Below, one piece after another: positions 1-64,000 of a stretch of 64,000 bases of DNA. Origin of the DNA: Gottschalkiaceae bacterium SANA. Lineage in GTDB: Bacteria > Bacillota > Clostridia > Tissierellales > GPF-1. Under the pieces are notes generated by a model. It made no database searches. It worked only from the letters and a program-made list of their open reading frames with translations, and was not told where the DNA came from. The translations under genes were made by a program, and so were the position numbers. The stretch is taken from positions 1,550,001-1,614,000 of the forward strand of contig AP028876.1 of assembly GCA_036323355.1 (NCBI GenBank), read 5' to 3'. Each line of letters begins with the position of its first letter. The stretch's first letter is position 1.

Positions 1-1
1 C

Positions 2-1114
2 GACGGAGAAACAGAAGTCTTTGAAAATGATGTAATTCCTGCATTTGAAGCAAGCCACCCGAATATCAAGGTGGAAGCGACACGGATGCCGTATGATGGC
101 TTGAAGCAACAGATCATTGCGGGTGTTTCTAGTTCAACAGCACCGGATGTTATGCGTATGGATATCATATGGGTACCGGAATTTGCGAAATTGGGTGCCT
201 TGGAGAAGGTGTCTGAGTATGCAGAATTTGATGCGATTAAAGCGAATGTATTTGAAGGACCAATGAGCACCAACTACTACGATGGCGACTATTATGGTTT
301 ACCATTGAACACCAACACCAAGATTGCCATCTACAACAAAGCACTATTGGCTGACTTGGGCGTAGAAGTGCCTAAGACAATGGATGAATTGGTTGCGATT
401 GCCGAAACATTAAAGGATCGTGATGACACTTGGGGCATTGGTGTTGGCGGATCTGCAACATGGGGCATGCTGCCATACTTCTGGACCATGGGTGGAGCGG
501 TAACGGATGAAAATTATACCGTTGCAAGTGGTTACTTGAATAGCCCAGAAAGCATTGAAGCTTTGGAAACCATTGCTGGCTGGTACGCGGATGGGATTGT
601 TGGACCTTGTATCTTGGGTGAACAACCTGACACATGGGGCGGCATGGGAAATGGAAATTATCTTATGATTGAAGACGGCCCATGGTATTATTCAATTGTA
701 GGGGACGATGCATTGAACAATACAGTCAACTCTGTTATGCCTGCAGGACCAGGTGGAAGCATCTCGGTTGTTGGCGGTGAAGATATGATTATGTTCAAGA
801 CTTCCAAAAACAAAGAAGCAGCATGGACCTTTATGCAATGGATGTTGTCACCTGAGCCACAAGTGATGATGGCACAATTGGGAATGGTACCAACAAACAT
901 GGATGCGGCACAAGATCAAGCCGTATTGGATTCACCGTACATTGGAACCTACATTGAGCAATTAAAAACAGCGAAACCACGAACACCATCACCAAAATGG
1001 GAAACCATGTCCGACACGATCGGAACAGCATTTGAACTGGTTATTCGCGGTGAGCAAGATGCGAAAACAGCACTTGATGAAGCAGCGGCAATTTGTGACG
1101 AATTACTACAGTAG
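2..1114 (+). CDS. Sugar ABC transporter substrate-binding protein, 5'-truncated
   Basis: This is the extracytoplasmic solute-binding lipoprotein class (SBP family 1, MalE/UgpB-like) that delivers oligosaccharides to the two permeases directly downstream. The frame is open from base 2, so the signal peptide and N-terminus lie outside the window; the GTG at 71 is internal. The visible part has the typical lobe pattern: a YDGDYYGLPLNTNT segment, an aromatic-rich sugar-pocket region around GNYLMIEDGPWYY, and the late motif KEAAWTFMQWML. The neighbouring GH66-like enzyme suggests isomalto-oligosaccharides or other alpha-1,6-glucans as substrate, which is inference. No ATPase gene is present here, so a shared MsmX-type ATPase encoded elsewhere is likely. 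Confidence 0.9.
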   Translation, partial: DGETEVFENDVIPAFEASHPNIKVEATRMPYDGLKQQIIAGVSSSTAPDVMRMDIIWVPEFAKLGALEKVSEYAEFDAIKANVFEGPMSTNYYDGDYYGLPLNTNTKIAIYNKALLADLGVEVPKTMDELVAIAETLKDRDDTWGIGVGGSATWGMLPYFWTMGGAVTDENYTVASGYLNSPESIEALETIAGWYADGIVGPCILGEQPDTWGGMGNGNYLMIEDGPWYYSIVGDDALNNTVNSVMPAGPGGSISVVGGEDMIMFKTSKNKEAAWTFMQWMLSPEPQVMMAQLGMVPTNMDAAQDQAVLDSPYIGTYIEQLKTAKPRTPSPKWETMSDTIGTAFELVIRGEQDAKTALDEAAAICDELLQ

Positions 1115-1120
1115 AACGAG

Positions 1121-1152
1121 AGATTACAGGGTCGCTTGCGGCCTTGTAATCT
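1121..1152 (+). other. Intercistronic hairpin in ABC importer operon
   Basis: The arms AGATTACA and TGTAATCT enclose a short GC-rich inner stem. No T-run follows, so this looks like an mRNA-stabilising or partial-attenuation hairpin between the abundant binding protein and its permeases rather than a full terminator. Confidence 0.45.
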
Positions 1153-1175
1153 TCCCTGTTTAGAGAGGTGACGCA

Positions 1176-2072
1176 ATGCAATCCACAAGCAAATTGAAAC
1201 GAAAAGAAGAATGGAAGAGTGTATTCCCATATATTATGGTGGGTTTGTTTCTTCTTGGCGTCTTTGTAATTTATCCGCTTTTAAGAAATGTCTATATGAG
1301 TTTTACCGAATTTAATATTTTAACCAATGAGACAGAAGCCTATGTTGGATTCGAGAATTACATTCGTGCCGTTCACGATCCAAAGGTACAAATGGCTTTG
1401 GTGAATACTGTAACCTTTGGTTTGGTAACTGTGCCCTTTCAAATGCTCTTTGGTTTGATTCTGGCAGCAGTGATCAATTCAAAGATAAAGGGAAAACTAT
1501 TCTTTCGGGTTTTGTTCTACATCCCCGTAATTTCATCTTGGATTGTTGTTTCACTGATCTTTCGGTACTTATTTCAATCGAGCGATGCGGGTGCCATCAA
1601 CTATCTATTGTTGAAGATGCATTTGATCGCAGAGCCCATCGCCTGGCTTTCGAGCCGGTGGACCGCTAATGCGATTATATGGATTCTAAGTATCTGGAAA
1701 GGGATTGGCTGGGTAATGATCATTTATCTGGCGGCATTGCAAGGGATTAACAAGAGCTTGTATGAAGCGGCGGAAATCGATGGTGCCAACAACGTGCAAA
1801 AGTTCTGGAACATTACCGTGCCTAAGGTACGTCCGATTACCACTTTCATTTTTGTGAATCTTTTGATCGGTTCCTTTAATGTATTTTTGCAGGTCTTGAT
1901 GATTACCAACGGTGCGCCTTTGGGGCGAACCGAGGTTTTGCTGACTTACATGTACAAGGTTGCCTTTTCTGAATTTGACTTTGGCTATTCTTCGGCAATT
2001 GCCGTGATGATGGGGATTGTCATCTTCAGCATCACCTATATGCAGTCGAAATTCTTGAAGGGAGACGAGTAG
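1176..2072 (+). CDS. Sugar ABC transporter permease (MalF/UgpA type)
   Basis: This is an integral-membrane permease of a carbohydrate uptake transporter, 298 aa, a normal length for the family. It has about six hydrophobic segments, the first near residues 17-37, and the EAA loop around residues 197-220 (YEAAEIDGANNVQKFW followed by ITVPKVRP), which docks the ATPase. The start has an AGAGAGGTG ribosome binding site just upstream. It lies 61 bases after the binding-protein gene and one base before the second permease, so the two permeases are almost certainly translated from one transcript as a heterodimer. Confidence 0.92.
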   Translation: MQSTSKLKRKEEWKSVFPYIMVGLFLLGVFVIYPLLRNVYMSFTEFNILTNETEAYVGFENYIRAVHDPKVQMALVNTVTFGLVTVPFQMLFGLILAAVINSKIKGKLFFRVLFYIPVISSWIVVSLIFRYLFQSSDAGAINYLLLKMHLIAEPIAWLSSRWTANAIIWILSIWKGIGWVMIIYLAALQGINKSLYEAAEIDGANNVQKFWNITVPKVRPITTFIFVNLLIGSFNVFLQVLMITNGAPLGRTEVLLTYMYKVAFSEFDFGYSSAIAVMMGIVIFSITYMQSKFLKGDE

Positions 2073-2073
2073 A

Positions 2074-2901
2074 ATGAAACTAATCAAACGAATTTTATTA
2101 TATGGTATTCTCCTCGGTTTTGGTGTAACCACTCTCTTCCCATTTATGTATATGATTGCAACAGCATTTACGCCGAATACCTATACGCTTCCTTATCCGC
2201 CAATTTTCTTCCCTGAGTCCTTCTTTACGGGGAACTTCGTGGAAGCTGTGCGATCCAACAACTTTGGCCGGTACTTCTTGAACTCTGTTTTTATTTCCAT
2301 ATCGGCAACGGTTCTGGCGGTTTGTGTTTCCTCCCTGACCGCCTATGGATTTGCTCGTTTCAAGTTTAAGGGCAAGGAAGTAATTTTTCGAATTTTATTA
2401 TTTACCATGATGGTACCAGGAATTTTGAATATTGTTCCACAGTTTTTGGTGATTAACAGCCTTGAGATGGTAGACACCTATCGGGGTTTGATCCTTTTAT
2501 ATGTAGGGTCGGGCATTGCCGGCAACACCTTCTTTTTGCGGGGATTCTTTGAAGCAATTCCAAAAGAGTTGGAAGAGTCGGTGTTGATTGACGGTGGTGG
2601 TCGTTGGACAATCTTTACAAAGATTATTTTACCTTTGTCGAAACCTGCTTTGGGAACATTCACAATCTTTGCCTTTACAGGATTTTGGGATGAATTTTTG
2701 CAGGCATTGACGATTATGAAGTCGCCTCTTAAGCGAACCTTGCCCATTGCTTTGCAATTATTTCGCGGCCAGCATGCATCGGACTGGGGTTTGATCTTTG
2801 CAGCGTCAATTATTGTAATTACGCCATTAATAGTAATCTTTATTGTATTTCAAAAGCGATTTGTCCGCGGCAATATGATGGATGGATCCATTAAGGAGTA
2901 G
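2074..2901 (+). CDS. Sugar ABC transporter permease (MalG/UgpE type)
   Basis: This is the second permease of the importer, 275 aa. It has a hydrophobic N-terminus (about residues 8-30), six predicted membrane spans, and an EAA-type loop around 166-191 (ELEESVLIDGGGRWTIF, then KIILPLSKP). The gene begins one base after the stop of the preceding permease, with the ribosome binding site inside its end (AAGGGAGACG). It forms the membrane pore with that partner. The substrate is not readable from the permease; the GH66-like gene that follows points to glucan oligosaccharides. Confidence 0.92.
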   Translation: MKLIKRILLYGILLGFGVTTLFPFMYMIATAFTPNTYTLPYPPIFFPESFFTGNFVEAVRSNNFGRYFLNSVFISISATVLAVCVSSLTAYGFARFKFKGKEVIFRILLFTMMVPGILNIVPQFLVINSLEMVDTYRGLILLYVGSGIAGNTFFLRGFFEAIPKELEESVLIDGGGRWTIFTKIILPLSKPALGTFTIFAFTGFWDEFLQALTIMKSPLKRTLPIALQLFRGQHASDWGLIFAASIIVITPLIVIFIVFQKRFVRGNMMDGSIKE

Positions 2902-2909
2902 ATGACGGG

Positions 2910-4511
2910 ATGAGTAAATATATAACAGCAGATAAGAGCCAATATCGTGTGGGGGATGAAGTCGCTTTGTTGAGCGGTAGTCCACTTTCAGGCTTGGTGG
3001 AGATTTTCCATCAAGGAAAGGTCGTTAAAACAATCAATGCAGATGAGTCTGGTGAGCGTTTCTTACTTGGGGAATTTCCAGTTGGCGGGTATTGGGTGAA
3101 GACTGAAGTTGGCACCACAGCCTTTGATGTGGTGGATGATTTAAACCAGTATGTTCGGTATGGTTTTTTAAGCGACTTTAATCCAGAAGACTGCCAGGAC
3201 CGTAGCGATGTGGTTCAGATGAATCGCTACCATATTACATCGGTGCAATTCTATGACTGGATGTATCGACACCATCAACTGATCCCTAACACGGATGTTT
3301 TCAAAGACGCCTTGAACCGTCCTGTATACTTGCCGGCGGTACGTTCAAAGATTGATTTGTGCCATGAGTTCGGCATGAAGGCCATTGCCTATGGGGCGAT
3401 ATATGGAGCAGAAGAAGAATACTTTGGTGTTCATCAAGACGAAATTCTATATAAGGATGAAAAAGCTAAATATGATTTGATCGACATTATTGCCATTATG
3501 AATACGGAAGCAGACTGTTCGTGGACCAAACATATTATTCAAGAATTTGCTGATGCAATTCAAGTGATGGACTTCGACGGAATACACATGGATCAGTATG
3601 GATTTCCCAAGTATGCAAAGACTATGGACGGACGGGTCGTGGATGTCGGCGGTACTTTTGCGCCATTCATTGATGCAGCTAAAGTAGCTGTTGATGGGGT
3701 GAAGACCCCGAATCAGATGTTCTTTAATTGCGTGAATAACTGGCCCATTGAGCGGGTTGCAGATTCATTGATGGATGCGGTGTATATCGAAGTGTGGGAC
3801 CCACACAGCACCTATCGCCATCTGCATCAATTGGTTAGAGAGTCACGGATGTTGACGGCTGATAAGCCCATTGTTTTGTCGGCTTATATTCACCCGTTTA
3901 ACCAAGAAGTTTCTGAAGAAGAGAAAGAAACGGCTGCACTATTAACCATGGCGACCATCTTTTCATCGGGTGGAACTCATCTTTTACTTGGAGAGACTGA
4001 TGGCGCGTTAGCGGAAGCTTATTACGTCAACCATGGGAAATATCAAGAATCCTTTAGGGATGAATTGGCGTGGTATTATGACTGTATTACGGCCTATGAA
4101 GAATGGCTGTTGGACCCTTCTGTTATGGATCTGACAGGATACTTTGTGGGGGGGATCAATGAAGAATTGATGGTGAAAAACTACCCGTATTCTGGGGAGT
4201 ATGCGCCTGAGAAAATTCATGTGCAATTGACTAGAAAACAGGATATCTATATGGTGCAATTGGTGAACATGTTGGGTGTGAAAGATGATACCTGGAATGC
4301 ACCGCATATGCGACCGCTGGAAGCCTCGGATGTGGTCGTCGAGTTGATGATTCATGATGAGATTGAATCCATCGTGGTGATCAGCCCGGATGTGGATTTG
4401 GAACCTCTTGAATTGGATTTCTCGTATGTAGAGCATTCTCAGGGCAAAGCACTACGTTTTGTAGTACCAAAGCTTGAGATTTGGGATATCGTCCTAATTA
4501 AACTACAATAA
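2910..4511 (+). CDS. GH66-family dextranase/cycloisomaltooligosaccharide glucanotransferase-like protein
   Basis: The 533-aa protein resembles glycoside hydrolase family 66, whose members cleave or transglycosylate alpha-1,6-glucans. Hallmarks are VQFYDWMYRHH (about 112-122), the strand-4 motif DGIHMDQYG (about 223-231) supplying the Asp nucleophile, and YIEVWDP (about 292-298) with Glu294 as the likely acid/base. There is an N-terminal beta domain and a C-terminal beta domain after the barrel. No signal peptide is visible, unlike secreted dextranases, so it should act in the cytoplasm on oligosaccharides brought in by the adjacent ABC importer, whose second permease ends 8 bases upstream. 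Family assignment is good; the exact reaction (hydrolysis or cyclisation/decyclisation) is not determined. Confidence 0.82.
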   Translation: MSKYITADKSQYRVGDEVALLSGSPLSGLVEIFHQGKVVKTINADESGERFLLGEFPVGGYWVKTEVGTTAFDVVDDLNQYVRYGFLSDFNPEDCQDRSDVVQMNRYHITSVQFYDWMYRHHQLIPNTDVFKDALNRPVYLPAVRSKIDLCHEFGMKAIAYGAIYGAEEEYFGVHQDEILYKDEKAKYDLIDIIAIMNTEADCSWTKHIIQEFADAIQVMDFDGIHMDQYGFPKYAKTMDGRVVDVGGTFAPFIDAAKVAVDGVKTPNQMFFNCVNNWPIERVADSLMDAVYIEVWDPHSTYRHLHQLVRESRMLTADKPIVLSAYIHPFNQEVSEEEKETAALLTMATIFSSGGTHLLLGETDGALAEAYYVNHGKYQESFRDELAWYYDCITAYEEWLLDPSVMDLTGYFVGGINEELMVKNYPYSGEYAPEKIHVQLTRKQDIYMVQLVNMLGVKDDTWNAPHMRPLEASDVVVELMIHDEIESIVVISPDVDLEPLELDFSYVEHSQGKALRFVVPKLEIWDIVLIKLQ

Positions 4512-4558
4512 TACGTGCAATATGTTTTTGGTAGTTTCTCAAAGAAATGCATTTTATG

Positions 4559-4588
4559 GAAGTCGGATTTAATTCCGACTTCTTTTTT
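4559..4588 (+). terminator. Intrinsic terminator of ABC/GH66 operon
   Basis: A perfect 9-bp stem (GAAGTCGGA / TCCGACTTC) with a six-base loop is followed by TTTTTT. It ends the sugar-uptake operon. Confidence 0.9.
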
Positions 4589-5038
4589 GTGAAATCTTTT
4601 CAATCCCAGGGTGAATTTTATTGCACCGCTAACGATGTCTACATCAGTGGACTGGGAATGTATGGCTTTTCATCGATAATGCCTGGTAATTTTGCTCTGT
4701 ATTGCCCATTTGCTAGAGTCAATGAAGGTAGATCGATTTGCAAGTAGTTAAGTAACTTGCCTTCTTCATACAATCATACTATGAAGCTTTCGCAGTGGAG
4801 ATCTATCACGGGGATAAAAAAAGTAAACAATTAATAAAAAAGAATATGTATTGTTGGACTGTCTAGGATAATGATCGGATGAAAAACGTCTAAATGGTTG
4901 AAATATAACCATATTTACCATCATTTTACTAATATGACTCGATATATCTTTGATTAGTTTATTTTGAAGGGGTTACGTGTATAAAATAAGTAGATACATA
5001 TTCTATTCATTGAGATTAAAAGAAAGGATGGAAAGTAC
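4589..5038. other. Intergenic stretch without a supported gene
   Basis: About 450 bases separate the terminator from the next gene. A 66-codon open frame (4547-4747) runs through the terminator and has no ribosome binding site, so I do not call it. A small AATGGTT/AACCATT-like hairpin near 4892-4914 has no T-run. No convincing -35/-10 pair was found for the downstream gene, although AT-rich sequence around 4940-4990 probably holds its promoter. Confidence 0.5.
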
Positions 5039-6232
5039 ATGAATATTATTCAAGATTTTTTTAGTGGATTGATGGCAGGTGCACCAGATGTAGTTGCTGC
5101 AATTGTTTTGCTGATTATTGCTTTCATTGTCGCGGGGATTGTAAAGCGTATTGTTGTCAAAGCATTAAAAAAGATGAATATGGACAAATATACGGATAAA
5201 TTAGGAATGGAAGAAGAATCCGCAGGTGGCTCATTGGCCATTATTGGAAAGTTGGTTTACTTAATTGTATTCTTGTTGTTTTTGCCGGGAATTTTAGCAA
5301 AACTAGGGATGCAAAATGCGGCAACACCTATTACTTTATTACTATCATCATTACTTGGTTATATTCCAAATATAATTGCAGCTGTGATTATTTTTGTAAT
5401 CGGTTTGTTTATCGCTAGAATTATCAAGCAGATATTGGTGCCAATTCTTAGAAGGTTAAAAGTTGATCGACTTCAAGAAAAAGCAGGCATCGAGGTAGAG
5501 GAATCGGGACGCCTGTCATCAATTTTGGCAAATGTGGTCTATATCCTGATCTTGTTAACGGTGATCATTGCAGCCCTTCAGGCGCTGAGCATTGAAGCGA
5601 TTTCAGTACCCGCGATAAGTATGTTAAATTCAATTTTCGCTTTTATACCGAATATAATAGTTGCGACGATCATGATCATCATAGGCGTTGTTATTGCAGG
5701 TATAGTGGCCACACTAATAACAAGTATTTTAGAAGGTGTTGGATTCGATACGTATTTAAATAAAACGATTGCGAAAGAACGCGCGGGCCAAAAAGAGATA
5801 AAAGGGGCTAAAACGGTAGGTTCGATAGTTAAAGTGATTATCATCCTCTTTTTCGCAGTAGAGGCTCTCAATATTATTGACTTAGCGGTTCTCCAGTCTG
5901 TTGGGCAGTCGGTCATTGCCTATCTGCCGTTGCTGATTAGCGCGATTATTATTATGAGTTTGGCATATTTATTGGCAACATGGGTAGCGGGTGTTCTGCG
6001 AAAACGCGGAGCAAAAGGCTCGATCATGCCAATTGTTGCCAAGGTAGTCATTCTTGGTTTAGGGATTATTATGACCTTGAGTCAGTTGAACATTGCCACA
6101 GCAATTGTCAATACAGGGTTTATTATTCTTATGGGTGCGATAGGTATTGCTTTTGCAATAGCATTTGGTATCGGTGGTAAAGAGTACGCAGCAAATACGA
6201 TGAAAAAACTGGAAGATAAAAAAGAAGAATAA
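5039..6232 (+). CDS. Membrane protein with repeated conserved TM-helix modules (MscS-related)
   Basis: The 397-aa protein is very hydrophobic and built from repeats of the conserved TM helix found in small-conductance mechanosensitive channel relatives. Each repeat has the form 'P-x-hydrophobic-helix-basic' (near residues 15-45, about 105-135 and 200-230) followed by a short charged linker such as KKMNMDKYTDKLG. A Gly-rich terminal helix (GAIGIAFAIAFGIGG) resembles the MscS pore-lining region, but no MscS beta domain follows. It may act as an osmotic or membrane-stress protein; the function is inferred only from fold. The start is preceded by AAAGGATGG. It is monocistronic, with a strong terminator behind it. 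Confidence 0.75.
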   Translation: MNIIQDFFSGLMAGAPDVVAAIVLLIIAFIVAGIVKRIVVKALKKMNMDKYTDKLGMEEESAGGSLAIIGKLVYLIVFLLFLPGILAKLGMQNAATPITLLLSSLLGYIPNIIAAVIIFVIGLFIARIIKQILVPILRRLKVDRLQEKAGIEVEESGRLSSILANVVYILILLTVIIAALQALSIEAISVPAISMLNSIFAFIPNIIVATIMIIIGVVIAGIVATLITSILEGVGFDTYLNKTIAKERAGQKEIKGAKTVGSIVKVIIILFFAVEALNIIDLAVLQSVGQSVIAYLPLLISAIIIMSLAYLLATWVAGVLRKRGAKGSIMPIVAKVVILGLGIIMTLSQLNIATAIVNTGFIILMGAIGIAFAIAFGIGGKEYAANTMKKLEDKKEE

Positions 6233-6237
6233 GCATA

Positions 6238-6270
6238 AACTGCCCCCCGTCTATTTGACGGGGGGCAGTT
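6238..6270 (+). terminator. Very stable hairpin, probable terminator
   Basis: A perfect 14-bp stem (AACTGCCCCCCGTC / GACGGGGGGCAGTT) with loop TATTT lies six bases after the TM-helix gene. No long T-run follows, but the stem is extremely GC-rich. Confidence 0.75.
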
Positions 6271-6472
6271 CGGTGAAGCTGCCTTTATGGGATCGAGGCA
6301 TAGTGACCTTTGTGGTTGAGTGTCCATTTTGAATGGTGTTATGGTTTGTTGTGCTGAACGCAGAGATCTGGTGAGACGTAGTGTGAGGACCCAATATGAA
6401 AAGGAAGCAAATCAGGGTATAAATACTTTGTTCCGCTAGAGGGTTGTTTCCAAGTGAATGGAGGTGAAAGTC

Positions 6473-7384
6473 GTGGAAAATGATGTTCTGAGAATCGAAA
6501 ATGTGACAAAAACGATTAAAGGAAAATCTATTATCAAAGGCATCGATTTCAAGATTAAAGCAGGAGAAATCTTTGGTTTTCTCGGACCGAACGGCGCAGG
6601 GAAGTCGACTACACTTCGAATGATTGTTGGGCTTTCCAAGCCAACGACTGGCCGGATTATCATCTGCGGATACTCGATTAGTAACAACTATATGGCTGCC
6701 ATGCAACACGTTGGTTGTATCATAGAGAATCCAGATTTATATGATTATATCAGCGGATATAAAAATTTAGAGATGCTGGCGTCGATGTCAAAAAATGTTG
6801 GTCATTATGATCTTATGGCGACCGTTGTAAATGTCGGCATGGAAAATCGAATTCATGACAAGGTCAGCACCTATTCTTTGGGGATGAAACAGCGGTTGGG
6901 GCTTGCACAGGCACTGATGCATCATCCTGATTTGTTGGTGTTGGATGAACCCATGAACGGCTTGGATCCGCAAGGCATCTATATGTTTCGAATGTTGATT
7001 AAAAGATTGGCTGAACAAGAACAAATCGCAGTTTTAGTTTCTTCACACTTGATTTCAGAGGTGCAGCTTTTATGTGATCGTGTGGCAATTATTAATGACG
7101 GCTTGATTATCAAAGACACACCCATCAATGAATTGATTCCTTCCAGTGAAATTTCTTGGGAAGTTGCAGAGTTGGAAAAGGGGCAAGCTTTTTTAGCATC
7201 TCGATTCAATATCTCCGCTCTCATTGTGGACGGGCGATTAAGGGCGGTTATTGATCTTAAAGGGTTGGCATCAATCAATGCTGCATTGATTGCTGCAGGA
7301 TTTGAACTGAAAACGGTGAGTTCGCCGCAACAATCCTTGGAATCACTCTTTTTGGGACTTACTGGGCATCAAAAAATCATGTAA
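6473..7384 (+). CDS. ABC transporter ATP-binding protein (BcrA/ABC-2 exporter type)
   Basis: This 303-aa nucleotide-binding subunit has Walker A GPNGAGKST (38-46), signature YSLGMKQRLGLAQA (about 132-145) and Walker B LLVLDEPMNGLDP (about 154-166). The C-terminal extension is typical of bacitracin/lantibiotic-type and other ABC-2 exporters. An in-frame ATG at 6458 exists, but the ribosome binding site GGAGGTG (6460-6466) lies inside that stretch and is correctly spaced for GTG at 6473, so I choose the GTG start. It pairs with the permease encoded 17 bases downstream. The substrate is unknown. Confidence 0.9.
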   Translation: MENDVLRIENVTKTIKGKSIIKGIDFKIKAGEIFGFLGPNGAGKSTTLRMIVGLSKPTTGRIIICGYSISNNYMAAMQHVGCIIENPDLYDYISGYKNLEMLASMSKNVGHYDLMATVVNVGMENRIHDKVSTYSLGMKQRLGLAQALMHHPDLLVLDEPMNGLDPQGIYMFRMLIKRLAEQEQIAVLVSSHLISEVQLLCDRVAIINDGLIIKDTPINELIPSSEISWEVAELEKGQAFLASRFNISALIVDGRLRAVIDLKGLASINAALIAAGFELKTVSSPQQSLESLFLGLTGHQKIM

Positions 7385-7401
7385 GTTAAAGGTGGGATAC
7401 G

Positions 7402-8403
7402 ATGATCGTACTTATTCAAAATGAAATATATAAAATGCTACTGAAGAAGAAAATGATCTTGATTGTGGTCTTGCTAATTGCTTTTATTGGCTTATTCGTT
7501 TACGGCGAGCAATATGTGTATAACAGCGCTCTTGAACGATTCGAAACCATGACAGAAAGTGGTTCCTTTGACTGGCGCATTCTCGCGGAACAGCAAATCA
7601 CGAGATTAAACGAGCGCTTAGATAGTACATATATTCCAGAAAGTGGCTTGCGATCCATAGAGATTCAAATCGAGCAGTTAACGTATTTTATTGACAATAA
7701 CATAAATCCTATCACGCCGAGCGCTGCTCGATTTACAGTTGTCTTTGCGGAACAATCTCTTGTTCTATTTATTCCGCTCTTGATACTCGTTCTGGGTGCT
7801 GATTTAGTTTCGGGAGAATTTTCAAAAAAAACGATCAAAATTCTTTTAACGCGGGCAGTCCCAAGGTGGAAAATTTTTCTTAGCAAGTATATCGCTTTAT
7901 TGATGATGACGACTCTTGTTCTGCTATTGATGGGTCTGATTGCAAGCCTGGTATCGGGTGTGTTTTTTGGCTATTGGGGGTTCAATGAACCCATTGCGAC
8001 AGGGTTTCGGTTGATCAATGGTTCACTTGATGCGCGGAATGTGATCATGATTTCGAGAATTCAATATATGGTATTGATTTATGCATTGGCTTGGGTCGTT
8101 TCGGTTGTGATTGCGACCATTATTCTGATGGTTTCTGTTTTGGTGAAAACAACGGCTTCTGCGATCGGAATTATCATGGCTACTTTGATTGGAGGGCAGT
8201 TCCTTCAATACTTTCTTTCAGAGTGGCCGATTGTAAAATATTTTTTTGTTTCCAATTTGGATCTTTCGAAGTACATGACAGGATCCTATCAACCGATTGA
8301 AGGGATGAGTCTTGCTTTTTCTATTGGTGTTCTCTTATCCTGGGCTGCGGTTTCACTTCTAATCAGCTTTATCGTATTTATCAGAGAAGACATATTGGTA
8401 TAA
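7402..8403 (+). CDS. ABC-2 type exporter permease
   Basis: The 333-aa permease has an N-terminal membrane span (about 17-35), a large external loop (about 36-115), then five further spans. The motif LVSGEFSKKTIKILLTRAVPR after the second span (split here: LVSGEFSKKT and IKILLTRAVPR) is characteristic of ABC-2 permeases such as BcrB, YdbJ-linked and Nat-type systems. It follows the ATPase with a GGTGGG ribosome binding site and precedes an SGNH hydrolase by 16 bases, so the three form one operon. No regulator or sensor kinase is adjacent, so a peptide-resistance role cannot be claimed. Confidence 0.85.
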   Translation: MIVLIQNEIYKMLLKKKMILIVVLLIAFIGLFVYGEQYVYNSALERFETMTESGSFDWRILAEQQITRLNERLDSTYIPESGLRSIEIQIEQLTYFIDNNINPITPSAARFTVVFAEQSLVLFIPLLILVLGADLVSGEFSKKTIKILLTRAVPRWKIFLSKYIALLMMTTLVLLLMGLIASLVSGVFFGYWGFNEPIATGFRLINGSLDARNVIMISRIQYMVLIYALAWVVSVVIATIILMVSVLVKTTASAIGIIMATLIGGQFLQYFLSEWPIVKYFFVSNLDLSKYMTGSYQPIEGMSLAFSIGVLLSWAAVSLLISFIVFIREDILV

Positions 8404-8419
8404 GAAAGGACTGAGTCTT

Positions 8420-9220
8420 ATGTTCAAGCGGGTTATTTGGCCGGTGATATTTATTGGCTCTCTGTTGCTGATTGTTATTTTTATTAGTGGACTCCTTGCA
8501 TCGCTTGTTATTACATCAACACAAGAAAGAAACGATGAGATGTCAGGCGGGAAAAATCAGCAAGAACAGAAAGCTGTGGTGATACAGGAAGATGAGTATA
8601 AGCAAGTATTATTGCTCGGTGACTCCTTGGCAATGGGCATCGGAGACGAGTTGGGGAAAAATCTGGGAGAGCGGTATGTAGAATTAAGTGAAAATGAAAG
8701 TGATGAATCCAAATGGAAGGTAGTAAATCTTTCCGTACCCGGTTCCCAAAGCAATGAATGGGTTCGGTTGCTAGAAGATAATTTTACGATTGATTTTTTG
8801 CGAACGGCAGATCTGATTTTTCTTTCCATAGGAGGCAATAATATCAAGGAAATTTATGAGGGAGAATCGATAGCAGGACTGATTGAATATGAAGAAAAAC
8901 TCAATGATTATTTATCGGATATTCAACTCATCTTGGATTCAATAGATAAATTAAACCCAAGCGCACAAGTGGTATTCATTGGACTCTATAATCCATACGG
9001 TGCATCAATCGGTGATCAAAAAATCCAATTGCTGTTGGAGTGGAATCATGAAACTCAATTGCGCGTCGATGAAAAAGCGAATCGTGTGTATGTCCCAACT
9101 TATGATCTGTTTAAATATCATCAAGATAGGTACCTTTCGTTGGATGATTTTCATCCGAATGAAGAAGGGTATGCTGCCATTGCGAGCCGGATTTATGAGG
9201 TTTTGGGAAAGAAAAAATAG
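8420..9220 (+). CDS. Membrane-anchored SGNH/GDSL-family hydrolase
   Basis: The 266-aa protein has an N-terminal membrane anchor (about 7-32) and then an SGNH hydrolase domain facing outside. The blocks are present in order: GDSL with Ser69, the block II glycine near SVPGS (105-109), GGNN (138-141) and DDFHP with Asp242/His245. Such enzymes deacylate lipids, glycans or peptidoglycan substituents. It is the third gene of an ABC-exporter operon, so its substrate may be the exported or neighbouring envelope molecule, which is inference. Ribosome binding site AAAGGACTGAG precedes the start. Confidence 0.82.
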   Translation: MFKRVIWPVIFIGSLLLIVIFISGLLASLVITSTQERNDEMSGGKNQQEQKAVVIQEDEYKQVLLLGDSLAMGIGDELGKNLGERYVELSENESDESKWKVVNLSVPGSQSNEWVRLLEDNFTIDFLRTADLIFLSIGGNNIKEIYEGESIAGLIEYEEKLNDYLSDIQLILDSIDKLNPSAQVVFIGLYNPYGASIGDQKIQLLLEWNHETQLRVDEKANRVYVPTYDLFKYHQDRYLSLDDFHPNEEGYAAIASRIYEVLGKKK

Positions 9221-9339
9221 ATGGAAAGTATAGTGGTGTCAGTCGAGGAATTGGCACCATTTATTGTACCTAAATATAATTTCACCGAGCGAGAAGTAAA
9301 AGGTGAGCTCGGAAGGTGCATAGCATGACCTGTAAGAAG

Positions 9340-9368
9340 TTGTAAGGCGTTGGAAAATAAAGTATGAT
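9340..9368 (+). promoter_or_regulatory. Sigma-A promoter for the GGDEF gene
   Basis: TTGTAA and TATGAT are separated by exactly 17 bases, placing the transcript start near 9375, about 55 bases before the chosen start codon of the diguanylate cyclase. Confidence 0.6.
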
Positions 9369-9428
9369 AGATGAAAGGCAAAAAAGAAATTCATTATGTT
9401 TAAGTTGAAAATGAGGGAAGAAGAATAT

Positions 9429-11138
9429 ATGAAAAAATTGAACCGTGCAATGGTGAAAACAATTCTTGAACCAAGTGTAAAGAAAACGAATGCATTTTTC
9501 TTATGTGTAATTTTGCTTATCGTGTTTTTTGCTCGGCTTTCTCCAGAGAAAGATTTGGGTCTTGTGCAAGAAAAATTCTTTTCACTGAATGATCAATGGA
9601 CCGTTATAAGTGGGGCGAACCGTGTCGATGAGGTAACTTTGCCCTATCAAATACCGAGCGATCAAAGAGGAGAACACTTTTTAATCACGAAGACAATCAA
9701 TGAAGATTTTGAAGATGAAATGTATCTGCGAATTCGAGCTTCCATGCAAGATATCAGGGTGATGGCAAAAGGGGAAGTTATTTATCAGAGTGAACGTGAT
9801 CATGAAGGTTCATTGGTCTTTCCAGAAGTAAGCATGTGGCATTTAATCAAGCTCCCAAGAGATATGAAGGGGGAAATCTTAACAATCGATTTTTCAACAA
9901 ATATAGAAGCCTTTAAAGGAATGGTAAACGGAATCTATTATGGAAGTGAAGGTGCTTTATTAAAGGACTTAGTGGCAAGAAATTATACGGGGTTACTTGT
10001 TGGAATTATTATGCTTCTTGCAGGGATTACGTCAATCATTGTTTCTTTCTCTTTAAGAAAATTGGGTGATCGAAGGTTGTTCTATATTGGTGTATTCTCA
10101 ATTACAGCGAGCATCTGGATGTTTTCTGAATTACGAATTTTACAATTTATAACGGGTAATCGTTTTATATTGGGTGGAATCAGTTATTTTATGGTTCCTC
10201 TGATCGGTTTTTCACTAATTCGCTACCTAGGTATCGTTGTTTTGATGAAGTACTCGAAGAGCATTGATAGAATTTCATTTGTATTGGCAGCTTGCTTTAT
10301 TTTCTTGTTTTTTGCTCAGTTAATTGGCGGGTTGCCATTGATCAGTGGCTTGCTATTTGTGAATGTTTTAATGGGTTTGATTATTGTATGGGTAACCACT
10401 GTTATCTTATATGAATCCATTGGGCTAAAGAATAAACGAGCAATTAAGTACGGATTATATATGAGTGTTTTAGTGGCTTCTCAAGTCATGGAAATCATTG
10501 TATTTTTTACGAAGGATTTTGATCGAATGTCCCATTTTAGCAAATTGGGTGATGGGATATTTTTGGGCTTTATGCTTTGGGAGTCAATCAGTTATTTCAA
10601 AAGTATTTTGAGGCTTAATCAGAAAACAAAGATTTTGGAGGAAATGGCTTATAAAGATAGCTTAGTTGAAGGGAATAATCGCGCTGCCTATGAAAGGGAT
10701 CTTGACCAAATATTAGATTCTATCGATATTCAGTCTTTTAGACTCGTTTTGATTGATATCAACCAATTGAAACAAATCAATGATGTCTTTGGACATGCGA
10801 CAGGCGACAAGGCAATTATACGAAGTTATCAATTGATGTGCCAAGCCTTTGAAGATATTGGGACATGCTATAGATTGGGTGGCGACGAGTTTGCAGGCAT
10901 TGTTACAGAGACTAATGAAGTGGTATTTTATGATGCAATAAAGGCCTTGGAGCAAGGGATTGAGCAGGAGAACAACCAACAGAAATATCCTTTTAGTTTA
11001 GCTATAGGCAGCGGCTTTTATGAGAAAGATCATATCGACGAAAGAAAAAAATTTAGCACGTTTTTCCATGAAGTCGATCAACGGATGTACAGCAAGAAGA
11101 AACGCCGATATAGTGAATGGAGTGAATCAGTTATTTGA
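9429..11138 (+). CDS. Diguanylate cyclase with 7TM sensor (GGDEF)
   Basis: The 569-aa membrane protein should make c-di-GMP from two GTP. Layout: a first membrane span, an extracytoplasmic beta domain (about 40-185), seven hydrophobic segments (about 187-395) resembling 7TMR-DISM receptors, and a C-terminal GGDEF domain with intact active site RLGGDEF (about 482-488). No RxxD inhibitory site is visible before it. An in-frame ATG at 9396 exists, but AGGGAAGAAG sits just ahead of ATG 9429, which I take as the start. The c-di-GMP could reach the PilZ-bearing synthase encoded at 24.2 kb. The ligand is unknown. Confidence 0.88.
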   Translation: MKKLNRAMVKTILEPSVKKTNAFFLCVILLIVFFARLSPEKDLGLVQEKFFSLNDQWTVISGANRVDEVTLPYQIPSDQRGEHFLITKTINEDFEDEMYLRIRASMQDIRVMAKGEVIYQSERDHEGSLVFPEVSMWHLIKLPRDMKGEILTIDFSTNIEAFKGMVNGIYYGSEGALLKDLVARNYTGLLVGIIMLLAGITSIIVSFSLRKLGDRRLFYIGVFSITASIWMFSELRILQFITGNRFILGGISYFMVPLIGFSLIRYLGIVVLMKYSKSIDRISFVLAACFIFLFFAQLIGGLPLISGLLFVNVLMGLIIVWVTTVILYESIGLKNKRAIKYGLYMSVLVASQVMEIIVFFTKDFDRMSHFSKLGDGIFLGFMLWESISYFKSILRLNQKTKILEEMAYKDSLVEGNNRAAYERDLDQILDSIDIQSFRLVLIDINQLKQINDVFGHATGDKAIIRSYQLMCQAFEDIGTCYRLGGDEFAGIVTETNEVVFYDAIKALEQGIEQENNQQKYPFSLAIGSGFYEKDHIDERKKFSTFFHEVDQRMYSKKKRRYSEWSESVI

Positions 11139-11463
11139 TAACCAGCTTCATTTTCAAGTTTGTGATGGGCAATGGTTGGAAAAGGCGTCTGATAAACAGG
11201 TGTTTTTATGTATAACGAATAAATTGCTGAAAGCAATGAACGTTCAAATTGGAAAGTTAGTTATCAAAGAATCAAGAAAATTGATAGATTTGTTGAAAGA
11301 TAGAAAATATGATTCTGTACTAGTCTTTTCAAGAAGCAAATATAGAAAATCGAAATCTACCCGATCGAATGACAGAGGACTGAAATCCACGCAAATCGAT
11401 GGGCGAAAGTCAAAACCGATACAAGGGAATGGCCGCAGAACAGCTAACGGTTCTCACCAGTAA
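11113..11463 (+). CDS. Unrecognised small basic protein with 10-residue repeats, overlapping GGDEF gene
   Basis: The frame runs past the GGDEF stop to a stop at 11463 just before a terminator, so a coding role is plausible. The possible start is GTG 11113 (about 116 aa), overlapping the upstream gene by 26 bases; an upstream ATG (11020) would overlap more. The N-terminal part is mixed alpha/beta in look (QVFLCITNKLLKAMNVQIGK). The C-terminus is strongly basic with three copies of a ten-residue unit: KSTRSNDRGL, KSTQIDGRKS, KPIQGNGRRT. I do not recognise a family. There is no good ribosome binding site, so translational coupling is assumed. It could be non-coding read-through. Confidence 0.4.
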   Translation: MNGVNQLFDNQLHFQVCDGQWLEKASDKQVFLCITNKLLKAMNVQIGKLVIKESRKLIDLLKDRKYDSVLVFSRSKYRKSKSTRSNDRGLKSTQIDGRKSKPIQGNGRRTANGSHQ

Positions 11464-11467
11464 AAGC

Positions 11468-11506
11468 GGAGCAGTAGAAGTGAATTCACTTCTACTGCTT
11501 TTTTTG
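11468..11506 (+). terminator. Intrinsic terminator after GGDEF operon
   Basis: The palindrome AGCAGTAGAAGTG / CACTTCTACTGCT followed by TTTTTT forms a 13-bp hairpin and T-run a few bases after the small basic ORF. Confidence 0.9.
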
Positions 11507-11576
11507 AGTTGAAAATGGATTGTTTATACATTCTTTAGTTTTGAACGGGTGACTTTTCGTGTGAGTTGATGTATTA

Positions 11577-11601
11577 TTTATTTAGGAACTAACTAAATAA
11601 A
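11577..11601 (+). promoter_or_regulatory. Palindromic operator upstream of marR gene
   Basis: The perfect 9-bp inverted repeat TTTATTTAG / CTAAATAAA, spaced by seven bases, lies directly downstream of a TATTAT (-10-like, 11572-11577) and just ahead of the ribosome binding site. Position and symmetry fit an autoregulatory MarR site. Confidence 0.6.
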
Positions 11602-11611
11602 GAGGTGCGAA

Positions 11612-12037
11612 ATGGATGTATTTGAAGAATTATTTGATCTCTATGACCGAGAGTGTGAAGAGTGGCTGGAAACGAGTCTTTCAGAAACTTCCTTTGCTCA
11701 TTTAACTTTCAATCATTATCAGTATTTGAAGGCAATTGATGACTTGGGATGCCCCACACTAAGTTCATTGTCAGAATACCTAAAGGTTTCCAATGCCTCG
11801 ACATCGGCCATGATTAACAAGCTCATTCATGAGCGATTGGTAGTAAAATACCAATCAGAAAAAGATAAGCGAAGCTATTATGTGAAATTATCAGACCTGG
11901 GCAATCAGATCATCAGGATGGAGAAAAAGAGCTTTCTCTTGGTCACAACACGACTCGTAGAAAACTTAGGAAAAGAGCAACAAAAAGAACTGCTATTTTT
12001 ACTACGGCAGGGATTAGATTCAGTGAAGAGTAACTGA
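11612..12037 (+). CDS. MarR-family transcriptional regulator
   Basis: The 141-aa protein has the winged-helix DNA-binding layout of MarR: LSSLSEYLKVSNASTSAMINKL (shown here in two parts, LSSLSEYLKV and SNASTSAMINKL, about 50-72) as recognition helices, and the wing motif SEKDKRSYYVKLSDLG (about 85-100) with the conserved D-x-R. It likely represses its own promoter through the palindrome overlapping its leader and controls the antiporter encoded nine bases downstream. The ligand is not evident. Ribosome binding site AGAGGTG. Confidence 0.88.
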   Translation: MDVFEELFDLYDRECEEWLETSLSETSFAHLTFNHYQYLKAIDDLGCPTLSSLSEYLKVSNASTSAMINKLIHERLVVKYQSEKDKRSYYVKLSDLGNQIIRMEKKSFLLVTTRLVENLGKEQQKELLFLLRQGLDSVKSN

Positions 12038-12058
12038 ATAGGATAGATGGAGGCAAAT

Positions 12059-13261
12059 ATGCACTCGGAAATGAAATATTTAATAGATTTAATGCTTATT
12101 TTAGCGGCATCAAGTGGTGGAGCTTGGCTAGCCAAGCGTTTGAATCAGCCGCAAATCGTTGGACAAATTTTAGGTGGCGTATTGATCGGATCGTCCATTT
12201 TAGGCATCGTCGAACAGTCTGAATTTATCGGGAAACTATCAGAAATTGGTGTTATTGTATTAATGTTTATTACTGGGCTTGAAACGAGTTTATCAGAGTT
12301 GAAAGCATCTGCAGAACGATCAGCGGCAATAGCCATTGGTGGAATTGTACTTCCATTTGCCATGGGATTTTTAAGTATTATGCTATTAAAAGAAAATTTC
12401 ATGATTTCAGAAGCGGTATTTTTGGGTGTGATTCTGACTGCAACGAGCATGGGCGTCACGGTGAAAATTCTTGCCGAGTTTAGAGCGCTTCAATCCAAGC
12501 AAGGAGTTAGTGTTTTGGGAGCGGCAGTGATTGACGATATTGTTGGTATCATGATTTTATCTGTTGCTCTTGGTGCGTTTGGAAAGTCGACAGCTAGTCT
12601 TTGGATGTTATTGATGAAGATCGCCATCTTTTTCGTTATTGTGATTTTCGCAGGGGAGTGGATATCGACAGCTGTGAATCGTAATATTCGAATTTTGAAA
12701 GAATTGAAATCCAAATTTTTATTGCCGATTTCAATTTCGTTGATTCTTCTCTTTGCAATCACTGCAAGTGAGTTTGGCATGGCTGCCATTATAGGCGCTT
12801 ATTTTGTAGGAGTCATACTATCTACGACACAGATGAAACATCGTATCACTCATGAAGTTGAAAAGTTTGGAACCGGATTCTTTATTCCGATTTTCTTTGT
12901 AAATATAGGATTGAGTGTGAATATGACCATGGTAGGAAAGTATTTCACTCTTGCAATTGCGATTACGTTCGTCGGTATACTTAGCAAAGTAATTGGATCC
13001 GGAATTGGAGCTAGAATCAGTGGATTTGATTACTTATCTTCACTGCAAATTGGGGTCAGTATGGTGCCCCGGGCAGAGGTCGCTTTGATCGTGTCAAATA
13101 TTGCTTTGAAGGCAGGATTGATTGGAGAAGATATTTTCGTAGGGGTGATTTTATTGGTCATCGTCTCTTCTGTTGTCTCTCCCATGCTGTATAAAGGGCT
13201 TGAACAGCGGAAGAAAAAAACAAGTAAACTGCTTAAAGATGCAAAAAAGAAGGTGGCTTAA
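12059..13261 (+). CDS. CPA2-family cation/proton antiporter (Kef/NapA type)
   Basis: The ~400-aa membrane protein has about 12-13 spans and the Na+/H+ exchanger domain: GGVLIGSSILG (early), a TGLETSLSEL segment, and the unwound-helix acidic motif VIDDIVGIMIL (about 157-167) where the adjacent Asp pair binds the cation and proton. It lacks the TrkA-N domain of full KefB/KefC proteins. ATG 12047 is possible, but GGAGG at 12049-12053 is correctly placed only for ATG 12059. It is co-transcribed with the MarR gene, suggesting induction by a small molecule or stress. Confidence 0.85.
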   Translation: MHSEMKYLIDLMLILAASSGGAWLAKRLNQPQIVGQILGGVLIGSSILGIVEQSEFIGKLSEIGVIVLMFITGLETSLSELKASAERSAAIAIGGIVLPFAMGFLSIMLLKENFMISEAVFLGVILTATSMGVTVKILAEFRALQSKQGVSVLGAAVIDDIVGIMILSVALGAFGKSTASLWMLLMKIAIFFVIVIFAGEWISTAVNRNIRILKELKSKFLLPISISLILLFAITASEFGMAAIIGAYFVGVILSTTQMKHRITHEVEKFGTGFFIPIFFVNIGLSVNMTMVGKYFTLAIAITFVGILSKVIGSGIGARISGFDYLSSLQIGVSMVPRAEVALIVSNIALKAGLIGEDIFVGVILLVIVSSVVSPMLYKGLEQRKKKTSKLLKDAKKKVA

Positions 13262-13371
13262 AACAAGTCATAAAAGGAAAGGTATCATTTTATATCGTTG
13301 AAGGGATTATGATGCAAGCGAGTTATCTTTAGGGCGTTCGATGAAGAAATATGAAATTTTGAGGAGGGAAA

Positions 13372-13980
13372 ATGGAAGTAATTATCGTTCCAAATGCAGA
13401 AGATTACTATGAAGAGAGCATTCAAATATTCAATGAATCTTTTTTATCGAAGTTAGGCTTTATATCAAAAAGTGAAGAATTGCAGGTTTCTTTAGCCCGA
13501 GATTTTGGCTTAATTGACATTGATGTGAAGGATAAAGAGTTTGTGGCAGTTGCTGAGGGAAAAGTAATGGGTCTTCTAACCTTGGTATTTGAGGACCAGG
13601 GAAAACTTGAACTGAAACCAAATATAAGCAAGGGAAAATTGCTCAAAAAATATGGTTTGTTCGGATTGATCAGAGGAGCTTTATTGAGCATGGTATTTTC
13701 TTATCACCCACCGAAAAATGAACTGTATATTGATAGTATTGGCGTTTCTGCTGATGCAAGAGGAAGGGGAGTAGGAACGAAGCTTTTGGAGTTTGCTGAG
13801 GAGCTTGCTCACCGCAAAGGGTGTAATACGCTTTCGCTACACGTCATGAAAGAAAATCCAAAAGCAAAAGCATTGTACGAGAGACTTGGATATAAAGTTG
13901 TATCTGAGGACTCCTTTCGATGGCTAAAACGTGTAACCGGATACTCTGGAGCCTACCACATGATTAAGTCGATCCTGTAA
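13372..13980 (+). CDS. GNAT-family N-acetyltransferase
   Basis: The 202-aa protein has a clear acetyl-CoA-binding core: ELYIDSIGVSADARGRGVGT (pyrophosphate loop R/Q-x-x-G-x-G/A as ARGRGVG, about 132-138), then NTLSLHVMKENPKAKALYERLGY, given in parts as NTLSLHVMKENPKA and KALYERLGY, the usual motif B. Substrate cannot be told. It stands alone, 110 bases after the antiporter, with ribosome binding site GAGGAGGG. Confidence 0.85.
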   Translation: MEVIIVPNAEDYYEESIQIFNESFLSKLGFISKSEELQVSLARDFGLIDIDVKDKEFVAVAEGKVMGLLTLVFEDQGKLELKPNISKGKLLKKYGLFGLIRGALLSMVFSYHPPKNELYIDSIGVSADARGRGVGTKLLEFAEELAHRKGCNTLSLHVMKENPKAKALYERLGYKVVSEDSFRWLKRVTGYSGAYHMIKSIL

Positions 13981-14081
13981 CAGACCAGGAATGTATTTGA
14001 CTAGGTTAATGAGTTGAACTAGATAAGTTGGGCCGTGAAACTAGGTCGAATATTTCATATGGGTGAAAGGGATAAAAGGTT

Positions 14082-14558
14082 ATGATTAGATTTGAAACGA
14101 AAAGGTGTTTGATTCGAAATTTTATTGAAGGTGACATCGAGGAATTCATGGATTATAGGAATGACAAAAATTGGATGCAGTATCAGGGATTCACAGGATT
14201 AACGCGGGAAGAATATAAAGAAGCCTTGCTCACTGAGGGATCTGTTGATGAGGGTATGCAATTGGCGATTGTTTGTAAAAGCAATTCAAAGCTCTTGGGT
14301 GATTTGTATTTGAAGAAATGCGGAGATGTGTTTTGGATCGGTTATACAATCAGTCCATTATATGCAAGGCAAGGTTACGCTTATGAAACGACCTTGGCTT
14401 TACTTGAATGGATTAAAGGCCAAGGTATTTCGAAGGTGTATGCAGGTGTACTGCCAGAGAATCGTGCATCGATTCAGTTGTTAAAGAAATTGGGCTTCAC
14501 CTGTATTGAAAGGGATGAGAACGAGGAGGATATTTTTTTACTGGAAGTAGAGAGCTAG
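14082..14558 (+). CDS. GNAT-family N-acetyltransferase (RimJ/RimL-like)
   Basis: The 158-aa protein starts with the RimJ/RimL-type opening TKRCLIRNFIEGDIEEF and has the acyl-CoA core ISPLYARQGYAYETT followed by the C-terminal strand motif NRASIQLLKKLGF. It may acetylate a protein N-terminus, an amino acid or a drug; the sequence does not decide. Ribosome binding site is GGTGAAAGG. A strong terminator follows. Confidence 0.85.
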   Translation: MIRFETKRCLIRNFIEGDIEEFMDYRNDKNWMQYQGFTGLTREEYKEALLTEGSVDEGMQLAIVCKSNSKLLGDLYLKKCGDVFWIGYTISPLYARQGYAYETTLALLEWIKGQGISKVYAGVLPENRASIQLLKKLGFTCIERDENEEDIFLLEVES

Positions 14559-14590
14559 AAGTTCATTCTTTAGTTAATTGAAATAAAGTC

Positions 14591-14629
14591 ATAAGCTACT
14601 ACATATTACAATGTAGTAGCTTATTTTTA
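14591..14629 (+). terminator. Intrinsic terminator
   Basis: A perfect 14-bp stem (ATAAGCTACTACAT / ATGTAGTAGCTTAT), loop ATTACA, then TTTTTAT. The remaining ~315 bases up to 14946 show no supported gene or RNA element. Confidence 0.88.
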
Positions 14630-14946
14630 TTGTTGGGGATCCATAGTTGAGATTGTAAAAAAGTGGTTTGCAAGCCAAGGAAGACCCAGTGATGGGATGT
14701 GCAGTTCATGGATCTTTAAACCTGTACGAATATGAGCATATGTAATGAAAAAGAATCAATCGTGCATCGAAGTCGAAAAATACGGGTAATTATTGTTTCA
14801 TTTCATTTCGTTGATCTGCCTATGTGTTATTATTCAATCATAGATAAACATACGATTTGGATGACTTGCTAGATTTTGCTTTTGAATGACTAGGAAGCAC
14901 TTGTAAAGCAAGGTTGAAAAATCGAATAGTTGAATGGAGGAGAAAA

Positions 14947-15648
14947 ATGAATTCAAAAAGAAAACTGAGAGTACCGATCTTTACGATTAATCCTAAATCA
15001 TACTTATATGGAAAAGAGTCTATTGATTTTGCGATCTTTGCAGATGGATTGGCAGAAAAATATGATGTGGATATTCTGTTTTCAGCTAAGGATATTGATT
15101 TAAAGGATATTGCACGTCAGACGAAGCATCTCATTGTTACAGCTCAGCATATGGATGGGATCAAGCCAGGCCGAGGAATGGGCAAGGCACTTCCTGAAGC
15201 CTATAAGGAAGCTGGCGTTCAAGCCGTTATGCTGAATCATGTGGAATGTCCAATGACAATCTCTGCATTAGCTGAGGCTATTGATAGAGCAAGCCAACTA
15301 GGCATTTTAACCTTTGTTTTAGCAGATCAAGCTGCAGATACGCGGGCAATCGCTGCCTTGCATCCAGATGTTATTTGCTGCGAGCTATCATCGATGATCG
15401 GAAAAGGCATTCAACAAGCTGAAACCTATGCCATGGATAACAAAAAGATTGTTCATGCCATTTCACCAGAAACCCTAGTTGTGTCTGGAACCGGCTTGAG
15501 AACACCTGAGGACGTTTATCGGACGATACAAGAAGGATCTGATGGATCAGGCGGGACCAGTGGAATAGTCTGTGCAGAAGACATGTATGGTACTTTAGAA
15601 GCCATGATCAAGATGTTGAAAAAAGCAAAGGATGAGTTGTATAAATAG
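14947..15648 (+). CDS. Triosephosphate isomerase-like protein (archaeal-type TIM branch)
   Basis: The 233-aa TIM-barrel protein keeps the catalytic triad positions of triosephosphate isomerase: INPKSY (Asn/Lys, strand 1), LNHVEC (His, strand 4) and CELSSMIGKG (Glu, strand 6), plus the phosphate loops SGTGLRTPED and GGTSGIV. The region VTAQHMDGIKPGRGMG matches the short archaeal-type family. Instead of the usual N-H-S-E it has N-H-V-E, and it is not in a glycolytic gene cluster, so it may isomerise another ketose/aldose phosphate. GGAGG before ATG 14947 decides the start over an upstream in-frame ATG. yjbQ follows 13 bases later. Confidence 0.8.
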   Translation: MNSKRKLRVPIFTINPKSYLYGKESIDFAIFADGLAEKYDVDILFSAKDIDLKDIARQTKHLIVTAQHMDGIKPGRGMGKALPEAYKEAGVQAVMLNHVECPMTISALAEAIDRASQLGILTFVLADQAADTRAIAALHPDVICCELSSMIGKGIQQAETYAMDNKKIVHAISPETLVVSGTGLRTPEDVYRTIQEGSDGSGGTSGIVCAEDMYGTLEAMIKMLKKAKDELYK

Positions 15649-15661
15649 GGAGGAACAAAAT

Positions 15662-16201
15662 ATGAGAATGTTTACGAAAATTGTCGGATTGGAAACCGAT
15701 GCGGGTCGCGTTACCTATCTTAATATCACAGATAAAATTAAAGATGTGATCGAAGAATCGGGGATTAAAAATGGCCATGTCATCGTGCAGGTACCGCATA
15801 CAACTTGCTCTGTAATCTTTGAAGAATATGTTCATGACCGTGATATCACGGGAGATGAGTTCCTGCAAACCGATTTGAATAATGTTTTAAATCGTATTAT
15901 TCCGAGGGAGTTGACCAATGATTTCAATTACAAGTATCCGGGACCAGAGCACCTAGCTTTTGTAAAAGAATATACGGAGAATGACGTTGATCAAGCCAAT
16001 CCGCTTAGTGTTGAAGATGCATTTAAAACTCTATTGAACGGAGATGCTCATCTGCGGGGATCCTTGTTCGGATGCAGTGAAACTTTTATTCTTTGTGAGG
16101 GTAGCATGGCAATTGGTTTAGTTGGGTCTATTTACTTTATTGACTGGGATCAAAATCGAGCTCGAAATCGAAAGTGTTATGTTCAAGTTGTAGGTGAATA
16201 A
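15662..16201 (+). CDS. yjbQ: YjbQ-family protein (UPF0047, secondary thiamine-phosphate synthase-like)
   Basis: This is a 179-aa protein of the UPF0047/YjbQ family; some members have weak thiamine-phosphate synthase activity, but the physiological role is unsettled. Family marks are VPHTTCSVIFEEY, the acidic D-R-D-I stretch, NGDAHLRGSLFGCSE and the C-terminal DWDQNRARNRK. The ribosome binding site AGGGAGGA precedes ATG 15662, so the longer frame from 15632 is not used. It is co-transcribed with the TIM-like isomerase. Confidence 0.88.
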   Translation: MRMFTKIVGLETDAGRVTYLNITDKIKDVIEESGIKNGHVIVQVPHTTCSVIFEEYVHDRDITGDEFLQTDLNNVLNRIIPRELTNDFNYKYPGPEHLAFVKEYTENDVDQANPLSVEDAFKTLLNGDAHLRGSLFGCSETFILCEGSMAIGLVGSIYFIDWDQNRARNRKCYVQVVGE

Positions 16202-16238
16202 AGGATAGGGTTTAGTCGTTGAGAATTCTTAACAAATG

Positions 16239-16280
16239 AACATAAGCGAGTAAGGTCAACTGACCTTACTCGCTTATGTT
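16239..16280. terminator. Bidirectional terminator between yjbQ and cobT
   Basis: A perfect 18-bp hairpin (AACATAAGCGAGTAAGGT with its complement, hexaloop CAACTG) separates two convergent genes and can act on both strands. Confidence 0.8.
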
Positions 16281-16312
16281 ATATGCTATGAGCAAAAAGG
16301 GTGAAGAACTCT

Positions 16313-17362
16313 CTAAACGATATCGATGCCGGCCTCTTGGAAGGTAAGCATTTCATTATTCATATAGGTAGCTGCTTCAATGATATTAAACATGATGGCC
16401 GAGCCGGTGCCTTCGCCCAGCCTCATATTTAAATCAAGCATAGTATCGAAATTAAGAAGATCGGAAGCGGTAGCGGCTCCTTTTTCATTGGAAGAGTGAG
16501 AACAAATTAGGAAATCACGTACCTTAGGTTCGAGATGTGTAGCAATGATGGCAGCGGCAGTTGAAATATATCCATCAATAACAACGGGTACTCGATAGGC
16601 TGCACCAGCAAGCATGACGCCTGCCATACCGGCAATATCAAATCCACCTACCTTTGAGACTACATCGATTGCATCATTTTTATTTGGAGAGTTAACTTCA
16701 ATAGACTTTCTGATGACTGCAATCTTGTTTTCTAGCTTGTCGCTTGTTAGATTTGCACCAACACCAGTAATTTCTATTGGATCCAAACCGGAATAGACAG
16801 ATAAAATTGCAGTACTTGTGGTTGTATTGCCGATACCGATCTCGCCAGTGCCAATTAAATTTCTTCCCTTGTTGATTTCGTCTCGAGCTGTTTCGATCCC
16901 GATTTCAATAGCTTTGATGGCATCTTCTCGTGTCATTGCGGGACCCTTGATCATGTTATTGGTACTTTCTTTAATCCTTCGGTTGAGAATTTTATCATAG
17001 TTTACTTGACCAATCACACCGACATCTACGGTAACGAGATCAGCACCCGCTTGTTTTGCAAAGGCACCGACACCCGTAATACCTTCTGAAATAAATCCTG
17101 TCATCAGATTTGTTACAGCTTGGGGAGCGGCAGCGATTCCTTCTTCACAGACGCCGTTGTCGGACGCCATAACGATAATTACTTTGTTATCTACTTTTGG
17201 ATAAGGATTTCCCGTTATGCCAGCTAGTTGAACAAGGATATTTTCTACCTTGCCTAAACTACCGATGGGTTTAACGAGATTATTGATTCGATCTTGCGCT
17301 TCCGATTTGGCATCTTGTTGAAGGCCATCAATCCTTTGAATTGTTTCTTGCAATAATGACAT
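16313..17362 (-). CDS. cobT: Nicotinate-nucleotide--dimethylbenzimidazole phosphoribosyltransferase
   Basis: CobT (349 aa, usual length) makes alpha-ribazole phosphate from a lower-ligand base and nicotinate mononucleotide, for the nucleotide loop of cobamides. Family marks are NNLVKPIGSLGKVE (about 27-40), MASDNGVCEEGI, GEIGIGNTTTSTA (about 176) and the C-terminal RLGEGTGSA (about 314) with the catalytic Glu. No other cobamide gene is adjacent. AAGGAGGAAC precedes the start. Expression is controlled by the cobalamin riboswitch and terminator upstream. Confidence 0.95.
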   Translation of the reverse strand: MSLLQETIQRIDGLQQDAKSEAQDRINNLVKPIGSLGKVENILVQLAGITGNPYPKVDNKVIIVMASDNGVCEEGIAAAPQAVTNLMTGFISEGITGVGAFAKQAGADLVTVDVGVIGQVNYDKILNRRIKESTNNMIKGPAMTREDAIKAIEIGIETARDEINKGRNLIGTGEIGIGNTTTSTAILSVYSGLDPIEITGVGANLTSDKLENKIAVIRKSIEVNSPNKNDAIDVVSKVGGFDIAGMAGVMLAGAAYRVPVVIDGYISTAAAIIATHLEPKVRDFLICSHSSNEKGAATASDLLNFDTMLDLNMRLGEGTGSAIMFNIIEAATYMNNEMLTFQEAGIDIV

Positions 17363-17391
17363 TTTTGTTCCTCCTTAAATAAATTCAAAAT

Positions 17392-17426
17392 AAAAAAGCC
17401 TACACCAATAAATAGCATAGACTTTC
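17392..17426 (-). terminator. Regulatory terminator of the cobalamin riboswitch
   Basis: Read on the minus strand, AGTCTATGC pairs with GTGTAGGCT (with G-U pairs) and is followed by TTTTTT, between the riboswitch and cobT. It is the probable expression platform. Confidence 0.7.
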
Positions 17427-17451
17427 CATATCTTTACAGAATCATAACTTC

Positions 17452-17602
17452 AGGCAGGTCTTCTGACTCTGGTTCATTGTCAAGATTCGCCTTCCCTCGA
17501 AAACGAAGTGGCATACTTGTATCTTGACTCACCATTACAGCGGTGGGCACGTTCAGGACTTTCACCTGATTCCCTATTCTCCCCGAAGGGCACCTGAAAT
17601 AT
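17452..17602 (-). promoter_or_regulatory. Cobalamin (AdoCbl) riboswitch
   Basis: The minus strand shows the class signature in order: AGGTGCCC near the 5' end, GGGAATCAGGTG, CCCACCGCTGTAA, the B12-box region GTATGCCAC, and the conserved 3' end AGTCAGAAGACCTGCC. Ligand binding should favour the downstream terminator, so cobT falls when cobalamin is plentiful. Confidence 0.93.
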
Positions 17603-17619
17603 GGTATTCATTTAACTAG

Positions 17620-17648
17620 AGTATAGCGATCATTCTTTCGATGTTCAA
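17620..17648 (-). promoter_or_regulatory. Promoter of cobT transcript
   Basis: On the minus strand TTGAAC and TATACT are 17 bases apart, just upstream of the riboswitch. Confidence 0.75.
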
Positions 17649-17742
17649 GTCGAATTTGTAGAAACATGAAATTCTTAAGGTGTTGGTCAAAATAGTATCA
17701 TATGGGTTGTTGTAAGCTGATTTGATCTATTCTCGAGGATGA

Positions 17743-18918
17743 TTACATCATTTCTATGATTTGATTGACGTCCTTGTCACCACGACCTGAAAGGTTGACA
17801 ATGATCGTTTGATCTTGATTCAAAGTCCCTGCGAGCTTGATCGCATAGGCAATGGCATGGGCACTTTCAATGGCAGGAATGATCCCTTCTGTTTGTGATA
17901 AGGTGAAAAAGGCATCAAAGCTTTCTTTATCGGTAATGCCAACATAATCTGCTCTTCCAGTTGATTTGTAGTAACTGTGTTCAGGGCCAACACCTGGATA
18001 ATCAAGTCCGGCAGCAATGGAATGAACGGGAAGTGGTTGGCCGTTCTCATCCTGCAAAGTATAGCATTTAAAGCCATGAATGATACCGACGCTGCCCTTG
18101 CTGATGGAAGCAGCATGATCGGGTGTATCCAGACCCTTGCCAGCAGGTTCTACACCAACAATTTTAACGTCTTTGTCTTCTGCAAAGGGGTGGAAGAGAC
18201 CAATTGCATTGGATCCGCCGCCTACACAGGCAACCAGATAGTCCGGTAATTTGCCTTCTGCCTCTAGAATCTGAGTTCTTGCTTCTATTCCAATCACGCT
18301 TTGAAATTCTCTTACCATAGTTGGATAGGGATGGGGTCCAACAGCAGAACCTAATAGATAGAATGTATCGGATGCATTGATCACGAAATCGTTTAAGGCT
18401 GCATCGACTGCATCTTTCAAAGTAGCTGTGCCATCGGTTACTGGAATTACTTTTGCACCAAGAAGTTCCATGCGGAATACATTCAACTTCTGTCTTTCAA
18501 TATCCGTGGCACCCATGTAGACCGTACAGTCCATTCCAAATAAGGCACAAACGGTTGCTGTCGCAACACCATGCTGACCAGCTCCGGTTTCTGCGATCAC
18601 TCTTTTTTTACCCATTCTTTTCGCTAAAAGTGCTTGTCCAATGGTGTTGTTGATCTTATGTGCTCCTGTGTGATTTAAATCTTCGCGTTTTAGATAAATT
18701 TTCCCGCCACCAATTTTATTCGTTAATTGCTCTGCAAAATAGAGAGGACTTTCCCGTCCAATATACTGTTTCTGATAATAAGACAATTCCTCAAGAAAGT
18801 CAGGGTCATTAATAAAATGATAGAAATTATCTTCCACTTCCTGTAGGACTAGCTTTAGTGGTTCGGGTACAAATCTTCCGCCAAATTCTCCAAAAAAACC
18901 ATTGTTGTTCGTGATCAT
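17743..18918 (-). CDS. trpB: Tryptophan synthase beta subunit
   Basis: This is TrpB (391 aa), the PLP enzyme that condenses indole with serine. Marks: [10 protein letters not shown] at the N-terminus, the PLP lysine in HTGAHKINN (about 85), the phosphate loop GGGSNA (about 232) and the C-terminal [10 protein letters not shown] 25-residue longer frame from 18993 exists, but AGGAGG before ATG 18918 and family length favour the shorter form. No trpA or other trp gene lies beside it, which suggests indole salvage or partnership with a TrpA encoded elsewhere. It is governed by a Trp T-box. Confidence 0.95.
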
Positions 18919-18993
18919 GAGATTACCTCCTCTGTGTGCCAATGAGTAAAGAAATTGATATGCAAAGGGCGGAAAAAGATAACTTTCATGCAA

Positions 18994-19028
18994 TAAAAAA
19001 AGCCCTCTACATGTTTAACATATAGAGG
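18994..19028 (-). terminator. T-box regulatory terminator
   Basis: On the minus strand CCTCTATATG pairs with CATGTAGAGG, followed by GC and a seven-base T-run. It is the terminator alternative of the T-box antiterminator. Confidence 0.88.
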
Positions 19029-19265
19029 ACGCCATTAGCGTGGTGCCACCTCAATTGGTTATCCCAAAGGATAACCCACTCTTTCAGATACGGGAATAAC
19101 CGATATCCTATCTCTGTAACGGGAGATGCCCGTGTTGCCTACTCGAAATCTTTCAGCGCCCTCTCATAAGCCCATTCAGCATGCCTTAAAATGTCGGATT
19201 CCCACCATTGCCGACTCTCTACAATTTTTCGGTATACCTACTCTTCTTACTCAACGATTTATAAT
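19029..19265 (-). promoter_or_regulatory. T-box leader with tryptophan specifier
   Basis: The minus strand carries the T-box sequence GAGGTGGCACCACG (19035-19055 region), the stem I AGTA/GGTGG elements near its 5' part, and a specifier loop reading CTGAATGGGCT with codon TGG at 19174-19172, i.e. tryptophan. Uncharged tRNA-Trp should stabilise the antiterminator and turn on trpB. The specifier matches the downstream gene, which supports the call. Confidence 0.92.
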
Positions 19266-19280
19266 TATCTTGTTGTGATG

Positions 19281-19309
19281 ATTTTACTCAGTTTTGTAGC
19301 TTTTGTCAA
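19281..19309 (-). promoter_or_regulatory. Promoter of the trpB leader
   Basis: The minus strand has a consensus TTGACA, a 17-base spacer and TAAAAT, placing the transcript start near 19274. Confidence 0.8.
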
Positions 19310-19507
19310 TATGTTTTTTGAATTTTATGAAATCGGTCCAAGCATTTATGATGATTGAGTCCATCCATGACTAAGATTGAATCAGGAATTTGTGTGAGAA
19401 ATTGTGATTCTTCCTTCACGTATAGAATAGAAAACAAAAAAGTCAAGACTTAAGAAAAAAAAGTCATCGTGATATGCTTAGACTATAGTGAAATCAAGGA
19501 GGTTATT

Positions 19508-19681
19508 ATGAAAATTGAATTTATTAATCACCCGTATGTTTTTACGGATGCAGGTACAAGACATGAGATCAAAGAAATTCATGGAATACCGCGAGTTGGT
19601 GCTGTTTTGGATGCAGATTTAAATGTATTAGGAAGCTCAATGGATACAGATTGTGTGAGCGGCGTATGCCCGATCAAGTAA
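19508..19681 (+). CDS. Small Cys-containing protein, unknown
   Basis: This 57-aa protein begins MKIEFINHPYVFTD and ends with a CVSGVC pair of cysteines followed by PIK. An ideal AAGGAGG lies before ATG 19508 and a terminator right after the stop, so it is very likely a real monocistronic gene; TATAGT at 19484-19489 is a plausible -10. The CxxxxC tail could bind metal or be redox active. I do not recognise a family. Confidence 0.65.
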   Translation: MKIEFINHPYVFTDAGTRHEIKEIHGIPRVGAVLDADLNVLGSSMDTDCVSGVCPIK

Positions 19682-19708
19682 GAAATCCCGGTTGGGATTT
19701 TTTTTTAT
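19682..19708 (+). terminator. Intrinsic terminator
   Basis: Stem AAATCCC / GGGATTT with loop GGTT, then a long T-run, immediately after the small Cys gene. Confidence 0.9.
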
Positions 19709-19872
19709 CACATCACTTTTAATGTATCATTAATTGTGAATTAAACGATAACGATTTCGATAGATTTGTTGGGAATGGGGAATAAATAGGGTAGGGTCGA
19801 CATTAGTAAAACATATACGCAAAGATGGATGGGACCTTATGGCCTGATTAAAAAAAGGAAGTAGGAGAAAAA

Positions 19873-20214
19873 ATGAAAAATGATCATCTTTATATTTTAT
19901 GGACCAATGACAACCCGATCACGGCGGAACATATGGTGATCATGTATGCCGAAAATGCGATTTTACGAGAGTGGTGGAAAAAAGTGACCATTATTATCTG
20001 GGGCGCTACTTCGAAATTGGTTGCTGAAAATACAGAAATTCAGGCGAGTATAGCGCGGGCAAAAGTGTCTGGTGTAGAATTCAGTGGATGTATTGCTTGT
20101 GCACGGAATCTTGGAACCGTAGAGAGACTTGAAGCTTTAGACATTGAATTGATTCCCTGGGGGATGCCATTGACCGAGTTGATCAAAGAGGATGCGCGGA
20201 TCATTACTGTGTAA
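19873..20214 (+). CDS. DsrE-family protein
   Basis: The 113-aa protein has the DsrE/DsrF-like layout: a first strand (HLYILWTNDNP), a helix with AEHMVIMYAENA, a second strand VTIIIWGATSKLVAEN, and a late Cys pair GCIACARNLG (about 77-86) at the position where sulfur-relay members carry the active Cys. It may handle sulfane sulfur or be a soluble redox partner; the family's roles vary. Ribosome binding site TAGGAG. Confidence 0.75.
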   Translation: MKNDHLYILWTNDNPITAEHMVIMYAENAILREWWKKVTIIIWGATSKLVAENTEIQASIARAKVSGVEFSGCIACARNLGTVERLEALDIELIPWGMPLTELIKEDARIITV

Positions 20215-20265
20215 AAGTGCGATATTCAAATATCGTCAAACCTTGGTTAATCATGCTAGCAAGCG

Positions 20266-20294
20266 AAACAGCCATTTAGATGGCTGTTTTTTTC
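20266..20294 (+). terminator. Intrinsic terminator
   Basis: Stem AAACAGCCAT / ATGGCTGTTT with loop TTAG and T-run, 50 bases after the DsrE-like gene. Confidence 0.88.
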
Positions 20295-20349
20295 TTATGA
20301 ATTCATTGGGAACGATTCAAGAAAGGACGTGTGCATGAACGACTCCTTG

Positions 20350-20466
20350 TCAAGCCGACAGCGGTAATAATACAAACTTCGGTGATGCCAAATCATTTAG
20401 TTGATCGCGATATTGAAACGGCGTCATCTCATTGAGCCGTTTCTGATAACGCTTGTGCATGTAGAA
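20350..20466 (-). pseudogene. IS3-family transposase (OrfB) C-terminal remnant
   Basis: Reading the minus strand from 20466 gives FYMHKRYQKRLNEMTPFQYR and then a stop at 20352-20350, after about 38 codons. That is the diagnostic end of the rve integrase domain in IS3-group transposases (consensus like YN-x-R-x-Q-x-x-L-N-x-M-x-P-x-x-Y-R). Upstream the frame soon meets a stop (TAA in CCATAACCT), and no orfA, DDE motif or terminal repeats remain. It is a decayed insertion relic in an otherwise gene-free interval between the DsrE-like and DUF2161 genes. Confidence 0.75.
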
Positions 20467-20545
20467 TGATTTGACAGGTTATGGAGTCATCACTAGAATG
20501 GAATAAAGATAGTTGGCGATTACGTGCAAGGTGAGGGAGAATAAT

Positions 20546-21232
20546 ATGAGGGAAACAGCATTATATCTACCGGTTAAAGAATTGTTTGAATCACTTGGAT
20601 ATGACGTGCAATCAGAGGTTCAGGATATTGATGTTCTTGCTACAAATGCCGACGCGATGATCATTATTGAACTCAAGAAAGAACTGAATTTGAAGCTGAT
20701 CGTTCAAGGAGCTCAGCGACAAAAAATAAGTGAAATTGTTTATGTGGCAATTAAAGCCCCGACCTATAAAGTGCGTATGTCAAATACGTTTACAGAAAAG
20801 GTGTATTTATTAAAACGTCTGGGTATTGGCTTGATTCTTGTTCATTTTAAAGAGAGTGGTGATGTTGCTATGATCGAACAGGACCCCTCAGTATTTGATT
20901 TGAAGCAATCCCAACGGCTTAACAAAAAAACGAGACAGCGAGCCCTAAAAGAAAAGTCGATGCGCAGCGGTGACTATAATATGGGTGGACAAAGAGGGAA
21001 AAAAATTACAGCATATAGAGAAAACACCTTGTTGATTGCTGGCTTATTGGCAAAAAATGGTGTGATGAAAGTCTCGGATCTTCGAGTTTTGGCTGGAGAA
21101 AAAACGGGTTCAATTCTTCAGAAGGATTACTATGGATATTTTCAACGTGTAAAAAAGGGATATTATGATTTAAGTGAAGGGGGCAAAGAAGCTGTTGGGA
21201 CGTATGGGTATATTATTGATAAACTCTTATAA
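20546..21232 (+). CDS. DUF2161-family putative PD-(D/E)XK phosphodiesterase
   Basis: The ~228-aa protein shows a nuclease-like core near the N-terminus: Asp in IDVLATNADAMII and ELKKEL (about 28-46), the D-x(n)-E-x-K pattern of PD-(D/E)XK enzymes, followed by QGAQRQK. The C-terminal part looks like a winged helix (NTLLIAGLLAKNGVMKVSDLR). This matches the DUF2161 family, whose substrate is unknown. GGGAG before ATG 20546 is the basis for choosing it over 20513. It sits next to an IS remnant but base usage does not differ visibly from neighbours. Confidence 0.75.
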   Translation: MRETALYLPVKELFESLGYDVQSEVQDIDVLATNADAMIIIELKKELNLKLIVQGAQRQKISEIVYVAIKAPTYKVRMSNTFTEKVYLLKRLGIGLILVHFKESGDVAMIEQDPSVFDLKQSQRLNKKTRQRALKEKSMRSGDYNMGGQRGKKITAYRENTLLIAGLLAKNGVMKVSDLRVLAGEKTGSILQKDYYGYFQRVKKGYYDLSEGGKEAVGTYGYIIDKLL

Positions 21233-21249
21233 ATAAACCCAAAGATTTC

Positions 21250-21278
21250 TATGTAAGAATGTGGGAACGTGGTATAAT
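21250..21278 (+). promoter_or_regulatory. Extended -10 promoter of the exopolysaccharide operon
   Basis: A perfect TATAAT (21273-21278) preceded by TGG gives an extended -10; the -35 (TATGTA) is weak. It lies 30 bases before the first gene of the operon. Confidence 0.6.
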
Positions 21279-21307
21279 TAAAAAACGTACAAGTTTTCTG
21301 AAAATAT

Positions 21308-22021
21308 ATGAAAAAGAAGGGGCATTCAGTGATATTACTTGATGTTTTGCGGCAAGAAAAGAAATATCGAATTTCATTGTTGGCTTACCAGCAGTTAGAT
21401 TTTAGATTACAAGCAATTATGCAAGCCGATCAGAACAATAACGGACAAGGTTATCTTGTCCGTTCTTTATATTTTGATACAGTTCGAGATCAGGATTACG
21501 CAGAAAAATTGGATGGTTTGCATGAACGAAAGAAAATTCGTCTGCGAATTTATGATCCAGAAACAAAAACTGTAAAATTGGAAATGAAAGAAAAGATTGG
21601 AGAAAATCAAAGGAAAAGAAGTTTGCTGGTTACCAAGCAAGAAGCACAAGCCTTTATTCAAGGCGATTTCAAGGCTTTGTTGCAATACAAGAATCCTTTT
21701 GCACTGGAGCTTTACGGGATTCTAAGTTTTGGATGCTATCGGCCGAAATGTATCATTGAGTATCGTCGAAAGGCTTATATTTCAGCAACCAACCAGACAC
21801 GATTAACCTTTGACTATGAACTGCAAGCAACCGAGGCGAATTTAGATCTTTTTTCAGAGCAACTTCAAACCCGTCCAATCGCACCTATGGATAGTGTGGT
21901 GTTTGAAGTGAAATATGATCATTTTTTATTGACGTATATTCGAGATCTAATTCGCTCTTGCAATAAAACGGAAAGCGCAATGAGTAAGTATTGCATGGGT
22001 AGAATGATCAATTTGACATAG
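21308..22021 (+). CDS. VTC-domain (polyphosphate polymerase-type, CYTH-like tunnel) protein
   Basis: The 237-aa protein matches the VTC domain: LVRSLYFDTVRDQDYAEKLDG in two parts (LVRSLYFDT, then YAEKLDG), RKKIRLRIYDP with basic strand residues lining the tunnel, KLEMKEKIG, IEYRRKAYI and VFEVKYD. In yeast this fold polymerises polyphosphate; bacterial versions beside CotH and DUF4956 genes are not biochemically settled. It is first in a five-gene operon, 10 bases ahead of the DUF4956 gene, implying a role with the polysaccharide synthase, perhaps phosphorylating or energising the product (inference). Confidence 0.82.
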   Translation: MKKKGHSVILLDVLRQEKKYRISLLAYQQLDFRLQAIMQADQNNNGQGYLVRSLYFDTVRDQDYAEKLDGLHERKKIRLRIYDPETKTVKLEMKEKIGENQRKRSLLVTKQEAQAFIQGDFKALLQYKNPFALELYGILSFGCYRPKCIIEYRRKAYISATNQTRLTFDYELQATEANLDLFSEQLQTRPIAPMDSVVFEVKYDHFLLTYIRDLIRSCNKTESAMSKYCMGRMINLT

Positions 22022-22031
22022 GGGGAGACAG

Positions 22032-22712
22032 ATGAAAGAGTATTTTTACGATTTTTTAGTAACACAGGGAGTTGGATTGTCGCAACGTACAATTCTAATA
22101 AATTTTGCTTTGGCTATTGTAATTGGTATGGTGATCTATTTTGCTTATCAATTTTCACATACAGGGGCTGTTTATAGTGCGAGATTTAATCTCTCCTTGG
22201 TGATGTTGACTGTAATTACCACCTTGGTGATGACCGTGATTGGGAGCAATATTGCACTCTCCTTAGGAATGGTGGGCGCCTTGTCAATTGTACGCTTTCG
22301 AACAGCGATTAAAGATCCACGTGATACGGCATTTATATTTTGGAGCATTGCTACTGGGATTTGTTGTGGCGTTTCGGAATATTTTGTGGCAGGCGTAGGA
22401 TCGGCAATCCTCTTTATTCTTTTATTGATTTTTGGGCGAATTCAGACCAATGATCGATATCTATTAATTGTGAGAGGTGATCGTGAAAAAGAGGAGAAAA
22501 TTGAAGCGTTAATAGAGGCATATTATCGCAGCAAAGCCAAGGCGCGAGTGAAAAATACAAATATAGAGAGTGTGGAATTTATTTATGAGATTTCTCGTCG
22601 TCTGTTGGAACAATCACAAAAAGCAGGAGGATCCATTACGAACAAATTATATGAGTTAGAAGGAATTCAGTACGTGAACTTGGTCTGTCAAAATGACGAA
22701 GTAAATGGATAG
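22032..22712 (+). CDS. DUF4956 membrane protein
   Basis: This 226-aa protein has four hydrophobic segments in its first 135 residues and a soluble C-terminal domain. The conserved stretch between spans, SLGMVGALSIVRFRTAIKDP (about 77-96), is the family hallmark. DUF4956 proteins recur next to VTC-domain and CotH genes, as here, but their activity is unknown; a membrane partner or channel for the VTC protein is a reasonable guess. Ribosome binding site GGGGGAG. Confidence 0.82.
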   Translation: MKEYFYDFLVTQGVGLSQRTILINFALAIVIGMVIYFAYQFSHTGAVYSARFNLSLVMLTVITTLVMTVIGSNIALSLGMVGALSIVRFRTAIKDPRDTAFIFWSIATGICCGVSEYFVAGVGSAILFILLLIFGRIQTNDRYLLIVRGDREKEEKIEALIEAYYRSKAKARVKNTNIESVEFIYEISRRLLEQSQKAGGSITNKLYELEGIQYVNLVCQNDEVNG

Positions 22713-22721
22713 AGGGTAACG

Positions 22722-24146
22722 ATGATATCAAAGAAAAAGTTGAGTGTTCTTCTTATTCTTATCCTTCTATCCGTGACAGTATGGGCAGGTAAGAGTACGG
22801 AAAGTATAGAAGCTGCACGCTTTCACCAACATCAAGAATTGAAGCAAGCAGATGCATTGCCTAAAGTAATTTTACACTTGTCCACCCCCATGAGTTTTGA
22901 ATATGGGGCGCCTTTAGAGACCTTTGATGTTAAAATTGAAATTCAAAAGGATCCGACACAGTCGGTCCATGAAAAAACATGGATGTCAAACGGGAAAATC
23001 AGATATCGTGGGAATTCATCCTTGTACTACGACAAAAAGCAATATCAAATTCATCTGATTAATGAAGCGGGGGAAGAAGAAAAACGTTCGGTTCTAGGTA
23101 TGTCAGCTGATGAAGAATGGGTGTTAAACGGATCCATGATCGATCAATCATTTATTCGTAATTATTTGGGATTTAACATTGCTGGGGAGATTATGGACTA
23201 TGCGCCAAATGTGCGATTTTGCGAGGTGGAGCTTCACATCGACGGCGAAGTTATCCCTCAAGGTCTTTACCTGTTTGTTGAAAATGTAAAACGAGGCGAG
23301 GATCGTGTAGACATTAAAAAGTACGACCCTGCATTGCCGTCAAGTGCATATGTAATACGACGAGACCGATATCATCCAGATGAAAATATTATCTCTACAT
23401 ATGCTGACGAGATAGGTGCGAGTCGAGAATTCATTGGTGTAAAATATCCCGGACCATCGACGATTAACAAGGAGACCTTAGATTTTATTCAAGAGGATGT
23501 GTCGAAGATTGAACAAGTCTTATATGCAAGCGATCAAAAAATATTTGAGACATATCCTGACTATATAGACGTAGATTCCTTTGTGGATTATTTTATTATT
23601 AATGAGTTTCTTGCTAATTATGATGCTGGTATTTACTCCACTTATGCTTATAAAGATTTGGGTGGAAAACTAAGTATGGGTCCAGTATGGGACTTTGATC
23701 AAGAACTTGGCAATGATCCTGTTCATGAATTTCGAGTTGATCAGTTTGTTTTGCCGTCCTACCCATGGTTTAATGCCTTGGTAAAAGATCGTGAATTCAT
23801 TGATCGTGTTGTGGAACGATATCATGAATTGCGGCAAGGCGTTTTGAGTGAAACCTACTTGCTCTCTTATATCGATGATACGATCGTTTTTCTGGGAGAT
23901 TCTATTGAAAGGGATCGTGATATTTGGATTGCTGATGAGACGTTAGAGAAAATGAAGGATTATGGAACGGAAATTGAGAAAATGAAATCTCTAATCCATG
24001 AGAAAGGGGATTGGATGGATCTTCATATTGACGATCTATATCAATACACCCGTCCGCCAGTCGTAAGCAATGCACCTAGAAATCTGGCAGCGATCTTGTT
24101 TGTACTATCATTTATTCTTGCAGTATTGCTTGCAAGGAGGGAATAG
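22722..24146 (+). CDS. CotH-family (secretory-kinase-like) protein
   Basis: The 474-aa protein has an N-terminal signal/anchor (about 5-22), a CotH kinase domain and a C-terminal membrane span (about 451-470), so the domain should face outside. Marks: KIRYRGNSSLYYDKKQYQI (about 89-107), the nucleotide-site segment KRSVLGMSADEEWVLNGS, GLYLFVENVKRGEDRV and the metal-site motif GPVWDFDQELGN (about 323-334). CotH proteins phosphorylate spore coat proteins; here the context suggests phosphorylation of an envelope component linked to the polysaccharide. Confidence 0.85.
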   Translation: MISKKKLSVLLILILLSVTVWAGKSTESIEAARFHQHQELKQADALPKVILHLSTPMSFEYGAPLETFDVKIEIQKDPTQSVHEKTWMSNGKIRYRGNSSLYYDKKQYQIHLINEAGEEEKRSVLGMSADEEWVLNGSMIDQSFIRNYLGFNIAGEIMDYAPNVRFCEVELHIDGEVIPQGLYLFVENVKRGEDRVDIKKYDPALPSSAYVIRRDRYHPDENIISTYADEIGASREFIGVKYPGPSTINKETLDFIQEDVSKIEQVLYASDQKIFETYPDYIDVDSFVDYFIINEFLANYDAGIYSTYAYKDLGGKLSMGPVWDFDQELGNDPVHEFRVDQFVLPSYPWFNALVKDREFIDRVVERYHELRQGVLSETYLLSYIDDTIVFLGDSIERDRDIWIADETLEKMKDYGTEIEKMKSLIHEKGDWMDLHIDDLYQYTRPPVVSNAPRNLAAILFVLSFILAVLLARRE

Positions 24147-24157
24147 AGAGGGGAAAA

Positions 24158-26461
24158 ATGGAGAAGATGCGATTGCGACGAAAGATTTTATTGTTACTCA
24201 CTTTGATTAGCTCAGTGATCTATATTGGATGGAGGATAATCTATACCATACCAACAAGTTATGGCTGGCTGTCACTATTAGCTGGAGTGGCTTTAATTGT
24301 TGCGGAAACGATTAGTGTGATTGAAGCCTTTGAACATTATCGGAATATGAGCAGTGCGGTGATCCCAGAAAAACCGGAAATTCCGTTGGAATGGTTTCCT
24401 GAAATCGATGTACTGATTGCGACACATAATGAGCCGGTAGAATTGTTGTATAAAACAATCAATGGATGTAATCATATGGACTACCCAGATTCAAAGAAGG
24501 TCCATATTCATCTTTGTGATGATATGGACCGGCCCGAAATGCGGGATCTGGCTGACGAAATGGGTATTGGTTATTTTGGTTTGTCGGAGAATGATGAAGC
24601 GAAGGCGGGAAATTTAAACAATGCTCTAGAAAAAACGCATGCTCCCTTGGTTGTTACCTTTGATGCAGATATGATTCCAACCCATAAATTTCTTCTTGAA
24701 ACCGTTCCGTACTTCTTTTTGCCAAGGATGGAAAAAAATAAGGATGGCCTTTGGGTCGAACGTGAGAACGTGGATGAAGAAGATAAAATTGGTTTTATCC
24801 AAACCCCTCAAAGCTTTTATAATGCCGACCTTTTTCAGTACAATCTTCATTCAGAAGATCGAATTCCCAATGAGCAGGACTATTTTTTCCGTGAAGTCAA
24901 TGTTGGGCGAAATCGAACAAATTCTGCTATTTATGCGGGCTCTAACACGGTCATTTCTCGACAAGCATTGGAGGAAGTGGGTGGCATTACAGTTGGTACA
25001 ATCACAGAGGACTTTGCAACCGGTATCGAAATTCAAAGCAAAGGATACCGATGCTATGCCATCGATCAAGCGCTTGCCCATGGATTGGCACCCACAACTG
25101 TCTTGAGTTTAATCAAACAGCGGGAACGTTGGGGCAGAGGCTGTGTTCAAACCATTCGACGAAAAGAGTTTATATTCAACAAAGATTTGAATTGGAGAAC
25201 AAAACTGAGTTACTATGCGAGCTTTATGTATTGGTGGACATTTATGCGCCGATTTATTTACATCATCTCTCCCATTCTATTTACTGTATTTCATATTCAT
25301 GTCGTGGAATGCAGTTTGTGGGAGTTAATCATTATTTGGTTGCCATCCTATTTGCTGTACAATCGCACTCTTAGAGTCATTTCAGGGAATATACGAAACC
25401 AGCGATGGAGTAATGTTGTCGATACGATTATTTTTCCTTATTTGGTCTTTCCAATTTTTCTGGAAACCATCGGAGTGAAACTCAGCAAATTTGCGGTGAC
25501 AAAAAAAGATCGCTCTACCATTAATTCGGAGTCAAACTTACGATATGCTGCTCCGCACATGATTCTAATTGTATTTTCACTGATCGGGCTCTATGTTAGT
25601 GTTAGAGATGCTGTCATTTTTCATTCATTTGGAAATATCATTGTGATCTATTGGCTTTGTGTTAACCTTTACAATCTGACTATGGCGGTCTTATTTATGT
25701 TAGGGCGCACCAATTATCGCCAATACGAACGGTTTGATGCTGAGGTGGATGTAAGGATCATTCTGCCTGAAGAAACCATAGTGACTCGGACCTGCGATAT
25801 CTCTGAATTTGGATTGGCACTCATGATGGATCAATCGCAGTTAATTCCTGTGGATGAGACCTGTACTTTACGAATTCATAACGAGCGATATGAAGCCGAA
25901 GTGGATGCTAAACTTGTTCATGTCATACAAGTGGAGAATCAAGTTAAATATTGTTTTGAAATCGTATCATGCACACCGGCAGACAAGCGGAAGTATTATC
26001 AAATCGTTTATGATCGTGGTCACTCATATCCAAATTATTTGAGTCCAAGTGTCACTGTATTGGATGATCTAAGGGTGAATTTACAAGGACGAGCATTTGT
26101 ACCTATGCAGTCGAATCGAAAACGTCCTCGTATTCTTTTGAATCAATCGATTCTTACAAGTGATGGCGAAAAGGCGATCTTAAGGGATTTCAACTATAAA
26201 TATGCTTTAGTTGAAATTGAAGGAGGACACCGAGATAAACTGAGCCTTGAGTTAGAAAGCGGCCAGTTTATGGAACTGATTTACGATGAGCGTATTTCAG
26301 TCTTCAAAGGACCGAATGAAGGCGTGTATCATGTAGAGAATGCGGAAGTCTTGGTTTCAAGCCAACGATTCCAAAAGTTGATGGAATCTTGGATTCAGGA
26401 GAAGCAGAAAATAAATCATGATCTGAGTGAATTACACGAAGCGACGGATCTTGACGGCTAA
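24158..26461 (+). CDS. Cellulose-synthase-like processive glycosyltransferase (GT2) with PilZ domain
   Basis: The 767-aa BcsA-like membrane enzyme should polymerise and export a beta-glucan or similar polymer. GT2 motifs are all present: DDMDRPE (about 121), TFDADMIP (about 168-175), TED (about 283) and QRERWGRG (about 321-328), with membrane spans before and after. The C-terminal PilZ domain has RQYER (about 521-525) and DISEFG (about 547-552), i.e. RxxxR and DxSxxG, so c-di-GMP activation is expected. No BcsB-like partner is encoded nearby. Cellulose is likely but not proven. Confidence 0.9.
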   Translation: MEKMRLRRKILLLLTLISSVIYIGWRIIYTIPTSYGWLSLLAGVALIVAETISVIEAFEHYRNMSSAVIPEKPEIPLEWFPEIDVLIATHNEPVELLYKTINGCNHMDYPDSKKVHIHLCDDMDRPEMRDLADEMGIGYFGLSENDEAKAGNLNNALEKTHAPLVVTFDADMIPTHKFLLETVPYFFLPRMEKNKDGLWVERENVDEEDKIGFIQTPQSFYNADLFQYNLHSEDRIPNEQDYFFREVNVGRNRTNSAIYAGSNTVISRQALEEVGGITVGTITEDFATGIEIQSKGYRCYAIDQALAHGLAPTTVLSLIKQRERWGRGCVQTIRRKEFIFNKDLNWRTKLSYYASFMYWWTFMRRFIYIISPILFTVFHIHVVECSLWELIIIWLPSYLLYNRTLRVISGNIRNQRWSNVVDTIIFPYLVFPIFLETIGVKLSKFAVTKKDRSTINSESNLRYAAPHMILIVFSLIGLYVSVRDAVIFHSFGNIIVIYWLCVNLYNLTMAVLFMLGRTNYRQYERFDAEVDVRIILPEETIVTRTCDISEFGLALMMDQSQLIPVDETCTLRIHNERYEAEVDAKLVHVIQVENQVKYCFEIVSCTPADKRKYYQIVYDRGHSYPNYLSPSVTVLDDLRVNLQGRAFVPMQSNRKRPRILLNQSILTSDGEKAILRDFNYKYALVEIEGGHRDKLSLELESGQFMELIYDERISVFKGPNEGVYHVENAEVLVSSQRFQKLMESWIQEKQKINHDLSELHEATDLDG

Positions 26462-26475
26462 GGAAGGGAAAGAGC

Positions 26476-27588
26476 ATGAAAAGAATGGACTTGATTCTTA
26501 TGCTTGCAATGTTACTTCTTGTAAGCTTTGGACTTGGGCTGGCAATCAATAATCAAAGTAAAGATATCAATGAACTTTCTTCAAGCATTGGTCAATTGTC
26601 TGAGACTGTTGCAAGGAATAAGAATATGGAAGATTTGACTCAAACTGTAAATGATTTGAGCGATGAGATTCTTAAAACTGATGCAAATTACAATGGGGTG
26701 AAGGTACATGGAAATTTATTTGTTAATGGAGCGAGCCTTTTTGACCAGCAGGGTGATCGGGTACAGTTGCAAGGGTTTAGTTCTCATGGCTTAATGTGGT
26801 ATCCAGAATATATCAATTACGCAGCTATGGAAACGATTCGAAACTATGGTGCCAACGTCATGCGGATTGCAGTTTATACAGAAACCAACAGCGGATATAT
26901 AGACAACGGCAAAGAGGTGCTTGGCATCTTGTATCAATCGATGGAAAATGTGCTTGCAGCAGATCTATATGCCATAGTTGATTGGCATATATTGGAAGAT
27001 GAAAGCCCGCTAATCCATCAGGAACAAGCGATTGAATTTTTTGATCGAGTATCAAGGCAATATGCAAATCATCCGGGCGTGATATATGAAATTTGTAATG
27101 AACCCAATGGAGATACAAGCTGGGCCGATATTAAGGCATATGCAGAAACTGTGATTCCTGTGATTCGCAAGAATTCGCCTTCAGCCTTGATTTTGGTAGG
27201 TACACCCAATTATTCGACGGATATAGAAAGTGTATATGAAGATCCGTTGATGTATGAGGGTGTTATGTATAGCTATCATCAGTATATTGATGAGAACAGC
27301 AGTTCAAGTCGTTCGACAATTGAGAAAGCACAAGAATTCAAACTACCTCTCTTTGTCTCTGAGTGGGGTGTGAACAACCGCAATGAAGATCTAGAGATCT
27401 CATTGATTCGTGCAGAGGAGTTTTTAATGCTTCTAGACGAGTACTCGATTAGCTGGGTCAATTGGTCTCTAAGCAATAAGTCTGAAATTTCAGCGGCTAT
27501 ACGAAGTGAAGTACATTCACTTAGTGGATGGACCTTGGATGAGTTGAGTCACTCCGGTCGATTGACTTTTCAACATTTAAATCAATAG
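26476..27588 (+). CDS. Membrane-anchored GH5 endoglucanase
   Basis: The 370-aa protein carries an N-terminal membrane anchor (about 6-25), a short coiled-coil-like region (about 30-70) and a glycoside hydrolase family 5 barrel. Catalytic marks are ICNEPNGD with Glu208 as acid/base and FVSEWGV with Glu295 as nucleophile; DWHIL and SYHQY are further conserved blocks. Endoglucanases paired with cellulose synthases (BcsZ, clostridial CcsZ) trim the nascent chain, which fits its place as last gene behind the GT2 synthase. Confidence 0.9.
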   Translation: MKRMDLILMLAMLLLVSFGLGLAINNQSKDINELSSSIGQLSETVARNKNMEDLTQTVNDLSDEILKTDANYNGVKVHGNLFVNGASLFDQQGDRVQLQGFSSHGLMWYPEYINYAAMETIRNYGANVMRIAVYTETNSGYIDNGKEVLGILYQSMENVLAADLYAIVDWHILEDESPLIHQEQAIEFFDRVSRQYANHPGVIYEICNEPNGDTSWADIKAYAETVIPVIRKNSPSALILVGTPNYSTDIESVYEDPLMYEGVMYSYHQYIDENSSSSRSTIEKAQEFKLPLFVSEWGVNNRNEDLEISLIRAEEFLMLLDEYSISWVNWSLSNKSEISAAIRSEVHSLSGWTLDELSHSGRLTFQHLNQ

Positions 27589-27594
27589 GGATAA

Positions 27595-27627
27595 AGAAGG
27601 AAGCTCGATATGGGCTTTCTTTTTTTG
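27595..27627 (+). terminator. Terminator of exopolysaccharide operon
   Basis: AAGGAAGCTC pairs with GGGCTTTCTT (some G-U) around loop GATAT, followed by a T-run. Confidence 0.8.
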
Positions 27628-27831
27628 AGTTGAAAGAGCACATTTGTGGAGGAGGGAATATAGTGTGATAAGTATGATAAGGCTTGTAAACAGAATCTTG
27701 GTAGAGAAATATTCAAAAAAAGGTTTCGAATGATTTGGGTATACATAAATTAGGAAGTAAAGGGTCTAACTAGAACATCGTTAATAAGGAGACTGAAGTC
27801 TTGGCGTTGAAAAATGAAAAGAGGAGATTAA

Positions 27832-28119
27832 ATGAAAGCCGTATGGAAAGGGACACTTTTAGCAGAGAGCAATCAAACCATTGTGATAGAAGGAAATCAC
27901 TATTTCCCGCCTGAGTCAGTGAATAGAAAGTTTCTGGAGGATAGCGATCATCGATCTCGTTGCCCGTGGAAGGGACTGTCTCATTACTATCATATTGTTG
28001 TTGATGGAGAAATAAATGAAAATGCCGCATGGTACTATCCAGAGCCCTTAGAGGCGGCAAATGAGATTGAAAACTATGTTGCTTTTTGGAAAGGTGTTGA
28101 AATTACAGAAGATAAGTAA
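27832..28119 (+). CDS. DUF427-family protein
   Basis: This 95-aa protein matches DUF427: MKAVWKGTLLAES, then NHYFPPESVN, the conserved SRCPWKGLSHYYH and AAWYYPEPLEAA. The family is widespread with no firm function. The start has GAGGAG; it is monocistronic with a terminator-like hairpin behind. Confidence 0.85.
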   Translation: MKAVWKGTLLAESNQTIVIEGNHYFPPESVNRKFLEDSDHRSRCPWKGLSHYYHIVVDGEINENAAWYYPEPLEAANEIENYVAFWKGVEITEDK

Positions 28120-28152
28120 AGATCGTACCTGGTATGAAACTATCAATGGATC

Positions 28153-28183
28153 AAGAGGAGGAACCGATGGGTTTCTCTTTTTG
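28153..28183 (+). terminator. Probable intrinsic terminator
   Basis: GAGGAACC pairs with GGTTTCTC around GATG, followed by TTTTTG. Confidence 0.6.
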
Positions 28184-28260
28184 TGTATATTGCACAAAGA
28201 TTTGGTGTTTTGAGGCAAATCAGATAGAATAAAATCAATCGACAAATTAGGAGGTGGAAG

Positions 28261-28944
28261 ATGAATTTGCCTGTAAAGATCAGAGTCAAGCAAGTGAAAA
28301 AAGAGATGCTTTTTGAAGCATATAAGCATAAAGAAGTTTTGACATATTGCCAAAGATGCAACAATTATGGAAAGAATTATAGCTGTCCGGATTTTTTCTT
28401 TGACACGGTTGCGTATTTGGAACCCTATAAGTACGCGACTATTATTCTAACGGAAGTGGATACACAACAAATTCAAATGCAATGGCATCAACTGGATCCC
28501 AATCAATTAGATTCACGAGTTCGCAGCAACTATTTAATGGAGGAGCCGGATCAGAAGCTTGATATGAAAAGCATTGTGTCCATGTATGCTTTTGAAAACA
28601 TAAAAAATCAGATGGCGGATCAATTGCTAGCGCTTGAAACGAAAATCGATGATTCGGTGGGGTTGCCACCTGGATCTTGTACAAAATGTGCCACTTGTAG
28701 GAAATCACTTGGTGAGCCTTGCAGATTCCCAGAAACCCTAAGATATTCTCTTGAAGCCCTGGGGTTTTTGGTATCGGGAATCTATAAGCAATTATTTGAT
28801 TTGGAACTTGCTTGGTCGAAAGATGAGCTGCCAACATCGTTCTGTTCTTGTAGTGCTTTGATGACGAAAGAAAAATGTGATGAAATTATAATTTTGGAGA
28901 GCTTAGAAGGCATGGTGTTGAGGATTAATGAAGTTGGGGTCTAA
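28261..28944 (+). CDS. DUF2284 putative metal-binding protein
   Basis: The 227-aa protein is Cys-rich in the DUF2284 pattern: CQRCNNYGKNYSCPD (about 36-50) and CTKCATCRKSLGEPCRFP (about 140-157), plus a late SFCSCSALM. These resemble iron-sulfur or zinc sites of corrinoid-related and anaerobe proteins, but no activity is established. AGGAGGTGG precedes the start. Confidence 0.85.
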   Translation: MNLPVKIRVKQVKKEMLFEAYKHKEVLTYCQRCNNYGKNYSCPDFFFDTVAYLEPYKYATIILTEVDTQQIQMQWHQLDPNQLDSRVRSNYLMEEPDQKLDMKSIVSMYAFENIKNQMADQLLALETKIDDSVGLPPGSCTKCATCRKSLGEPCRFPETLRYSLEALGFLVSGIYKQLFDLELAWSKDELPTSFCSCSALMTKEKCDEIIILESLEGMVLRINEVGV

Positions 28945-29061
28945 GATGTCTGATTCTGCATTCTTTTCATAGGGATTGCTTGTTTTAGAAGAACAAGATA
29001 TTTTTTTAAATCAAAGATCTAGCATAAATGATTGAGTTTTAAAATGGGGAGGGTGAAATCG

Positions 29062-29601
29062 ATGAAAGATATTATAGACGAAATGAATAAGTCTGAAAAT
29101 GAACAAGAACAATTTGAAGGAGTTTTAATACGTGAACAGCTGGTTCCAGGAGATCTGGGTTATCTGGCATATCTGCATGCAAAGATTTACTTTGCAGAGT
29201 GTGGGTACGATTTGGAATTTGAAGGGTATGTATGTAAAACCTTTTATGAATTTACCCAGCGCTATTCTCCAGAAGGGGATCGTTTCTTTATTGCTGAAAA
29301 AGATGGAATGATCATCGGAAATATTGCGATTCTGTACCATAGTGAAAATGAAGCGCAGTTGCGATGGTTTCTTATCCTTCCAGAATATAGAGGGATGGGA
29401 TTGGGTAGAGAACTGTTTGAAAGGTCGATGGAATATTGTCGAAAAAAGGGTTATAAAAAAGTATGGCTCCTGACAACGGATGACCAGGAAAAAGCAACGG
29501 CTATGTATGTGAGACAAGGATTTAAACGGGTTTCAGAGGAGCCGATCAGCATGTGGGGCCGTCAGTTAATTGAACGGAAATATGAGCTTGGCATAGATTA
29601 A
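29062..29601 (+). CDS. GNAT-family N-acetyltransferase
   Basis: The ~179-aa protein has a full GNAT core: RWFLILPEYRGMGLGRELF with the R-G-M-G-L-G acetyl-CoA loop, then KVWLLTTDDQEKATAMYVRQGFK (two parts: KVWLLTTDDQ and ATAMYVRQGFK). The N-terminal layout (GDLGYLAYLHAKIYFAECGYD) resembles acetyltransferase domains fused to MarR regulators, but no DNA-binding part is present. ATG 29062 has GGGGAGGGTG upstream and is preferred to 29032. Confidence 0.85.
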   Translation: MKDIIDEMNKSENEQEQFEGVLIREQLVPGDLGYLAYLHAKIYFAECGYDLEFEGYVCKTFYEFTQRYSPEGDRFFIAEKDGMIIGNIAILYHSENEAQLRWFLILPEYRGMGLGRELFERSMEYCRKKGYKKVWLLTTDDQEKATAMYVRQGFKRVSEEPISMWGRQLIERKYELGID

Positions 29602-29657
29602 TAAGGATTATCGATCAGATAAGCCAAGTTCGTTTGTTACAAGGAAGGAGTAGGAAC

Positions 29658-30038
29658 ATGAAGGTCGTTGCGATTATAGGTGGCTTGGCATTTATGCCAA
29701 TTGTCACCTTGTATATCTTTCTGGTATTGGGATTTCCATATGGTGAGTTTGCTATGGGCGGGAAATATAAGGTTGTTCCAAGGGAAAAACGAATAATTTT
29801 TGTGGTTTCACTTGTCATACAGTTAGCAGCAATTGTCATCATTCTTCAAATGGTGGGGATCTTGCCTTTGATCTTTTCCTTTCCTGCAACACAAAGAGTT
29901 TGTTATCTATTTGCAGGATACTTTACTTTGAATATTCTCGCCAATGTATTATCAAAAAGCAAAAAAGAGAGAATTGTGATGACACCCCTATCACTTGTGA
30001 TTGCAGTTTGCTTTTGGTTAATTGCCATTGGAAATTAA
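29658..30038 (+). CDS. Small membrane protein, unknown
   Basis: This 126-aa protein has four predicted membrane spans (about 3-22, 45-62, 66-90, 105-123) with short basic loops such as KYKVVPREKR and SKSKKER. GGAAGGAG before ATG 29658 supports the start. I do not recognise a family; the gene stands between an acetyltransferase and a DEAD-box helicase. Confidence 0.6.
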   Translation: MKVVAIIGGLAFMPIVTLYIFLVLGFPYGEFAMGGKYKVVPREKRIIFVVSLVIQLAAIVIILQMVGILPLIFSFPATQRVCYLFAGYFTLNILANVLSKSKKERIVMTPLSLVIAVCFWLIAIGN

Positions 30039-30125
30039 TGGATGACCTTCATGGGTAATTAGTGCGAATCAGTTTCAAAAAGTGTGATAAGATGAGGAAT
30101 AGTGATGATGTAAAGGGGACAATTC

Positions 30126-31520
30126 ATGATATCTCAAGACTTAAAGATAAATCCATCCATCCTTAAAGCAGTAGACGAGCAAAATTATAAAAAAGCAACG
30201 CCCATCCAAGAAAAGGCAATACCGATTGTACTTAGCGGCAAGGATTTGCTTGCTTGTGCACAAACGGGAACAGGAAAAACGGCTGCCTTTGCGCTTCCGA
30301 TCCTGCATATGCTTTCGAAAGAGTGGGGAAAAGGAGAAGATTTTCATCCGATTCGAGCATTAGTTTTAGCACCGACGCGGGAATTGGCACTTCAAATTGG
30401 TGATAGTTTTAAAAGCTATGGTCAATATTTAAAAATGCAAACTGCTGTTGTTTATGGGGGAGTCCCAATCAATCGCAATATCAAGGCATTGAAAAGAGAG
30501 CCAAGCATATTGGTTGCGACGCCAGGGCGACTTTTGGACTTGATCGATGAAGGCATGGTTGACTTGGACCGTGTTGAATTTCTTGTACTGGATGAGGCGG
30601 ATCGCATGCTAGATCTAGGTATGATTCAAGATGTAAAAGCAATTCTATCGAGTTTACCAGCAGAGAGACAGAATTTATTGTTTTCTGCTACGTTGCCGGA
30701 CGAAATTTCGAAACTTTCTACTTCTATTTTGAAGAATCCTGCTAGAGTGGAAGTAAAAGGCAAGCCTGTAAAAAAAGCTGGGATCAAGCAAAAACTTTAT
30801 TACGTTGATGAACCAGATAAAATTTCTTTGTTGCTGTATTTACTAAAAGACCAATCCTTTGATTCGGTTTTGGTTTTTGTACGGACAAAGAAGAAGGCCG
30901 ACCAAGTACTAAAAGCCATTCAAGTAGCCAATATAAGTGTTGGTGTGATCCATGGCGATAAAAATCAAACGGATAGAGTCCAAGCTTTGTCGCTTTTTAA
31001 GAAGAAAGAAATACGAGTATTGGTTGCAACAGATGTTGCGGCACGGGGAATTGATATCGATCGATTGTCTCATGTAGTGAATCTGAATATTCCAGCTGTT
31101 TCGGAAACCTATATTCATAGAATTGGTCGAACCGGAAGAGCCGGAATGAGCGGTATTGCCATATCTTTTTGCAACAATCAAGAAATCCCTCGATTGAAAG
31201 CGATTGAAAAACTTCAAGGCATTGAGCTTGCATGCGTTGAAGAACATCCATACGTGCTTTATAATATTGCAATTAAGCAGAGCCGGGAAAAATATCGAGA
31301 GAAGCCGATGTCGAAAGACAAACCGAAAAAGAGAAATGAAAAACCTGGCGAAAGAAAGAGAAGCGAAAAGTCCAACGATAGAAAGAAAAACGAAAAAGCT
31401 AACGGGAAGAAAAGAAATGAGAAATCGAGTAATCAAAAAAAGAAGTTTGGAAATTCCAAGTCCGAAAATCAACAGGCTAATAGATCCAAGAACAGGCCGA
31501 AAGGTAAAAGGAACAAGTAA
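30126..31520 (+). CDS. DEAD-box RNA helicase (RhlE/CshA type)
   Basis: The 464-aa ATP-dependent RNA helicase has all motifs: Q motif (ATPIQEKAIP), ACAQTGTGKTAAF (I), PTRELA (Ia), TPGRL (Ib), VLDEADRMLDLG (II), FSATLP (III), VATDVAARGID (V) and HRIGRTGR (VI). The C-terminal ~75 residues are a Lys/Arg/Glu/Asn-rich disordered tail (KRNEKPGERKRSEKSNDRKK) typical of cold-adapted and RhlE-like proteins for RNA binding. It should act in RNA decay or ribosome assembly. The next gene follows 27 bases downstream. Confidence 0.93.
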   Translation: MISQDLKINPSILKAVDEQNYKKATPIQEKAIPIVLSGKDLLACAQTGTGKTAAFALPILHMLSKEWGKGEDFHPIRALVLAPTRELALQIGDSFKSYGQYLKMQTAVVYGGVPINRNIKALKREPSILVATPGRLLDLIDEGMVDLDRVEFLVLDEADRMLDLGMIQDVKAILSSLPAERQNLLFSATLPDEISKLSTSILKNPARVEVKGKPVKKAGIKQKLYYVDEPDKISLLLYLLKDQSFDSVLVFVRTKKKADQVLKAIQVANISVGVIHGDKNQTDRVQALSLFKKKEIRVLVATDVAARGIDIDRLSHVVNLNIPAVSETYIHRIGRTGRAGMSGIAISFCNNQEIPRLKAIEKLQGIELACVEEHPYVLYNIAIKQSREKYREKPMSKDKPKKRNEKPGERKRSEKSNDRKKNEKANGKKRNEKSSNQKKKFGNSKSENQQANRSKNRPKGKRNK

Positions 31521-31547
31521 TGCTTGTAAGGAAGGGAAGACAAGAGA

Positions 31548-32051
31548 ATGGGATCGCTAAATCAACAAATTCAGGTTTATAAAAAACAATTGGATCAGGG
31601 CGATATTCGAAAAGCTTACCAAGGAATCATCGGCTACATGATGAAATTGCGCAATTATTTTGCACGGAAATATCCAGAGTATCGACTTGCAGGAAGTATT
31701 TATCAAGGGTATATGGATATGACCTTTTTCTCCCTTACGAATGAGTATTTACGAGAAAAAAAATTAAAAATTGCTATTGTTTTTCTTCATGAGTCCTTGC
31801 AGTTTGAAGTATGGTTGTCAGCAAATAACAAAATAATTCAAAAAAAATATTGGAATATATTTCAGTCTAAGGACTGGACTTACTATTCCATATCATCAAT
31901 GGAAAAGGGTGTTGATTCCATTCTTTCCTACGTCCTAACTGCTAATCCTGATTTCGATGATTTGGATAGCTTGACTGAAGAAATCGAAAGTGGTACTTTT
32001 CAATTTATTGAGGATGTGCAAAACTTTCTCGAAATCAATAAATTTGATTGA
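31548..32051 (+). CDS. DUF7000-like protein, unknown function
   Basis: The 167-aa soluble protein is rich in aromatic residues; conserved-looking stretches are MMKLRNYFARKYPEY, YQGYMDMTFF, KIAIVFLHESLQFEVWL and KYWNIFQSKDW. From memory this resembles the DUF7000 family, with moderate certainty. No catalytic motif is obvious. It is probably co-transcribed with the helicase gene. Confidence 0.6.
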   Translation: MGSLNQQIQVYKKQLDQGDIRKAYQGIIGYMMKLRNYFARKYPEYRLAGSIYQGYMDMTFFSLTNEYLREKKLKIAIVFLHESLQFEVWLSANNKIIQKKYWNIFQSKDWTYYSISSMEKGVDSILSYVLTANPDFDDLDSLTEEIESGTFQFIEDVQNFLEINKFD

Positions 32052-32075
32052 AATCATGTGAAATTGTGGTACAAT
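32048..32075 (+). promoter_or_regulatory. Promoter for a small gene
   Basis: TTGAAA and TACAAT lie 16 bases apart, with TGG preceding the -10 (extended). It overlaps the end of the DUF7000-like gene and leads a ~90-base leader to the 53-codon gene. Confidence 0.6.
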
Positions 32076-32172
32076 AAAAAAACGAAGAAAAAGAATTTAT
32101 CAAGATTTTTGGCGACCTGTATGAAAACTATGAGTCGTATAACATTCATTGAAAGTATAGGAGAAGGAAGAC

Positions 32173-32334
32173 GTGGCGAATAAAAAATTGGAATTAATGA
32201 AAAAGTTGATTGAAGATAAAAAGAAAATTAGCGCGCAACAAGGATACAAAACAAGTCAGGTGGAAGCACAAGAAGCCGTAAGCACTCGAAAGGCATTTCG
32301 AAATCAGAAATCAGGCGGACTGTTTGACCGATAA
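32173..32334 (+). CDS. Small charged protein (53 aa), unknown
   Basis: A GTG start with AGAAGGAAG upstream opens a 53-codon frame reading V/MANKKLELMKKLIEDKKKI and ending SGGLFDR, framed by its own promoter and a strong terminator. The protein is highly charged and likely helical (Lys/Glu/Gln-rich). I do not recognise it. Confidence 0.6.
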   Translation: MANKKLELMKKLIEDKKKISAQQGYKTSQVEAQEAVSTRKAFRNQKSGGLFDR

Positions 32335-32350
32335 AATAGGAACTAGATTG

Positions 32351-32387
32351 AAACTCCAGTGGTGTAAATACCATTGGAGTTTTTTGT
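32351..32387 (+). terminator. Intrinsic terminator
   Basis: AAACTCCAGTGGT pairs with ACCATTGGAGTTT (one G-U), loop GTAAAT, then T-run. Confidence 0.9.
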
Positions 32388-32563
32388 ATTCTCCTAGTAA
32401 ATAGAAGGCAATCGTATTTAGGCTTGTGATAAGATAAAGAGAGTATTCTGAATAAGAATCAGTGGATTTAAGGGGATCGAGCCTGTAACAAGAATATAGA
32501 TAAATGTTATGGAATATAGTCGAAGAACTTGGAGAAATGAATAGGAAAGAAAGGGAGGAAAAG

Positions 32564-33412
32564 ATGGGAAATCAGATCGTGACTCTTGTTTCTGGAATTG
32601 TTTTGGGGATTGGATTGATCTTGGTCCTTCTTCCAAAAATCTTAAGAAAGATTGGTTTGCATCCTCACTACGAAGGGGAAAGCTATAACTTGGAGGGAAA
32701 GAGAGCCTTACTGATTACGACTAGTCACGATAGCCTTGGGGATCAAGGAAAAAAAACTGGCGTATACGCATCAGAAATGACGGTACCATACTATCAATTT
32801 TTAGATGCGAAAATGACGGTTGATTTGGCAAGTATTCGGGGGGGAAAAATTCCAATCGAGTCGGCCAGTCTTAAATACCCTCTTGCAACCCCTCAAGATC
32901 GAAGATTTTTACAGGATGTTATCTTTAAGGGAAAAGTTGAGAACTCGATGTCAGTCGATGATGTGGATGTTTCTAACTATGATCTGATTTTTCTGGCTGG
33001 GGGTTGGGGTGCGGCATATGATCTTGGAACAAGCCAAGTGTTAGGTGAAAAACTGACCCAAGCCAATGCGACTAACAAAGTTTTAGGTTCTGTTTGTCAT
33101 GGCGCACTTGGGTTTGTTCAGGCAAAAGAAGTGAATGGTCAACCTCTGGTAAAAGGGAAAAAGATGACGGCGGTTACTGACAAGCAAGTACATGAGCTTA
33201 AAATTACGATTACACCCATGCATCCAGAAACGGAGCTTAGAAAGCTTGGTGCGAACTTCAAAAGCAATACGGCATTTAAAGATGTCTTTGCTAACTTAGT
33301 TCTTGTGGATGGAAATATCGTGACAGGTCAAAATCAAAATGCAGGTGCGGAAACCGCTCAAACCATGATGCGGTTATTAATAGATGGGATCAAGAAGGGA
33401 GATGAAAAATGA
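32564..33412 (+). CDS. Membrane-anchored DJ-1/PfpI-family protein
   Basis: The ~282-aa protein has an N-terminal membrane helix (about 5-25) and a DJ-1/PfpI domain of the Hsp31 side: LIFLAGGWGAAYDL (acidic/oxyanion region) and SVCHGALGF with the nucleophilic Cys and His of the elbow. Such proteins act as glyoxalases/deglycases or stress chaperones. AGGGAGG precedes ATG 32564, so upstream in-frame starts from 32504 are not used. Its stop overlaps the start of ridA, so the pair is translationally coupled. Confidence 0.82.
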   Translation: MGNQIVTLVSGIVLGIGLILVLLPKILRKIGLHPHYEGESYNLEGKRALLITTSHDSLGDQGKKTGVYASEMTVPYYQFLDAKMTVDLASIRGGKIPIESASLKYPLATPQDRRFLQDVIFKGKVENSMSVDDVDVSNYDLIFLAGGWGAAYDLGTSQVLGEKLTQANATNKVLGSVCHGALGFVQAKEVNGQPLVKGKKMTAVTDKQVHELKITITPMHPETELRKLGANFKSNTAFKDVFANLVLVDGNIVTGQNQNAGAETAQTMMRLLIDGIKKGDEK

Positions 33413-33798
33413 AAGTAGTTACTACAGATAATGCATTAAAACCTTCGGGTCATTACTCGCAGGCAATTATTCACAATGATTTGGTTTACATATCGGGACA
33501 ATTGGCGATCGATTCAAGTACGGGTGAAAAACGATTTGGATCCATCGAAGAGGAAACTGCAGTGGTTCTACAAAATCTAGACTTGGTCTTACAGGAAGCG
33601 GGAAGCAATAAAGATCAGGTGTTGAAAACGACAGTATATATTTCTGATATTGCTTTATGGGGGCGCGTCAACCAAGTTTACGGAGAGTTTTTTGCCAATC
33701 ATAAGCCTGCGAGAGCAATTGTTCCGACAAGAGACTTACATTTTGGTTTTAAAGTTGAGATTGAAGCGATTGCTGCAATTGTAAAACCAGAGAAGTAG
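33409..33798 (+). CDS. ridA: RidA-family reactive enamine/imine deaminase
   Basis: RidA (129 aa) hydrolyses reactive 2-aminoacrylate-type enamines formed by PLP enzymes. Marks: KPSGHYSQAI, YISGQLAID, LQNLDLVLQEAGS, the catalytic Arg in ARAIVPTRDL, and terminal VEIEAIAA. It overlaps the DJ-1 gene by four bases (ATGA). A PLP-dependent threonine-synthase-like gene follows 67 bases later, a fitting source of enamines. Confidence 0.93.
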   Translation: MKVVTTDNALKPSGHYSQAIIHNDLVYISGQLAIDSSTGEKRFGSIEEETAVVLQNLDLVLQEAGSNKDQVLKTTVYISDIALWGRVNQVYGEFFANHKPARAIVPTRDLHFGFKVEIEAIAAIVKPEK

Positions 33799-33865
33799 GC
33801 TTGAGGTCAGTTTTAATTCATTCGCAGAACGTTAACAGTAAGAGGAAAAACAAAGGAGAGAGGCG

Positions 33866-34990
33866 ATGGCGATTTCGTATAGATGTCATGAATGTGGGGA
33901 AAAGTATACCCTTGATACACGTGCTTTTCGATGTGAGTGTGGCGGTTTGTTTGATTTAGAGAAAGCTGAGCTGAAATTTACAAGTGGACAAATTGCCCAG
34001 GATGAATGGAGCTTATTTCGATATATACACGCATTACCCTTTGAAAGTAGCCGGTCGGTTTGGAAAGAGTTATCTATGGGAGAGGGAATGACCCCCATTC
34101 TCACGCTTGATCCAGAAATGCCGAATGTTATGGTGAAATTGGATTATGCTATGCCGACTCTATCCTTTAAAGATCGGGGGGCTGTCGTTTTGATAGCCAA
34201 AGCAAAAGAATTAGGGATTAAAAAAGTTATTCAAGATAGTAGTGGTAATGCTGGAACTTCCATTGCAGCCTATGCAAGCCGAGCTGGGATGGAGTGCGAT
34301 ATTTTTGTGCCAGAGGCGACCTCTACGAAAAAGATCAAACAGATTTCTGCTCATGGAGCAAAAGTGCATATTGTGAATGGGACGAGGGAAGATACTGCAG
34401 CAGCAGCTTTGCATGCCGTAGAGAAGGGGCATGCATTTTATGCCAGTCATGTATATAACCCCTTTTTCTACGAGGGGACTAAAACTTTTGCCTATGAAAT
34501 CTATGAGCAGCTAAAGGGAGTAGTCCCTGATTCAATCTTTGTTCCTTTAGGCAATGGTACCTTGGTTTTGGGGTGCTATTATGGATTTCTGGAATTGCTT
34601 CAGTTGAAGCTAATTAAGAAAATGCCAAGAATCATTGCTGTTCAGGCTGAAGGGTGTGCACCAATTTACCAAGCTTTTATTCGGGGTGATCAATCGATCA
34701 AAGAGGTCGTAAATACCGGTACATTGGCGGAAGGCATAGCAATTGCTAATCCTTTACGAGGGAAGCAAGTCTTGGAAGCCATTCAAGAAACAGCTGGCAA
34801 GATTATTATTGCACCTGAAGACCAAATTCTTGATGCGAAAAAAGTACTCGCCGAGAGAGGTTTTTTTGTTGAAACGACCACGGCAGCAACCTTTGCAGGA
34901 TTCTACGACATCTATGAAAAGGAAAATTATGATTCGCTTGGAAGTGTGTTGATCCCATTATGCGGTGCAGGATTAAAGAGTGCGGAATAA
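33866..34990 (+). CDS. thrC: Threonine synthase (or closely related PLP lyase)
   Basis: The 374-aa fold-type II PLP protein has an N-terminal zinc-ribbon-like CHECGEKY...CECGG (residues 8-30), the PLP lysine in LSFKDRGA (about 99), QDSSGNAGTS for the cofactor, and PLGNGTLVLG for the phosphate. This layout is that of short threonine synthases, which turn O-phosphohomoserine into threonine. No hom or thrB gene is adjacent, and a related activity on another substrate is possible. GGAGAGAGG precedes the start. Confidence 0.75.
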   Translation: MAISYRCHECGEKYTLDTRAFRCECGGLFDLEKAELKFTSGQIAQDEWSLFRYIHALPFESSRSVWKELSMGEGMTPILTLDPEMPNVMVKLDYAMPTLSFKDRGAVVLIAKAKELGIKKVIQDSSGNAGTSIAAYASRAGMECDIFVPEATSTKKIKQISAHGAKVHIVNGTREDTAAAALHAVEKGHAFYASHVYNPFFYEGTKTFAYEIYEQLKGVVPDSIFVPLGNGTLVLGCYYGFLELLQLKLIKKMPRIIAVQAEGCAPIYQAFIRGDQSIKEVVNTGTLAEGIAIANPLRGKQVLEAIQETAGKIIIAPEDQILDAKKVLAERGFFVETTTAATFAGFYDIYEKENYDSLGSVLIPLCGAGLKSAE

Positions 34991-35044
34991 GGAAAACAGA
35001 AACGTACTGATTTGAAAATAGACGAGTGAAAGAGCAGGTGAGAG

Positions 35045-35875
35045 ATGAAAAACACCATAGAGAAAGATGCCATGATCACACGAAAGTCGATTCGAACATT
35101 CACTGGTGAAAAACTATCGGTAAGTGACAAAAATTTGATATTGGATTATATCAATCATGTTGAAAACCGATTCAGCTTTCATGAGAATCAAATTCGAATT
35201 CAATTAATCGAAGTTGATGAAAGAAGATCTGACAAGATCGGCACCTATGGAATTATTAAAAATGCACCGGCTTTTCTTGTTGTAAGTTGTAAAAATGATC
35301 GAGACAGTTTGTTCGATTGCGGATATGTGGTGGAACGAATGGCCTTGTATCTGGCGCAAAATGGCTTGGGGACATGCTGGCTTGGCGGCACATTTCATCG
35401 AGCCAAACTAGTTGAAAAAGTTTCGCTTTTAGCGGATGAAATCATTCCTGTTATTCTACCGGTGGGCTATGGCGATAAGAAGCGGTCTTTGAGTGATAAA
35501 ATGATACGAAGTCTTGCAAAAGGTGATTCACGTTTGCCGTTTGACAAGCTATTTTTCTACGAAAACTTTATGCAGAAGATTCTTGATTCTGATCTGAGAG
35601 GAGAGTTGCAACTGGTGAGACTCGCTCCGAGTGCTTCTAACAAGCAGCCGTGGAGAATTCTGATGGATGAAAATGGTCATGCGCATTTTTATTTGAAACG
35701 AACATCAAAATATGCTGCGTCATTAAGCTATGATATTCAATGGCTTGATATGGGAATATCTGCGGCACATTATGAAATAGCATGTGGGGGCTGTGAGTTT
35801 CTTGTGGATGATGCCAAGTTGATACACGGGTATCTCGATTTGGAATATGTGATTACTGCAAAACGAAGAGTATAG
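35045..35875 (+). CDS. Nitroreductase-family protein (TM1586-like)
   Basis: The 276-aa flavoprotein candidate starts with the nitroreductase signature ITRKSIRTFTGEK and continues LNQNGLGTCWLGG-like (here LAQNGLGTCWLGGTF), then a second half with RLAPSASNKQPWRI and DMGISAAHYEIA. Two tandem half-domains match the putative TM-nitroreductase family, an FMN enzyme with all the dimer interface in one chain. Substrate unknown. A terminator follows. Confidence 0.8.
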   Translation: MKNTIEKDAMITRKSIRTFTGEKLSVSDKNLILDYINHVENRFSFHENQIRIQLIEVDERRSDKIGTYGIIKNAPAFLVVSCKNDRDSLFDCGYVVERMALYLAQNGLGTCWLGGTFHRAKLVEKVSLLADEIIPVILPVGYGDKKRSLSDKMIRSLAKGDSRLPFDKLFFYENFMQKILDSDLRGELQLVRLAPSASNKQPWRILMDENGHAHFYLKRTSKYAASLSYDIQWLDMGISAAHYEIACGGCEFLVDDAKLIHGYLDLEYVITAKRRV

Positions 35876-35893
35876 TTGTGTAAGATATACACG

Positions 35894-35940
35894 GAAGCCG
35901 CTTGTTCTCCTGAGTCTGGGAGAAGAGGGGGGCTTTTTTA
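35894..35940 (+). terminator. Intrinsic terminator
   Basis: AGCCGCTTGTTCTCC pairs imperfectly with GGGAGAAGAGGGGGGCT and is followed by TTTTTA. Confidence 0.75.
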
Positions 35941-36037
35941 TTGAAGGCTTGAAAATCATTCTGTGCATAATAAATTGTCATGGAAATTGATGTATTGTGA
36001 AGAATTTTATTTTTATCGAAGATCTGCTTAATATATA

Positions 36038-36085
36038 TTGATAAAGAAGCAAGAATGATATAGACTGTAAATTAATAACAGTCTA
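36038..36085 (+). promoter_or_regulatory. Probable promoter with overlapping palindrome for the ECF/MobB operon
   Basis: TTGATA and TAGACT are 17 bases apart (36038-36066). The -10 forms the left arm of a perfect 8-bp inverted repeat TAGACTGT / ACAGTCTA (36061-36085, nine-base spacer), which could be an operator or a leader hairpin. Transcription would start near 36073, upstream of the riboswitch. Confidence 0.45.
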
Positions 36086-36118
36086 AGTTTTTGGGAAAGA
36101 TTAATTGCATAGCAAGGA

Positions 36119-36208
36119 TTCCGAGTCTATCGCTCTACGGGAAACTATGAGCGATAAACCTATGGGTAAACGAAGAAATTTGCTTGCCTCCCGTGTTTGG
36201 AAAGGAAG
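36119..36208 (+). promoter_or_regulatory. Moco/Tuco-family riboswitch aptamer (transporter operon)
   Basis: Folding by eye gives: a short P1 (TTCC 36119-36122 with GGAA 36204-36207); the junction GAG; hairpin 1 with 8-bp arms TATCGCTC / GAGCGATA capped by a GAAA tetraloop; hairpin 2 with arms GGTAA / TTGCC, an A-C mismatch, CGAA / TTTG and another GAAA tetraloop; then the 3' strand CCCGTGTTTGGAAAGG. That 3' strand nearly equals, from memory, the end of the E. coli moaA Moco riboswitch. The P3 hairpin of E. coli is missing, as in the variants proposed to sense the tungsten cofactor. A covariance search was not possible here. Confidence 0.72.
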
Positions 36209-36257
36209 AAGTACCCGCTTTATTTGGCGTTCTTTCTTATGGGGAGAACGTTTTTTT
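36202..36257 (+). terminator. Riboswitch expression platform: antiterminator and terminator
   Basis: The terminator is CGTTCTTTC (36228-36236) with GGGGAGAACG (36241-36250) and a seven-base T-run. An alternative stem pairs AAGGAAGAA (36202-36210) with TTCTTTCTT (36230-36238), which would block it. The aptamer P1 3' strand lies inside this antiterminator, so ligand binding should free the terminator and switch the operon off. Confidence 0.7.
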
Positions 36258-36288
36258 GTTGAAAGAATTAACTAAAATGGAGGGAGAA

Positions 36289-36807
36289 ATGAAACGATCA
36301 AAGCAAATCCTATGGATCTGTATGAGTTTATTAATCATATTCTCTTTGCGCGGTTGGGCACTTCATAATCAAGCAACTCCTCTCGCAAAACGATTCTCTT
36401 CTCAAGTGGAAACTTTTGAAGCCAAGTATGGAAAGGGTGAGAAAAACACAGGGAATGAGCAAGTCTTACTTAGCTATCGAATGGATGAGGACAAAAAAAG
36501 ATTTCTTGCTGCTGGCCAGGGATATGAAGACTGGATCTTGTTAAATGTGGTGATTGACAAGGAAGAAGTTGTTGAGGTTGGAGTGGTTTATAGCAAGGAG
36601 TCGGATGGATATGGTTCTTATGTTGAGGAGGAGTGGTTTTTAGAACGCACCTTGCTCAAACTTGATCCGGCTCTTGAACTGGTTAAGTATCGAAAAGAAT
36701 CATCCAATGAAGTTGTGGCAATAACGGGGGCGACAATGACCAGTCAGGGTGTTGTCGACGCGATTAATTCATGCATAAAGATGAAGGAGGAGACAGAATA
36801 TGAGTAA
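36289..36807 (+). CDS. Membrane-anchored FMN-binding domain protein
   Basis: This 172-aa protein has an N-terminal anchor (about 6-25) and an extracytoplasmic FMN-binding domain (RnfG/NosR type). The motif EVVAITGATMTSQGVVDAIN (about 141-160) contains T-G-A-T, where ApbE-type flavin transferases attach FMN to Thr. It is a candidate electron carrier at the membrane surface. AGGGAG precedes ATG 36289; the longer frame from 36184 runs into the riboswitch. It is the first gene of the operon and overlaps the next gene by eight bases. Confidence 0.82.
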   Translation: MKRSKQILWICMSLLIIFSLRGWALHNQATPLAKRFSSQVETFEAKYGKGEKNTGNEQVLLSYRMDEDKKRFLAAGQGYEDWILLNVVIDKEEVVEVGVVYSKESDGYGSYVEEEWFLERTLLKLDPALELVKYRKESSNEVVAITGATMTSQGVVDAINSCIKMKEETEYE

Positions 36808-38389
36808 GCAGTTAAAATCAAAATTAAGTTTATTGTTGGTTGTATTGATGGGATTGGTGGTTTTGGGAGGATGTTCTTCAACGGAAGCAAGCGAAGCGCC
36901 TGAAGTGATAGAAACAGCCGGTTATCAATATGATGGAGAGTTGATGTTTACCGGTGAGGGGGTATCATTTTCTATCGCCTATAACGACCTCTACGAAAGA
37001 GTTGCCGTTAGCCGCGAGGTAAAGAATGTTTCTTCCAGCGGAGAAGAAAGTGTTAATCAGGTGAAGGGCGTTGTATTGGGCGATTTGCTGCAAGAGCAAG
37101 GATTGTCACTAGGTGATTATTCGAGTATGCGTTTTACCGCAGCTGACGGATATGCCATTGATGTACCTGCAGAAATATTAGCAGAGAAAGAAATTATTTT
37201 AGCCTATGAATTTGACGGCCAAGCATTGTCAGAGAAAAAAATGCCTTTGCGTGTTGCCATTGACGATGTTCGTTCCATGTACTATGTTTCGAATTTGGCA
37301 TCGATAGAGCTATTCTCTGATTCGACTGAAGAAGCTGTTGTTGAGTCAAGTGACCGTAAAATTGTATGGATTGAAACAGCAAGCCAAGGGCTGGAACAAG
37401 AAATCTATACATATTATGAAAATGAAGATCAAGCCATTATGGTGAAGGATCTTCTGACAGCCCATGTGGATGCGGACTATTCAAAAGTTGAATTCGTTGC
37501 TTCTGATGGATTTGAAAAAACGGAAAGTGCTGATGTTGCCGATCAGGCATACTTGAAAGTAACCGGAGAAGACGCCCCCTTGTTTACGGGCATTGATCTT
37601 CCAAAGGGCATGAATGTGAAAAGCATTGCCTTTATGGATGTTGCTAATGTAACTTTCGTCTCTGCTCAACAAGCGATGGTTTTGTTGGGCCAAGCGACAG
37701 TGGGTGACGACCTGGGTGTATCCTTGGGTCAGATTATAGAAAAATCCGGATTGGAAGGTGACTTCTTTACACTGACTGCCAATGATGGGTATGGGGTTGA
37801 AGTACCGAAAGAAGCCATTAAAGACGGCGTTGTCTATGTGAATAATGATGGCACCAACACAGTGAAATTCAATGGTGATTATCCAAAAAATACAAAAATA
37901 AAGAACTTGTTGTCTATCGTTTCAAGCGATGGTGCAAACGCGATTGTTATTGAGACTGCAGAATCGGAAACTGCGCCAGAAGCTTCAGAAGCGGTTGTTG
38001 AATCAGGTGAGTGGGCAATCGAATTTGATGGCTTGTCAGATGGAGCATTTACCTTTACTAGCGACAAGGCGGAACGCAAGTTGACACGTGTTGCTTTGCA
38101 TACAGAACGTATGAAAAACGATGTTGTTAAAGCGAATGATTGGGAAGGCTACAAACTGATTGATATTTTAGATTTCTTGCATGTTGAAAATTATACCGAG
38201 TTGACGATTGCTTCACTTGACGGATATGAGGTTGTATTGATGGCGAATCAAGTCGATGATGAAACCCTTCTTGCAGTTGTTCAAGATGGTCAAGTTATGA
38301 GCGAACCGGATAACAGGGTTCAATTGGTTCAAAACACTGAGTTTTCAACCACGTGGGTGAAAGGGGTCGCAAAGATCACGGTGAAGTAA
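36800..38389 (+). CDS. Lipoprotein with repeated SUOX/molybdopterin-binding-like modules
   Basis: The 529-aa lipoprotein (lipobox VLGGC, Cys about 25) is built of about four repeats. Each has a 'G-V-x-L-x-x-L-L' helix and an ADGY-type turn: TAADGYAIDVP, VASDGFEKTE, TANDGYGVEVP and ASLDGYEVVLM. This pattern resembles the oxidoreductase molybdopterin-binding (sulfite oxidase) fold, without the catalytic Cys region. It lies between the FMN protein and the ECF S component, so I infer a surface substrate-binding role for the transporter, possibly for a pterin cofactor. The fold assignment is by eye. Confidence 0.65.
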   Translation: MSKQLKSKLSLLLVVLMGLVVLGGCSSTEASEAPEVIETAGYQYDGELMFTGEGVSFSIAYNDLYERVAVSREVKNVSSSGEESVNQVKGVVLGDLLQEQGLSLGDYSSMRFTAADGYAIDVPAEILAEKEIILAYEFDGQALSEKKMPLRVAIDDVRSMYYVSNLASIELFSDSTEEAVVESSDRKIVWIETASQGLEQEIYTYYENEDQAIMVKDLLTAHVDADYSKVEFVASDGFEKTESADVADQAYLKVTGEDAPLFTGIDLPKGMNVKSIAFMDVANVTFVSAQQAMVLLGQATVGDDLGVSLGQIIEKSGLEGDFFTLTANDGYGVEVPKEAIKDGVVYVNNDGTNTVKFNGDYPKNTKIKNLLSIVSSDGANAIVIETAESETAPEASEAVVESGEWAIEFDGLSDGAFTFTSDKAERKLTRVALHTERMKNDVVKANDWEGYKLIDILDFLHVENYTELTIASLDGYEVVLMANQVDDETLLAVVQDGQVMSEPDNRVQLVQNTEFSTTWVKGVAKITVK

Positions 38390-38404
38390 CCCGGAGGTAT
38401 TCTT

Positions 38405-38962
38405 ATGAAAGAGTTGCGAGGATTGAGTATTTTTGAATGGGTATTGATGGCGCTGATGGCATCCCTTGGGATTGCTACCAAGCCTATTGTTGTACCGCTG
38501 GCACATATGATAACAGGTCCCCTCTTTATACCAGGGGGGGCCTTTGCTGGTGGATTTTATATGCTCTGGTTGGTTTTGGCTGGTGGATTGATCGGGAAAC
38601 GTGGTGTACCGACCATGACAGCCTTGATTCAGGCGATGATTATTGTGGTGACGGGCAGTTTTGGAAGTCATGGATTAATCAGCATCGTGACCTATACCTT
38701 ACCTGGTCTGATGATTGATCTCTTCTTCTTTTTGATTCGTCGAAAATGGGAAACACCCTTTGATTTCTTTTTTGCTGGCATGATTGCCAATCTAACGGGT
38801 ACCTATTTGACCAATTTGGTATTCTTTCGTTTGCCTTGGCTGCCGCTTGTGATGACATTGGCGAGTGCCTTGTTGTCCGGTGGAATAGGTGGTGTGATTG
38901 CCTATCAAATTTATCGACGGATTCAGGTAACGAGGAGGGGAAAATATGAAGAAAAAAGTTGA
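38405..38962 (+). CDS. ECF transporter S component
   Basis: The 185-aa protein has about five to six membrane helices and the general look of an energy-coupling-factor substrate-specific subunit: a small-residue-rich first helix (VLMALMASLGIA) for contact with EcfT, a GGAFAGGFYMLW segment and a basic cytoplasmic end. I cannot assign it to a known vitamin subfamily. Linked A, A' and T genes lie 2 kb downstream, so this is a group I (dedicated) ECF system. Ribosome binding site CGGAGG. It overlaps the next gene by 17 bases. Confidence 0.8.
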   Translation: MKELRGLSIFEWVLMALMASLGIATKPIVVPLAHMITGPLFIPGGAFAGGFYMLWLVLAGGLIGKRGVPTMTALIQAMIIVVTGSFGSHGLISIVTYTLPGLMIDLFFFLIRRKWETPFDFFFAGMIANLTGTYLTNLVFFRLPWLPLVMTLASALLSGGIGGVIAYQIYRRIQVTRRGKYEEKS

Positions 38963-40427
38963 GAAGCTTCTTGTGCTTCTCTTTCTTGTCTTCTGTGTTC
39001 TAAGTGGATTCACAGCTTGCCAGGACACTGAAATGACAAGCCCCTTAATCATTCGGGGTGATGTGGCAGAGAATATTGCAGTTCAAACAATTTGGTCAAG
39101 CATGGAAAAATCAACGATTGAGTGGAATGGAGAAAACGTTAAGGGCGTGGCTTTGCAAGCGCTAGTGGGTGAAGGTTTTCTTTATGAAAAAAATGACTGG
39201 ATTCTGCTTGCTGAAGATGGATTTATGGTACGTCTTGATGGTGAGACCATATCTGATACTTTTATGGCTTACGACTCGGAACGTCAGTGGTTTTATATGT
39301 CCGACAAACATCCAGTTAATAGCCGTGTGAAACATATTAAGGAAATTATTGTTGTAAAAGATGAGGCACAACAGGTTGTTTACGATTCAGGAATCAATTT
39401 GGTGTTGGGGGAAGAAAATCATCACTTCTCCATGGGAGAATTGCTGGTGCGGGATCATCAAGTGATTATGCAGACTGATGGGATCAGCCGATCCGGTGAG
39501 ATCGCTATTGAAGTAATGAAGCAAAAACGCGTGATTCCACTGAATGGTCTGATTGAGATTCCTAACCAACAAGCACTTATTGTTACTCGGAGCGGTGAGA
39601 TGATCTATGAAGCCGCTGAAGGCGGTATGCTGGAATTGGAAAATGGAGCCATAAACTATCGAAGACAAAATTCGTCGGAAGTTATTCGGGATCTGGTTGG
39701 CATTATGTTAGATCCGCCAGCAGGATCCAATATGGATGCCTACTATGATGCAAAATATTATATGGAACACGAAGAACCTGTTTTGGTGCTCTTTTTGGAT
39801 GGGTTTTCCTATGAAGAGTATAGAGCGCTTTGTAAAAACCATCCAGATTTCTTTATGACGAATTTGCCAGAATTTGATCGGGCAACAAGTGTCTATCGGC
39901 CGGTAACCAATGCGGGTTTTGCTGCTATGGTGACTGGACAGCCACCGAGTGTCAACGGGATTCATGATCGCAGCGGGCGTGAATTAACTTGTTCAAGTAT
40001 CTTTTACGAAGCAGAAAAAAACAATGTCGAAAGCTTATTGGTGGAAGGCGAAATTAAAATTTTGAACCTACCAGGTGAGACCATTCTAAATCTCGATCGA
40101 AATGAAAATGGAACAAGCGATGATGAGATCTTCGAATCGGCAATGGAAAAATTAGATTCAGAGAAATACGGATATACCATGGTGCACTTTCACAGCATCG
40201 ATGATGCTGGACATCAATCGGGTCCTTTAGGAGACTTGACTTGGCAGCGAATAAAAGAAGTAGATGAGTATGTGAGGGCTTTGGTGGCAGCTTGGGATGG
40301 ACGCGTCATTATCACTGCGGATCACGGCATGCATCAGGAAGGTGAAGGCGGCAATCACTGGGACTTCCGCGCGGAAGACCTGACGATTCCCTATTTGACG
40401 TTGCAAGGAGGAAAAGCAAATGAATAA
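38946..40427 (+). CDS. Exported protein: SUOX-like module plus nucleotide pyrophosphatase/phosphodiesterase-like domain
   Basis: The 493-aa protein has a signal segment ending in a lipobox-like FTAC (Cys about 25), an N-terminal DGY-type module (LLAEDGFMVRLDGE, about 77-90) and a C-terminal alkaline-phosphatase-superfamily domain of NPP type. The metal and catalytic sites are visible: FLDGFSYEEY (first Asp), RPVTNAGFAAMVTG with the Thr nucleophile, HFHSIDDAGHQSGP, ITADHGMHQ and a late NHWDF His. NPP enzymes split pyrophosphate or phosphodiester bonds, so it could strip a nucleotide from a dinucleotide cofactor such as MGD outside the cell; that is inference. Confidence 0.75.
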   Translation: MKKKVEKLLVLLFLVFCVLSGFTACQDTEMTSPLIIRGDVAENIAVQTIWSSMEKSTIEWNGENVKGVALQALVGEGFLYEKNDWILLAEDGFMVRLDGETISDTFMAYDSERQWFYMSDKHPVNSRVKHIKEIIVVKDEAQQVVYDSGINLVLGEENHHFSMGELLVRDHQVIMQTDGISRSGEIAIEVMKQKRVIPLNGLIEIPNQQALIVTRSGEMIYEAAEGGMLELENGAINYRRQNSSEVIRDLVGIMLDPPAGSNMDAYYDAKYYMEHEEPVLVLFLDGFSYEEYRALCKNHPDFFMTNLPEFDRATSVYRPVTNAGFAAMVTGQPPSVNGIHDRSGRELTCSSIFYEAEKNNVESLLVEGEIKILNLPGETILNLDRNENGTSDDEIFESAMEKLDSEKYGYTMVHFHSIDDAGHQSGPLGDLTWQRIKEVDEYVRALVAAWDGRVIITADHGMHQEGEGGNHWDFRAEDLTIPYLTLQGGKANE

Positions 40428-40944
40428 GCAAAACAAATCAATCCTTGGAATTATCGTCGTACTCGTTGTGATTTTGGGTGTGACAGGATATTTAAATCGC
40501 GGAGCAACTGCAGAGAAGTCTGCACTCAATGAAAACGCGGTTTTCAAGGTGTTGGTTAATGGCGAAGAGATTGCTAGTAAAAATATGGTGGAAATTCAAG
40601 CCTATGGGGAAGTGGATTTTGAGGCCAACTTGAAGACCAGTGGTAAAGATCCGATTCCATATACGTATTCTGGTGTTCTGCTAAAAGCTATTTTGGAAGA
40701 TGCAGGGGTGGATTTGTCGGATGCAAAAGGCGTTGTGGTTTCGGCGGTTGACGGGTATGCGGTCTCCCTTACCATGGAGAAAATTTTAGCCGACGACAAT
40801 GTATATCTTGCCTATAAGCGGGATGGTGAATTGATTGGAACTCGTGAAGAAGGCGGAAAAGGACCCTATCAGATGATTATCAGCAAGGATGCTTTCAGTC
40901 AATATTGGTGTAAATATGCCTTGTCCGCGGATGTTCAGAAATAA
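40420..40944 (+). CDS. Membrane-anchored single SUOX/molybdopterin-binding-like domain protein
   Basis: The 174-aa protein has an N-terminal anchor (about 8-25) and one complete module: YSGVLLKAILEDAGVDLSDA, VVVSAVDGYAVSLTMEKIL, YLAYKRDGELIG and a C-terminal GPYQMIISKDAFSQYW. This follows the order of the oxidoreductase molybdopterin-binding domain (helix, DGY turn, lid, basic strand), though no cofactor-ligating Cys is evident in the usual place. It overlaps the genes on both sides by a few bases, indicating tight coupling to the ECF ATPases. Confidence 0.7.
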   Translation: MNKQNKSILGIIVVLVVILGVTGYLNRGATAEKSALNENAVFKVLVNGEEIASKNMVEIQAYGEVDFEANLKTSGKDPIPYTYSGVLLKAILEDAGVDLSDAKGVVVSAVDGYAVSLTMEKILADDNVYLAYKRDGELIGTREEGGKGPYQMIISKDAFSQYWCKYALSADVQK

Positions 40945-41633
40945 TGAAAGAAGCGATGGTTCAAATCCAAGGCTTGAATTTCTGTTATCAAAAGGAAAAA
41001 CCACTGTTTCGAGATACAAGAGCGGTGTTTTATCGCGGTCAGATCACCGGTATCGTTGGATTGAGCGGTTGTGGAAAATCAACCTTGCTTCGCTTGATTA
41101 ATGGAAATTTGAGAATGGATAAGTGGCCGGAGGCCTCAGGAAAAATTCTGATTGAGGGAAAGAATCGTGAAGTTTGGAATCAAGATGAACTGATCCAGAA
41201 GATGGGAACCGTGTATCAGGATCCAGATTGCCAAATTCTATTTTCTCATGTAGAAGACGAATGGGTATTCGGTATGGAGAATTATCAATTGTCACCGGAA
41301 GAAATGGATATGCGTATGGAGAATGTCTGTGAGCTTTTACAGATTCATCATTTGCGCCATCGCAATCCCAATGAATTGTCAGGTGGCGAAAAGCAATTGG
41401 TGATTTTGGCATCAATTCTTTGTTTGGAGGCTGAAATTTTCATTTTGGACGAATGTATGACTCAGGTTGATGTGGAAGGGCGACAATTGATTTTTGCAGC
41501 CTTAAAGCGATTAAAAGCGGCAGGGAAGACTTTGATTTTGGTTGAACATGAAGAAGAACATTTACAGATTGCGGATCGGGTGTATCGATTGCAGGATCAG
41601 AAATTGACAGATGAACTTGTGAAGGGGTTATAG
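40944..41633 (+). CDS. ecfA: ECF transporter ATPase (EcfA)
   Basis: This 229-aa ABC ATPase has Walker A GLSGCGKST (about 38-46), Q-loop YQDPDCQ, signature LSGGEKQLVILASI (about 140-153) and Walker B IFILDECMTQVD (Glu followed by Cys instead of the usual Pro). Q-D-P in the Q-loop is typical of CbiO/EcfA proteins. Start ATG overlaps the stop of the preceding gene (TAATG). With the next ATPase it forms the heterodimeric motor. Confidence 0.88.
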   Translation: MKEAMVQIQGLNFCYQKEKPLFRDTRAVFYRGQITGIVGLSGCGKSTLLRLINGNLRMDKWPEASGKILIEGKNREVWNQDELIQKMGTVYQDPDCQILFSHVEDEWVFGMENYQLSPEEMDMRMENVCELLQIHHLRHRNPNELSGGEKQLVILASILCLEAEIFILDECMTQVDVEGRQLIFAALKRLKAAGKTLILVEHEEEHLQIADRVYRLQDQKLTDELVKGL

Positions 41634-41635
41634 GC

Positions 41636-42298
41636 ATGGCATATTTTGAAGTGGATGGTATTTCTTACGGGGTTCGTGGGCGAAGCATATTCAATCATAT
41701 TAGTTGTCAATTGAATCAAGCGGAATTTGTATCACTAGTAGGAGCTAATGGAATTGGGAAAACCACATTGGCCAAATTAATGATGGGTATTCTGACGCCA
41801 GAGGCTGGCCAAATTCGTTTGGATGGAAAACCGATGTCCAAGCTCGCTCTTTACGAGGTAGGCCGTAAGATTGGATATCTCTTTCAAAATCCTACGAGTC
41901 AGATCTTTTGCGCGACCATTCAGGAAGAATTGCTCTTTGCTCAACGATTTCAGGGTGGAGAGACGCCTGAGGGAGAGGCGCGGGCTAAGGAAATGATTGA
42001 CCGTTTTTCCCTTCATGAGGCGAAGGACAGTCCGGTTCATGCCTTGAGCCATGGTGAAAAGCAGAGATTGGCTTTGGCAACGATCATGATGAGCCAGCCA
42101 GAGTATTTAATTCTAGATGAGCCAACGACTGGACTTGATCAAGTCCGAAAGGCAGAGCTGGGCAAATACTTGAAGGAAATCCATCAATCGGGCGTGGGGA
42201 TCTTGATGATCAGTCATGACCATGGTTTTGTTAAAGAAATGAGCCAGCGGATTTTGAGAATGGATGAGGAGGGATTGCATGAAGAAAATCTCTTTTGA
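41636..42298 (+). CDS. ecfA: ECF transporter ATPase (EcfA')
   Basis: This 220-aa second ATPase of the ECF motor has Walker A GANGIGKTT (about 37-45), Q-loop LFQNPTSQIF, signature LSHGEKQRLALAT (about 137-149; His replaces the usual Gly) and Walker B LILDEPTTGLD. It starts two bases after the partner ATPase and overlaps ecfT by 20 bases. Confidence 0.9.
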   Translation: MAYFEVDGISYGVRGRSIFNHISCQLNQAEFVSLVGANGIGKTTLAKLMMGILTPEAGQIRLDGKPMSKLALYEVGRKIGYLFQNPTSQIFCATIQEELLFAQRFQGGETPEGEARAKEMIDRFSLHEAKDSPVHALSHGEKQRLALATIMMSQPEYLILDEPTTGLDQVRKAELGKYLKEIHQSGVGILMISHDHGFVKEMSQRILRMDEEGLHEENLF

Positions 42299-43001
42299 TC
42301 CAAGAACGAAGTTATTTGTTGTCTTATGTTTGTCAACGGCTGCTGTTGCTTTTCCAGAATGGCAAAATTTACTTAGAGTGACCTTGGTTGGTATTGGTTT
42401 TGGATGGGTATTTTCTGTTCCATTTGGCAGTTTATTAAGGCGGTTTTCAAGAATTCTGACTTTGTTTTTCGGCTTGATCCTTGTGCAGAGTCTCTTTACC
42501 CATCAAGGGGAAGCGATTCTTCAGATTGCCAGAGTTCCCATTTTGACAACAGTTGGCTTGGAACGGGGATTGGCCTACTTATTTCGGGTGGTCATCATCC
42601 TCTTGTCTGGCTCTATTCTGGCTACATCGAGTATGCGGGATCTCTTGCAGGCTTTGCAGCAGTTGAAACTGCCCTATGTGATTGGACTGATGACGGCCAT
42701 TGGTGTCAAATTTCTGCCGATCTTTGTTGCTGAGGTACAAGATGCTTTTGTTGCCATGCAACTCAGGGGAATTGATGTGAAGCATTTAAAGCTAAGAAAA
42801 AGAATTCAGGTGATCGCTTATCTGTTCATTCCATTGATTCTATCGACTTTGGATAAGGCAGAAAGATTGGCGGCTACCATTGAGAGCCGCGGATTCCGGA
42901 CTGGAGCCAAGCGATCGCATTATCGGAAACTGAAGCTGAGACGACAAGATTTGATTTGCATGATGATTGTACCGATGGTCATGCTTTTGACGAGAGTATA
43001 G
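42279..43001 (+). CDS. ecfT: ECF transporter transmembrane component (EcfT)
   Basis: The ~240-aa coupling subunit has about five to six membrane helices and the two cytoplasmic Ala-Arg-Gly-like coupling motifs, seen as MQLRGID and IESRGFRTG, that sit in the ATPase grooves. GGAGGG before ATG 42279 supports this start over 42264. Together with EcfA, EcfA' and the S component encoded at 38405 it makes a full ECF importer. Confidence 0.88.
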   Translation: MKKISFDPRTKLFVVLCLSTAAVAFPEWQNLLRVTLVGIGFGWVFSVPFGSLLRRFSRILTLFFGLILVQSLFTHQGEAILQIARVPILTTVGLERGLAYLFRVVIILLSGSILATSSMRDLLQALQQLKLPYVIGLMTAIGVKFLPIFVAEVQDAFVAMQLRGIDVKHLKLRKRIQVIAYLFIPLILSTLDKAERLAATIESRGFRTGAKRSHYRKLKLRRQDLICMMIVPMVMLLTRV

Positions 43002-43011
43002 GAGGAATCAT

Positions 43012-43773
43012 ATGAAAGTTATATCCGTTGTTGGCTATTCGAAATCTGGCAAAACAACTACGATTGAGACGATTATTCGAGAGTTGCGTAAACGAAACTA
43101 TCGAGTGGGGAGCATTAAGGATATTCATTACGAGGGGTTTCAAATCGACACGGACGGAACCAATACGGATCGCCATCGAAAAGCGGGATCAGAATTGGTG
43201 ACGGCAAGAGGGCTGCATGAGACCGATGTATTGTTTTCGGATCGATTGGACCTATACGCCATGGCGCGATTCTATGATGTGGATTTTTTAATTGTTGAAG
43301 GGATTCGGGAAGCCAATACACCGATTATTTTAACAGCAGACAAGATTGAAGATTTGGACCAACGCTGGAGTGACCATGTATTTATGGTTTCTGGTAAGAT
43401 TGCTGATGAGATTGATGAATACAGGGGAATGCCTGCCATTAGTGTGTTACAAGATCCGATGGCACTGGTTGATCGAATTGAAGAAACTGCTTTTGATTTG
43501 TTGCCTGATTTTCCGGCGACTTGCTGTACCGCTTGCGGGGGGACTTGCAGGGAACTATGCGCGGCAATTCTAAGAGGGGAAAGAGAGCGGAAAGATTGTG
43601 TTCTCGATCAAGCGCAAGTACGATTGTCTGTAAATGATCAACAGATTCCCATGGTTCCTTTTGTACAAAATATTCTTAGAAATGCAGTGCTTGGCGTTGT
43701 AAAGGAATTGGAAGGATCTCAAGACGATGCAAAGATTACGATTGAAATTGGTCCGTCATGGCAGCAAAAATGA
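43012..43773 (+). CDS. mobB: MobB-type GTPase with C-terminal Cys-rich domain
   Basis: The first ~160 of 253 residues are MobB, the P-loop adaptor in molybdopterin guanine dinucleotide synthesis: GYSKSGKTTT (about 6-15), KDIHYEGFQIDTDGTNTD, with the D-x-x-G-T-N-T-D family motif, and FLIVEGIRE (Walker B-like). A Cys-rich linker follows, CCTACGGTCRELC (about 171-183) plus one more Cys, which could hold a metal or Fe-S cluster, and then a ~55-residue domain (VRLSVNDQQIPMVPFVQNIL). AGGAGG precedes the start. Finding MobB in the ECF operon links the transporter to Mo/W pterin cofactor. Confidence 0.85.
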   Translation: MKVISVVGYSKSGKTTTIETIIRELRKRNYRVGSIKDIHYEGFQIDTDGTNTDRHRKAGSELVTARGLHETDVLFSDRLDLYAMARFYDVDFLIVEGIREANTPIILTADKIEDLDQRWSDHVFMVSGKIADEIDEYRGMPAISVLQDPMALVDRIEETAFDLLPDFPATCCTACGGTCRELCAAILRGERERKDCVLDQAQVRLSVNDQQIPMVPFVQNILRNAVLGVVKELEGSQDDAKITIEIGPSWQQK

Positions 43774-44414
43774 AAATGATGCAAGAATGTATTCCCATTG
43801 AATCGAGGCGAAATGATGTGTGGCATTGCCAATGGGATGGTAAAGATAGGATAAGAAAATGCTTTGCTGCACAAGTGGACTATTTACAGGAGAAAAGAGT
43901 CTATCGGCACTTGTTGCAAGTATCGCCTCAATTATGTCCGGATGTAATTGACTTTGACGATGTGGGAAGAGAAATGATTTTGGAGTATATTCCTGGCGTC
44001 ACGGTTTTGGAAGCACTTGAAAAGGCTGAAGAAGAAATGGATCAAGAGAGGGCGGTCGTGATTTTCACACGACTACTTGATTGGATGCAGGTGTTTTACA
44101 AGGATCAAAAGACAGAGAATAATCAAGGGATTAGGGGAGATATTAATCTTCGAAATTTCATATGGACTGAGCAGTATGTCGTTGGAATTGATTTTGAGGG
44201 ATGTTGCTTAGGTGATCGGGTTGCTGAAATTCATCGAATGATTGCCTTCTATCTTCTCTATAAGCCAGAAAAAACAAATTTCAAGTTATCGGTGGTTGGT
44301 GCTGTAATGGACATCATACTTCAAATGACGAATCGTTCTTTGTTATTTTTCTGGGAATCAGTTGAGGGAGAGATGGAAAAAATTCTTTTTAGAAGGAAGA
44401 TAGAGAATAGATAG
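43758..44414 (+). CDS. APH/choline-kinase-like small-molecule kinase
   Basis: The 218-aa protein has a compact protein-kinase-like fold as in aminoglycoside phosphotransferases: EMILEYIPGVTVLEAL (hinge), GIRGDINLRNFIW (catalytic loop with Asp and Asn; R-G-D replaces H-G-D) and VGIDFEGCCLGD (metal-binding Asp of the DFG-like motif). It overlaps mobB by 16 bases (an alternative ATG is at 43770) and ends the operon. In a salvage operon it could rephosphorylate an imported cofactor precursor; this is inference. Confidence 0.72.
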   Translation: MAAKMKMMQECIPIESRRNDVWHCQWDGKDRIRKCFAAQVDYLQEKRVYRHLLQVSPQLCPDVIDFDDVGREMILEYIPGVTVLEALEKAEEEMDQERAVVIFTRLLDWMQVFYKDQKTENNQGIRGDINLRNFIWTEQYVVGIDFEGCCLGDRVAEIHRMIAFYLLYKPEKTNFKLSVVGAVMDIILQMTNRSLLFFWESVEGEMEKILFRRKIENR

Positions 44415-44421
44415 CATATAA

Positions 44422-44447
44422 GAAGGGGCGAAAGCTCCTTTTTTTTG
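44422..44447 (+). terminator. Terminator of the ECF/MobB operon
   Basis: AAGGGGC pairs with GCTCCTT around loop GAAA and is followed by TTTTTT. Confidence 0.85.
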
Positions 44448-44547
44448 AACAAATGTAAAAATAGATTTAAGATTGTTTGATCACAACATATGCCCCACAA
44501 TTCATGATATGGTAATGTTATCAATTTTAAGCTTTGGAGGGGAATAG

Positions 44548-45351
44548 ATGATCAAATTTTTAGCATTAGATGTAGATGGGACTTTATTAAACAGCAAACG
44601 GGAAGTATGTGAATCGACTATTGAGATGATCAAAGAAGCCCAAGAAAAGGATGTCTTGGTTACGATTTGCACCGGAAGACCGGTTCAAGGTGCTGTACCT
44701 TTTGTAAAAATGTTTGGATTGCAATCGCCGATTATTGCTTATAATGGTGGGATGATTGTCGATTCAAAAACGATGGAAGTTCTTTATGAACAGGATGTAA
44801 GTGGAGAAGATGCAAGACGAATCATCGCTTTGGGCCAAGAACGAGAGACAACGATCATTATTTGGTCAAACAACCAATTGTATGTAAATGAACTGAATGA
44901 TCATGTTAATGAATACAAACAGTTGTCAGATGTTCAGCCGATAAAAATTCAGGATTATGAAGAGATTATTCAACAGGGGATTACAAAACTTCTTTGGATT
45001 GATGACGTAGAGAAGATTCGAACCTATAAAGCTGACATGCATACTCAATTACAGGAAACTGTCAACGTCGTTATTTCAAAACCGCATTATTTGGAGTTTG
45101 TCGATAAAAAGGTTTCAAAAGGCGAGGCCTTAAAACAGATTGGCGAGATCTATGGAATCAGCCGAAACGAGATGATGGCGATTGGAGATGGCGACAATGA
45201 TCTACCCATGCTTGAATATGCAGGACTGGGAGTTGCCATGGGGAATGCGCCGGATTTTGTAAAAGAGAAGGTACAATTTGTAACTGCTTCCAACGATGAA
45301 GATGGGATTGCTGTCGCAATCAGAAAATTCATTGTTACAGTTGAACGATAA
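44548..45351 (+). CDS. Cof-type HAD-superfamily phosphatase
   Basis: The 267-aa protein belongs to the Cof/YbjI group of HAD hydrolases. Motif I is DVDGTLLNSK (Asp nucleophile about 8), motif II CTGRP, a C2B cap in the middle, motif III Lys in SKGEALKQIG, and motif IV GDGDNDLPML. It likely dephosphorylates sugar phosphates, pyridoxal phosphate or flavin mononucleotide; members are promiscuous. Ribosome binding site GGAGGGG. The next gene follows 20 bases later. Confidence 0.9.
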   Translation: MIKFLALDVDGTLLNSKREVCESTIEMIKEAQEKDVLVTICTGRPVQGAVPFVKMFGLQSPIIAYNGGMIVDSKTMEVLYEQDVSGEDARRIIALGQERETTIIIWSNNQLYVNELNDHVNEYKQLSDVQPIKIQDYEEIIQQGITKLLWIDDVEKIRTYKADMHTQLQETVNVVISKPHYLEFVDKKVSKGEALKQIGEIYGISRNEMMAIGDGDNDLPMLEYAGLGVAMGNAPDFVKEKVQFVTASNDEDGIAVAIRKFIVTVER

Positions 45352-45371
45352 AAGAATGGAGGTTCACACGA

Positions 45372-45866
45372 ATGGGAAGAATCGATTCATTTGAACCCAT
45401 CATTGGGAATAAGCCCACAGTTTTAATTCTGGGCACCATGCCTAGCGTTAAGTCCTTGGAGGTTGAGGAGTATTATGGCTTTGGGCGCAATCAATTTTGG
45501 CGAATTATGGGAGATCTATTTGGATTTGATCGGAATGATCCCTATGAATTTCGAAAGGCTTGCTTGATCAAGCATGGAATTGCCGTTTGGGATGTCATGC
45601 AATCTTGTGAGCGCAAAGGCAGCCTGGACAAAGATATCAAGAATGCGGTTTATAATGACATTGCTGAATTAATCGAAAAACATCCAAGTATCAAGGTCGT
45701 AATTGCAAATGGCAGCAAGGCAAGGGATGTATATAACAGGCAGTTTCGTAAGGTCTTGCCTCAAATTGAGATGACTCCATATTATTCAACGAGCCCCGCC
45801 AATGCGATTGCTTATGACAAGAAGTTGAAACAGTGGCAAGAATTATTAGACTTGATCGATTCTTGA
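45372..45866 (+). CDS. DNA-deoxyinosine glycosylase (UDG family 6, HDG)
   Basis: The 164-aa base-excision enzyme should remove hypoxanthine from DNA. Family features are LILGTMPSVKSLEVEEYYGF (about 19-38) with the motif 1 pocket, RNQFWRIMGDLFGF, and AVWDVMQSCERKGSLDKDI. The C-terminal motif 2 lies near YYSTSPAN. GGAGG precedes the start. It appears to be co-transcribed with the HAD gene. Confidence 0.85.
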   Translation: MGRIDSFEPIIGNKPTVLILGTMPSVKSLEVEEYYGFGRNQFWRIMGDLFGFDRNDPYEFRKACLIKHGIAVWDVMQSCERKGSLDKDIKNAVYNDIAELIEKHPSIKVVIANGSKARDVYNRQFRKVLPQIEMTPYYSTSPANAIAYDKKLKQWQELLDLIDS

Positions 45867-45952
45867 GCTATGTAAATGAGTAGTTTCAAAGATGATGCAA
45901 GTGAATGAAACGATTGAGAAACTCGTATGATCGAAATTATATGGAATGAGAA

Positions 45953-45982
45953 AAGTCATCTGCATGCAGGTGATTTTTTTAT
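45953..45982 (+). terminator. Probable intrinsic terminator
   Basis: AAGTCATCT pairs with AGGTGATTT (two G-U) around GCATGC, followed by TTTT. Confidence 0.65.
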
Positions 45983-46033
45983 TGAAATAATTTCCAAAAT
46001 TTTCGCATGATCCTTCAACGAAAGGTGTAAATT

Positions 46034-46062
46034 TTCATGAGTTTTTTGCCTGATTCTATAAT
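46034..46062 (+). promoter_or_regulatory. Promoter of the alanine symporter gene
   Basis: A perfect TATAAT (46057-46062) with a weak TTCATG 17 bases upstream. The ~120-base leader ends with a hairpin (AAAACGTGT / ATACGTTTT) directly before the ribosome binding site; no known riboswitch class was recognised. Confidence 0.5.
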
Positions 46063-46187
46063 TTGTTGGAAACAGGTAGGAAATAATGAAAGAAACGTCT
46101 TTCGTTAGAACGTACGCCTGATACGGACAATTGCATCCATCAGCAAAACGTGTTACGATTCAATTTATTATACGTTTTGGAGGAACT

Positions 46188-47582
46188 ATGGAATTATTAT
46201 TGAGAATCGATTCAATGGTATGGGGACCACCACTCTTGATTTTATTGGTGGGGACTGGGATGTATTTAACTTTGCGCCTGGGCCTGTTGCAGATATTCAA
46301 ATTGCCCTTGGCAATCAAATATTTGTTTTCAAAGGATGAGGATTCCGCAAAAGGCGATGTTTCCAGTTTTGGAGCTTTATGTACGGCATTGGCGGCAACG
46401 ATTGGTACAGGGAATATTGTTGGGGTAGCGACAGCCATTAAGCTAGGGGGGCCAGGGGCTTTGTTTTGGATGTGGATCGCAGCATTCTTCGGTATGGCAA
46501 CGAAATATGCAGAAGGATTGTTGGCGGTTAAATATCGAGTGGTCGATGACAACGGAAATATGTCTGGTGGCCCCATGTATTATTTGCAGAATGGATTGAA
46601 TAACAAGTTCTTGGCGAAAATGTTTGCCCTATTTGGCATCTTTGTTGCTTGTTTTGGAATTGGTACCTTTCCGCAGGTCAATGCGATTACCTCAGTTGTA
46701 GAAACAACCTTTCATGTTCCGGTGGTTGTAACAGCAGTTGTGCTTACGGCTTTGGCAGCCATGGTTATCGTTGGAGGAATCAAGAAAATTTCAAAGGTAT
46801 CTGAAACGATTGTTCCCTTTATGGCAGTTTTTTACTTTGCTGGCGCTTTGCTTATATTGGTTTTGCATGTAGAAGCCATCCCTGCTTCCATTGACCTTGT
46901 TTTAAAGAGCGCTTTTACTCCTGTGGCAGCATCCGGTGGATTTTTGGGAGCGTCAATGATGATGGCTGTACAAAGTGGGATTGCTAGAGGAGTCTTTTCC
47001 AATGAATCTGGATTAGGCAGTTCTCCAATTGCAGCGGCTGCAGCGAAAACAAATTCCTGTGTAAGACAGGGGTTGGTTTCCATGACGGGTACTTTTATTG
47101 ACACAATTCTTATTTGCACAATGACGGGTTTGGTTTTGATTCTTACAGGGGAATGGTCCGGAGAATTAAGTGGGGCGGCCATGACAACATCAGCTTTTGC
47201 TGGAGGTTTGGGTAACATTGGCCAGTTAATCGTGACCATTGGACTGATTTTCTTTGCCTTTACAACCATTCTTGGCTGGGGATACTATGGAGAACGATGC
47301 ACGGAGTTTCTTTTTGGTGTAAAAGGTATCAAGTTTTTTAAGGTGTTTTATATTTTCATGATCGGCTTTGGTGTCTTCTTACAACTAGAAGCTATCTGGG
47401 TACTTGCCGATATCGTCAATGGCTTGATGGCGATACCCAATTTGATTGGTTTGTTAGGCTTGAGTAGTATTGTGGTTTCGGAAACCAAGAGTTATTTTCA
47501 AAATCTAAACCTTAAGGTCGGCGTTTCGGTAAGCCAGACCAGTGAAAACGGAGTGTTGGATGAAGAGAGATGGATTGTATAG
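46188..47582 (+). CDS. Sodium:alanine (glycine) symporter, AGCS family
   Basis: The 464-aa transporter takes up alanine or glycine with Na+. Family landmarks are GTGMYLTLRLGLLQ, ALAATIGTGNIVGVATAI (about 76-93), MWIAAFFGMATKYAEG, SGGPMYYLQNG, ANESGLGSSPIA-like (here SNESGLGSSPIAAAAAKT) and TTILGWGYYGERC. About eleven spans. GGAGG before ATG 46188 sets the start; the frame is open to 46131. A terminator follows. Confidence 0.93.
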   Translation: MELLLRIDSMVWGPPLLILLVGTGMYLTLRLGLLQIFKLPLAIKYLFSKDEDSAKGDVSSFGALCTALAATIGTGNIVGVATAIKLGGPGALFWMWIAAFFGMATKYAEGLLAVKYRVVDDNGNMSGGPMYYLQNGLNNKFLAKMFALFGIFVACFGIGTFPQVNAITSVVETTFHVPVVVTAVVLTALAAMVIVGGIKKISKVSETIVPFMAVFYFAGALLILVLHVEAIPASIDLVLKSAFTPVAASGGFLGASMMMAVQSGIARGVFSNESGLGSSPIAAAAAKTNSCVRQGLVSMTGTFIDTILICTMTGLVLILTGEWSGELSGAAMTTSAFAGGLGNIGQLIVTIGLIFFAFTTILGWGYYGERCTEFLFGVKGIKFFKVFYIFMIGFGVFLQLEAIWVLADIVNGLMAIPNLIGLLGLSSIVVSETKSYFQNLNLKVGVSVSQTSENGVLDEERWIV

Positions 47583-47594
47583 TATGATTTATAT

Positions 47595-47621
47595 GAGGGA
47601 AGCGAAAGCTTTCCTTTTTTT
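47595..47621 (+). terminator. Intrinsic terminator
   Basis: GGGAAGC pairs with GCTTTCC around GAAA, then a seven-base T-run. Confidence 0.88.
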
Positions 47622-47691
47622 ATAGAGATGAAACTTTTTCTATTTGAAGGCGTCTGTATGACTATCACAAGATAATATAGGAGGATTTCAG

Positions 47692-48873
47692 ATGAAAAAG
47701 AAAAGTATAATGGGATTTGCATTACTCGTGCTACTCTTGGTAACAGGGTGTTCAAATGGTGAAAAAACTGAGCCGAGTCCGCTAACAACAATGCCTACTA
47801 AGACTGAATTATCAGAGTCAGATGGGGTTGAGATGGAAAGAGTTGATCCTAAAAATTTATCGGCGCAAGCACAAAAAGATTTGGAAGATCGAAAAGGTTC
47901 GGAAGGTGCTTATGTTTTTACCGACAATGGTAAGAATTATCTGGTGGCATTTGCCGGTGAACGAAATACTGGTGGCTATGGCATAGAGATTATTGAAATT
48001 CTACAGTCAGAGTCTGAACTGGTGGTAAGTGCTGAGACATCAGAACCTGGACCAGACATGATGACAATTCAAGCCTTAACATATCCGATGGATCTTGTTG
48101 AATTGATAAATGTGGAAAATCTTGAAAATTTGTTCGTATCTCTAGAAATAGAAAATGGGACGGTAAGCCATGAAAATGACGGGAGAACTGATGAGGGGTA
48201 TTATATCTCTCCGACTTTGGATTATGAAACTGGTGATGTGATTACGATTGGAGATATTGTAGCTTTTGAAGGTTCGTATATCCACATTATCGCAGGTGAT
48301 TTGATTGAAGTATTCAGCTATGACATAAACCAAGAAGGCGAGTTCTATTTGGGTCAAAAGGTACAATTGATTAAGGGGGACCATGAAAATTATTTAGAAC
48401 CATTTCTGGTGGAAGATTTTAGTGTTCGCCATACCAATATGGGACAACTTATAAATGTACAGGAAGGCCAAGTGGTTGAGGTCGGCAATGAATCTATGAC
48501 CCTTCTTACTGAGGGACTAGAAAAGACATTTGTAACATACCAAACACCTCTTGTTTCAATTGGTGAATTTGTAGAAGTTCATTATATGAATTTTGGAGAA
48601 GGATCTGAAGACTCTATAATTGCTATTTATGGTGAGGCAAGTAAAATGGAAATGATCGTTCGAGAAGTTCATCGAACGAATAATGGTGAGTTAATCTTGT
48701 ATACTTCCGATAGGGAAAGTGAAAAGATAGATTATCATGTGTCAATTGGTGGGGGGACCGTAACGGAGTTGAATTACTCTGAAGTTCAACCAGGGGATTT
48801 TATAATTGTATATGCAGATGAAATTATGGAGTCTTATCCAGCACAAGTACAAGCACGTAGAGTGATCAAATAG
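47692..48873 (+). CDS. Lipoprotein with PrcB-like domain
   Basis: The 393-aa lipoprotein has a clean lipobox (LLVTGC, Cys about 20). A region at about 78-140 with VAFAGERNTGGYGIEIIEI matches the PrcB C-terminal domain pattern (G-x-x-x-T/N-G-G-Y-x-I-x-I), and a short acidic Thr/Ser linker precedes it. The remaining beta-rich part (about 150-393) is not recognised; it could contain OB-like strands. A role in envelope protease control is possible but unproven. AGGAGG precedes the start. Confidence 0.65.
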   Translation: MKKKSIMGFALLVLLLVTGCSNGEKTEPSPLTTMPTKTELSESDGVEMERVDPKNLSAQAQKDLEDRKGSEGAYVFTDNGKNYLVAFAGERNTGGYGIEIIEILQSESELVVSAETSEPGPDMMTIQALTYPMDLVELINVENLENLFVSLEIENGTVSHENDGRTDEGYYISPTLDYETGDVITIGDIVAFEGSYIHIIAGDLIEVFSYDINQEGEFYLGQKVQLIKGDHENYLEPFLVEDFSVRHTNMGQLINVQEGQVVEVGNESMTLLTEGLEKTFVTYQTPLVSIGEFVEVHYMNFGEGSEDSIIAIYGEASKMEMIVREVHRTNNGELILYTSDRESEKIDYHVSIGGGTVTELNYSEVQPGDFIIVYADEIMESYPAQVQARRVIK

Positions 48874-48874
48874 A

Positions 48875-48903
48875 AAAATCCAGCCCAGTGGGCTGGATTT
48901 TAT
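48875..48903. terminator. Bidirectional terminator
   Basis: AAAATCCAGCCC / GGGCTGGATTTT hairpin with T-runs on both strands, between convergent genes; it overlaps the stop codon of the minus-strand GGDEF gene. Confidence 0.9.
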
Positions 48904-50240
48904 TTTGTCTCAATTCGCATGGCATCTTTATCTTCATACATGCGACGATCGGCCATTTCAATTGCTTTTTTAAGGGAATTTTCTTCATCTGGCAACTGAA
49001 CAATGCCTATACTAGGAACGATTTGTGTTGGTGGATGTATCGTCTCTAGAGTAAAAGAAAGCAGCTCACGAATGCTTGTAGTATCCAGTGATAATTTGCA
49101 GTTTTTAAGAGACTCGATCAGAATTACCAAGAACTCATCGCCACCCAGTCGATAAACTTTCTTTTGCTTGCAAGGTAACTGATTAAGTTGATCAGCAAAT
49201 GTCACAAGAACTTGGTCACCAACATCATGTCCATAGCGATCATTGATTTGTTTGAATGAATTGATATCAAACATAAAGACAGTTACAGGTAATTGTTTCG
49301 TTGCGTTTGAGATTTTGTCCATTTGCATATTCAAGGCATGTCGATTTCCCAAATGGGTGAGAGGGTCGGTCAAAGCCTGATATTTAAGTTGATGACGGGT
49401 ATGCATGATTATAAAAACCATAAGTCCGATCATCAGGCTAATAATCATAAAGATCAAACGCATTTCTTTAAAAAACGGAATACTAGACTGCCATCCATCG
49501 ATTGGTTCCGCTGCGACAAGCCAGTGGCTATTTAGAATATTAAAGTTTAGAAGGAGGCTGTTGCGCTCGTAAATTGCTGGATCACCATAAAAAGGATTGG
49601 TTGGGAATTGTTCAGCATTGTACACAGCAATATTCAATCCAGCTTCTTTGGCAATTTGTTCCAAGTTTGTTTTGTATTGGTCAGCATCCATAACAATACT
49701 AATTTGTCCCCAATATTCACCAAATCGAGATAATGGGAGACGCGCAATAAATCCAAGTCCACCTTGTAAGAGCTTGACAGGACCGCGGAAGGTGGACTCT
49801 CCATTTTCTTTAACCAGCAGAACATCCACTTTTTGATCGTCTATTTCTGTTAAATCAACACCGATTGATTCTTCGTTTCCTTCTTGGGGATAATTCCAAA
49901 TAATGGTTGTATTTTGAAGAACACCGATATTACGGATTAAGGTTTTTTTATTCTTTAGTAGATAACCCAAGAATGCCTCGGATTCCCGATCGGTTAATTG
50001 CGGATTTGTTTCTACATAAGCCATATAGCCTTCTAAGAGATAGATGCTTTCTTGTATGGATATTTCGGCATTCGCTTGAAATTGTATAATTTGATTCATC
50101 AAATCTAAGCGTTCCTGTTTTTGACTATTCTCCGTGGCTGACTGGAGAAGGAACAGTGAAAGACTCATCAAAATGATACTCACAACACTTCCTATTAGAA
50201 ATGAGTGTAGAAATTGTCTTTTTGTGACCGGATATTTCAT
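48900..50240 (-). CDS. CHASE-domain diguanylate cyclase (GGDEF)
   Basis: The 446-aa membrane protein is a c-di-GMP synthase. It has an N-terminal span (about 12-32), an extracytoplasmic CHASE-like sensor (about 35-245; segments such as NIGVLQNTTIIWNYPQEGN and FIARLPLSR), a second span (about 254-275) and a GGDEF domain with intact RLGGDEF (about 366-372). No RxxD site is apparent ahead of it. The ligand is unknown. It is the second c-di-GMP synthase in the window. Confidence 0.88.
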   Translation of the reverse strand: MKYPVTKRQFLHSFLIGSVVSIILMSLSLFLLQSATENSQKQERLDLMNQIIQFQANAEISIQESIYLLEGYMAYVETNPQLTDRESEAFLGYLLKNKKTLIRNIGVLQNTTIIWNYPQEGNEESIGVDLTEIDDQKVDVLLVKENGESTFRGPVKLLQGGLGFIARLPLSRFGEYWGQISIVMDADQYKTNLEQIAKEAGLNIAVYNAEQFPTNPFYGDPAIYERNSLLLNFNILNSHWLVAAEPIDGWQSSIPFFKEMRLIFMIISLMIGLMVFIIMHTRHQLKYQALTDPLTHLGNRHALNMQMDKISNATKQLPVTVFMFDINSFKQINDRYGHDVGDQVLVTFADQLNQLPCKQKKVYRLGGDEFLVILIESLKNCKLSLDTTSIRELLSFTLETIHPPTQIVPSIGIVQLPDEENSLKKAIEMADRRMYEDKDAMRIETK

Positions 50241-50276
50241 CTGAACTGCCTCGCTTTATATATAATGGGTAATCAA

Positions 50277-50305
50277 ATTATACCATAATTGAGAGAATGA
50301 AACAG
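50277..50305 (-). promoter_or_regulatory. Promoter of the CHASE-GGDEF gene
   Basis: On the minus strand TATAAT is preceded by TGG (extended -10), with a weak CTGTTT 17 bases upstream. Confidence 0.5.
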
Positions 50306-50384
50306 TTGTTGAGTAGAAGGGATAAAGGCAGATGAAAGGGGTATGAAAAACATGTATCTATTATGCAAAGAAAAGGAGGGCTAA

Positions 50385-50717
50385 ATGAAGTTTTTAGTGA
50401 TTTATTATGCGACAGCTGAAGCGCAATCGAAAATGTCGGAAGACACACCAGAACAAAATGCCGCAACGATGCAAAAGTGGATGGGATGGGCGGAAAAAGT
50501 CGGTAAAAAGATGATCGATTTTGGCGCACCACTTATGATGGCAACTGAAGTTAATGCAGAGGGTAAAATAAAGCAGGGAAATGGCCATGTATCTGGCTAT
50601 ACCTTGTTTGAAGCAGCTGATCTAGAGGAAGCGGCAGCCATGCTTAAGGGGCATCCGCATTATGAAATAGATGGATGTAGAATTGAATTGCATCAATGTG
50701 TAGACTTAGGGGTGTAA
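50385..50717 (+). CDS. YCII-related (DGPF) protein
   Basis: The 110-aa ferredoxin-like-fold protein matches the YCII/DGPF family: MKFLVIYYATAEA, a helix with MQKWMGWAEKVG, the acidic/His active-site area GYTLFEAADLEEAAAML and GHPHYEIDG, with a conserved His in the usual GHP turn. Activity unknown. GGAGGG precedes the start, and a strong terminator follows. Confidence 0.82.
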   Translation: MKFLVIYYATAEAQSKMSEDTPEQNAATMQKWMGWAEKVGKKMIDFGAPLMMATEVNAEGKIKQGNGHVSGYTLFEAADLEEAAAMLKGHPHYEIDGCRIELHQCVDLGV

Positions 50718-50721
50718 GGAT

Positions 50722-50752
50722 AAAGAATGGGCGTAGCCCATTCTTTTGTTTT
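50722..50752 (+). terminator. Intrinsic terminator
   Basis: Stem AAAGAATGGGC / GCCCATTCTTT, loop GTA, then a T-rich tail. Confidence 0.88.
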
Positions 50753-50806
50753 TATAGAAATAGATGGTAGGATAAAAGAGACACAACTGACAGAAAGGAG
50801 AAAGTG

Positions 50807-51532
50807 ATGAAACCAAGACAAAGATTACAGAAGCATGCTCTTCGAAAGTTTGTGATCGGTCTACTCGTGGTTATCGCATTGATTATGGGCGGATTTATTT
50901 TTTATACCATGGATTACTATCGGGCGGATCCAGAAGTTCAAATGCTGATGAGTCGTGAAAATGATCGGATTCAAAGCGATGGAGATTTTACTTCTGTGTA
51001 TCCGAATATCGAGGAAAACAAAAAGATTGGCTTGATATTTTATCCTGGGGGTAAGGTTGAAGCACGTGCATATTTGCCTCTGTTAAAGCAACTCTCTGAT
51101 GAGGGAATCACCTGTGTTTTAAGCGAAATGCCTTTTAATCTTGCCGTATTCAATACGGATGCCGCTGATCAAGTTTATCCCTTATATCCTGAAATCGATC
51201 ATTGGTTTTTAGCGGGTCATTCTTTGGGTGGTGCTATGGCCAGTAGCTATGCAGAGAAAAATGTTGAAAAGTTGGATGGATTAATTTTACTGGGGGCATA
51301 TCCCATAAATGACGCTGATCTCCCGACTATAGCTATTTATGGAACGGAAGATATTCAGCTAGATATAGAAAAAATGAGATTGGCAGAAGAGTTTGTTATT
51401 GATGGCGGGAATCATGCATATTTCGGCAATTACGGTGAGCAGGAAGGTGATGGCCTTGCATTGATCTCACGCCAAGAACAGCAAATCATTGCAGTGAAAA
51501 CAATAATTCAGTTTCTTGAAGAAATAGACTGA
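50807..51532 (+). CDS. Membrane-anchored alpha/beta hydrolase
   Basis: The ~241-aa protein has an N-terminal span (about 15-36) and an extracytoplasmic alpha/beta-hydrolase domain. Marks are LIFYPGGKVEARAY (oxyanion loop), AGHSLGGAMAS with the nucleophilic Ser, a late Asp (YGTEDIQL) and His in GGNHAYFG. Such proteins are annotated as dienelactone-hydrolase-like; substrate unknown. GTG 50804 and ATG 50807 are adjacent; AAAGGAGAAAG fits ATG 50807. Confidence 0.85.
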   Translation: MKPRQRLQKHALRKFVIGLLVVIALIMGGFIFYTMDYYRADPEVQMLMSRENDRIQSDGDFTSVYPNIEENKKIGLIFYPGGKVEARAYLPLLKQLSDEGITCVLSEMPFNLAVFNTDAADQVYPLYPEIDHWFLAGHSLGGAMASSYAEKNVEKLDGLILLGAYPINDADLPTIAIYGTEDIQLDIEKMRLAEEFVIDGGNHAYFGNYGEQEGDGLALISRQEQQIIAVKTIIQFLEEID

Positions 51533-51579
51533 AAGATAGTGATGTATCTGGGGAAGTTATAATTATGATGGAATAAGAA

Positions 51580-51620
51580 GAGTCCTAAGGAGAGGGAGTC
51601 GACCACCTCCATAGGACTCG
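51580..51620. terminator. Hairpin between convergent genes
   Basis: GAGTCCTA pairs with TAGGACTC, with an inner GG/CC stem, between the hydrolase and the minus-strand peptidase. T-runs are weak, so terminator function is probable rather than sure. Confidence 0.6.
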
Positions 51621-51644
51621 ATTTGATTTGCTTGTTGAAATTGA

Positions 51645-52679
51645 TTATCGAACGGCAGAGTCTAAAATAGAAAATGAGATGGAATTGCAATTAATTTCTG
51701 CCATCGCGCCGTAGGGGAGGCAGATTTTAGGTTCTGTATGACCGAAGTTCATATTGGTCAGAACGGGTAAGCTTGTATGGTCAAACTCTGCAAGTACTTT
51801 TTGAATCACTTCTTTATAATCTTCATAGTGGGCTTGGTCCATGGGTTTTCCCCAGATCATGCCATTAATGCGATCGAAGATGCCCATCATACCGTAGGTG
51901 CGTAGAGCACATTCTACATACCACACGGGCGGTTTATCTTCCGAGGTTTCAAAAAAGAGAATCGCATCGTTAAAGGCTTCAGCTTGAGGGAAGAGAGCGG
52001 TCCCTCGAAGTGAATCGAATACTTCCAAACATCCACCAAGCAGATAGCCATGAACGATACCAGTCCCCTGAAGGAGGTCATATCCTTGATTGGGCTGGTA
52101 TGCTCTAGCAGTATTTTTGTTTGTCTCTACCCATGGGAGAAACTCACTGGTCCATTCTTTTGCGGGTGAAATATCTCCAATAGGAGAATCGGAAAACCAG
52201 GTTCGTTTGATGTGTTCAATGGTATAGTCATGCATGTGAAGATTCTCGGCAAAATCAACCAAGAGGGTTGGGCCATAGATGCTAGAAATACCTGCTTTTC
52301 TACAAATCATATGGGTCGTTGTGGAGTCCGAATACCCCATAAAGATCTTGGGGTTTTGTCGAATGGTATCATAGTCGATATAGGGAAGCATGCGAATACT
52401 TTCGATGCCACCGATACAAGCAATAATAGCTTTGATAGATGGATCCTTAAAAGCATTCATCAGATCTTCAGCTCGCTTTTCTGGATGGGCATAGATGAAA
52501 TCGCTCCCTTTTAGGGTATGCTCCATTTCAACAACCTCAAGACCAAAGATGGTTTCCAGACGTTCTTTTCCTTGTTGATAACGCCAAAGGATTTCTTCAT
52601 CGCCAGCACCGCCCCAGGACAGACTGATTGTTGCGACTTTGTCGCCTTTTTGTAATCGACTAGGTTTCATTAGTTTCAT
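51645..52679 (-). CDS. S66-family peptidase (LD-carboxypeptidase / MccF-like)
   Basis: The 344-aa serine peptidase belongs to family S66. The nucleophile lies in FMGYSDSTTTH (about 113-123), after IACIGGIESIRMLPYID; the Glu/His partners are in the C-terminal half (LGGCLEVFDSLRGT and NFGHTEPKICLP). Length and the CIGGIES segment favour the MccF-like subgroup, which cleaves microcin C-type toxic peptides, over the peptidoglycan-recycling LdcA group; I cannot separate them firmly. TGGAGGTG precedes the start. Monocistronic. Confidence 0.85.
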   Translation of the reverse strand: MKLMKPSRLQKGDKVATISLSWGGAGDEEILWRYQQGKERLETIFGLEVVEMEHTLKGSDFIYAHPEKRAEDLMNAFKDPSIKAIIACIGGIESIRMLPYIDYDTIRQNPKIFMGYSDSTTTHMICRKAGISSIYGPTLLVDFAENLHMHDYTIEHIKRTWFSDSPIGDISPAKEWTSEFLPWVETNKNTARAYQPNQGYDLLQGTGIVHGYLLGGCLEVFDSLRGTALFPQAEAFNDAILFFETSEDKPPVWYVECALRTYGMMGIFDRINGMIWGKPMDQAHYEDYKEVIQKVLAEFDHTSLPVLTNMNFGHTEPKICLPYGAMAEINCNSISFSILDSAVR

Positions 52680-52904
52680 ATTTACACCTCCAAGTAACGT
52701 TGTATATGATCATACCATACTACGATCTTTTGAGTGGTTAATTGAATGAAATGATTCTTTGTGATAGCAACTGAGTTCTGCTGAATAAGCTCAATCCATT
52801 CTCTGCTTAGTCAATCGAGACTTGTCATGAATATACTTTCAAATCGAGGTATGATATAGTAAAAATTAATTCAAGCGATCAAATGTGATGAAAGGATGGA
52901 TCTT

Positions 52905-53624
52905 ATGTTTGTTCAAGTGAAAAATAAAAAAGTGTATCAGCATGTGATTGAGCAAATACAGAATATGGTGATGACAGGAACCTTGAAAAAAGGGGATAAA
53001 TTGCCTTCGGAACGAGATCTTGTTGAGCAATTAGGGGTTAGTCGAGCTTCAATCCGTGAAGCCATCCGAGCCTTGGAAATGATCGGATTGGTAGAGAGTC
53101 GTCAAGGAGAAGGCAATTTTATCGGTGGTGACATCAATAGTAGTTTTTTTGAACCCTTGTCCGTTATGTTTATGTTAAATGGTGGTCGTTCGGAAGAAAT
53201 TTTGGAATTGCGTCGTGTCATTGAGGTGGAAGCGGTTGCATTGGCTGCTGAGAAAATCACGGAGGAACAAAGTCTTGAGTTGCAGCAGTTGATGGATCAA
53301 TTCCGAACGGCTACAGATGAGACTGAGCGGGTACAGATTGATAAGGCGGTTCATGACAAGATTGCTGAAATTGGCGGTAACTATTTGATTTTAATCCTTT
53401 TGAGTACGATCTCGTCTTTACTGGAAACTTTTATTCGGGATGCTCGAGGCATGATCTTAAGGGAAGAGGACAATCGTGATTTGCTGTTGGCTCAGCATCA
53501 GGAGATCTGTGATGGAATTATTGCAAAGGATTCGAACCGTGCCATTGAAGCGATGAAAGTGCATTTGGAAACGATTACGATGACGATGAGGAAACTACAA
53601 AATACACAAGCTGCCGAAAGGTAG
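52905..53624 (+). CDS. FadR/GntR-family regulator with FCD domain
   Basis: The ~239-aa regulator has an N-terminal winged helix (KLPSERDLVEQLGVSRASIR and EAIRALEMIGLVESRQGEG, about 30-70) and an all-helical FCD ligand domain with metal-binding residues (H in AVHDKIAE, later QHQEICDGI). It precedes the Etf/dehydrogenase operon, like LctR/LldR regulators of lactate genes, and likely binds the ACTGGTC-type palindrome in front of etfB. ATG 52896 is in frame, but AAAGGA spacing fits ATG 52905. Confidence 0.88.
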   Translation: MFVQVKNKKVYQHVIEQIQNMVMTGTLKKGDKLPSERDLVEQLGVSRASIREAIRALEMIGLVESRQGEGNFIGGDINSSFFEPLSVMFMLNGGRSEEILELRRVIEVEAVALAAEKITEEQSLELQQLMDQFRTATDETERVQIDKAVHDKIAEIGGNYLILILLSTISSLLETFIRDARGMILREEDNRDLLLAQHQEICDGIIAKDSNRAIEAMKVHLETITMTMRKLQNTQAAER

Positions 53625-53632
53625 CTTTTTTT
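53608..53632 (+). terminator. Terminator overlapping the regulator stop codon
   Basis: AAGCTGCC pairs with GGTAGCTT around GAAA, then TTTTT; the TAG stop of the regulator lies inside the right arm. Confidence 0.85.
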
Positions 53633-53663
53633 ATCGTCTTTTTTGTTAATAAATAAACAATTC

Positions 53664-53719
53664 TTGCATGAGGAAACGTTTCGCCATAAGATAGAAACAG
53701 ATTAACTGGTCAGACCAGT
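53664..53719 (+). promoter_or_regulatory. etfB operon promoter with FadR-type operator
   Basis: TTGCAT (53664-53669) and TAAGAT (53687-53692) are 17 bases apart, giving a start near 53699. A perfect palindrome ACTGGTC-A-GACCAGT (53705-53719) lies just downstream, matching the TGGTC/GACCA half-sites usual for FCD-type regulators of lactate and glycolate genes. Binding there would block transcription. Confidence 0.78.
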
Positions 53720-53752
53720 AGACCGTAATAGAATTGAAATGGGAGGTTTCGA

Positions 53753-54541
53753 ATGAAGATTGTAGTTTGTATCAAGCAAGTACCCGGTACGTCAGAAGTG
53801 GAAGTAGATGAAAAGACTGGTGTATTGAAACGAGATGGAATTGATTCGAAGCTGAATCCGTACGACTTGTATGCCATTGAAACAGCCGTTCAGTTGAAGG
53901 AGGTTCATGGGGCGCATATAACTGCCATCAGCATGGGACCGCCTCAAGCGGCAGATGTGATTAAAGAAGCCTTTATGATGGGCGTCGATGAAGGAGCCTT
54001 GTTGACAGATCGAAAATTTGCAGGCGCCGATGTACTGGCGACATCCTACACATTGGCACAAGGTGTGAAAAAAACAGGGAAGCCAGATTTGGTTATTTGC
54101 GGCAAAATGACTACTGATGGCGATACGGCGCAAGTGGGTCCTGAGATGGCTGAGTTTCTGGGAATCCCACATATTGCTAATGTTTTACGGATTATGGAAG
54201 TCAAAGACAAATCGATTGTTGTGGAGATGGATATGCCAAGTACCATAGAACTAGCTGAAATCACCTTCCCGTGTTTGATTACTGTTGAAAAGGGGATTTT
54301 CCAACCAAGATTGCCATCATTCAAGTTAAAAATGGCAACAAAGGATAAGAAAATTCCTTTTTACAGTCTGAAAGACTTTGATGATAGCAATGAAATGAAT
54401 TATGGATTGAATGGATCGCCAACTCAAGTGAAACGAATTTTTCCGCCTGAAGGAAATCTGGATCATGAAATTTGGAGTGGATCGGCTGCAGACTTATCAG
54501 AACAATTATTCGACAAATTAAAAGAATTAAAATTTGTTTAA
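53753..54541 (+). CDS. etfB: Electron transfer flavoprotein beta subunit (LctB-like)
   Basis: EtfB (262 aa) binds FAD/AMP between domains and passes electrons to or from the dehydrogenase. Marks: VCIKQVPGT at the N-terminus, DGIDSKLNPYDLYAIE, ISMGPPQA, the loop CGKMTTDGDTAQVGPE (about 117-132; T-D-G-D-T-A-Q-V-G-P is the AMP/FAD-binding signature), and LPSFKLKMATKDKKI. With EtfA and an FAD oxidase it forms an Etf-dehydrogenase complex like the bifurcating lactate dehydrogenase of Acetobacterium. GGGAGG precedes the start. Confidence 0.93.
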   Translation: MKIVVCIKQVPGTSEVEVDEKTGVLKRDGIDSKLNPYDLYAIETAVQLKEVHGAHITAISMGPPQAADVIKEAFMMGVDEGALLTDRKFAGADVLATSYTLAQGVKKTGKPDLVICGKMTTDGDTAQVGPEMAEFLGIPHIANVLRIMEVKDKSIVVEMDMPSTIELAEITFPCLITVEKGIFQPRLPSFKLKMATKDKKIPFYSLKDFDDSNEMNYGLNGSPTQVKRIFPPEGNLDHEIWSGSAADLSEQLFDKLKELKFV

Positions 54542-54559
54542 TCGGGGGAGGAAATAAGG

Positions 54560-55780
54560 ATGGCAAAAATAATCATTCATCACAATCAAATTTATGACCT
54601 GGATCAGGCTAAGGCTTTATGTCCCTTTGGAGCCATTGAAGAGATTGATGGGATATTGGATATCAATGCAGGATGTAAGATGTGTAAAATTTGCGTCAAA
54701 AACGGACCAAAAGGCGCCTTTGAATTAATAGAAGATCAAATTCGAACAATCAATAAAGAGGAGTGGAAGGGCATTGTCGTCTACGTCGATCATGTAGATG
54801 GAAAGATTCATCCTGTTACATATGAATTGATTGGTAAAGCGAGAGAGATGGCAGACAAAATTGAGCATCCGGTCTATGCGCTTTTTATGGGTTCGGGAAT
54901 AAGGGAACAAGCCAATGAATTGCTGCACTACGGTGTAGATGAGGTCTTTGTCTATGATGAAGAAGCCCTGAAAGATTTTCGAATTGAACCCTATACGGCA
55001 GTCTTTGAGGATTTCATCAATTTGAAGAAACCGTCGATTGCCTTGGTGGGAGGGACTACAGTTGGACGCTCTATTGCCCCTCGGGTGGCAGCGCGTTTCA
55101 AGACGGGGTTGACCGCGGATTGTACGATTCTTGATGTTCAAGACAACACCGATTTGGATCAAATTCGTCCTGCTTTTGGCGGAAATATAATGGCGCATAT
55201 CTATACACCCCATCATCGACCGCAATTTGCAACCGTGCGCTATAAGATTTTTACAGCGCTAGAGCGCAGTGATAAAAAGAAGGGTTTTGTAACAAAATGT
55301 GAGATCGCTCAAGAAAAACTCGCATCCAATATATCTGTTCTTGAGGTAAAACCGAAAGAAAAAGTGCAATCGATTGAAGAAGCAGAAGTGATTATTGTAG
55401 CGGGACGCGCCATTCAGAAGCAGGAAGATTTGCAGATGATTGATGAGTTAGCTGACCTTTTGGGCGGACAGGTAGCCTGTACAAGACCGCTGATTGAGGC
55501 GGGATGGATTGATGCAAGAAAGCAGGTCGGCTTAAGTGGTCGGACTGTGAAGCCAAAACTAATCATTACTTGCGGTGTATCGGGTGCCATTCAATTTGTA
55601 GCAGGCATGAACAATTCTGAATGTATCATTGCGATCAATCAAGATGAAAAGGCGACCATTTTTCAATCTGCACATTATGGGATTGTTGGGGACATTTATG
55701 AAATTGTGCCGACTTTAATCGAAAAGATAAAGTCTGGCGAGATGTCTATAAGTGATTTGAAACCGGCTGTGAACGAATAG
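54560..55780 (+). CDS. etfA: Electron transfer flavoprotein alpha subunit with N-terminal ferredoxin-like domain (LctC-like)
   Basis: EtfA (406 aa) has an extra ~60-residue N-terminal domain with CPFGAIEE and [16 protein letters not shown] (about 21-55), resembling a reduced ferredoxin domain able to hold one [4Fe-4S] cluster, as in LctC-type subunits. The C-terminal FAD domain shows [20 protein letters not shown] and [19 protein letters not shown]. It would bind the electron-bifurcating FAD together with EtfB. It follows etfB by 18 bases. Confidence 0.93.
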
Positions 55781-55787
55781 GGGGAGA

Positions 55788-57188
55788 ATGATGGAATACA
55801 AGAGAATGAATCAAAATGATGTGAATTTTCTCATCTCGTTGTGCGGTAGTGAGCGGGTGTTTGTGGGAGAAGAGGAGATTAACGAAGATTTCAGCCATGA
55901 TGAATTAGGCGGTATTCATCAGTATCCCGAGGTGATGGTTGAGGTTATAAGTACGGATGAAGTGGCATCTATTATGAAATACGCCTACGATAAAAATATT
56001 CCAGTCACTCCTCGTGGCCAGGGAACGGGTCTAGTTGGTGCAGCTGTTGCCATGTATGGTGGGATCATGTTGAATTTCTGCAAGATGAACCAAATTTTGG
56101 AGTTGGACGAGGAGAACCTAACCTTGACAGTTGAGCCGGGAGTTTTGTTAATGGAAATCTCGAAATTTGTGGAAGAACATGATCTCTTCTACCCGCCGGA
56201 TCCAGGCGAAAAGAGTGCGACGATAGCGGGGAATATCAATACCAATGCTGGCGGGATGCGTGCGGTAAAATATGGCGTGACACGGGATTATATACGTGGG
56301 CTTGAGGTCGTATTGCCCAATGGTGAAATCATGGAAATCGGCGGCAAGGTGGTCAAGAACAGTTCAGGATACAGCCTGAAGGATTTGATCGTCGGTTCTG
56401 AAGGGACCCTGGCCCTTGTGACAAAAGCGATTCTAAGACTGCTGCCACTTCCTAAAAAAGCAATAAGTTTATTGGTTCCTTTTCCTAGTTTGGAGATGGC
56501 CATTGAAACGGTTCCAAAGATTATTAAATCAAAGGTGATTCCAACAGCCATCGAGTATATGGTCCGGGATGTCATCTTGGCTGCAGAGGAATTTCTGGGT
56601 ATGACCTTTCCTGATAGTTCGGCAGATGCCTATCTCTTATTGACCTTCGACGGAAATAGTACAGAGGAAATCGAGCAAGCCTATGATCAAGTCGCCCATA
56701 TCTGTTTGGAGGCTGGAGCGTTGGATGTATTGATCTCCAATACGCAGGAACGACAAGAGTCGATTTGGAAGGCACGTGGTGCATTTTTGGAAGCCATTAA
56801 AGCGACAACGACCGAAATGGATGAATGCGATGTGGTGGTACCCAGAAATCGAATCGCTGAGTTTGTGAAATTTGCGGATGACTTGCAGGAACGATGTAAT
56901 GTTAGAATCAAGGGATTTGGTCATGCTGGGGATGGAAATCTCCATATCTATGTGTTGCGGGATGGAATGGAAGCAGACGCATGGGAGCAAAAATTGAAAG
57001 AAGTGTTTGAAATCATGTATGCGAAATCACGTGAATTGGGCGGCAAGGTATCTGGTGAACATGGTATTGGATACGCTAAAAAACCATACTTACAGGAATC
57101 TAAAGGCGGAGCCGGTATGGAATTATTAAAGAATATTAAACTTGCTTTTGATCCAAAGAACCTCTTAAATCCGGGGAAGGTATGTTAA
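55788..57188 (+). CDS. FAD-binding 2-hydroxyacid (lactate/glycolate) dehydrogenase, GlcD/LctD type
   Basis: This 466-aa flavoenzyme of the VAO/GlcD family oxidises a 2-hydroxyacid. FAD-domain marks: [33 protein letters not shown] and [13 protein letters not shown]-terminal marks: [13 protein letters not shown] and [11 protein letters not shown] with active-site His residues. Its co-operon with EtfB and the cluster-bearing EtfA is the arrangement of the lactate dehydrogenase/Etf complex that uses flavin-based electron confurcation to drive NAD+ reduction. The start is ATG 55788 or 55791 with GGGGGAG upstream. No lactate permease or racemase gene follows. Confidence 0.88.
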
Positions 57189-57195
57189 ACAAGGA

Positions 57196-57226
57196 AAACT
57201 GGCTGAAAAATTGCCAGTTTTTTATT
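57196..57226 (+). terminator. Terminator of Etf/dehydrogenase operon
   Basis: AAACTGGC pairs with GCCAGTTT around a nine-base loop; T-rich tail follows. Confidence 0.85.
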
Positions 57227-57331
57227 TATTGATGTTGAAAAAAATTGAAGATATGGATTAAGACATTCAATTAATTAACGATGAGTAAAATGAATGTTTG
57301 TAGAAGTATAACGTTTGGCAGACAGGGTGAA

Positions 57332-57970
57332 TCAGGTGGGAGAGATTGCTTCTGCTATCTTGCGCAGTCGAACGGGATCGACAACAGAGAAGGTTTTTTT
57401 CCTGTAGGAGAAAAGTCCTTCCTCTTGGCATGCAGCCAGAGATCTATTCAGGCTTCGTATGGGAGCGTAAACTTCCTGCTGTACGATTTCTTTTGTTAGT
57501 GTGTCGAGATCTCCAACTTGATCATGCGAATAGATACTGACGATCAAGCGTTCCTTAATGGTCAGAAATGCAAGTTGGCTCGTTGTTTGATGGCTATGGA
57601 CAACATCTTTGGCAAAGTTTTCTAAAATATACATCGTCAAATCAAAGTCAGCCTGCATCCATTGATGCAGGTGCTTTTTGTGGAGACGGATGATTTGACA
57701 ATCAGTATTTGCGATCACGCTCTGGCTAGTCTCTTGAGGATTAAAGACTTCATATTCGCCGAAAATACTGCTTGCATAGTAGGTGTTAACGTTCATCATA
57801 ACCCCTTCTTGGTTTTGCATATAGACGGATGCTTGTCCTTTTGTCAAAAAGTATAGGTGGTCGTTTTTTTCTCCAGAAAAGAGGATGTGGCTACCTTCCT
57901 CATAGGTGCCGGTGATCCATGTTTTCTTAATCGGTTGAGGGGCATTCTGTAAAATGCTTTCCAAGTTCAT
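57332..57970 (-). CDS. Crp/Fnr-family transcriptional regulator
   Basis: The 212-aa protein has a cyclic-nucleotide-type sensor barrel (HILFSGEKNDHLYFLTKGQA and SSIFGEYEVF, about 28-95), a long dimer helix and a C-terminal helix-turn-helix (LTKEIVQQEVYAPIRSLNRS, about 158-177). The phosphate-binding cassette FGEYEVFNPQETSQSV lacks the R-S pair of true cAMP binders, and no Fnr-type Cys cluster is present, so the ligand is unknown. It is divergent from the nucleoside hydrolase gene across a palindrome-bearing intergenic region. Confidence 0.82.
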   Translation of the reverse strand: MNLESILQNAPQPIKKTWITGTYEEGSHILFSGEKNDHLYFLTKGQASVYMQNQEGVMMNVNTYYASSIFGEYEVFNPQETSQSVIANTDCQIIRLHKKHLHQWMQADFDLTMYILENFAKDVVHSHQTTSQLAFLTIKERLIVSIYSHDQVGDLDTLTKEIVQQEVYAPIRSLNRSLAACQEEGLFSYRKKTFSVVDPVRLRKIAEAISPT

Positions 57971-58028
57971 GATCGACCTCCTGATGATCCATTTGATATG
58001 GTCTTATTGTATGCATTTTTTACATTTG

Positions 58029-58040
58029 GGTCAAATGACC
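58029..58040. promoter_or_regulatory. Palindrome GGTCAAATGACC in divergent promoter region
   Basis: A perfect 12-bp palindrome (GGTCA-AA-TGACC) lies between the Crp/Fnr gene and the nucleoside hydrolase gene, a likely site for the regulator. Confidence 0.5.
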
Positions 58041-58110
58041 TTTTTATATATAGTCAAACTAGGCATAATGTAGATAGAACAAATATTAAGTATTGAAAGG
58101 GTGGAGTGGT

Positions 58111-59046
58111 ATGAAGAAAACACCAGTAATTATTGATTGTGATCCTGGTTATGATGACGCGTTGGCCTTGGTGCTAGCCTTGGGGAATGAGGCCTTGGAT
58201 GTAAGAGCGATAACAGCGGTTGCGGGTAATGTGCCCTTGGAGAGAACCTATAAGAATGTGGTTCGCATCTGTCAGTATTTTGACAAGAAAGTTCGGATTG
58301 GTTCGGGTGCAGTAAAACCCTTGGTGAGGGATCTGGAATGTGGAGAAATGGTCCACAGTCCGAGCGGACTTGGCGGTGTAACCATTCCAGAAGAGGTCTC
58401 GATGCCGAAGAAAGAAAATGCCATTGAAGTGATTCAATCGGTATTGGAAGAATCGGATGAGAAGGTTACGATCATAGCAATCGGTCCGTTGACGAATATT
58501 GCATTGTTTGTTAGTCAATATCCTGAAATGAGCAAAAGAATCCAAGAGATCGTCATTATGGGTGGCGCAGCGAGGGAAGGGAATCGAACGGCCTCGGCCG
58601 AGTTTAATATCTATGCGGATGCTGAAGCGGCTAGAATCGTCTTTGAATCCGGGATTCCAGTTGTTATGGCAGGGCTGGATGTAACCAATGCCTTTCAAAT
58701 TATGCCGGAAACCTTTTCTGACTATCGATCTATGGGAAAGACGGGTGTTTTTGTATCCCAAGTACTGGAACGATACTTTGATTTCTATCAAACGTTAGGT
58801 GGAAAATTTAAGGGACCTGCAATTCACGATATGGTGCCTGTTGCTTATGTCATTGATCCAAGTGTTTGTCATGCAAAAGAGTATCATGTGGATGTGGAAT
58901 GTCATGGTGAATTCACTTACGGCCGAACGGTCGTGGATTTTGGGGAAATGAATCCGAATAAAAACGTCAAGGTACTATTTGAGTCAGATCACGAGAAAAT
59001 TATCGACATGTTTAAGAAATCGATTGATCAATTGAATCAGGTTTAA
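58111..59046 (+). CDS. Ribonucleoside hydrolase (IunH/Rih family)
   Basis: The ~311-aa Ca2+-dependent N-glycosidase splits nucleosides to base and ribose. The metal and catalytic motif IDCDPGYDDALAL (about 8-20) is complete, as are VAGNVPLERTYKN, VTIIAIGPLTNIAL, IVIMGGAAREGNRT with AEFNIYADAEAA, and the C-terminal IHDMVPVAYV with Asp. AAAGGGTGGAG before ATG 58111 supports the start; 58093 is also in frame. Monocistronic. Confidence 0.92.
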   Translation: MKKTPVIIDCDPGYDDALALVLALGNEALDVRAITAVAGNVPLERTYKNVVRICQYFDKKVRIGSGAVKPLVRDLECGEMVHSPSGLGGVTIPEEVSMPKKENAIEVIQSVLEESDEKVTIIAIGPLTNIALFVSQYPEMSKRIQEIVIMGGAAREGNRTASAEFNIYADAEAARIVFESGIPVVMAGLDVTNAFQIMPETFSDYRSMGKTGVFVSQVLERYFDFYQTLGGKFKGPAIHDMVPVAYVIDPSVCHAKEYHVDVECHGEFTYGRTVVDFGEMNPNKNVKVLFESDHEKIIDMFKKSIDQLNQV

Positions 59047-59054
59047 CTCGAAGA

Positions 59055-59079
59055 GCCCGTTACGTAACGGGTTTTTTTT
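59055..59079 (+). terminator. Intrinsic terminator
   Basis: CCCGTT-ACGT-AACGGG hairpin followed by an eight-base T-run. Confidence 0.9.
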
Positions 59080-59104
59080 ATTGAAAAGGAATTCCATAAA
59101 ATGT

Positions 59105-59134
59105 TTCAGAAGATTCTAAAAGTAATGCTATAAT
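59105..59134 (+). promoter_or_regulatory. Promoter of merR-type gene
   Basis: TATAAT preceded by TGC (extended -10) with TTCAGA 18 bases upstream; it leads to the MerR-family gene about 50 bases on. Confidence 0.55.
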
Positions 59135-59181
59135 GAATTCAGATGGATTTTCGTGTTAACTTTATTCATGGGAGGTGAAAG

Positions 59182-60003
59182 ATGACAAAACTGAGTATTG
59201 GCAAGATGGCGAAATTGAATCAAGTAACCGTACAAACCTTGAGGTATTATGAGAAGATTGGTTTGCTAGCTCCGGACCTTGTAGATAGCGAAACAGGCTA
59301 TCGATATTATCATATTAATCAATGTGCACGTCTGGATATGATTCAGTATATGAAATGTTTGGGTATGTCTTTGGAAAGTATAAAACATCATTTTGATCAA
59401 CGGGACATTCAGGAATTTTCAGTTATGCTTGAAGAACATGAAGCTTGGATTAACACGAAGATTGAGGAATTGACCACGATGAAGGCGGCTGCAAAGCAGT
59501 ATCAAGAAAATATTGGACGTTATGTGAATGCGCCTGAGAATGGGGTCATTCAACTCGAGCATATGAATGAAAGACGGATTTTTTCATATGATGCAGGCGT
59601 GAATTTTTATGAAAGTGGCATGGATACCTGGGAATATATGATTCGTGGGTTGAAAAATCAAATAACGATAGCACATCTGCCCATGGTGAAGTTCTGCAAT
59701 GTAGGCTCAATTCTCAGAAAAAGTCACTTAGCAGAGCGAAAATACTATTCAACGGAAATCTTTATTTTTGTCAATGAACCCAATGAAACGACAGAGGTAT
59801 TGCCCGGGGGAGTCTACTTGACTGTTCATTGTGATGATTTTTATCGAGAGCAGGAATTTGGAAATCGCCTTTTGGATTATGCTCAAGAGCATGATTATGA
59901 GATTATCGGGGATTATATTTGCGAGGTGGTTACGGAGCTGCCAATTTTTGAAGATGAGAGAAGATTATTCATAAAATTACAAATTCCTGTTAAACACGCT
60001 TGA
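59182..60003 (+). CDS. MerR-family regulator with GyrI-like effector domain
   Basis: The 273-aa regulator has the MerR winged helix (LSIGKMAKLNQVTVQTLRYY and EKIGLLAPDLVDSETGYRYY, about 3-43), a coiled-coil dimer helix (about 75-115) and a C-terminal GyrI-like ligand domain (about 120-273), as in BmrR/MtaN relatives. GGGAGG precedes the start. Its stop codon overlaps the -35 of a 19-bp-spacer promoter that bears a perfect palindrome, so it most likely activates the ferredoxin/AOR operon downstream. The ligand is unknown. Confidence 0.88.
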   Translation: MTKLSIGKMAKLNQVTVQTLRYYEKIGLLAPDLVDSETGYRYYHINQCARLDMIQYMKCLGMSLESIKHHFDQRDIQEFSVMLEEHEAWINTKIEELTTMKAAAKQYQENIGRYVNAPENGVIQLEHMNERRIFSYDAGVNFYESGMDTWEYMIRGLKNQITIAHLPMVKFCNVGSILRKSHLAERKYYSTEIFIFVNEPNETTEVLPGGVYLTVHCDDFYREQEFGNRLLDYAQEHDYEIIGDYICEVVTELPIFEDERRLFIKLQIPVKHA

Positions 60004-60030
60004 CTCTATTCTTAGAATAGAGTTTATACT
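60000..60030 (+). promoter_or_regulatory. MerR-type promoter/operator of the ferredoxin-AOR operon
   Basis: TTGACT (60000-60005) and TATACT (60025-60030) are separated by 19 bases, the overlong spacer typical of MerR-activated promoters. The spacer is filled by a perfect dyad with arms ACTCTATTC and GAATAGAGT (60003-60023, three-base centre). Transcription would start near 60037, just upstream of the riboswitch. Confidence 0.78.
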
Positions 60031-60050
60031 GAAGATAGAATTGGAGAACG

Positions 60051-60135
60051 ACTCCGAGTTCTATTGGCCAGTAATGGGGAATAGAACCGTAAGGGTTAAA
60101 CCAGTAATGGATTAGCCTGCCGTTTGCAAAGGAGT
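60051..60135 (+). promoter_or_regulatory. Moco/Tuco-family riboswitch aptamer (AOR operon)
   Basis: By-eye folding gives P1 ACTCC (60051-60055) with GGAGT (60131-60135), the junction GAG, hairpin 1 with arms GTTCTATT / AATAGAAC topped by CCA-GTAA-TGG, hairpin 2 with arms GGTTAA / TTAGCC, an A-A mismatch and again CCA-GTAA-TGG, then TGCCGTTTGCAAAGGAGT. The layout and 3' strand match the leader at 36119-36208 and the Moco aptamer as I remember it, without P3. The next gene pair encodes a W/Mo-pterin enzyme system, the expected context. Confidence 0.72.
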
Positions 60136-60178
60136 TCAGTCTACTGTGATTTATTATGGTGGATTGAGCTTCTTTTTT
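60129..60178 (+). terminator. Riboswitch-controlled terminator
   Basis: AAGGAGTTCAGTCTAC pairs with GGTGGATTGAGCTTCTT (some G-U), followed by T's. Its left arm contains the P1 3' strand of the aptamer, so a ligand-stabilised P1 should prevent termination and switch the operon on. The ~120 bases to the next start codon hold a strong GGAGG site and nothing else recognised. Confidence 0.75.
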
Positions 60179-60298
60179 GTACTCAAAGGGCTGCATGTAA
60201 GGGAGGGGTGCGGAGGTAAAGGGAAGGTTCATCGTGCTGTATTGAATAAAGGTGATCAATAAGATTGTCAATTAAGGTGGCAAACAAGGAGGAAATCT

Positions 60299-60700
60299 AT
60301 GAAGCCAGGAAGAATTAAGATTCAAGTGAATGCAAGCGTGTGTCAGGGTTGTCGCGTTTGTGAAAGTGTCTGTAGCCTGAGTCATATCGGGGCAGTGAAT
60401 CCGAATCAGACAGGAATCAAGATCACAGAAACAAAAATTCTCGGAAAATTCAAGCAAACCGTTTGCCAGCAATGCATCGATATGCCTTGTGCTAGTGCAT
60501 GTCCGGAAAACGTTATCACTCGAGACCGATATTCGGGTGCGGTTGTGATTGGTGATGGATGTATTGGCTGTGGTGCTTGCCAAGAGGCTTGTCCCATCAA
60601 TGCGATTCAAATGTGGAATGATACGGCAGTCAAATGTGATCTTTGCGGAGGATCGCCGAAATGTGTGGAGGCTTGTCCTAGACAAGCATTGAGCTGGTAA
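60299..60700 (+). CDS. Four-cluster ferredoxin-type subunit (AOR partner)
   Basis: The 133-aa protein has four [4Fe-4S] binding motifs: CQGCRVCESVC (C15-C25), CQQCIDMPCASACP, CIGCGACQEACP and CDLCGGSPKCVEACP. This is the HycB/CooF-like electron-transfer subunit often encoded with aldehyde ferredoxin oxidoreductases, carrying electrons between the oxidoreductase and ferredoxin or another acceptor. AAGGAGG precedes the start; the AOR gene follows 10 bases later. Confidence 0.92.
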   Translation: MKPGRIKIQVNASVCQGCRVCESVCSLSHIGAVNPNQTGIKITETKILGKFKQTVCQQCIDMPCASACPENVITRDRYSGAVVIGDGCIGCGACQEACPINAIQMWNDTAVKCDLCGGSPKCVEACPRQALSW

Positions 60701-60710
60701 GGAGGAGACG

Positions 60711-62570
60711 ATGAAAGGCTATCGAGACTGTGAATTGCGAATCAATTTAAAAGAGAAGTCGATTGAGAAGAAGGCATTAAATTCGGAATATATTGAGAAA
60801 TATATGGGTGGAGAAGGCTATGGGATTGCTTTGTTATGGGACGAAATGCCTCATAAAATTGACCCATTTGATGATCGAAATCTATTAAGCTTCAACACCG
60901 GGCCTTTGACGGGGACACCTGCACCCAGCGCATCCCGTACCAGCGTTGTATTTATTTCGCCACTGACCGGAACGATTGGGGCATCAAACATGGGTAGTCA
61001 TTGGGGTGCTGAGTTAAAATTTGCAGGATACGATTCAATAGTTCTAGAAGAGGCTTCGAAAGAGCCTGTTTACATATTGATTGAAGAAGACCAAGTATCC
61101 ATTCATGATGCAAAAGAACTATGGGGTCTAGATACGAGAAAAACGACGGAAGAATTGATAAAAATTCATGGCGAGAATCATAAAGTCGTTTGTATTGGTC
61201 CTTCGGGAGAAAAACAAAATAAGCTGGCTGCGATTTTTTCTGACGATTGTTTTGCTGGACGCGGCGGAGCCGGTGCGGTGATGGGTCAGAAAAAGTTGAA
61301 AGCCATTGTAGTTCGGGGAAACGGCAGTGTGGAAGTCGCGGATCCAGAAGGCTTTATGAAGATGCAAAAGAAGGCGATACAAGAATTGAGAAGTGAGGAA
61401 TATACCTGGGGTCCAGTTCATGGGTACGGAACGCCTACATGGCTGGATGGGTCTAACGACTGCGGTTTGCTACCAGTTGATAATTTCAAGAGAAATCATA
61501 CGGATAAACTGGATCCAATTTTACCGTCTGAACTTTGGAATAATCGAGAGAAATTTGATGTGAAACGCAGAACTTGCTATGCATGCCAATTGGGTTGTCA
61601 TAAATTTGTGATGATGGGGGATGTTGAAGTCGGTGAATTGGAATATGAAACCATTGCTGCTTTTGGCCCACGATGCGGAGTGTATAACTATAAAGATATT
61701 TCCATGGCAAATTATTATGCATCAATCTATGGGATTGATACGATTTCAGCTGGTGCTACGGTTTCTGCAGCCATGGAATGGTATGAGAAAGGCATTCTAA
61801 CAAAAGATGATTTAGATGGACTCGATCTGAAATTTGGCAATGGCGAAGCCATGGTGGAATTGATTAGAAAAATGTGCCTGCGTGAAGGCTGTGGAGAATT
61901 GTTTGCAGATGGGTCTTATTGGGCAGGAGAAAGAATTGGAGAAAAAGCGAAGCCTTATGTGATGACGGTGAAAAAGATGGAAATTTCAGCTTGTGATCCA
62001 CGAGGAGCGGCATCTATGGCAATTTCTTTTGGAACGAGTGAGCGTGGTGCTTGCCACATGCGTCCTTACTCAGCAACGATCGATGCTTTTGGTTATCTTT
62101 TCCCTGATTTAGGTATTGAGGAAGCAAAAGATCCTTTCAGTGAAACTGAGTCTAAAGTATGGTTGAAAGCGCTAAAGGAATACTTCGTCGTCACCAACCT
62201 GATCGGGCTTTGCGATTTCAATGTAATCAACATGGAGATTCAACCATCGACCATGGCAGAACTCTATGTGAAAACAACTGGGATTCCTTGCGACAAAGCT
62301 GAATTGCTTAGAAAAGCCGAGCGTACCATTGCTTTGGAACGTGCATTGAATTATGAACGCGGATTCCGAAGAAAAGATGATCATCTGCCAAAACGTTTTA
62401 TGAAGGAACCAGCTTTTGGCGGTCCGGCGAAAGGCAGGACCATCGATATGGATGCAGCCTTGGATAAATACTATGAAGCGTGTCACTATGACAAGGAAAC
62501 TGCCATACCGACAAAAGAGAAGTTTGAGGAATTAGGCATGGAAAATGTTGCTGCGACGATTTATCAGTAA
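60711..62570 (+). CDS. aor: Aldehyde ferredoxin oxidoreductase (tungsten/molybdenum pterin enzyme)
   Basis: The 619-aa AOR-family enzyme oxidises aldehydes to acids (or the reverse) using a bis-pterin tungsten or molybdenum cofactor. Landmarks: GGEGYGIALLW, SFNTGPLTGTPAPSASRTSV in the N-terminal pterin-binding domain, SNMGSHWGAELKFAGYD, GGAGAVMGQKKLKAI, the cluster motif CYACQLGCHKF (about 287-297) with the fourth Cys in LIGLCDFN, and DPRGAASMAIS. Length is typical. It lies under a MerR-type promoter and a cofactor riboswitch, and two genes ahead of an AcoR-type activator. Confidence 0.95.
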   Translation: MKGYRDCELRINLKEKSIEKKALNSEYIEKYMGGEGYGIALLWDEMPHKIDPFDDRNLLSFNTGPLTGTPAPSASRTSVVFISPLTGTIGASNMGSHWGAELKFAGYDSIVLEEASKEPVYILIEEDQVSIHDAKELWGLDTRKTTEELIKIHGENHKVVCIGPSGEKQNKLAAIFSDDCFAGRGGAGAVMGQKKLKAIVVRGNGSVEVADPEGFMKMQKKAIQELRSEEYTWGPVHGYGTPTWLDGSNDCGLLPVDNFKRNHTDKLDPILPSELWNNREKFDVKRRTCYACQLGCHKFVMMGDVEVGELEYETIAAFGPRCGVYNYKDISMANYYASIYGIDTISAGATVSAAMEWYEKGILTKDDLDGLDLKFGNGEAMVELIRKMCLREGCGELFADGSYWAGERIGEKAKPYVMTVKKMEISACDPRGAASMAISFGTSERGACHMRPYSATIDAFGYLFPDLGIEEAKDPFSETESKVWLKALKEYFVVTNLIGLCDFNVINMEIQPSTMAELYVKTTGIPCDKAELLRKAERTIALERALNYERGFRRKDDHLPKRFMKEPAFGGPAKGRTIDMDAALDKYYEACHYDKETAIPTKEKFEELGMENVAATIYQ

Positions 62571-62657
62571 AGGGAGCAAGAGTGTACAGGAATGGATGGC
62601 ATTTTCTGTGAAAAAAAATTTGATTCCGAGTTATCACAGGTAAAATGAAAACGATTG

Positions 62658-62686
62658 TTGTGTCGTTGAAGAGTTAGCGATAGAAT
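62658..62686 (+). promoter_or_regulatory. Promoter downstream of AOR
   Basis: TTGTGT and TAGAAT are 17 bases apart, ahead of the small gene at 62722. Confidence 0.5.
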
Positions 62687-62721
62687 AGAAGTAAGATTTT
62701 ACCATGAGACGAGGGAGCGCA

Positions 62722-62979
62722 ATGTTCGAATATGAAATTACCAGCGGAATTCCAAAAACAGAGATTTTTTCATATTTTTCAGAGGCGGCTTTACGATGCA
62801 ATAAAAATGAACAAGTATTTTATGGAGATGGATGGGAAGTCCGGCTGTTTGCGATGCCGGATGCCATCCATTGTTCGATTATAATGCCTAGAACATTGAT
62901 TCAATTTCGAGGTGGGAAAAAGGAATGTGAAGCGTTGATTCACTCCTACCGAAGGGCGTTTATGCGGGGTGGAGCATAA
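62722..62979 (+). CDS. Small unknown protein near AOR
   Basis: This 85-aa protein (in-frame alternative start at 62704) begins MFEYEITSGIPKTEIFSYF and ends with a basic helix SYRRAFMRGGA; a central GDGWEVRLFAMPDAIHCSII segment looks like a beta sheet. I do not recognise a family. It has its own promoter and lies between AOR and the activator gene. Confidence 0.55.
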   Translation: MFEYEITSGIPKTEIFSYFSEAALRCNKNEQVFYGDGWEVRLFAMPDAIHCSIIMPRTLIQFRGGKKECEALIHSYRRAFMRGGA

Positions 62980-63022
62980 CTGGAATTAATGATTCAATGA
63001 GAAAATAGATGGAGGGAATGTC

Positions 63023-64000
63023 ATGTTGCCTATGAAAACAATCGAAAATCAGATTGACACAGAAAAAGCCTATGTGAAAAATGCAAATAAACGTTGCCTG
63101 AAATATGATTTGGATCGTGATACGATCGTTAGCAAAAAAATAATTGCCAATTCGGAATTGAATCTAAGGCTGATTGAAAATCGAGAATTAATGATGACGG
63201 CAAGACCTTTTATCGAAAACCTTTGTGATTTTGTCCGTGGGTCGAATTTTTTTGTTGTATTGACGGATAACGATGGATGCATATTGGGTGTAGCAGGTGA
63301 TCCGGAATTTGTAGAAAAGGCAAGGGATTTGAAAATGATTCCCGGGGCCTATATGTCAGAAGAGTGCATTGGGACCAACGCTATGGGAACTGCAATTGCA
63401 GAAAATCAACCAGTACAAATATCCGGGGAAGAGCATTTTATCAAAGCTTATCACCGATGGACATGTTCGGGTGCTCCTATTCATGACGAGGATGGCAACA
63501 TCATTGGATCATTGGATTTGACAGGCAACAGCGATGCGGTTCATTCTCATACCCTGGGTATGGTTGTTGCAGCGGTGAGTGCCATAGAATCGATTATGAA
63601 ATTGAAGCAAAAGCATCGTCAATTAGATAAGAGCAAGGTTCTGATCGAATCGCTTTTTGACTCCATTAAGGAAGGCATTGTATATGCGGATTTGGAAGGC
63701 AATATTTTAAGTTCCAATGAGCAAGCTAGCCGGATGTTTGGTTATAGAAAAACAACCTTTGAACACTTGGATTTGCGTGATTTGATTGATGATTGGCGGA
63801 GTGTTTTGGCAAATTGCTTGACCTTAGAAGACTATTTCAATGATGAAGTGTTGGTTCATGCTAGAGCCAATAAAGTGCATTTTCATTTAAACGCTTATAA
63901 GGTACATCAGCATGGTGAAATTCATGGCATCATTTTAATGTTTAGCGATGTTAAGAAAACTCGGAGATTAGCGAATCGCATCATGGGAAGAAAGGCGATT
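63023..64000 (+). CDS. AcoR-type sigma-54-dependent activator, 3'-truncated by window end
   Basis: An open frame of 326 codons runs off the window. The N-terminal GAF-like domain carries the AcoR signature SEECIGTNAMGTAI and AYHRWTCSGAPI (about 112-160), followed by a PAS domain (about 210-310; LFDSIKEGIVYADLEGNILS in part) that leads to the expected AAA+ sigma-54 domain outside the window. GGAGGG precedes ATG 63023. Such regulators sense small metabolites (acetoin, aldehydes, alcohols), which fits the nearby AOR. No clear -24/-12 promoter was seen inside the window. Confidence 0.85.
   Translation, partial: MLPMKTIENQIDTEKAYVKNANKRCLKYDLDRDTIVSKKIIANSELNLRLIENRELMMTARPFIENLCDFVRGSNFFVVLTDNDGCILGVAGDPEFVEKARDLKMIPGAYMSEECIGTNAMGTAIAENQPVQISGEEHFIKAYHRWTCSGAPIHDEDGNIIGSLDLTGNSDAVHSHTLGMVVAAVSAIESIMKLKQKHRQLDKSKVLIESLFDSIKEGIVYADLEGNILSSNEQASRMFGYRKTTFEHLDLRDLIDDWRSVLANCLTLEDYFNDEVLVHARANKVHFHLNAYKVHQHGEIHGIILMFSDVKKTRRLANRIMGRKAI

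Follow-up and report, generated by a model that had tools for sequence, protein, structure and literature searches.

Here we describe an operon of Gottschalkiaceae bacterium SANA (GCA_036323355.1, contig AP028876.1, positions 1,550,001-1,614,000 of the forward strand; this whole stretch of 64,000 nt is called the window) that quite probably encodes an uptake and salvage system for the tungsten or molybdenum cofactor (Tuco/Moco), and that probably allows anaerobes to take up this cofactor ready-made from outside. The riboswitch in front of the operon, the fold of its DGY modules, its linkage to AOR and its presence in genomes devoid of Moa proteins support the interpretation of salvage by import, which the initial annotation of this DNA had put forward.

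Riboswitch and genes of the operon

The operon spans positions 36107-44414 (+) of the window and comprises, downstream of the riboswitch, ten genes (A to J) that all lie on the (+) strand and overlap or leave short gaps between them, in the order FMN_bind, DGY lipoprotein, S, NPP, DGY, two ECF ATPases, T, MobB and APH. The single, tightly coupled operon of the initial annotation was thus recovered, and its gene set is more than a chance assembly because it recurs in 62 loci. The sigma-70-like promoter candidate in front of it (TTGATA-17-TAGACT, 36038-36066, +) is weak, three promoter-like sites having been found when 1.2 were expected. The Moco/Tuco-type riboswitch passed the covariance search, with the RF01055 aptamer at 36107-36223 (+) scoring 65.1 bits (gathering score 36). 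In the RF01055 alignment this aptamer lacks P3, and it folds into a single stem before P4; we classify it as tungsten-type on the basis that the P3-less type has been linked to Tuco, as stated in the excerpted text of PMC2408646. The hairpin with a T-run at 36226-36252 (+), which resembles an intrinsic terminator (one found compared with 0.3 expected in shuffled sequences), is likely the riboswitch's expression platform, judging from sequence. When the segment from the first conserved block to P4 was folded, 55 of 63 riboswitches gave one stem, four gave two stems and another four no parse; in three of the two-stem cases (L014, L030 and position 60040 of the window) the anchor was too far 3', the remaining one being L051:3965. 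The pattern-based P3 test classified 42 of the 63 as short-joined, some of these being misanchored, and left 21 unparsed.

Four genes form a complete ECF transporter at a single locus, as had been claimed, and all four were found by family profiles: the S component C (38405-38962, +; PF09819, supported by a family alignment), the ATPases A (gene F, 40944-41633, +) and A' (gene G, 41636-42298, +), both with an intact Walker A and signature motif, and the CbiQ-type T component H (42264-43001, +; PF02361). The best NCBIfam models for the two ATPases, TIGR04520 and TIGR04521, were both matched under their curated cut-offs, and the T component also fell under its NCBIfam equivalog cut-off. The S profile had no match in a PDB sequence search, and no match to S was found in plasmids. 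The family PF09819 presumably also includes YkoE, linked to thiamin/HMP, and one may imagine that the operon serves to take up a different redox cofactor (heme-like, flavin, thiamin/HMP or a folate-type pterin) with the riboswitch merely coupling it to tungsten metabolism, to which would be added that the PruR relatives of the DGY modules bind ordinary pterins, according to the excerpted PruR text. We regard this as extremely unlikely, given the specific links of the operon to AOR, MobB and RF01055, the latter being the only Rfam family found at 35900-36500. Thiamin/HMP and cobalamin importers were rejected in particular, since the operon has neither a TPP nor a cobalamin riboswitch; the one for cobalamin at 17436-17612 lies on the opposite strand, distant from the operon.

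The remaining cytoplasmic-looking genes, with no visible export signal, follow the transporter. The protein I (43012-43773, +; PF03205) is a MobB P-loop GTPase (81.1 bits against the TIGR00176 cut-off of 76.2; P-loop GYSKSGKT) with a Cys-rich, Fe-S-like tail that fits MobB/FeS models, including PF04060 (FeS), under their cut-offs. The protein J (43758-44414, +) is an APH-like kinase (PF01636, 30.3 against 23.2 bits) that keeps the catalytic Asp and the D-x4-N and DFE motifs, both of which occur in nine of nine aligned kinases. Both assignments agree with those made initially. Among the relatives of J, L007 (one of six scanned) and L024 pass the APH cut-off, others being below it or RIO/ABC1-like; a PDB search with the kinase returned just weak protein-kinase matches, and PADLOC gave no match for NPP or the kinase.

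Six of the ten proteins (A, B, C, D, E and H) look exported or membrane-bound by sequence. Gene A (36289-36807, +) encodes the exported FMN-binding protein previously noted (PF04205), membrane-anchored and with a TGATMT flavinylation-type motif, which we take to be a target of ApbE and whose form is found in 21 of 22 HMM relatives; its start is most likely the ATG at 36289, after GGAGGGAGAA, rather than the TTG of the longest open reading frame. Of the three exported proteins said to carry modules like the sulfite oxidase (SUOX) pterin-binding fold, B, D and E do carry the DGY module, but the copy in D is weak and B has several. The exported lipoprotein B (36800-38389, +) matches PF00174 in two stretches and has two clear SUOX/PruR-like DGY modules, or up to four if weak ones are counted. 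In D (38946-40427, +) the weak DGY-like N-terminal part precedes the exported NPP-type phosphodiesterase/pyrophosphatase domain that had been predicted (Phosphodiest, PF01663), whose best PDB matches are NPP3 and Xac NPP; residues D285, H414, D419, D459, H460 and H471 are invariant in 32 aligned sequences and T321 is nearly so, and we take these to be the metal ligands and nucleophile of the NPP/alkaline phosphatase superfamily. The membrane-anchored E (40420-40944, +; PF00174) is a single module with the DGY positions conserved in its family alignment, and its structure model (pLDDT 90.6) adopts the PruR/sulfite oxidase fold, bearing out the SUOX-like fold proposed for these modules: its PDB matches are PruR and SUOX (top Z about 14-16), with E = 1.9e-7 against PruR 7kou, and another PruR structure, 7rkb, was solved with neopterin. 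On this model, the DGY module is of the SUOX/PruR fold and a candidate pterin binder.

Recurrence of the operon and its linkage to AOR

The S gene is common to 62 loci, mostly from Clostridia but also from Cloacimonadota and Asgard archaea, and the gene set is mostly kept: DGY proteins are present in 60, the ATPases in 57, T in 55, MobB in 46, NPP in 39, the kinase in 37 and FMN_bind in 19 loci, many loci being truncated by contig ends. RF01055 lies upstream of S in 44 of the 62 (within 4 kb in 40 of these); the other 18 lack one there in the available DNA, which in six of them is shorter than 1.6 kb. All 50 operon genomes searched contain RF01055; it also occurs in 2 of 14 control genomes, and in 4 of 8 genomes that had been selected.

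In the window itself, a second RF01055 riboswitch (60041-60150, +) fronts a ferredoxin-like gene (60299-60700, +; Fer4 families) and an AOR gene (60711-62570, +; AFOR_N and AFOR_C). AOR is present in 46 of 51 operon genomes and, in a sample taken evenly across classes, in 16 of 17 genomes bearing S compared with 37 of 376 others (p 2e-14 in Fisher's test, kinship ignored), so that the operon is not spread widely among genomes free of pterin enzymes. What one expects of Moco/Tuco salvage, namely Mo/W enzymes present and cofactor biosynthesis dispensable, is hence found in the 46 of 51 genomes with AOR and the 21 of 51 without MoaC.

Cofactor biosynthesis in the operon genomes and the compound probably imported

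Both MoaA (over cut-off) and MoaC are absent from 21 of the 51 operon genomes, and 19 of these 21 also lack MoeA; AOR is present in 19 (the exceptions being G022 and G033). AOR thus accompanies the operon into genomes without these biosynthesis genes, where co-occurrence had been suggested as a check. One of them, L034, is titled a complete chromosome and has a two-domain AOR without MoaA, MoaC, MoeA or TupA. None of the 21 has a TupA-like protein or a PF13531 match of ModA strength (G028 has a single PF13531 protein, at 116 bits, whose kind is uncertain), compared with TupA in 25 of the 30 operon genomes with MoaC; we say TupA-like because the query protein scored 225 bits where the cut-off is 400, the NCBIfam TupA model being its best and sole match.

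Most of the 21 are metagenome-assembled genomes (MAGs), but random gaps are unlikely to be the whole cause of the missing Moa genes: the chance of at least 21 of 51 missing is about 6e-9 at 10% loss per genome and about 4e-4 at 20%, genomes without MoaC group together on the S tree (10 changes, compared with 16.5 when shuffled, 0 of 500 shuffles being as low), one chromosome is complete, and G099 of the class sample, 98% complete, has S and AOR without MoaC or TupA. Some absences may still be gaps, since L033 and L035 have near-identical S proteins and differ in MoaC. The moa, moe and tup genes are grouped together in the window genome, and their joint absence is therefore partly one event; controlling for kinship on the tree leaves only two independent supported MoaC contrasts, so that the link between TupA and MoaC is then not significant. 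In the even sample, MoaC absence among AOR genomes was no commoner with the operon's S gene (2 of 16) than without it (5 of 37, or 4 of 36 once the fragmentary G111 is left out), and G260, G327 and G407 have AOR with no MoaC, S, TupA or RF01055.

These genomes bear on what would be imported. That the operon imports tungstate or molybdate is a hardly tenable reading, to which the excerpted text of PMC2408646 lends the observation that this riboswitch class also governs molybdate and tungstate transporters. We reject it because the operon is kept in genomes without MoaA, MoaC and MoeA, where the bare oxyanion would be useless, and because TupA- and TupB-like genes already occur in the window genome, downstream of yet another RF01055; the pterin-fold proteins, NPP and kinase would moreover be needless for oxyanion uptake. 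Import of a pterin that carries no metal (MPT, dephospho-MPT or a cPMP-like compound), with the metal entering separately and being inserted inside the cell by MoeA where present or with the help of MobB, is more plausible but unlikely. The sole MoeA of the L045 genome lies inside the operon, MoaA, MoaC and TupA being missing there, MobB is present in 46 of 62 loci, and the PruR proteins that come closest in structure are binders of small pterins, as far as the excerpted PruR text goes; against it stand the 21 MoaC-less genomes, 19 without MoeA and all without TupA and proteins of ModA strength. Because MoeA and TupA are missing, the gene content points to the metal-loaded cofactor rather than a precursor as the substrate. 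More tentatively, and with somewhat less than even confidence, we suggest that the intact metal-loaded W (or Mo) cofactor is a shared vitamin, and that bacteria such as Clostridiaceae M8S5 may be true auxotrophs which, without pterin synthesis or known tungstate import, run AOR wholly on cofactor scavenged through the ECF transporter.

Proposed mechanism and comparison with known systems

In the following scheme we infer the substrate, the direction of transport, all of the enzymatic steps and whether the metal is carried in too. Surface DGY modules of SUOX/PruR fold would catch pyranopterin cofactor shed by other cells, and the exported NPP would strip its nucleotide or phosphate. Keeping the dithiolene/pterin reduced may be the role of the FMN protein. 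The S component and ECF module would bring the trimmed cofactor in, the APH-like kinase would restore the phosphate, and MobB with its Cys-rich tail would assist in handling the cofactor on its way to AOR. The P3-less riboswitch would halt transcription at high Tuco and relieve this repression when Tuco is low. The preponderance of exported or membrane-bound proteins, a flavoprotein among them, could also be read as external capture, redox or repair for exported enzymes, or cofactor export instead of import. This is very unlikely, as MobB and the kinase have no export signal and AOR in Moa-less genomes would be left unexplained; to our knowledge, every ECF module composed of S, A, A' and T is an importer.

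Moco and Tuco are usually held to be too labile for trade between cells, each user being expected to make its own. If salvage by a dedicated importer is true, the cofactor would be exchangeable, alongside B12 and heme, which may account for the survival of bacteria that have tungsten enzymes but no cofactor synthesis genes. It would also hint at what tandem SUOX-fold surface proteins bind, and provide a growth factor to try when culturing tungsten-dependent anaerobes.

The operon resembles ECF micronutrient transporters with a dedicated module and a PF09819-type S component, in which S, A, A' and a CbiQ-type T lie in one operon, and the B12 and thiamin ECF systems are likewise controlled by riboswitches sensing the end product. 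It differs from them in having a Moco/Tuco riboswitch and, in the same operon, exported SUOX-fold modules, NPP, FMN_bind, MobB and a kinase; in the literature searched, no ECF transporter for a Moco/Tuco-type substrate is described. The DGY module is like sulfite oxidase's Moco-binding domain in fold and PF00174 membership, but it stands alone, at the size of a binding protein and without partner domains. With PruR (7kou, 7kom, 7rkb) it shares fold, size and export; PruR, however, partners DcpA in signalling in Proteobacteria, whereas here single and repeated modules stand next to an ECF transporter, mostly in Clostridia. The PruR pocket is probably too small for Moco, which counts against Moco capture (both points from the excerpted text of PMC13259868). 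The operon shares with the Moco/Tuco RNA regulon of Regulski et al. 2008 (PMC2408646) RF01055 of the P3-less type linked there to Tuco; the words "cobalt" and "MobB" are absent from the main text of that paper, though an ECF gene without a name may be listed in its supplement. Finally, the orphan molybdoprotein organisms of PMC6147048 likewise have cofactor-dependent enzymes but incomplete Moco biosynthesis and, for the most part, no known Mo transporter; in its excerpted text the orphans belong mostly to the DMSOR and XO families, compared with AOR in the 21 genomes here, and new biosynthetic parts or Mo-independent enzymes are proposed rather than import. If true, the import of ready-made cofactor would provide an explanation for some of the orphan genomes that this work, in that text, left open.

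Anatomy of the operon and type of its riboswitch

Window positions 36107-44414 (+) read, from their sequence, as a single transcription unit. It opens with an RF01055 aptamer of the molybdenum/tungsten pterin cofactor (Moco/Tuco) class at 36107-36223 (+; 65.1 bits, where the gathering score is 36), followed on its 3' side by a hairpin of 12 pairs and a T-run (36226-36252, +). The most plausible start of the first open reading frame is 36289, with GGAGGGAGAA preceding it. Ten genes, separated by short gaps or overlapping, come after the hairpin and encode, in order, an FMN_bind protein (A), a lipoprotein of DGY repeats (B; PF00174, DGY being a SUOX/PruR-like exported module), a PF09819 S component (C), an exported protein that combines an NPP domain with a weak DGY part (D), a single-DGY protein (E), two ECF ATPases (F, G), a CbiQ-type T component (H), MobB with a Cys-rich tail (I) and an APH-like kinase (J). 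The initial annotation had described this operon accurately; the proteins carry ATPase, P-loop and kinase motifs and, in the FMN_bind protein, one that we take to be of flavinylation type.

The operon's riboswitch is, judged by its sequence, of the tungsten type. Helix P3 is absent from its Rfam alignment, and among 63 riboswitches of the window and the 62 loci described below, detected with our own model derived from 11 of the set, folding gave a single stem before P4 in 55, two stems in four (three of these explained by a misplaced anchor) and no parse in four. The portions of Regulski et al. 2008 (PMC2408646) drawn on here give 58 of 176 Moco RNAs as lacking P3, place genes indicating Tuco metabolism also in 17 of the 19 organisms with P3-less RNAs, and state that direct ligand binding by Moco RNAs could not be shown in that study. 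Apart from the operon, the window holds a cobalamin riboswitch (17436-17612, -) and a T-box leader (19022-19263, -).

Conservation and association with tungsten enzymes

Matches to the S protein among contigs, with one genome per species, gave 62 loci, where partner genes were counted by tblastn or HMM within 9 kb of S, contig ends cutting many loci. DGY modules were found at 60 of the 62 loci, the ATPases at 57, T at 55, MobB at 46, NPP at 39, the kinase at 37 and FMN_bind at 19. A same-strand riboswitch lies upstream of S at 44/62 loci (40 of them within 4 kb); among the 18 without one, six have less than 1.6 kb of upstream DNA and the others more. RF01055 occurs in 50/50 operon genomes searched, a count made in operon genomes only. 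Loci L025, L029 and L032 have two or three Moco/Tuco riboswitches in front of the operon, arranged in tandem or near one another, and tandem copies stand about 6 kb before S at L024. MobB and S stay together at the three Heimdallarchaeota loci (L055-L057), with T in two of the three, and no riboswitch was detected at them; at L056 and L057 ATPase matches lie 8-9 kb off on the opposite strand.

The initial annotation proposed asking whether the operon co-occurs with aldehyde oxidoreductase (AOR, counted by its domain AFOR_C), and it does. AFOR_C is present in 46 of the 51 operon genomes (50 reached via the loci plus the window's own), a set selected by S. In an even class sample of 393 genomes (minimum completeness of 90 requested), 17 had S, counted at >200 bits with three S-profile matches of 124, 118 and 21 bits left out, 53 had AFOR_C and 94 MoaC; AFOR_C occurred in 16/17 genomes with S versus 37/376 without (Fisher p 2e-14, kinship ignored). 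A second RF01055 in the window (60041-60150) lies 5' of a ferredoxin-like gene and an AOR, and another, elsewhere in the same genome, precedes genes like those for the tungstate-binding protein TupA and TupB, after which MoeA, MoaA and MoaC follow. We regard as real a conserved uptake operon tied to the tungsten/molybdenum pterin cofactor, of which our literature searches returned no earlier account.

Other RF01055 loci were also observed. In the window's genome one (G000:C1:1024229-1024344) lies 5' of the gene for a Big_5 protein and of those for a further transporter (L094:5893-10159, - strand; G000:C1 about 1019892-1024158) consisting of a FecCD permease, an ABC ATPase and a Peripla_BP_2 binding protein, with a small 'DDTDNL' protein also there. 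Genome G099 (L093) has its ECF operon linked to a FecCD/Peripla_BP_2 set and a protein weakly resembling TiaS, so this regulon may contain two importers. In the complete genome G032 the only further RF01055 match stands in front of an aldehyde dehydrogenase gene (PF00171; L087:5849-7480) and the one AOR sits in a separate cluster (L088), an arrangement that might let AOR and the ordinary dehydrogenase replace each other in a cofactor-dependent way. In genome G040, with no match for MoaC, MoeA or TupA, RF01055 (G040:C7:90292-90409) lies some 0.5 kb 5' of the gene for a MatE-family transporter (L089:6943-8262), which might export the cofactor or a pterin or be a neighbour by chance.

Operon genomes without cofactor biosynthesis

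Genomes lacking moaA or moeA, which the initial annotation had singled out, do carry the operon. MoaA over cut-off was found in 27/51 operon genomes (G027 having additionally a contig-edge fragment), MoaC and MoeA_N in 30 each and a TupA-like protein (TupA below) in 25. All 21 MoaC-less genomes also lack MoaA over cut-off; 19 of them have AFOR_C, two (G014, G043) have MoeA, the other 19 being without it, and none has TupA or a PF13531 protein at >=140 bits (G028 has one of 116 bits). Among the 30 MoaC-bearing genomes, 25 have TupA and 13 PF13531 at that threshold. TupA and MoaC are associated in the 51 genomes (Fisher p 7e-10, kinship ignored), but only two kinship-independent contrasts had support, and Moa, Moe and Tup genes are clustered in the window's genome, so that their joint absence counts as one pattern and not four. 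MoaC absence clusters on the S tree, which is not expected from random assembly gaps.

The strongest single Moa-less case is the genome of Clostridiaceae M8S5 (L034), designated a complete chromosome, with all ten gene kinds in its operon and an AOR with both domains, where we found no MoaA over cut-off and no match for MoaC, MoeA or TupA. At L045 a three-domain MoeA lies between MobB and the kinase, by coordinates the sole MoeA match of a genome where MoaA, MoaC and TupA were not found.

The even sample argues against reading the operon alone as an auxotrophy marker there, since MoaC absence among AFOR_C genomes is no commoner with S (2/16) than without (5/37, or 4/36 once G111, with a 28-bit fragment, is left out). 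Genomes G260, G327 and G407 (98-100% stated completeness) carry AFOR_C, with MoaC, S, TupA and RF01055 all not found; G239, with TupA, five RF01055 and 530 contigs, is probably an assembly gap. In G022 and G033 the operon is present and neither MoaC nor AFOR_C was found. The genomes are mostly MAGs.

Proposed uptake route and comparison with known pterin proteins

The SUOX-like fold proposed for the DGY modules is borne out for the single module of E by its predicted model (pLDDT 90.6). In the PDB this model matches sulfite oxidases and the pterin-binding PruR proteins best (Foldseek E 1.9e-7 against PruR 7kou; in VIA, Z 16.2 against sulfite oxidase 3hbg and 15.7 against PruR 7kos). The predicted model of D scores 92.8, and the catalytic domain in it matches NPP3 and Xac NPP, with putative metal ligands conserved; the kinase motif is retained in nine aligned members, some closer to RIO/ABC1 than to APH.

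We infer every step past the anatomy, from capture to feedback: B, E and D would capture the cofactor, D would strip nucleotide or phosphate, C together with F, G and H would import the product, J would restore the phosphate, MobB would handle the imported cofactor and the riboswitch would give feedback. The lack of MoeA and TupA in most Moa-less operon genomes suggests that the metal travels together with the pterin, and the MoeA inside the L045 operon points to the handling, there at least, of pterin that is metal-free or has lost its metal. The probable function is import of the cofactor itself or of a compound closely derived from it, and import with the metal, sustaining true auxotrophs, is a tentative reading that we hold somewhat below even chances.

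We found no description of a molybdopterin, Moco or Tuco importer in the open-access literature among the 8-15 best-ranked papers per search, of sometimes over 100, subscription papers and bioRxiv lying mostly outside it, and a term search for molybdopterin and ECF in a survey of extracytosolic flavinylation (PMC8238504) returned nothing. Moco enzymes without a Moco pathway are counted in 292 bacteria, plus 13 with nitrogenase, in the sections of PMC6147048 used here, which suggest biosynthesis by an unknown route or Mo-independent enzymes. According to excerpts of a review (PMC13259868), how pterins pass across membranes is unknown, and PruR has no Mo-ligating cysteine, binds reduced pterins and probably does not accommodate Moco. 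By comparison with these PruR traits, pterin binding by E may fairly be inferred from its model, and Moco binding less so.
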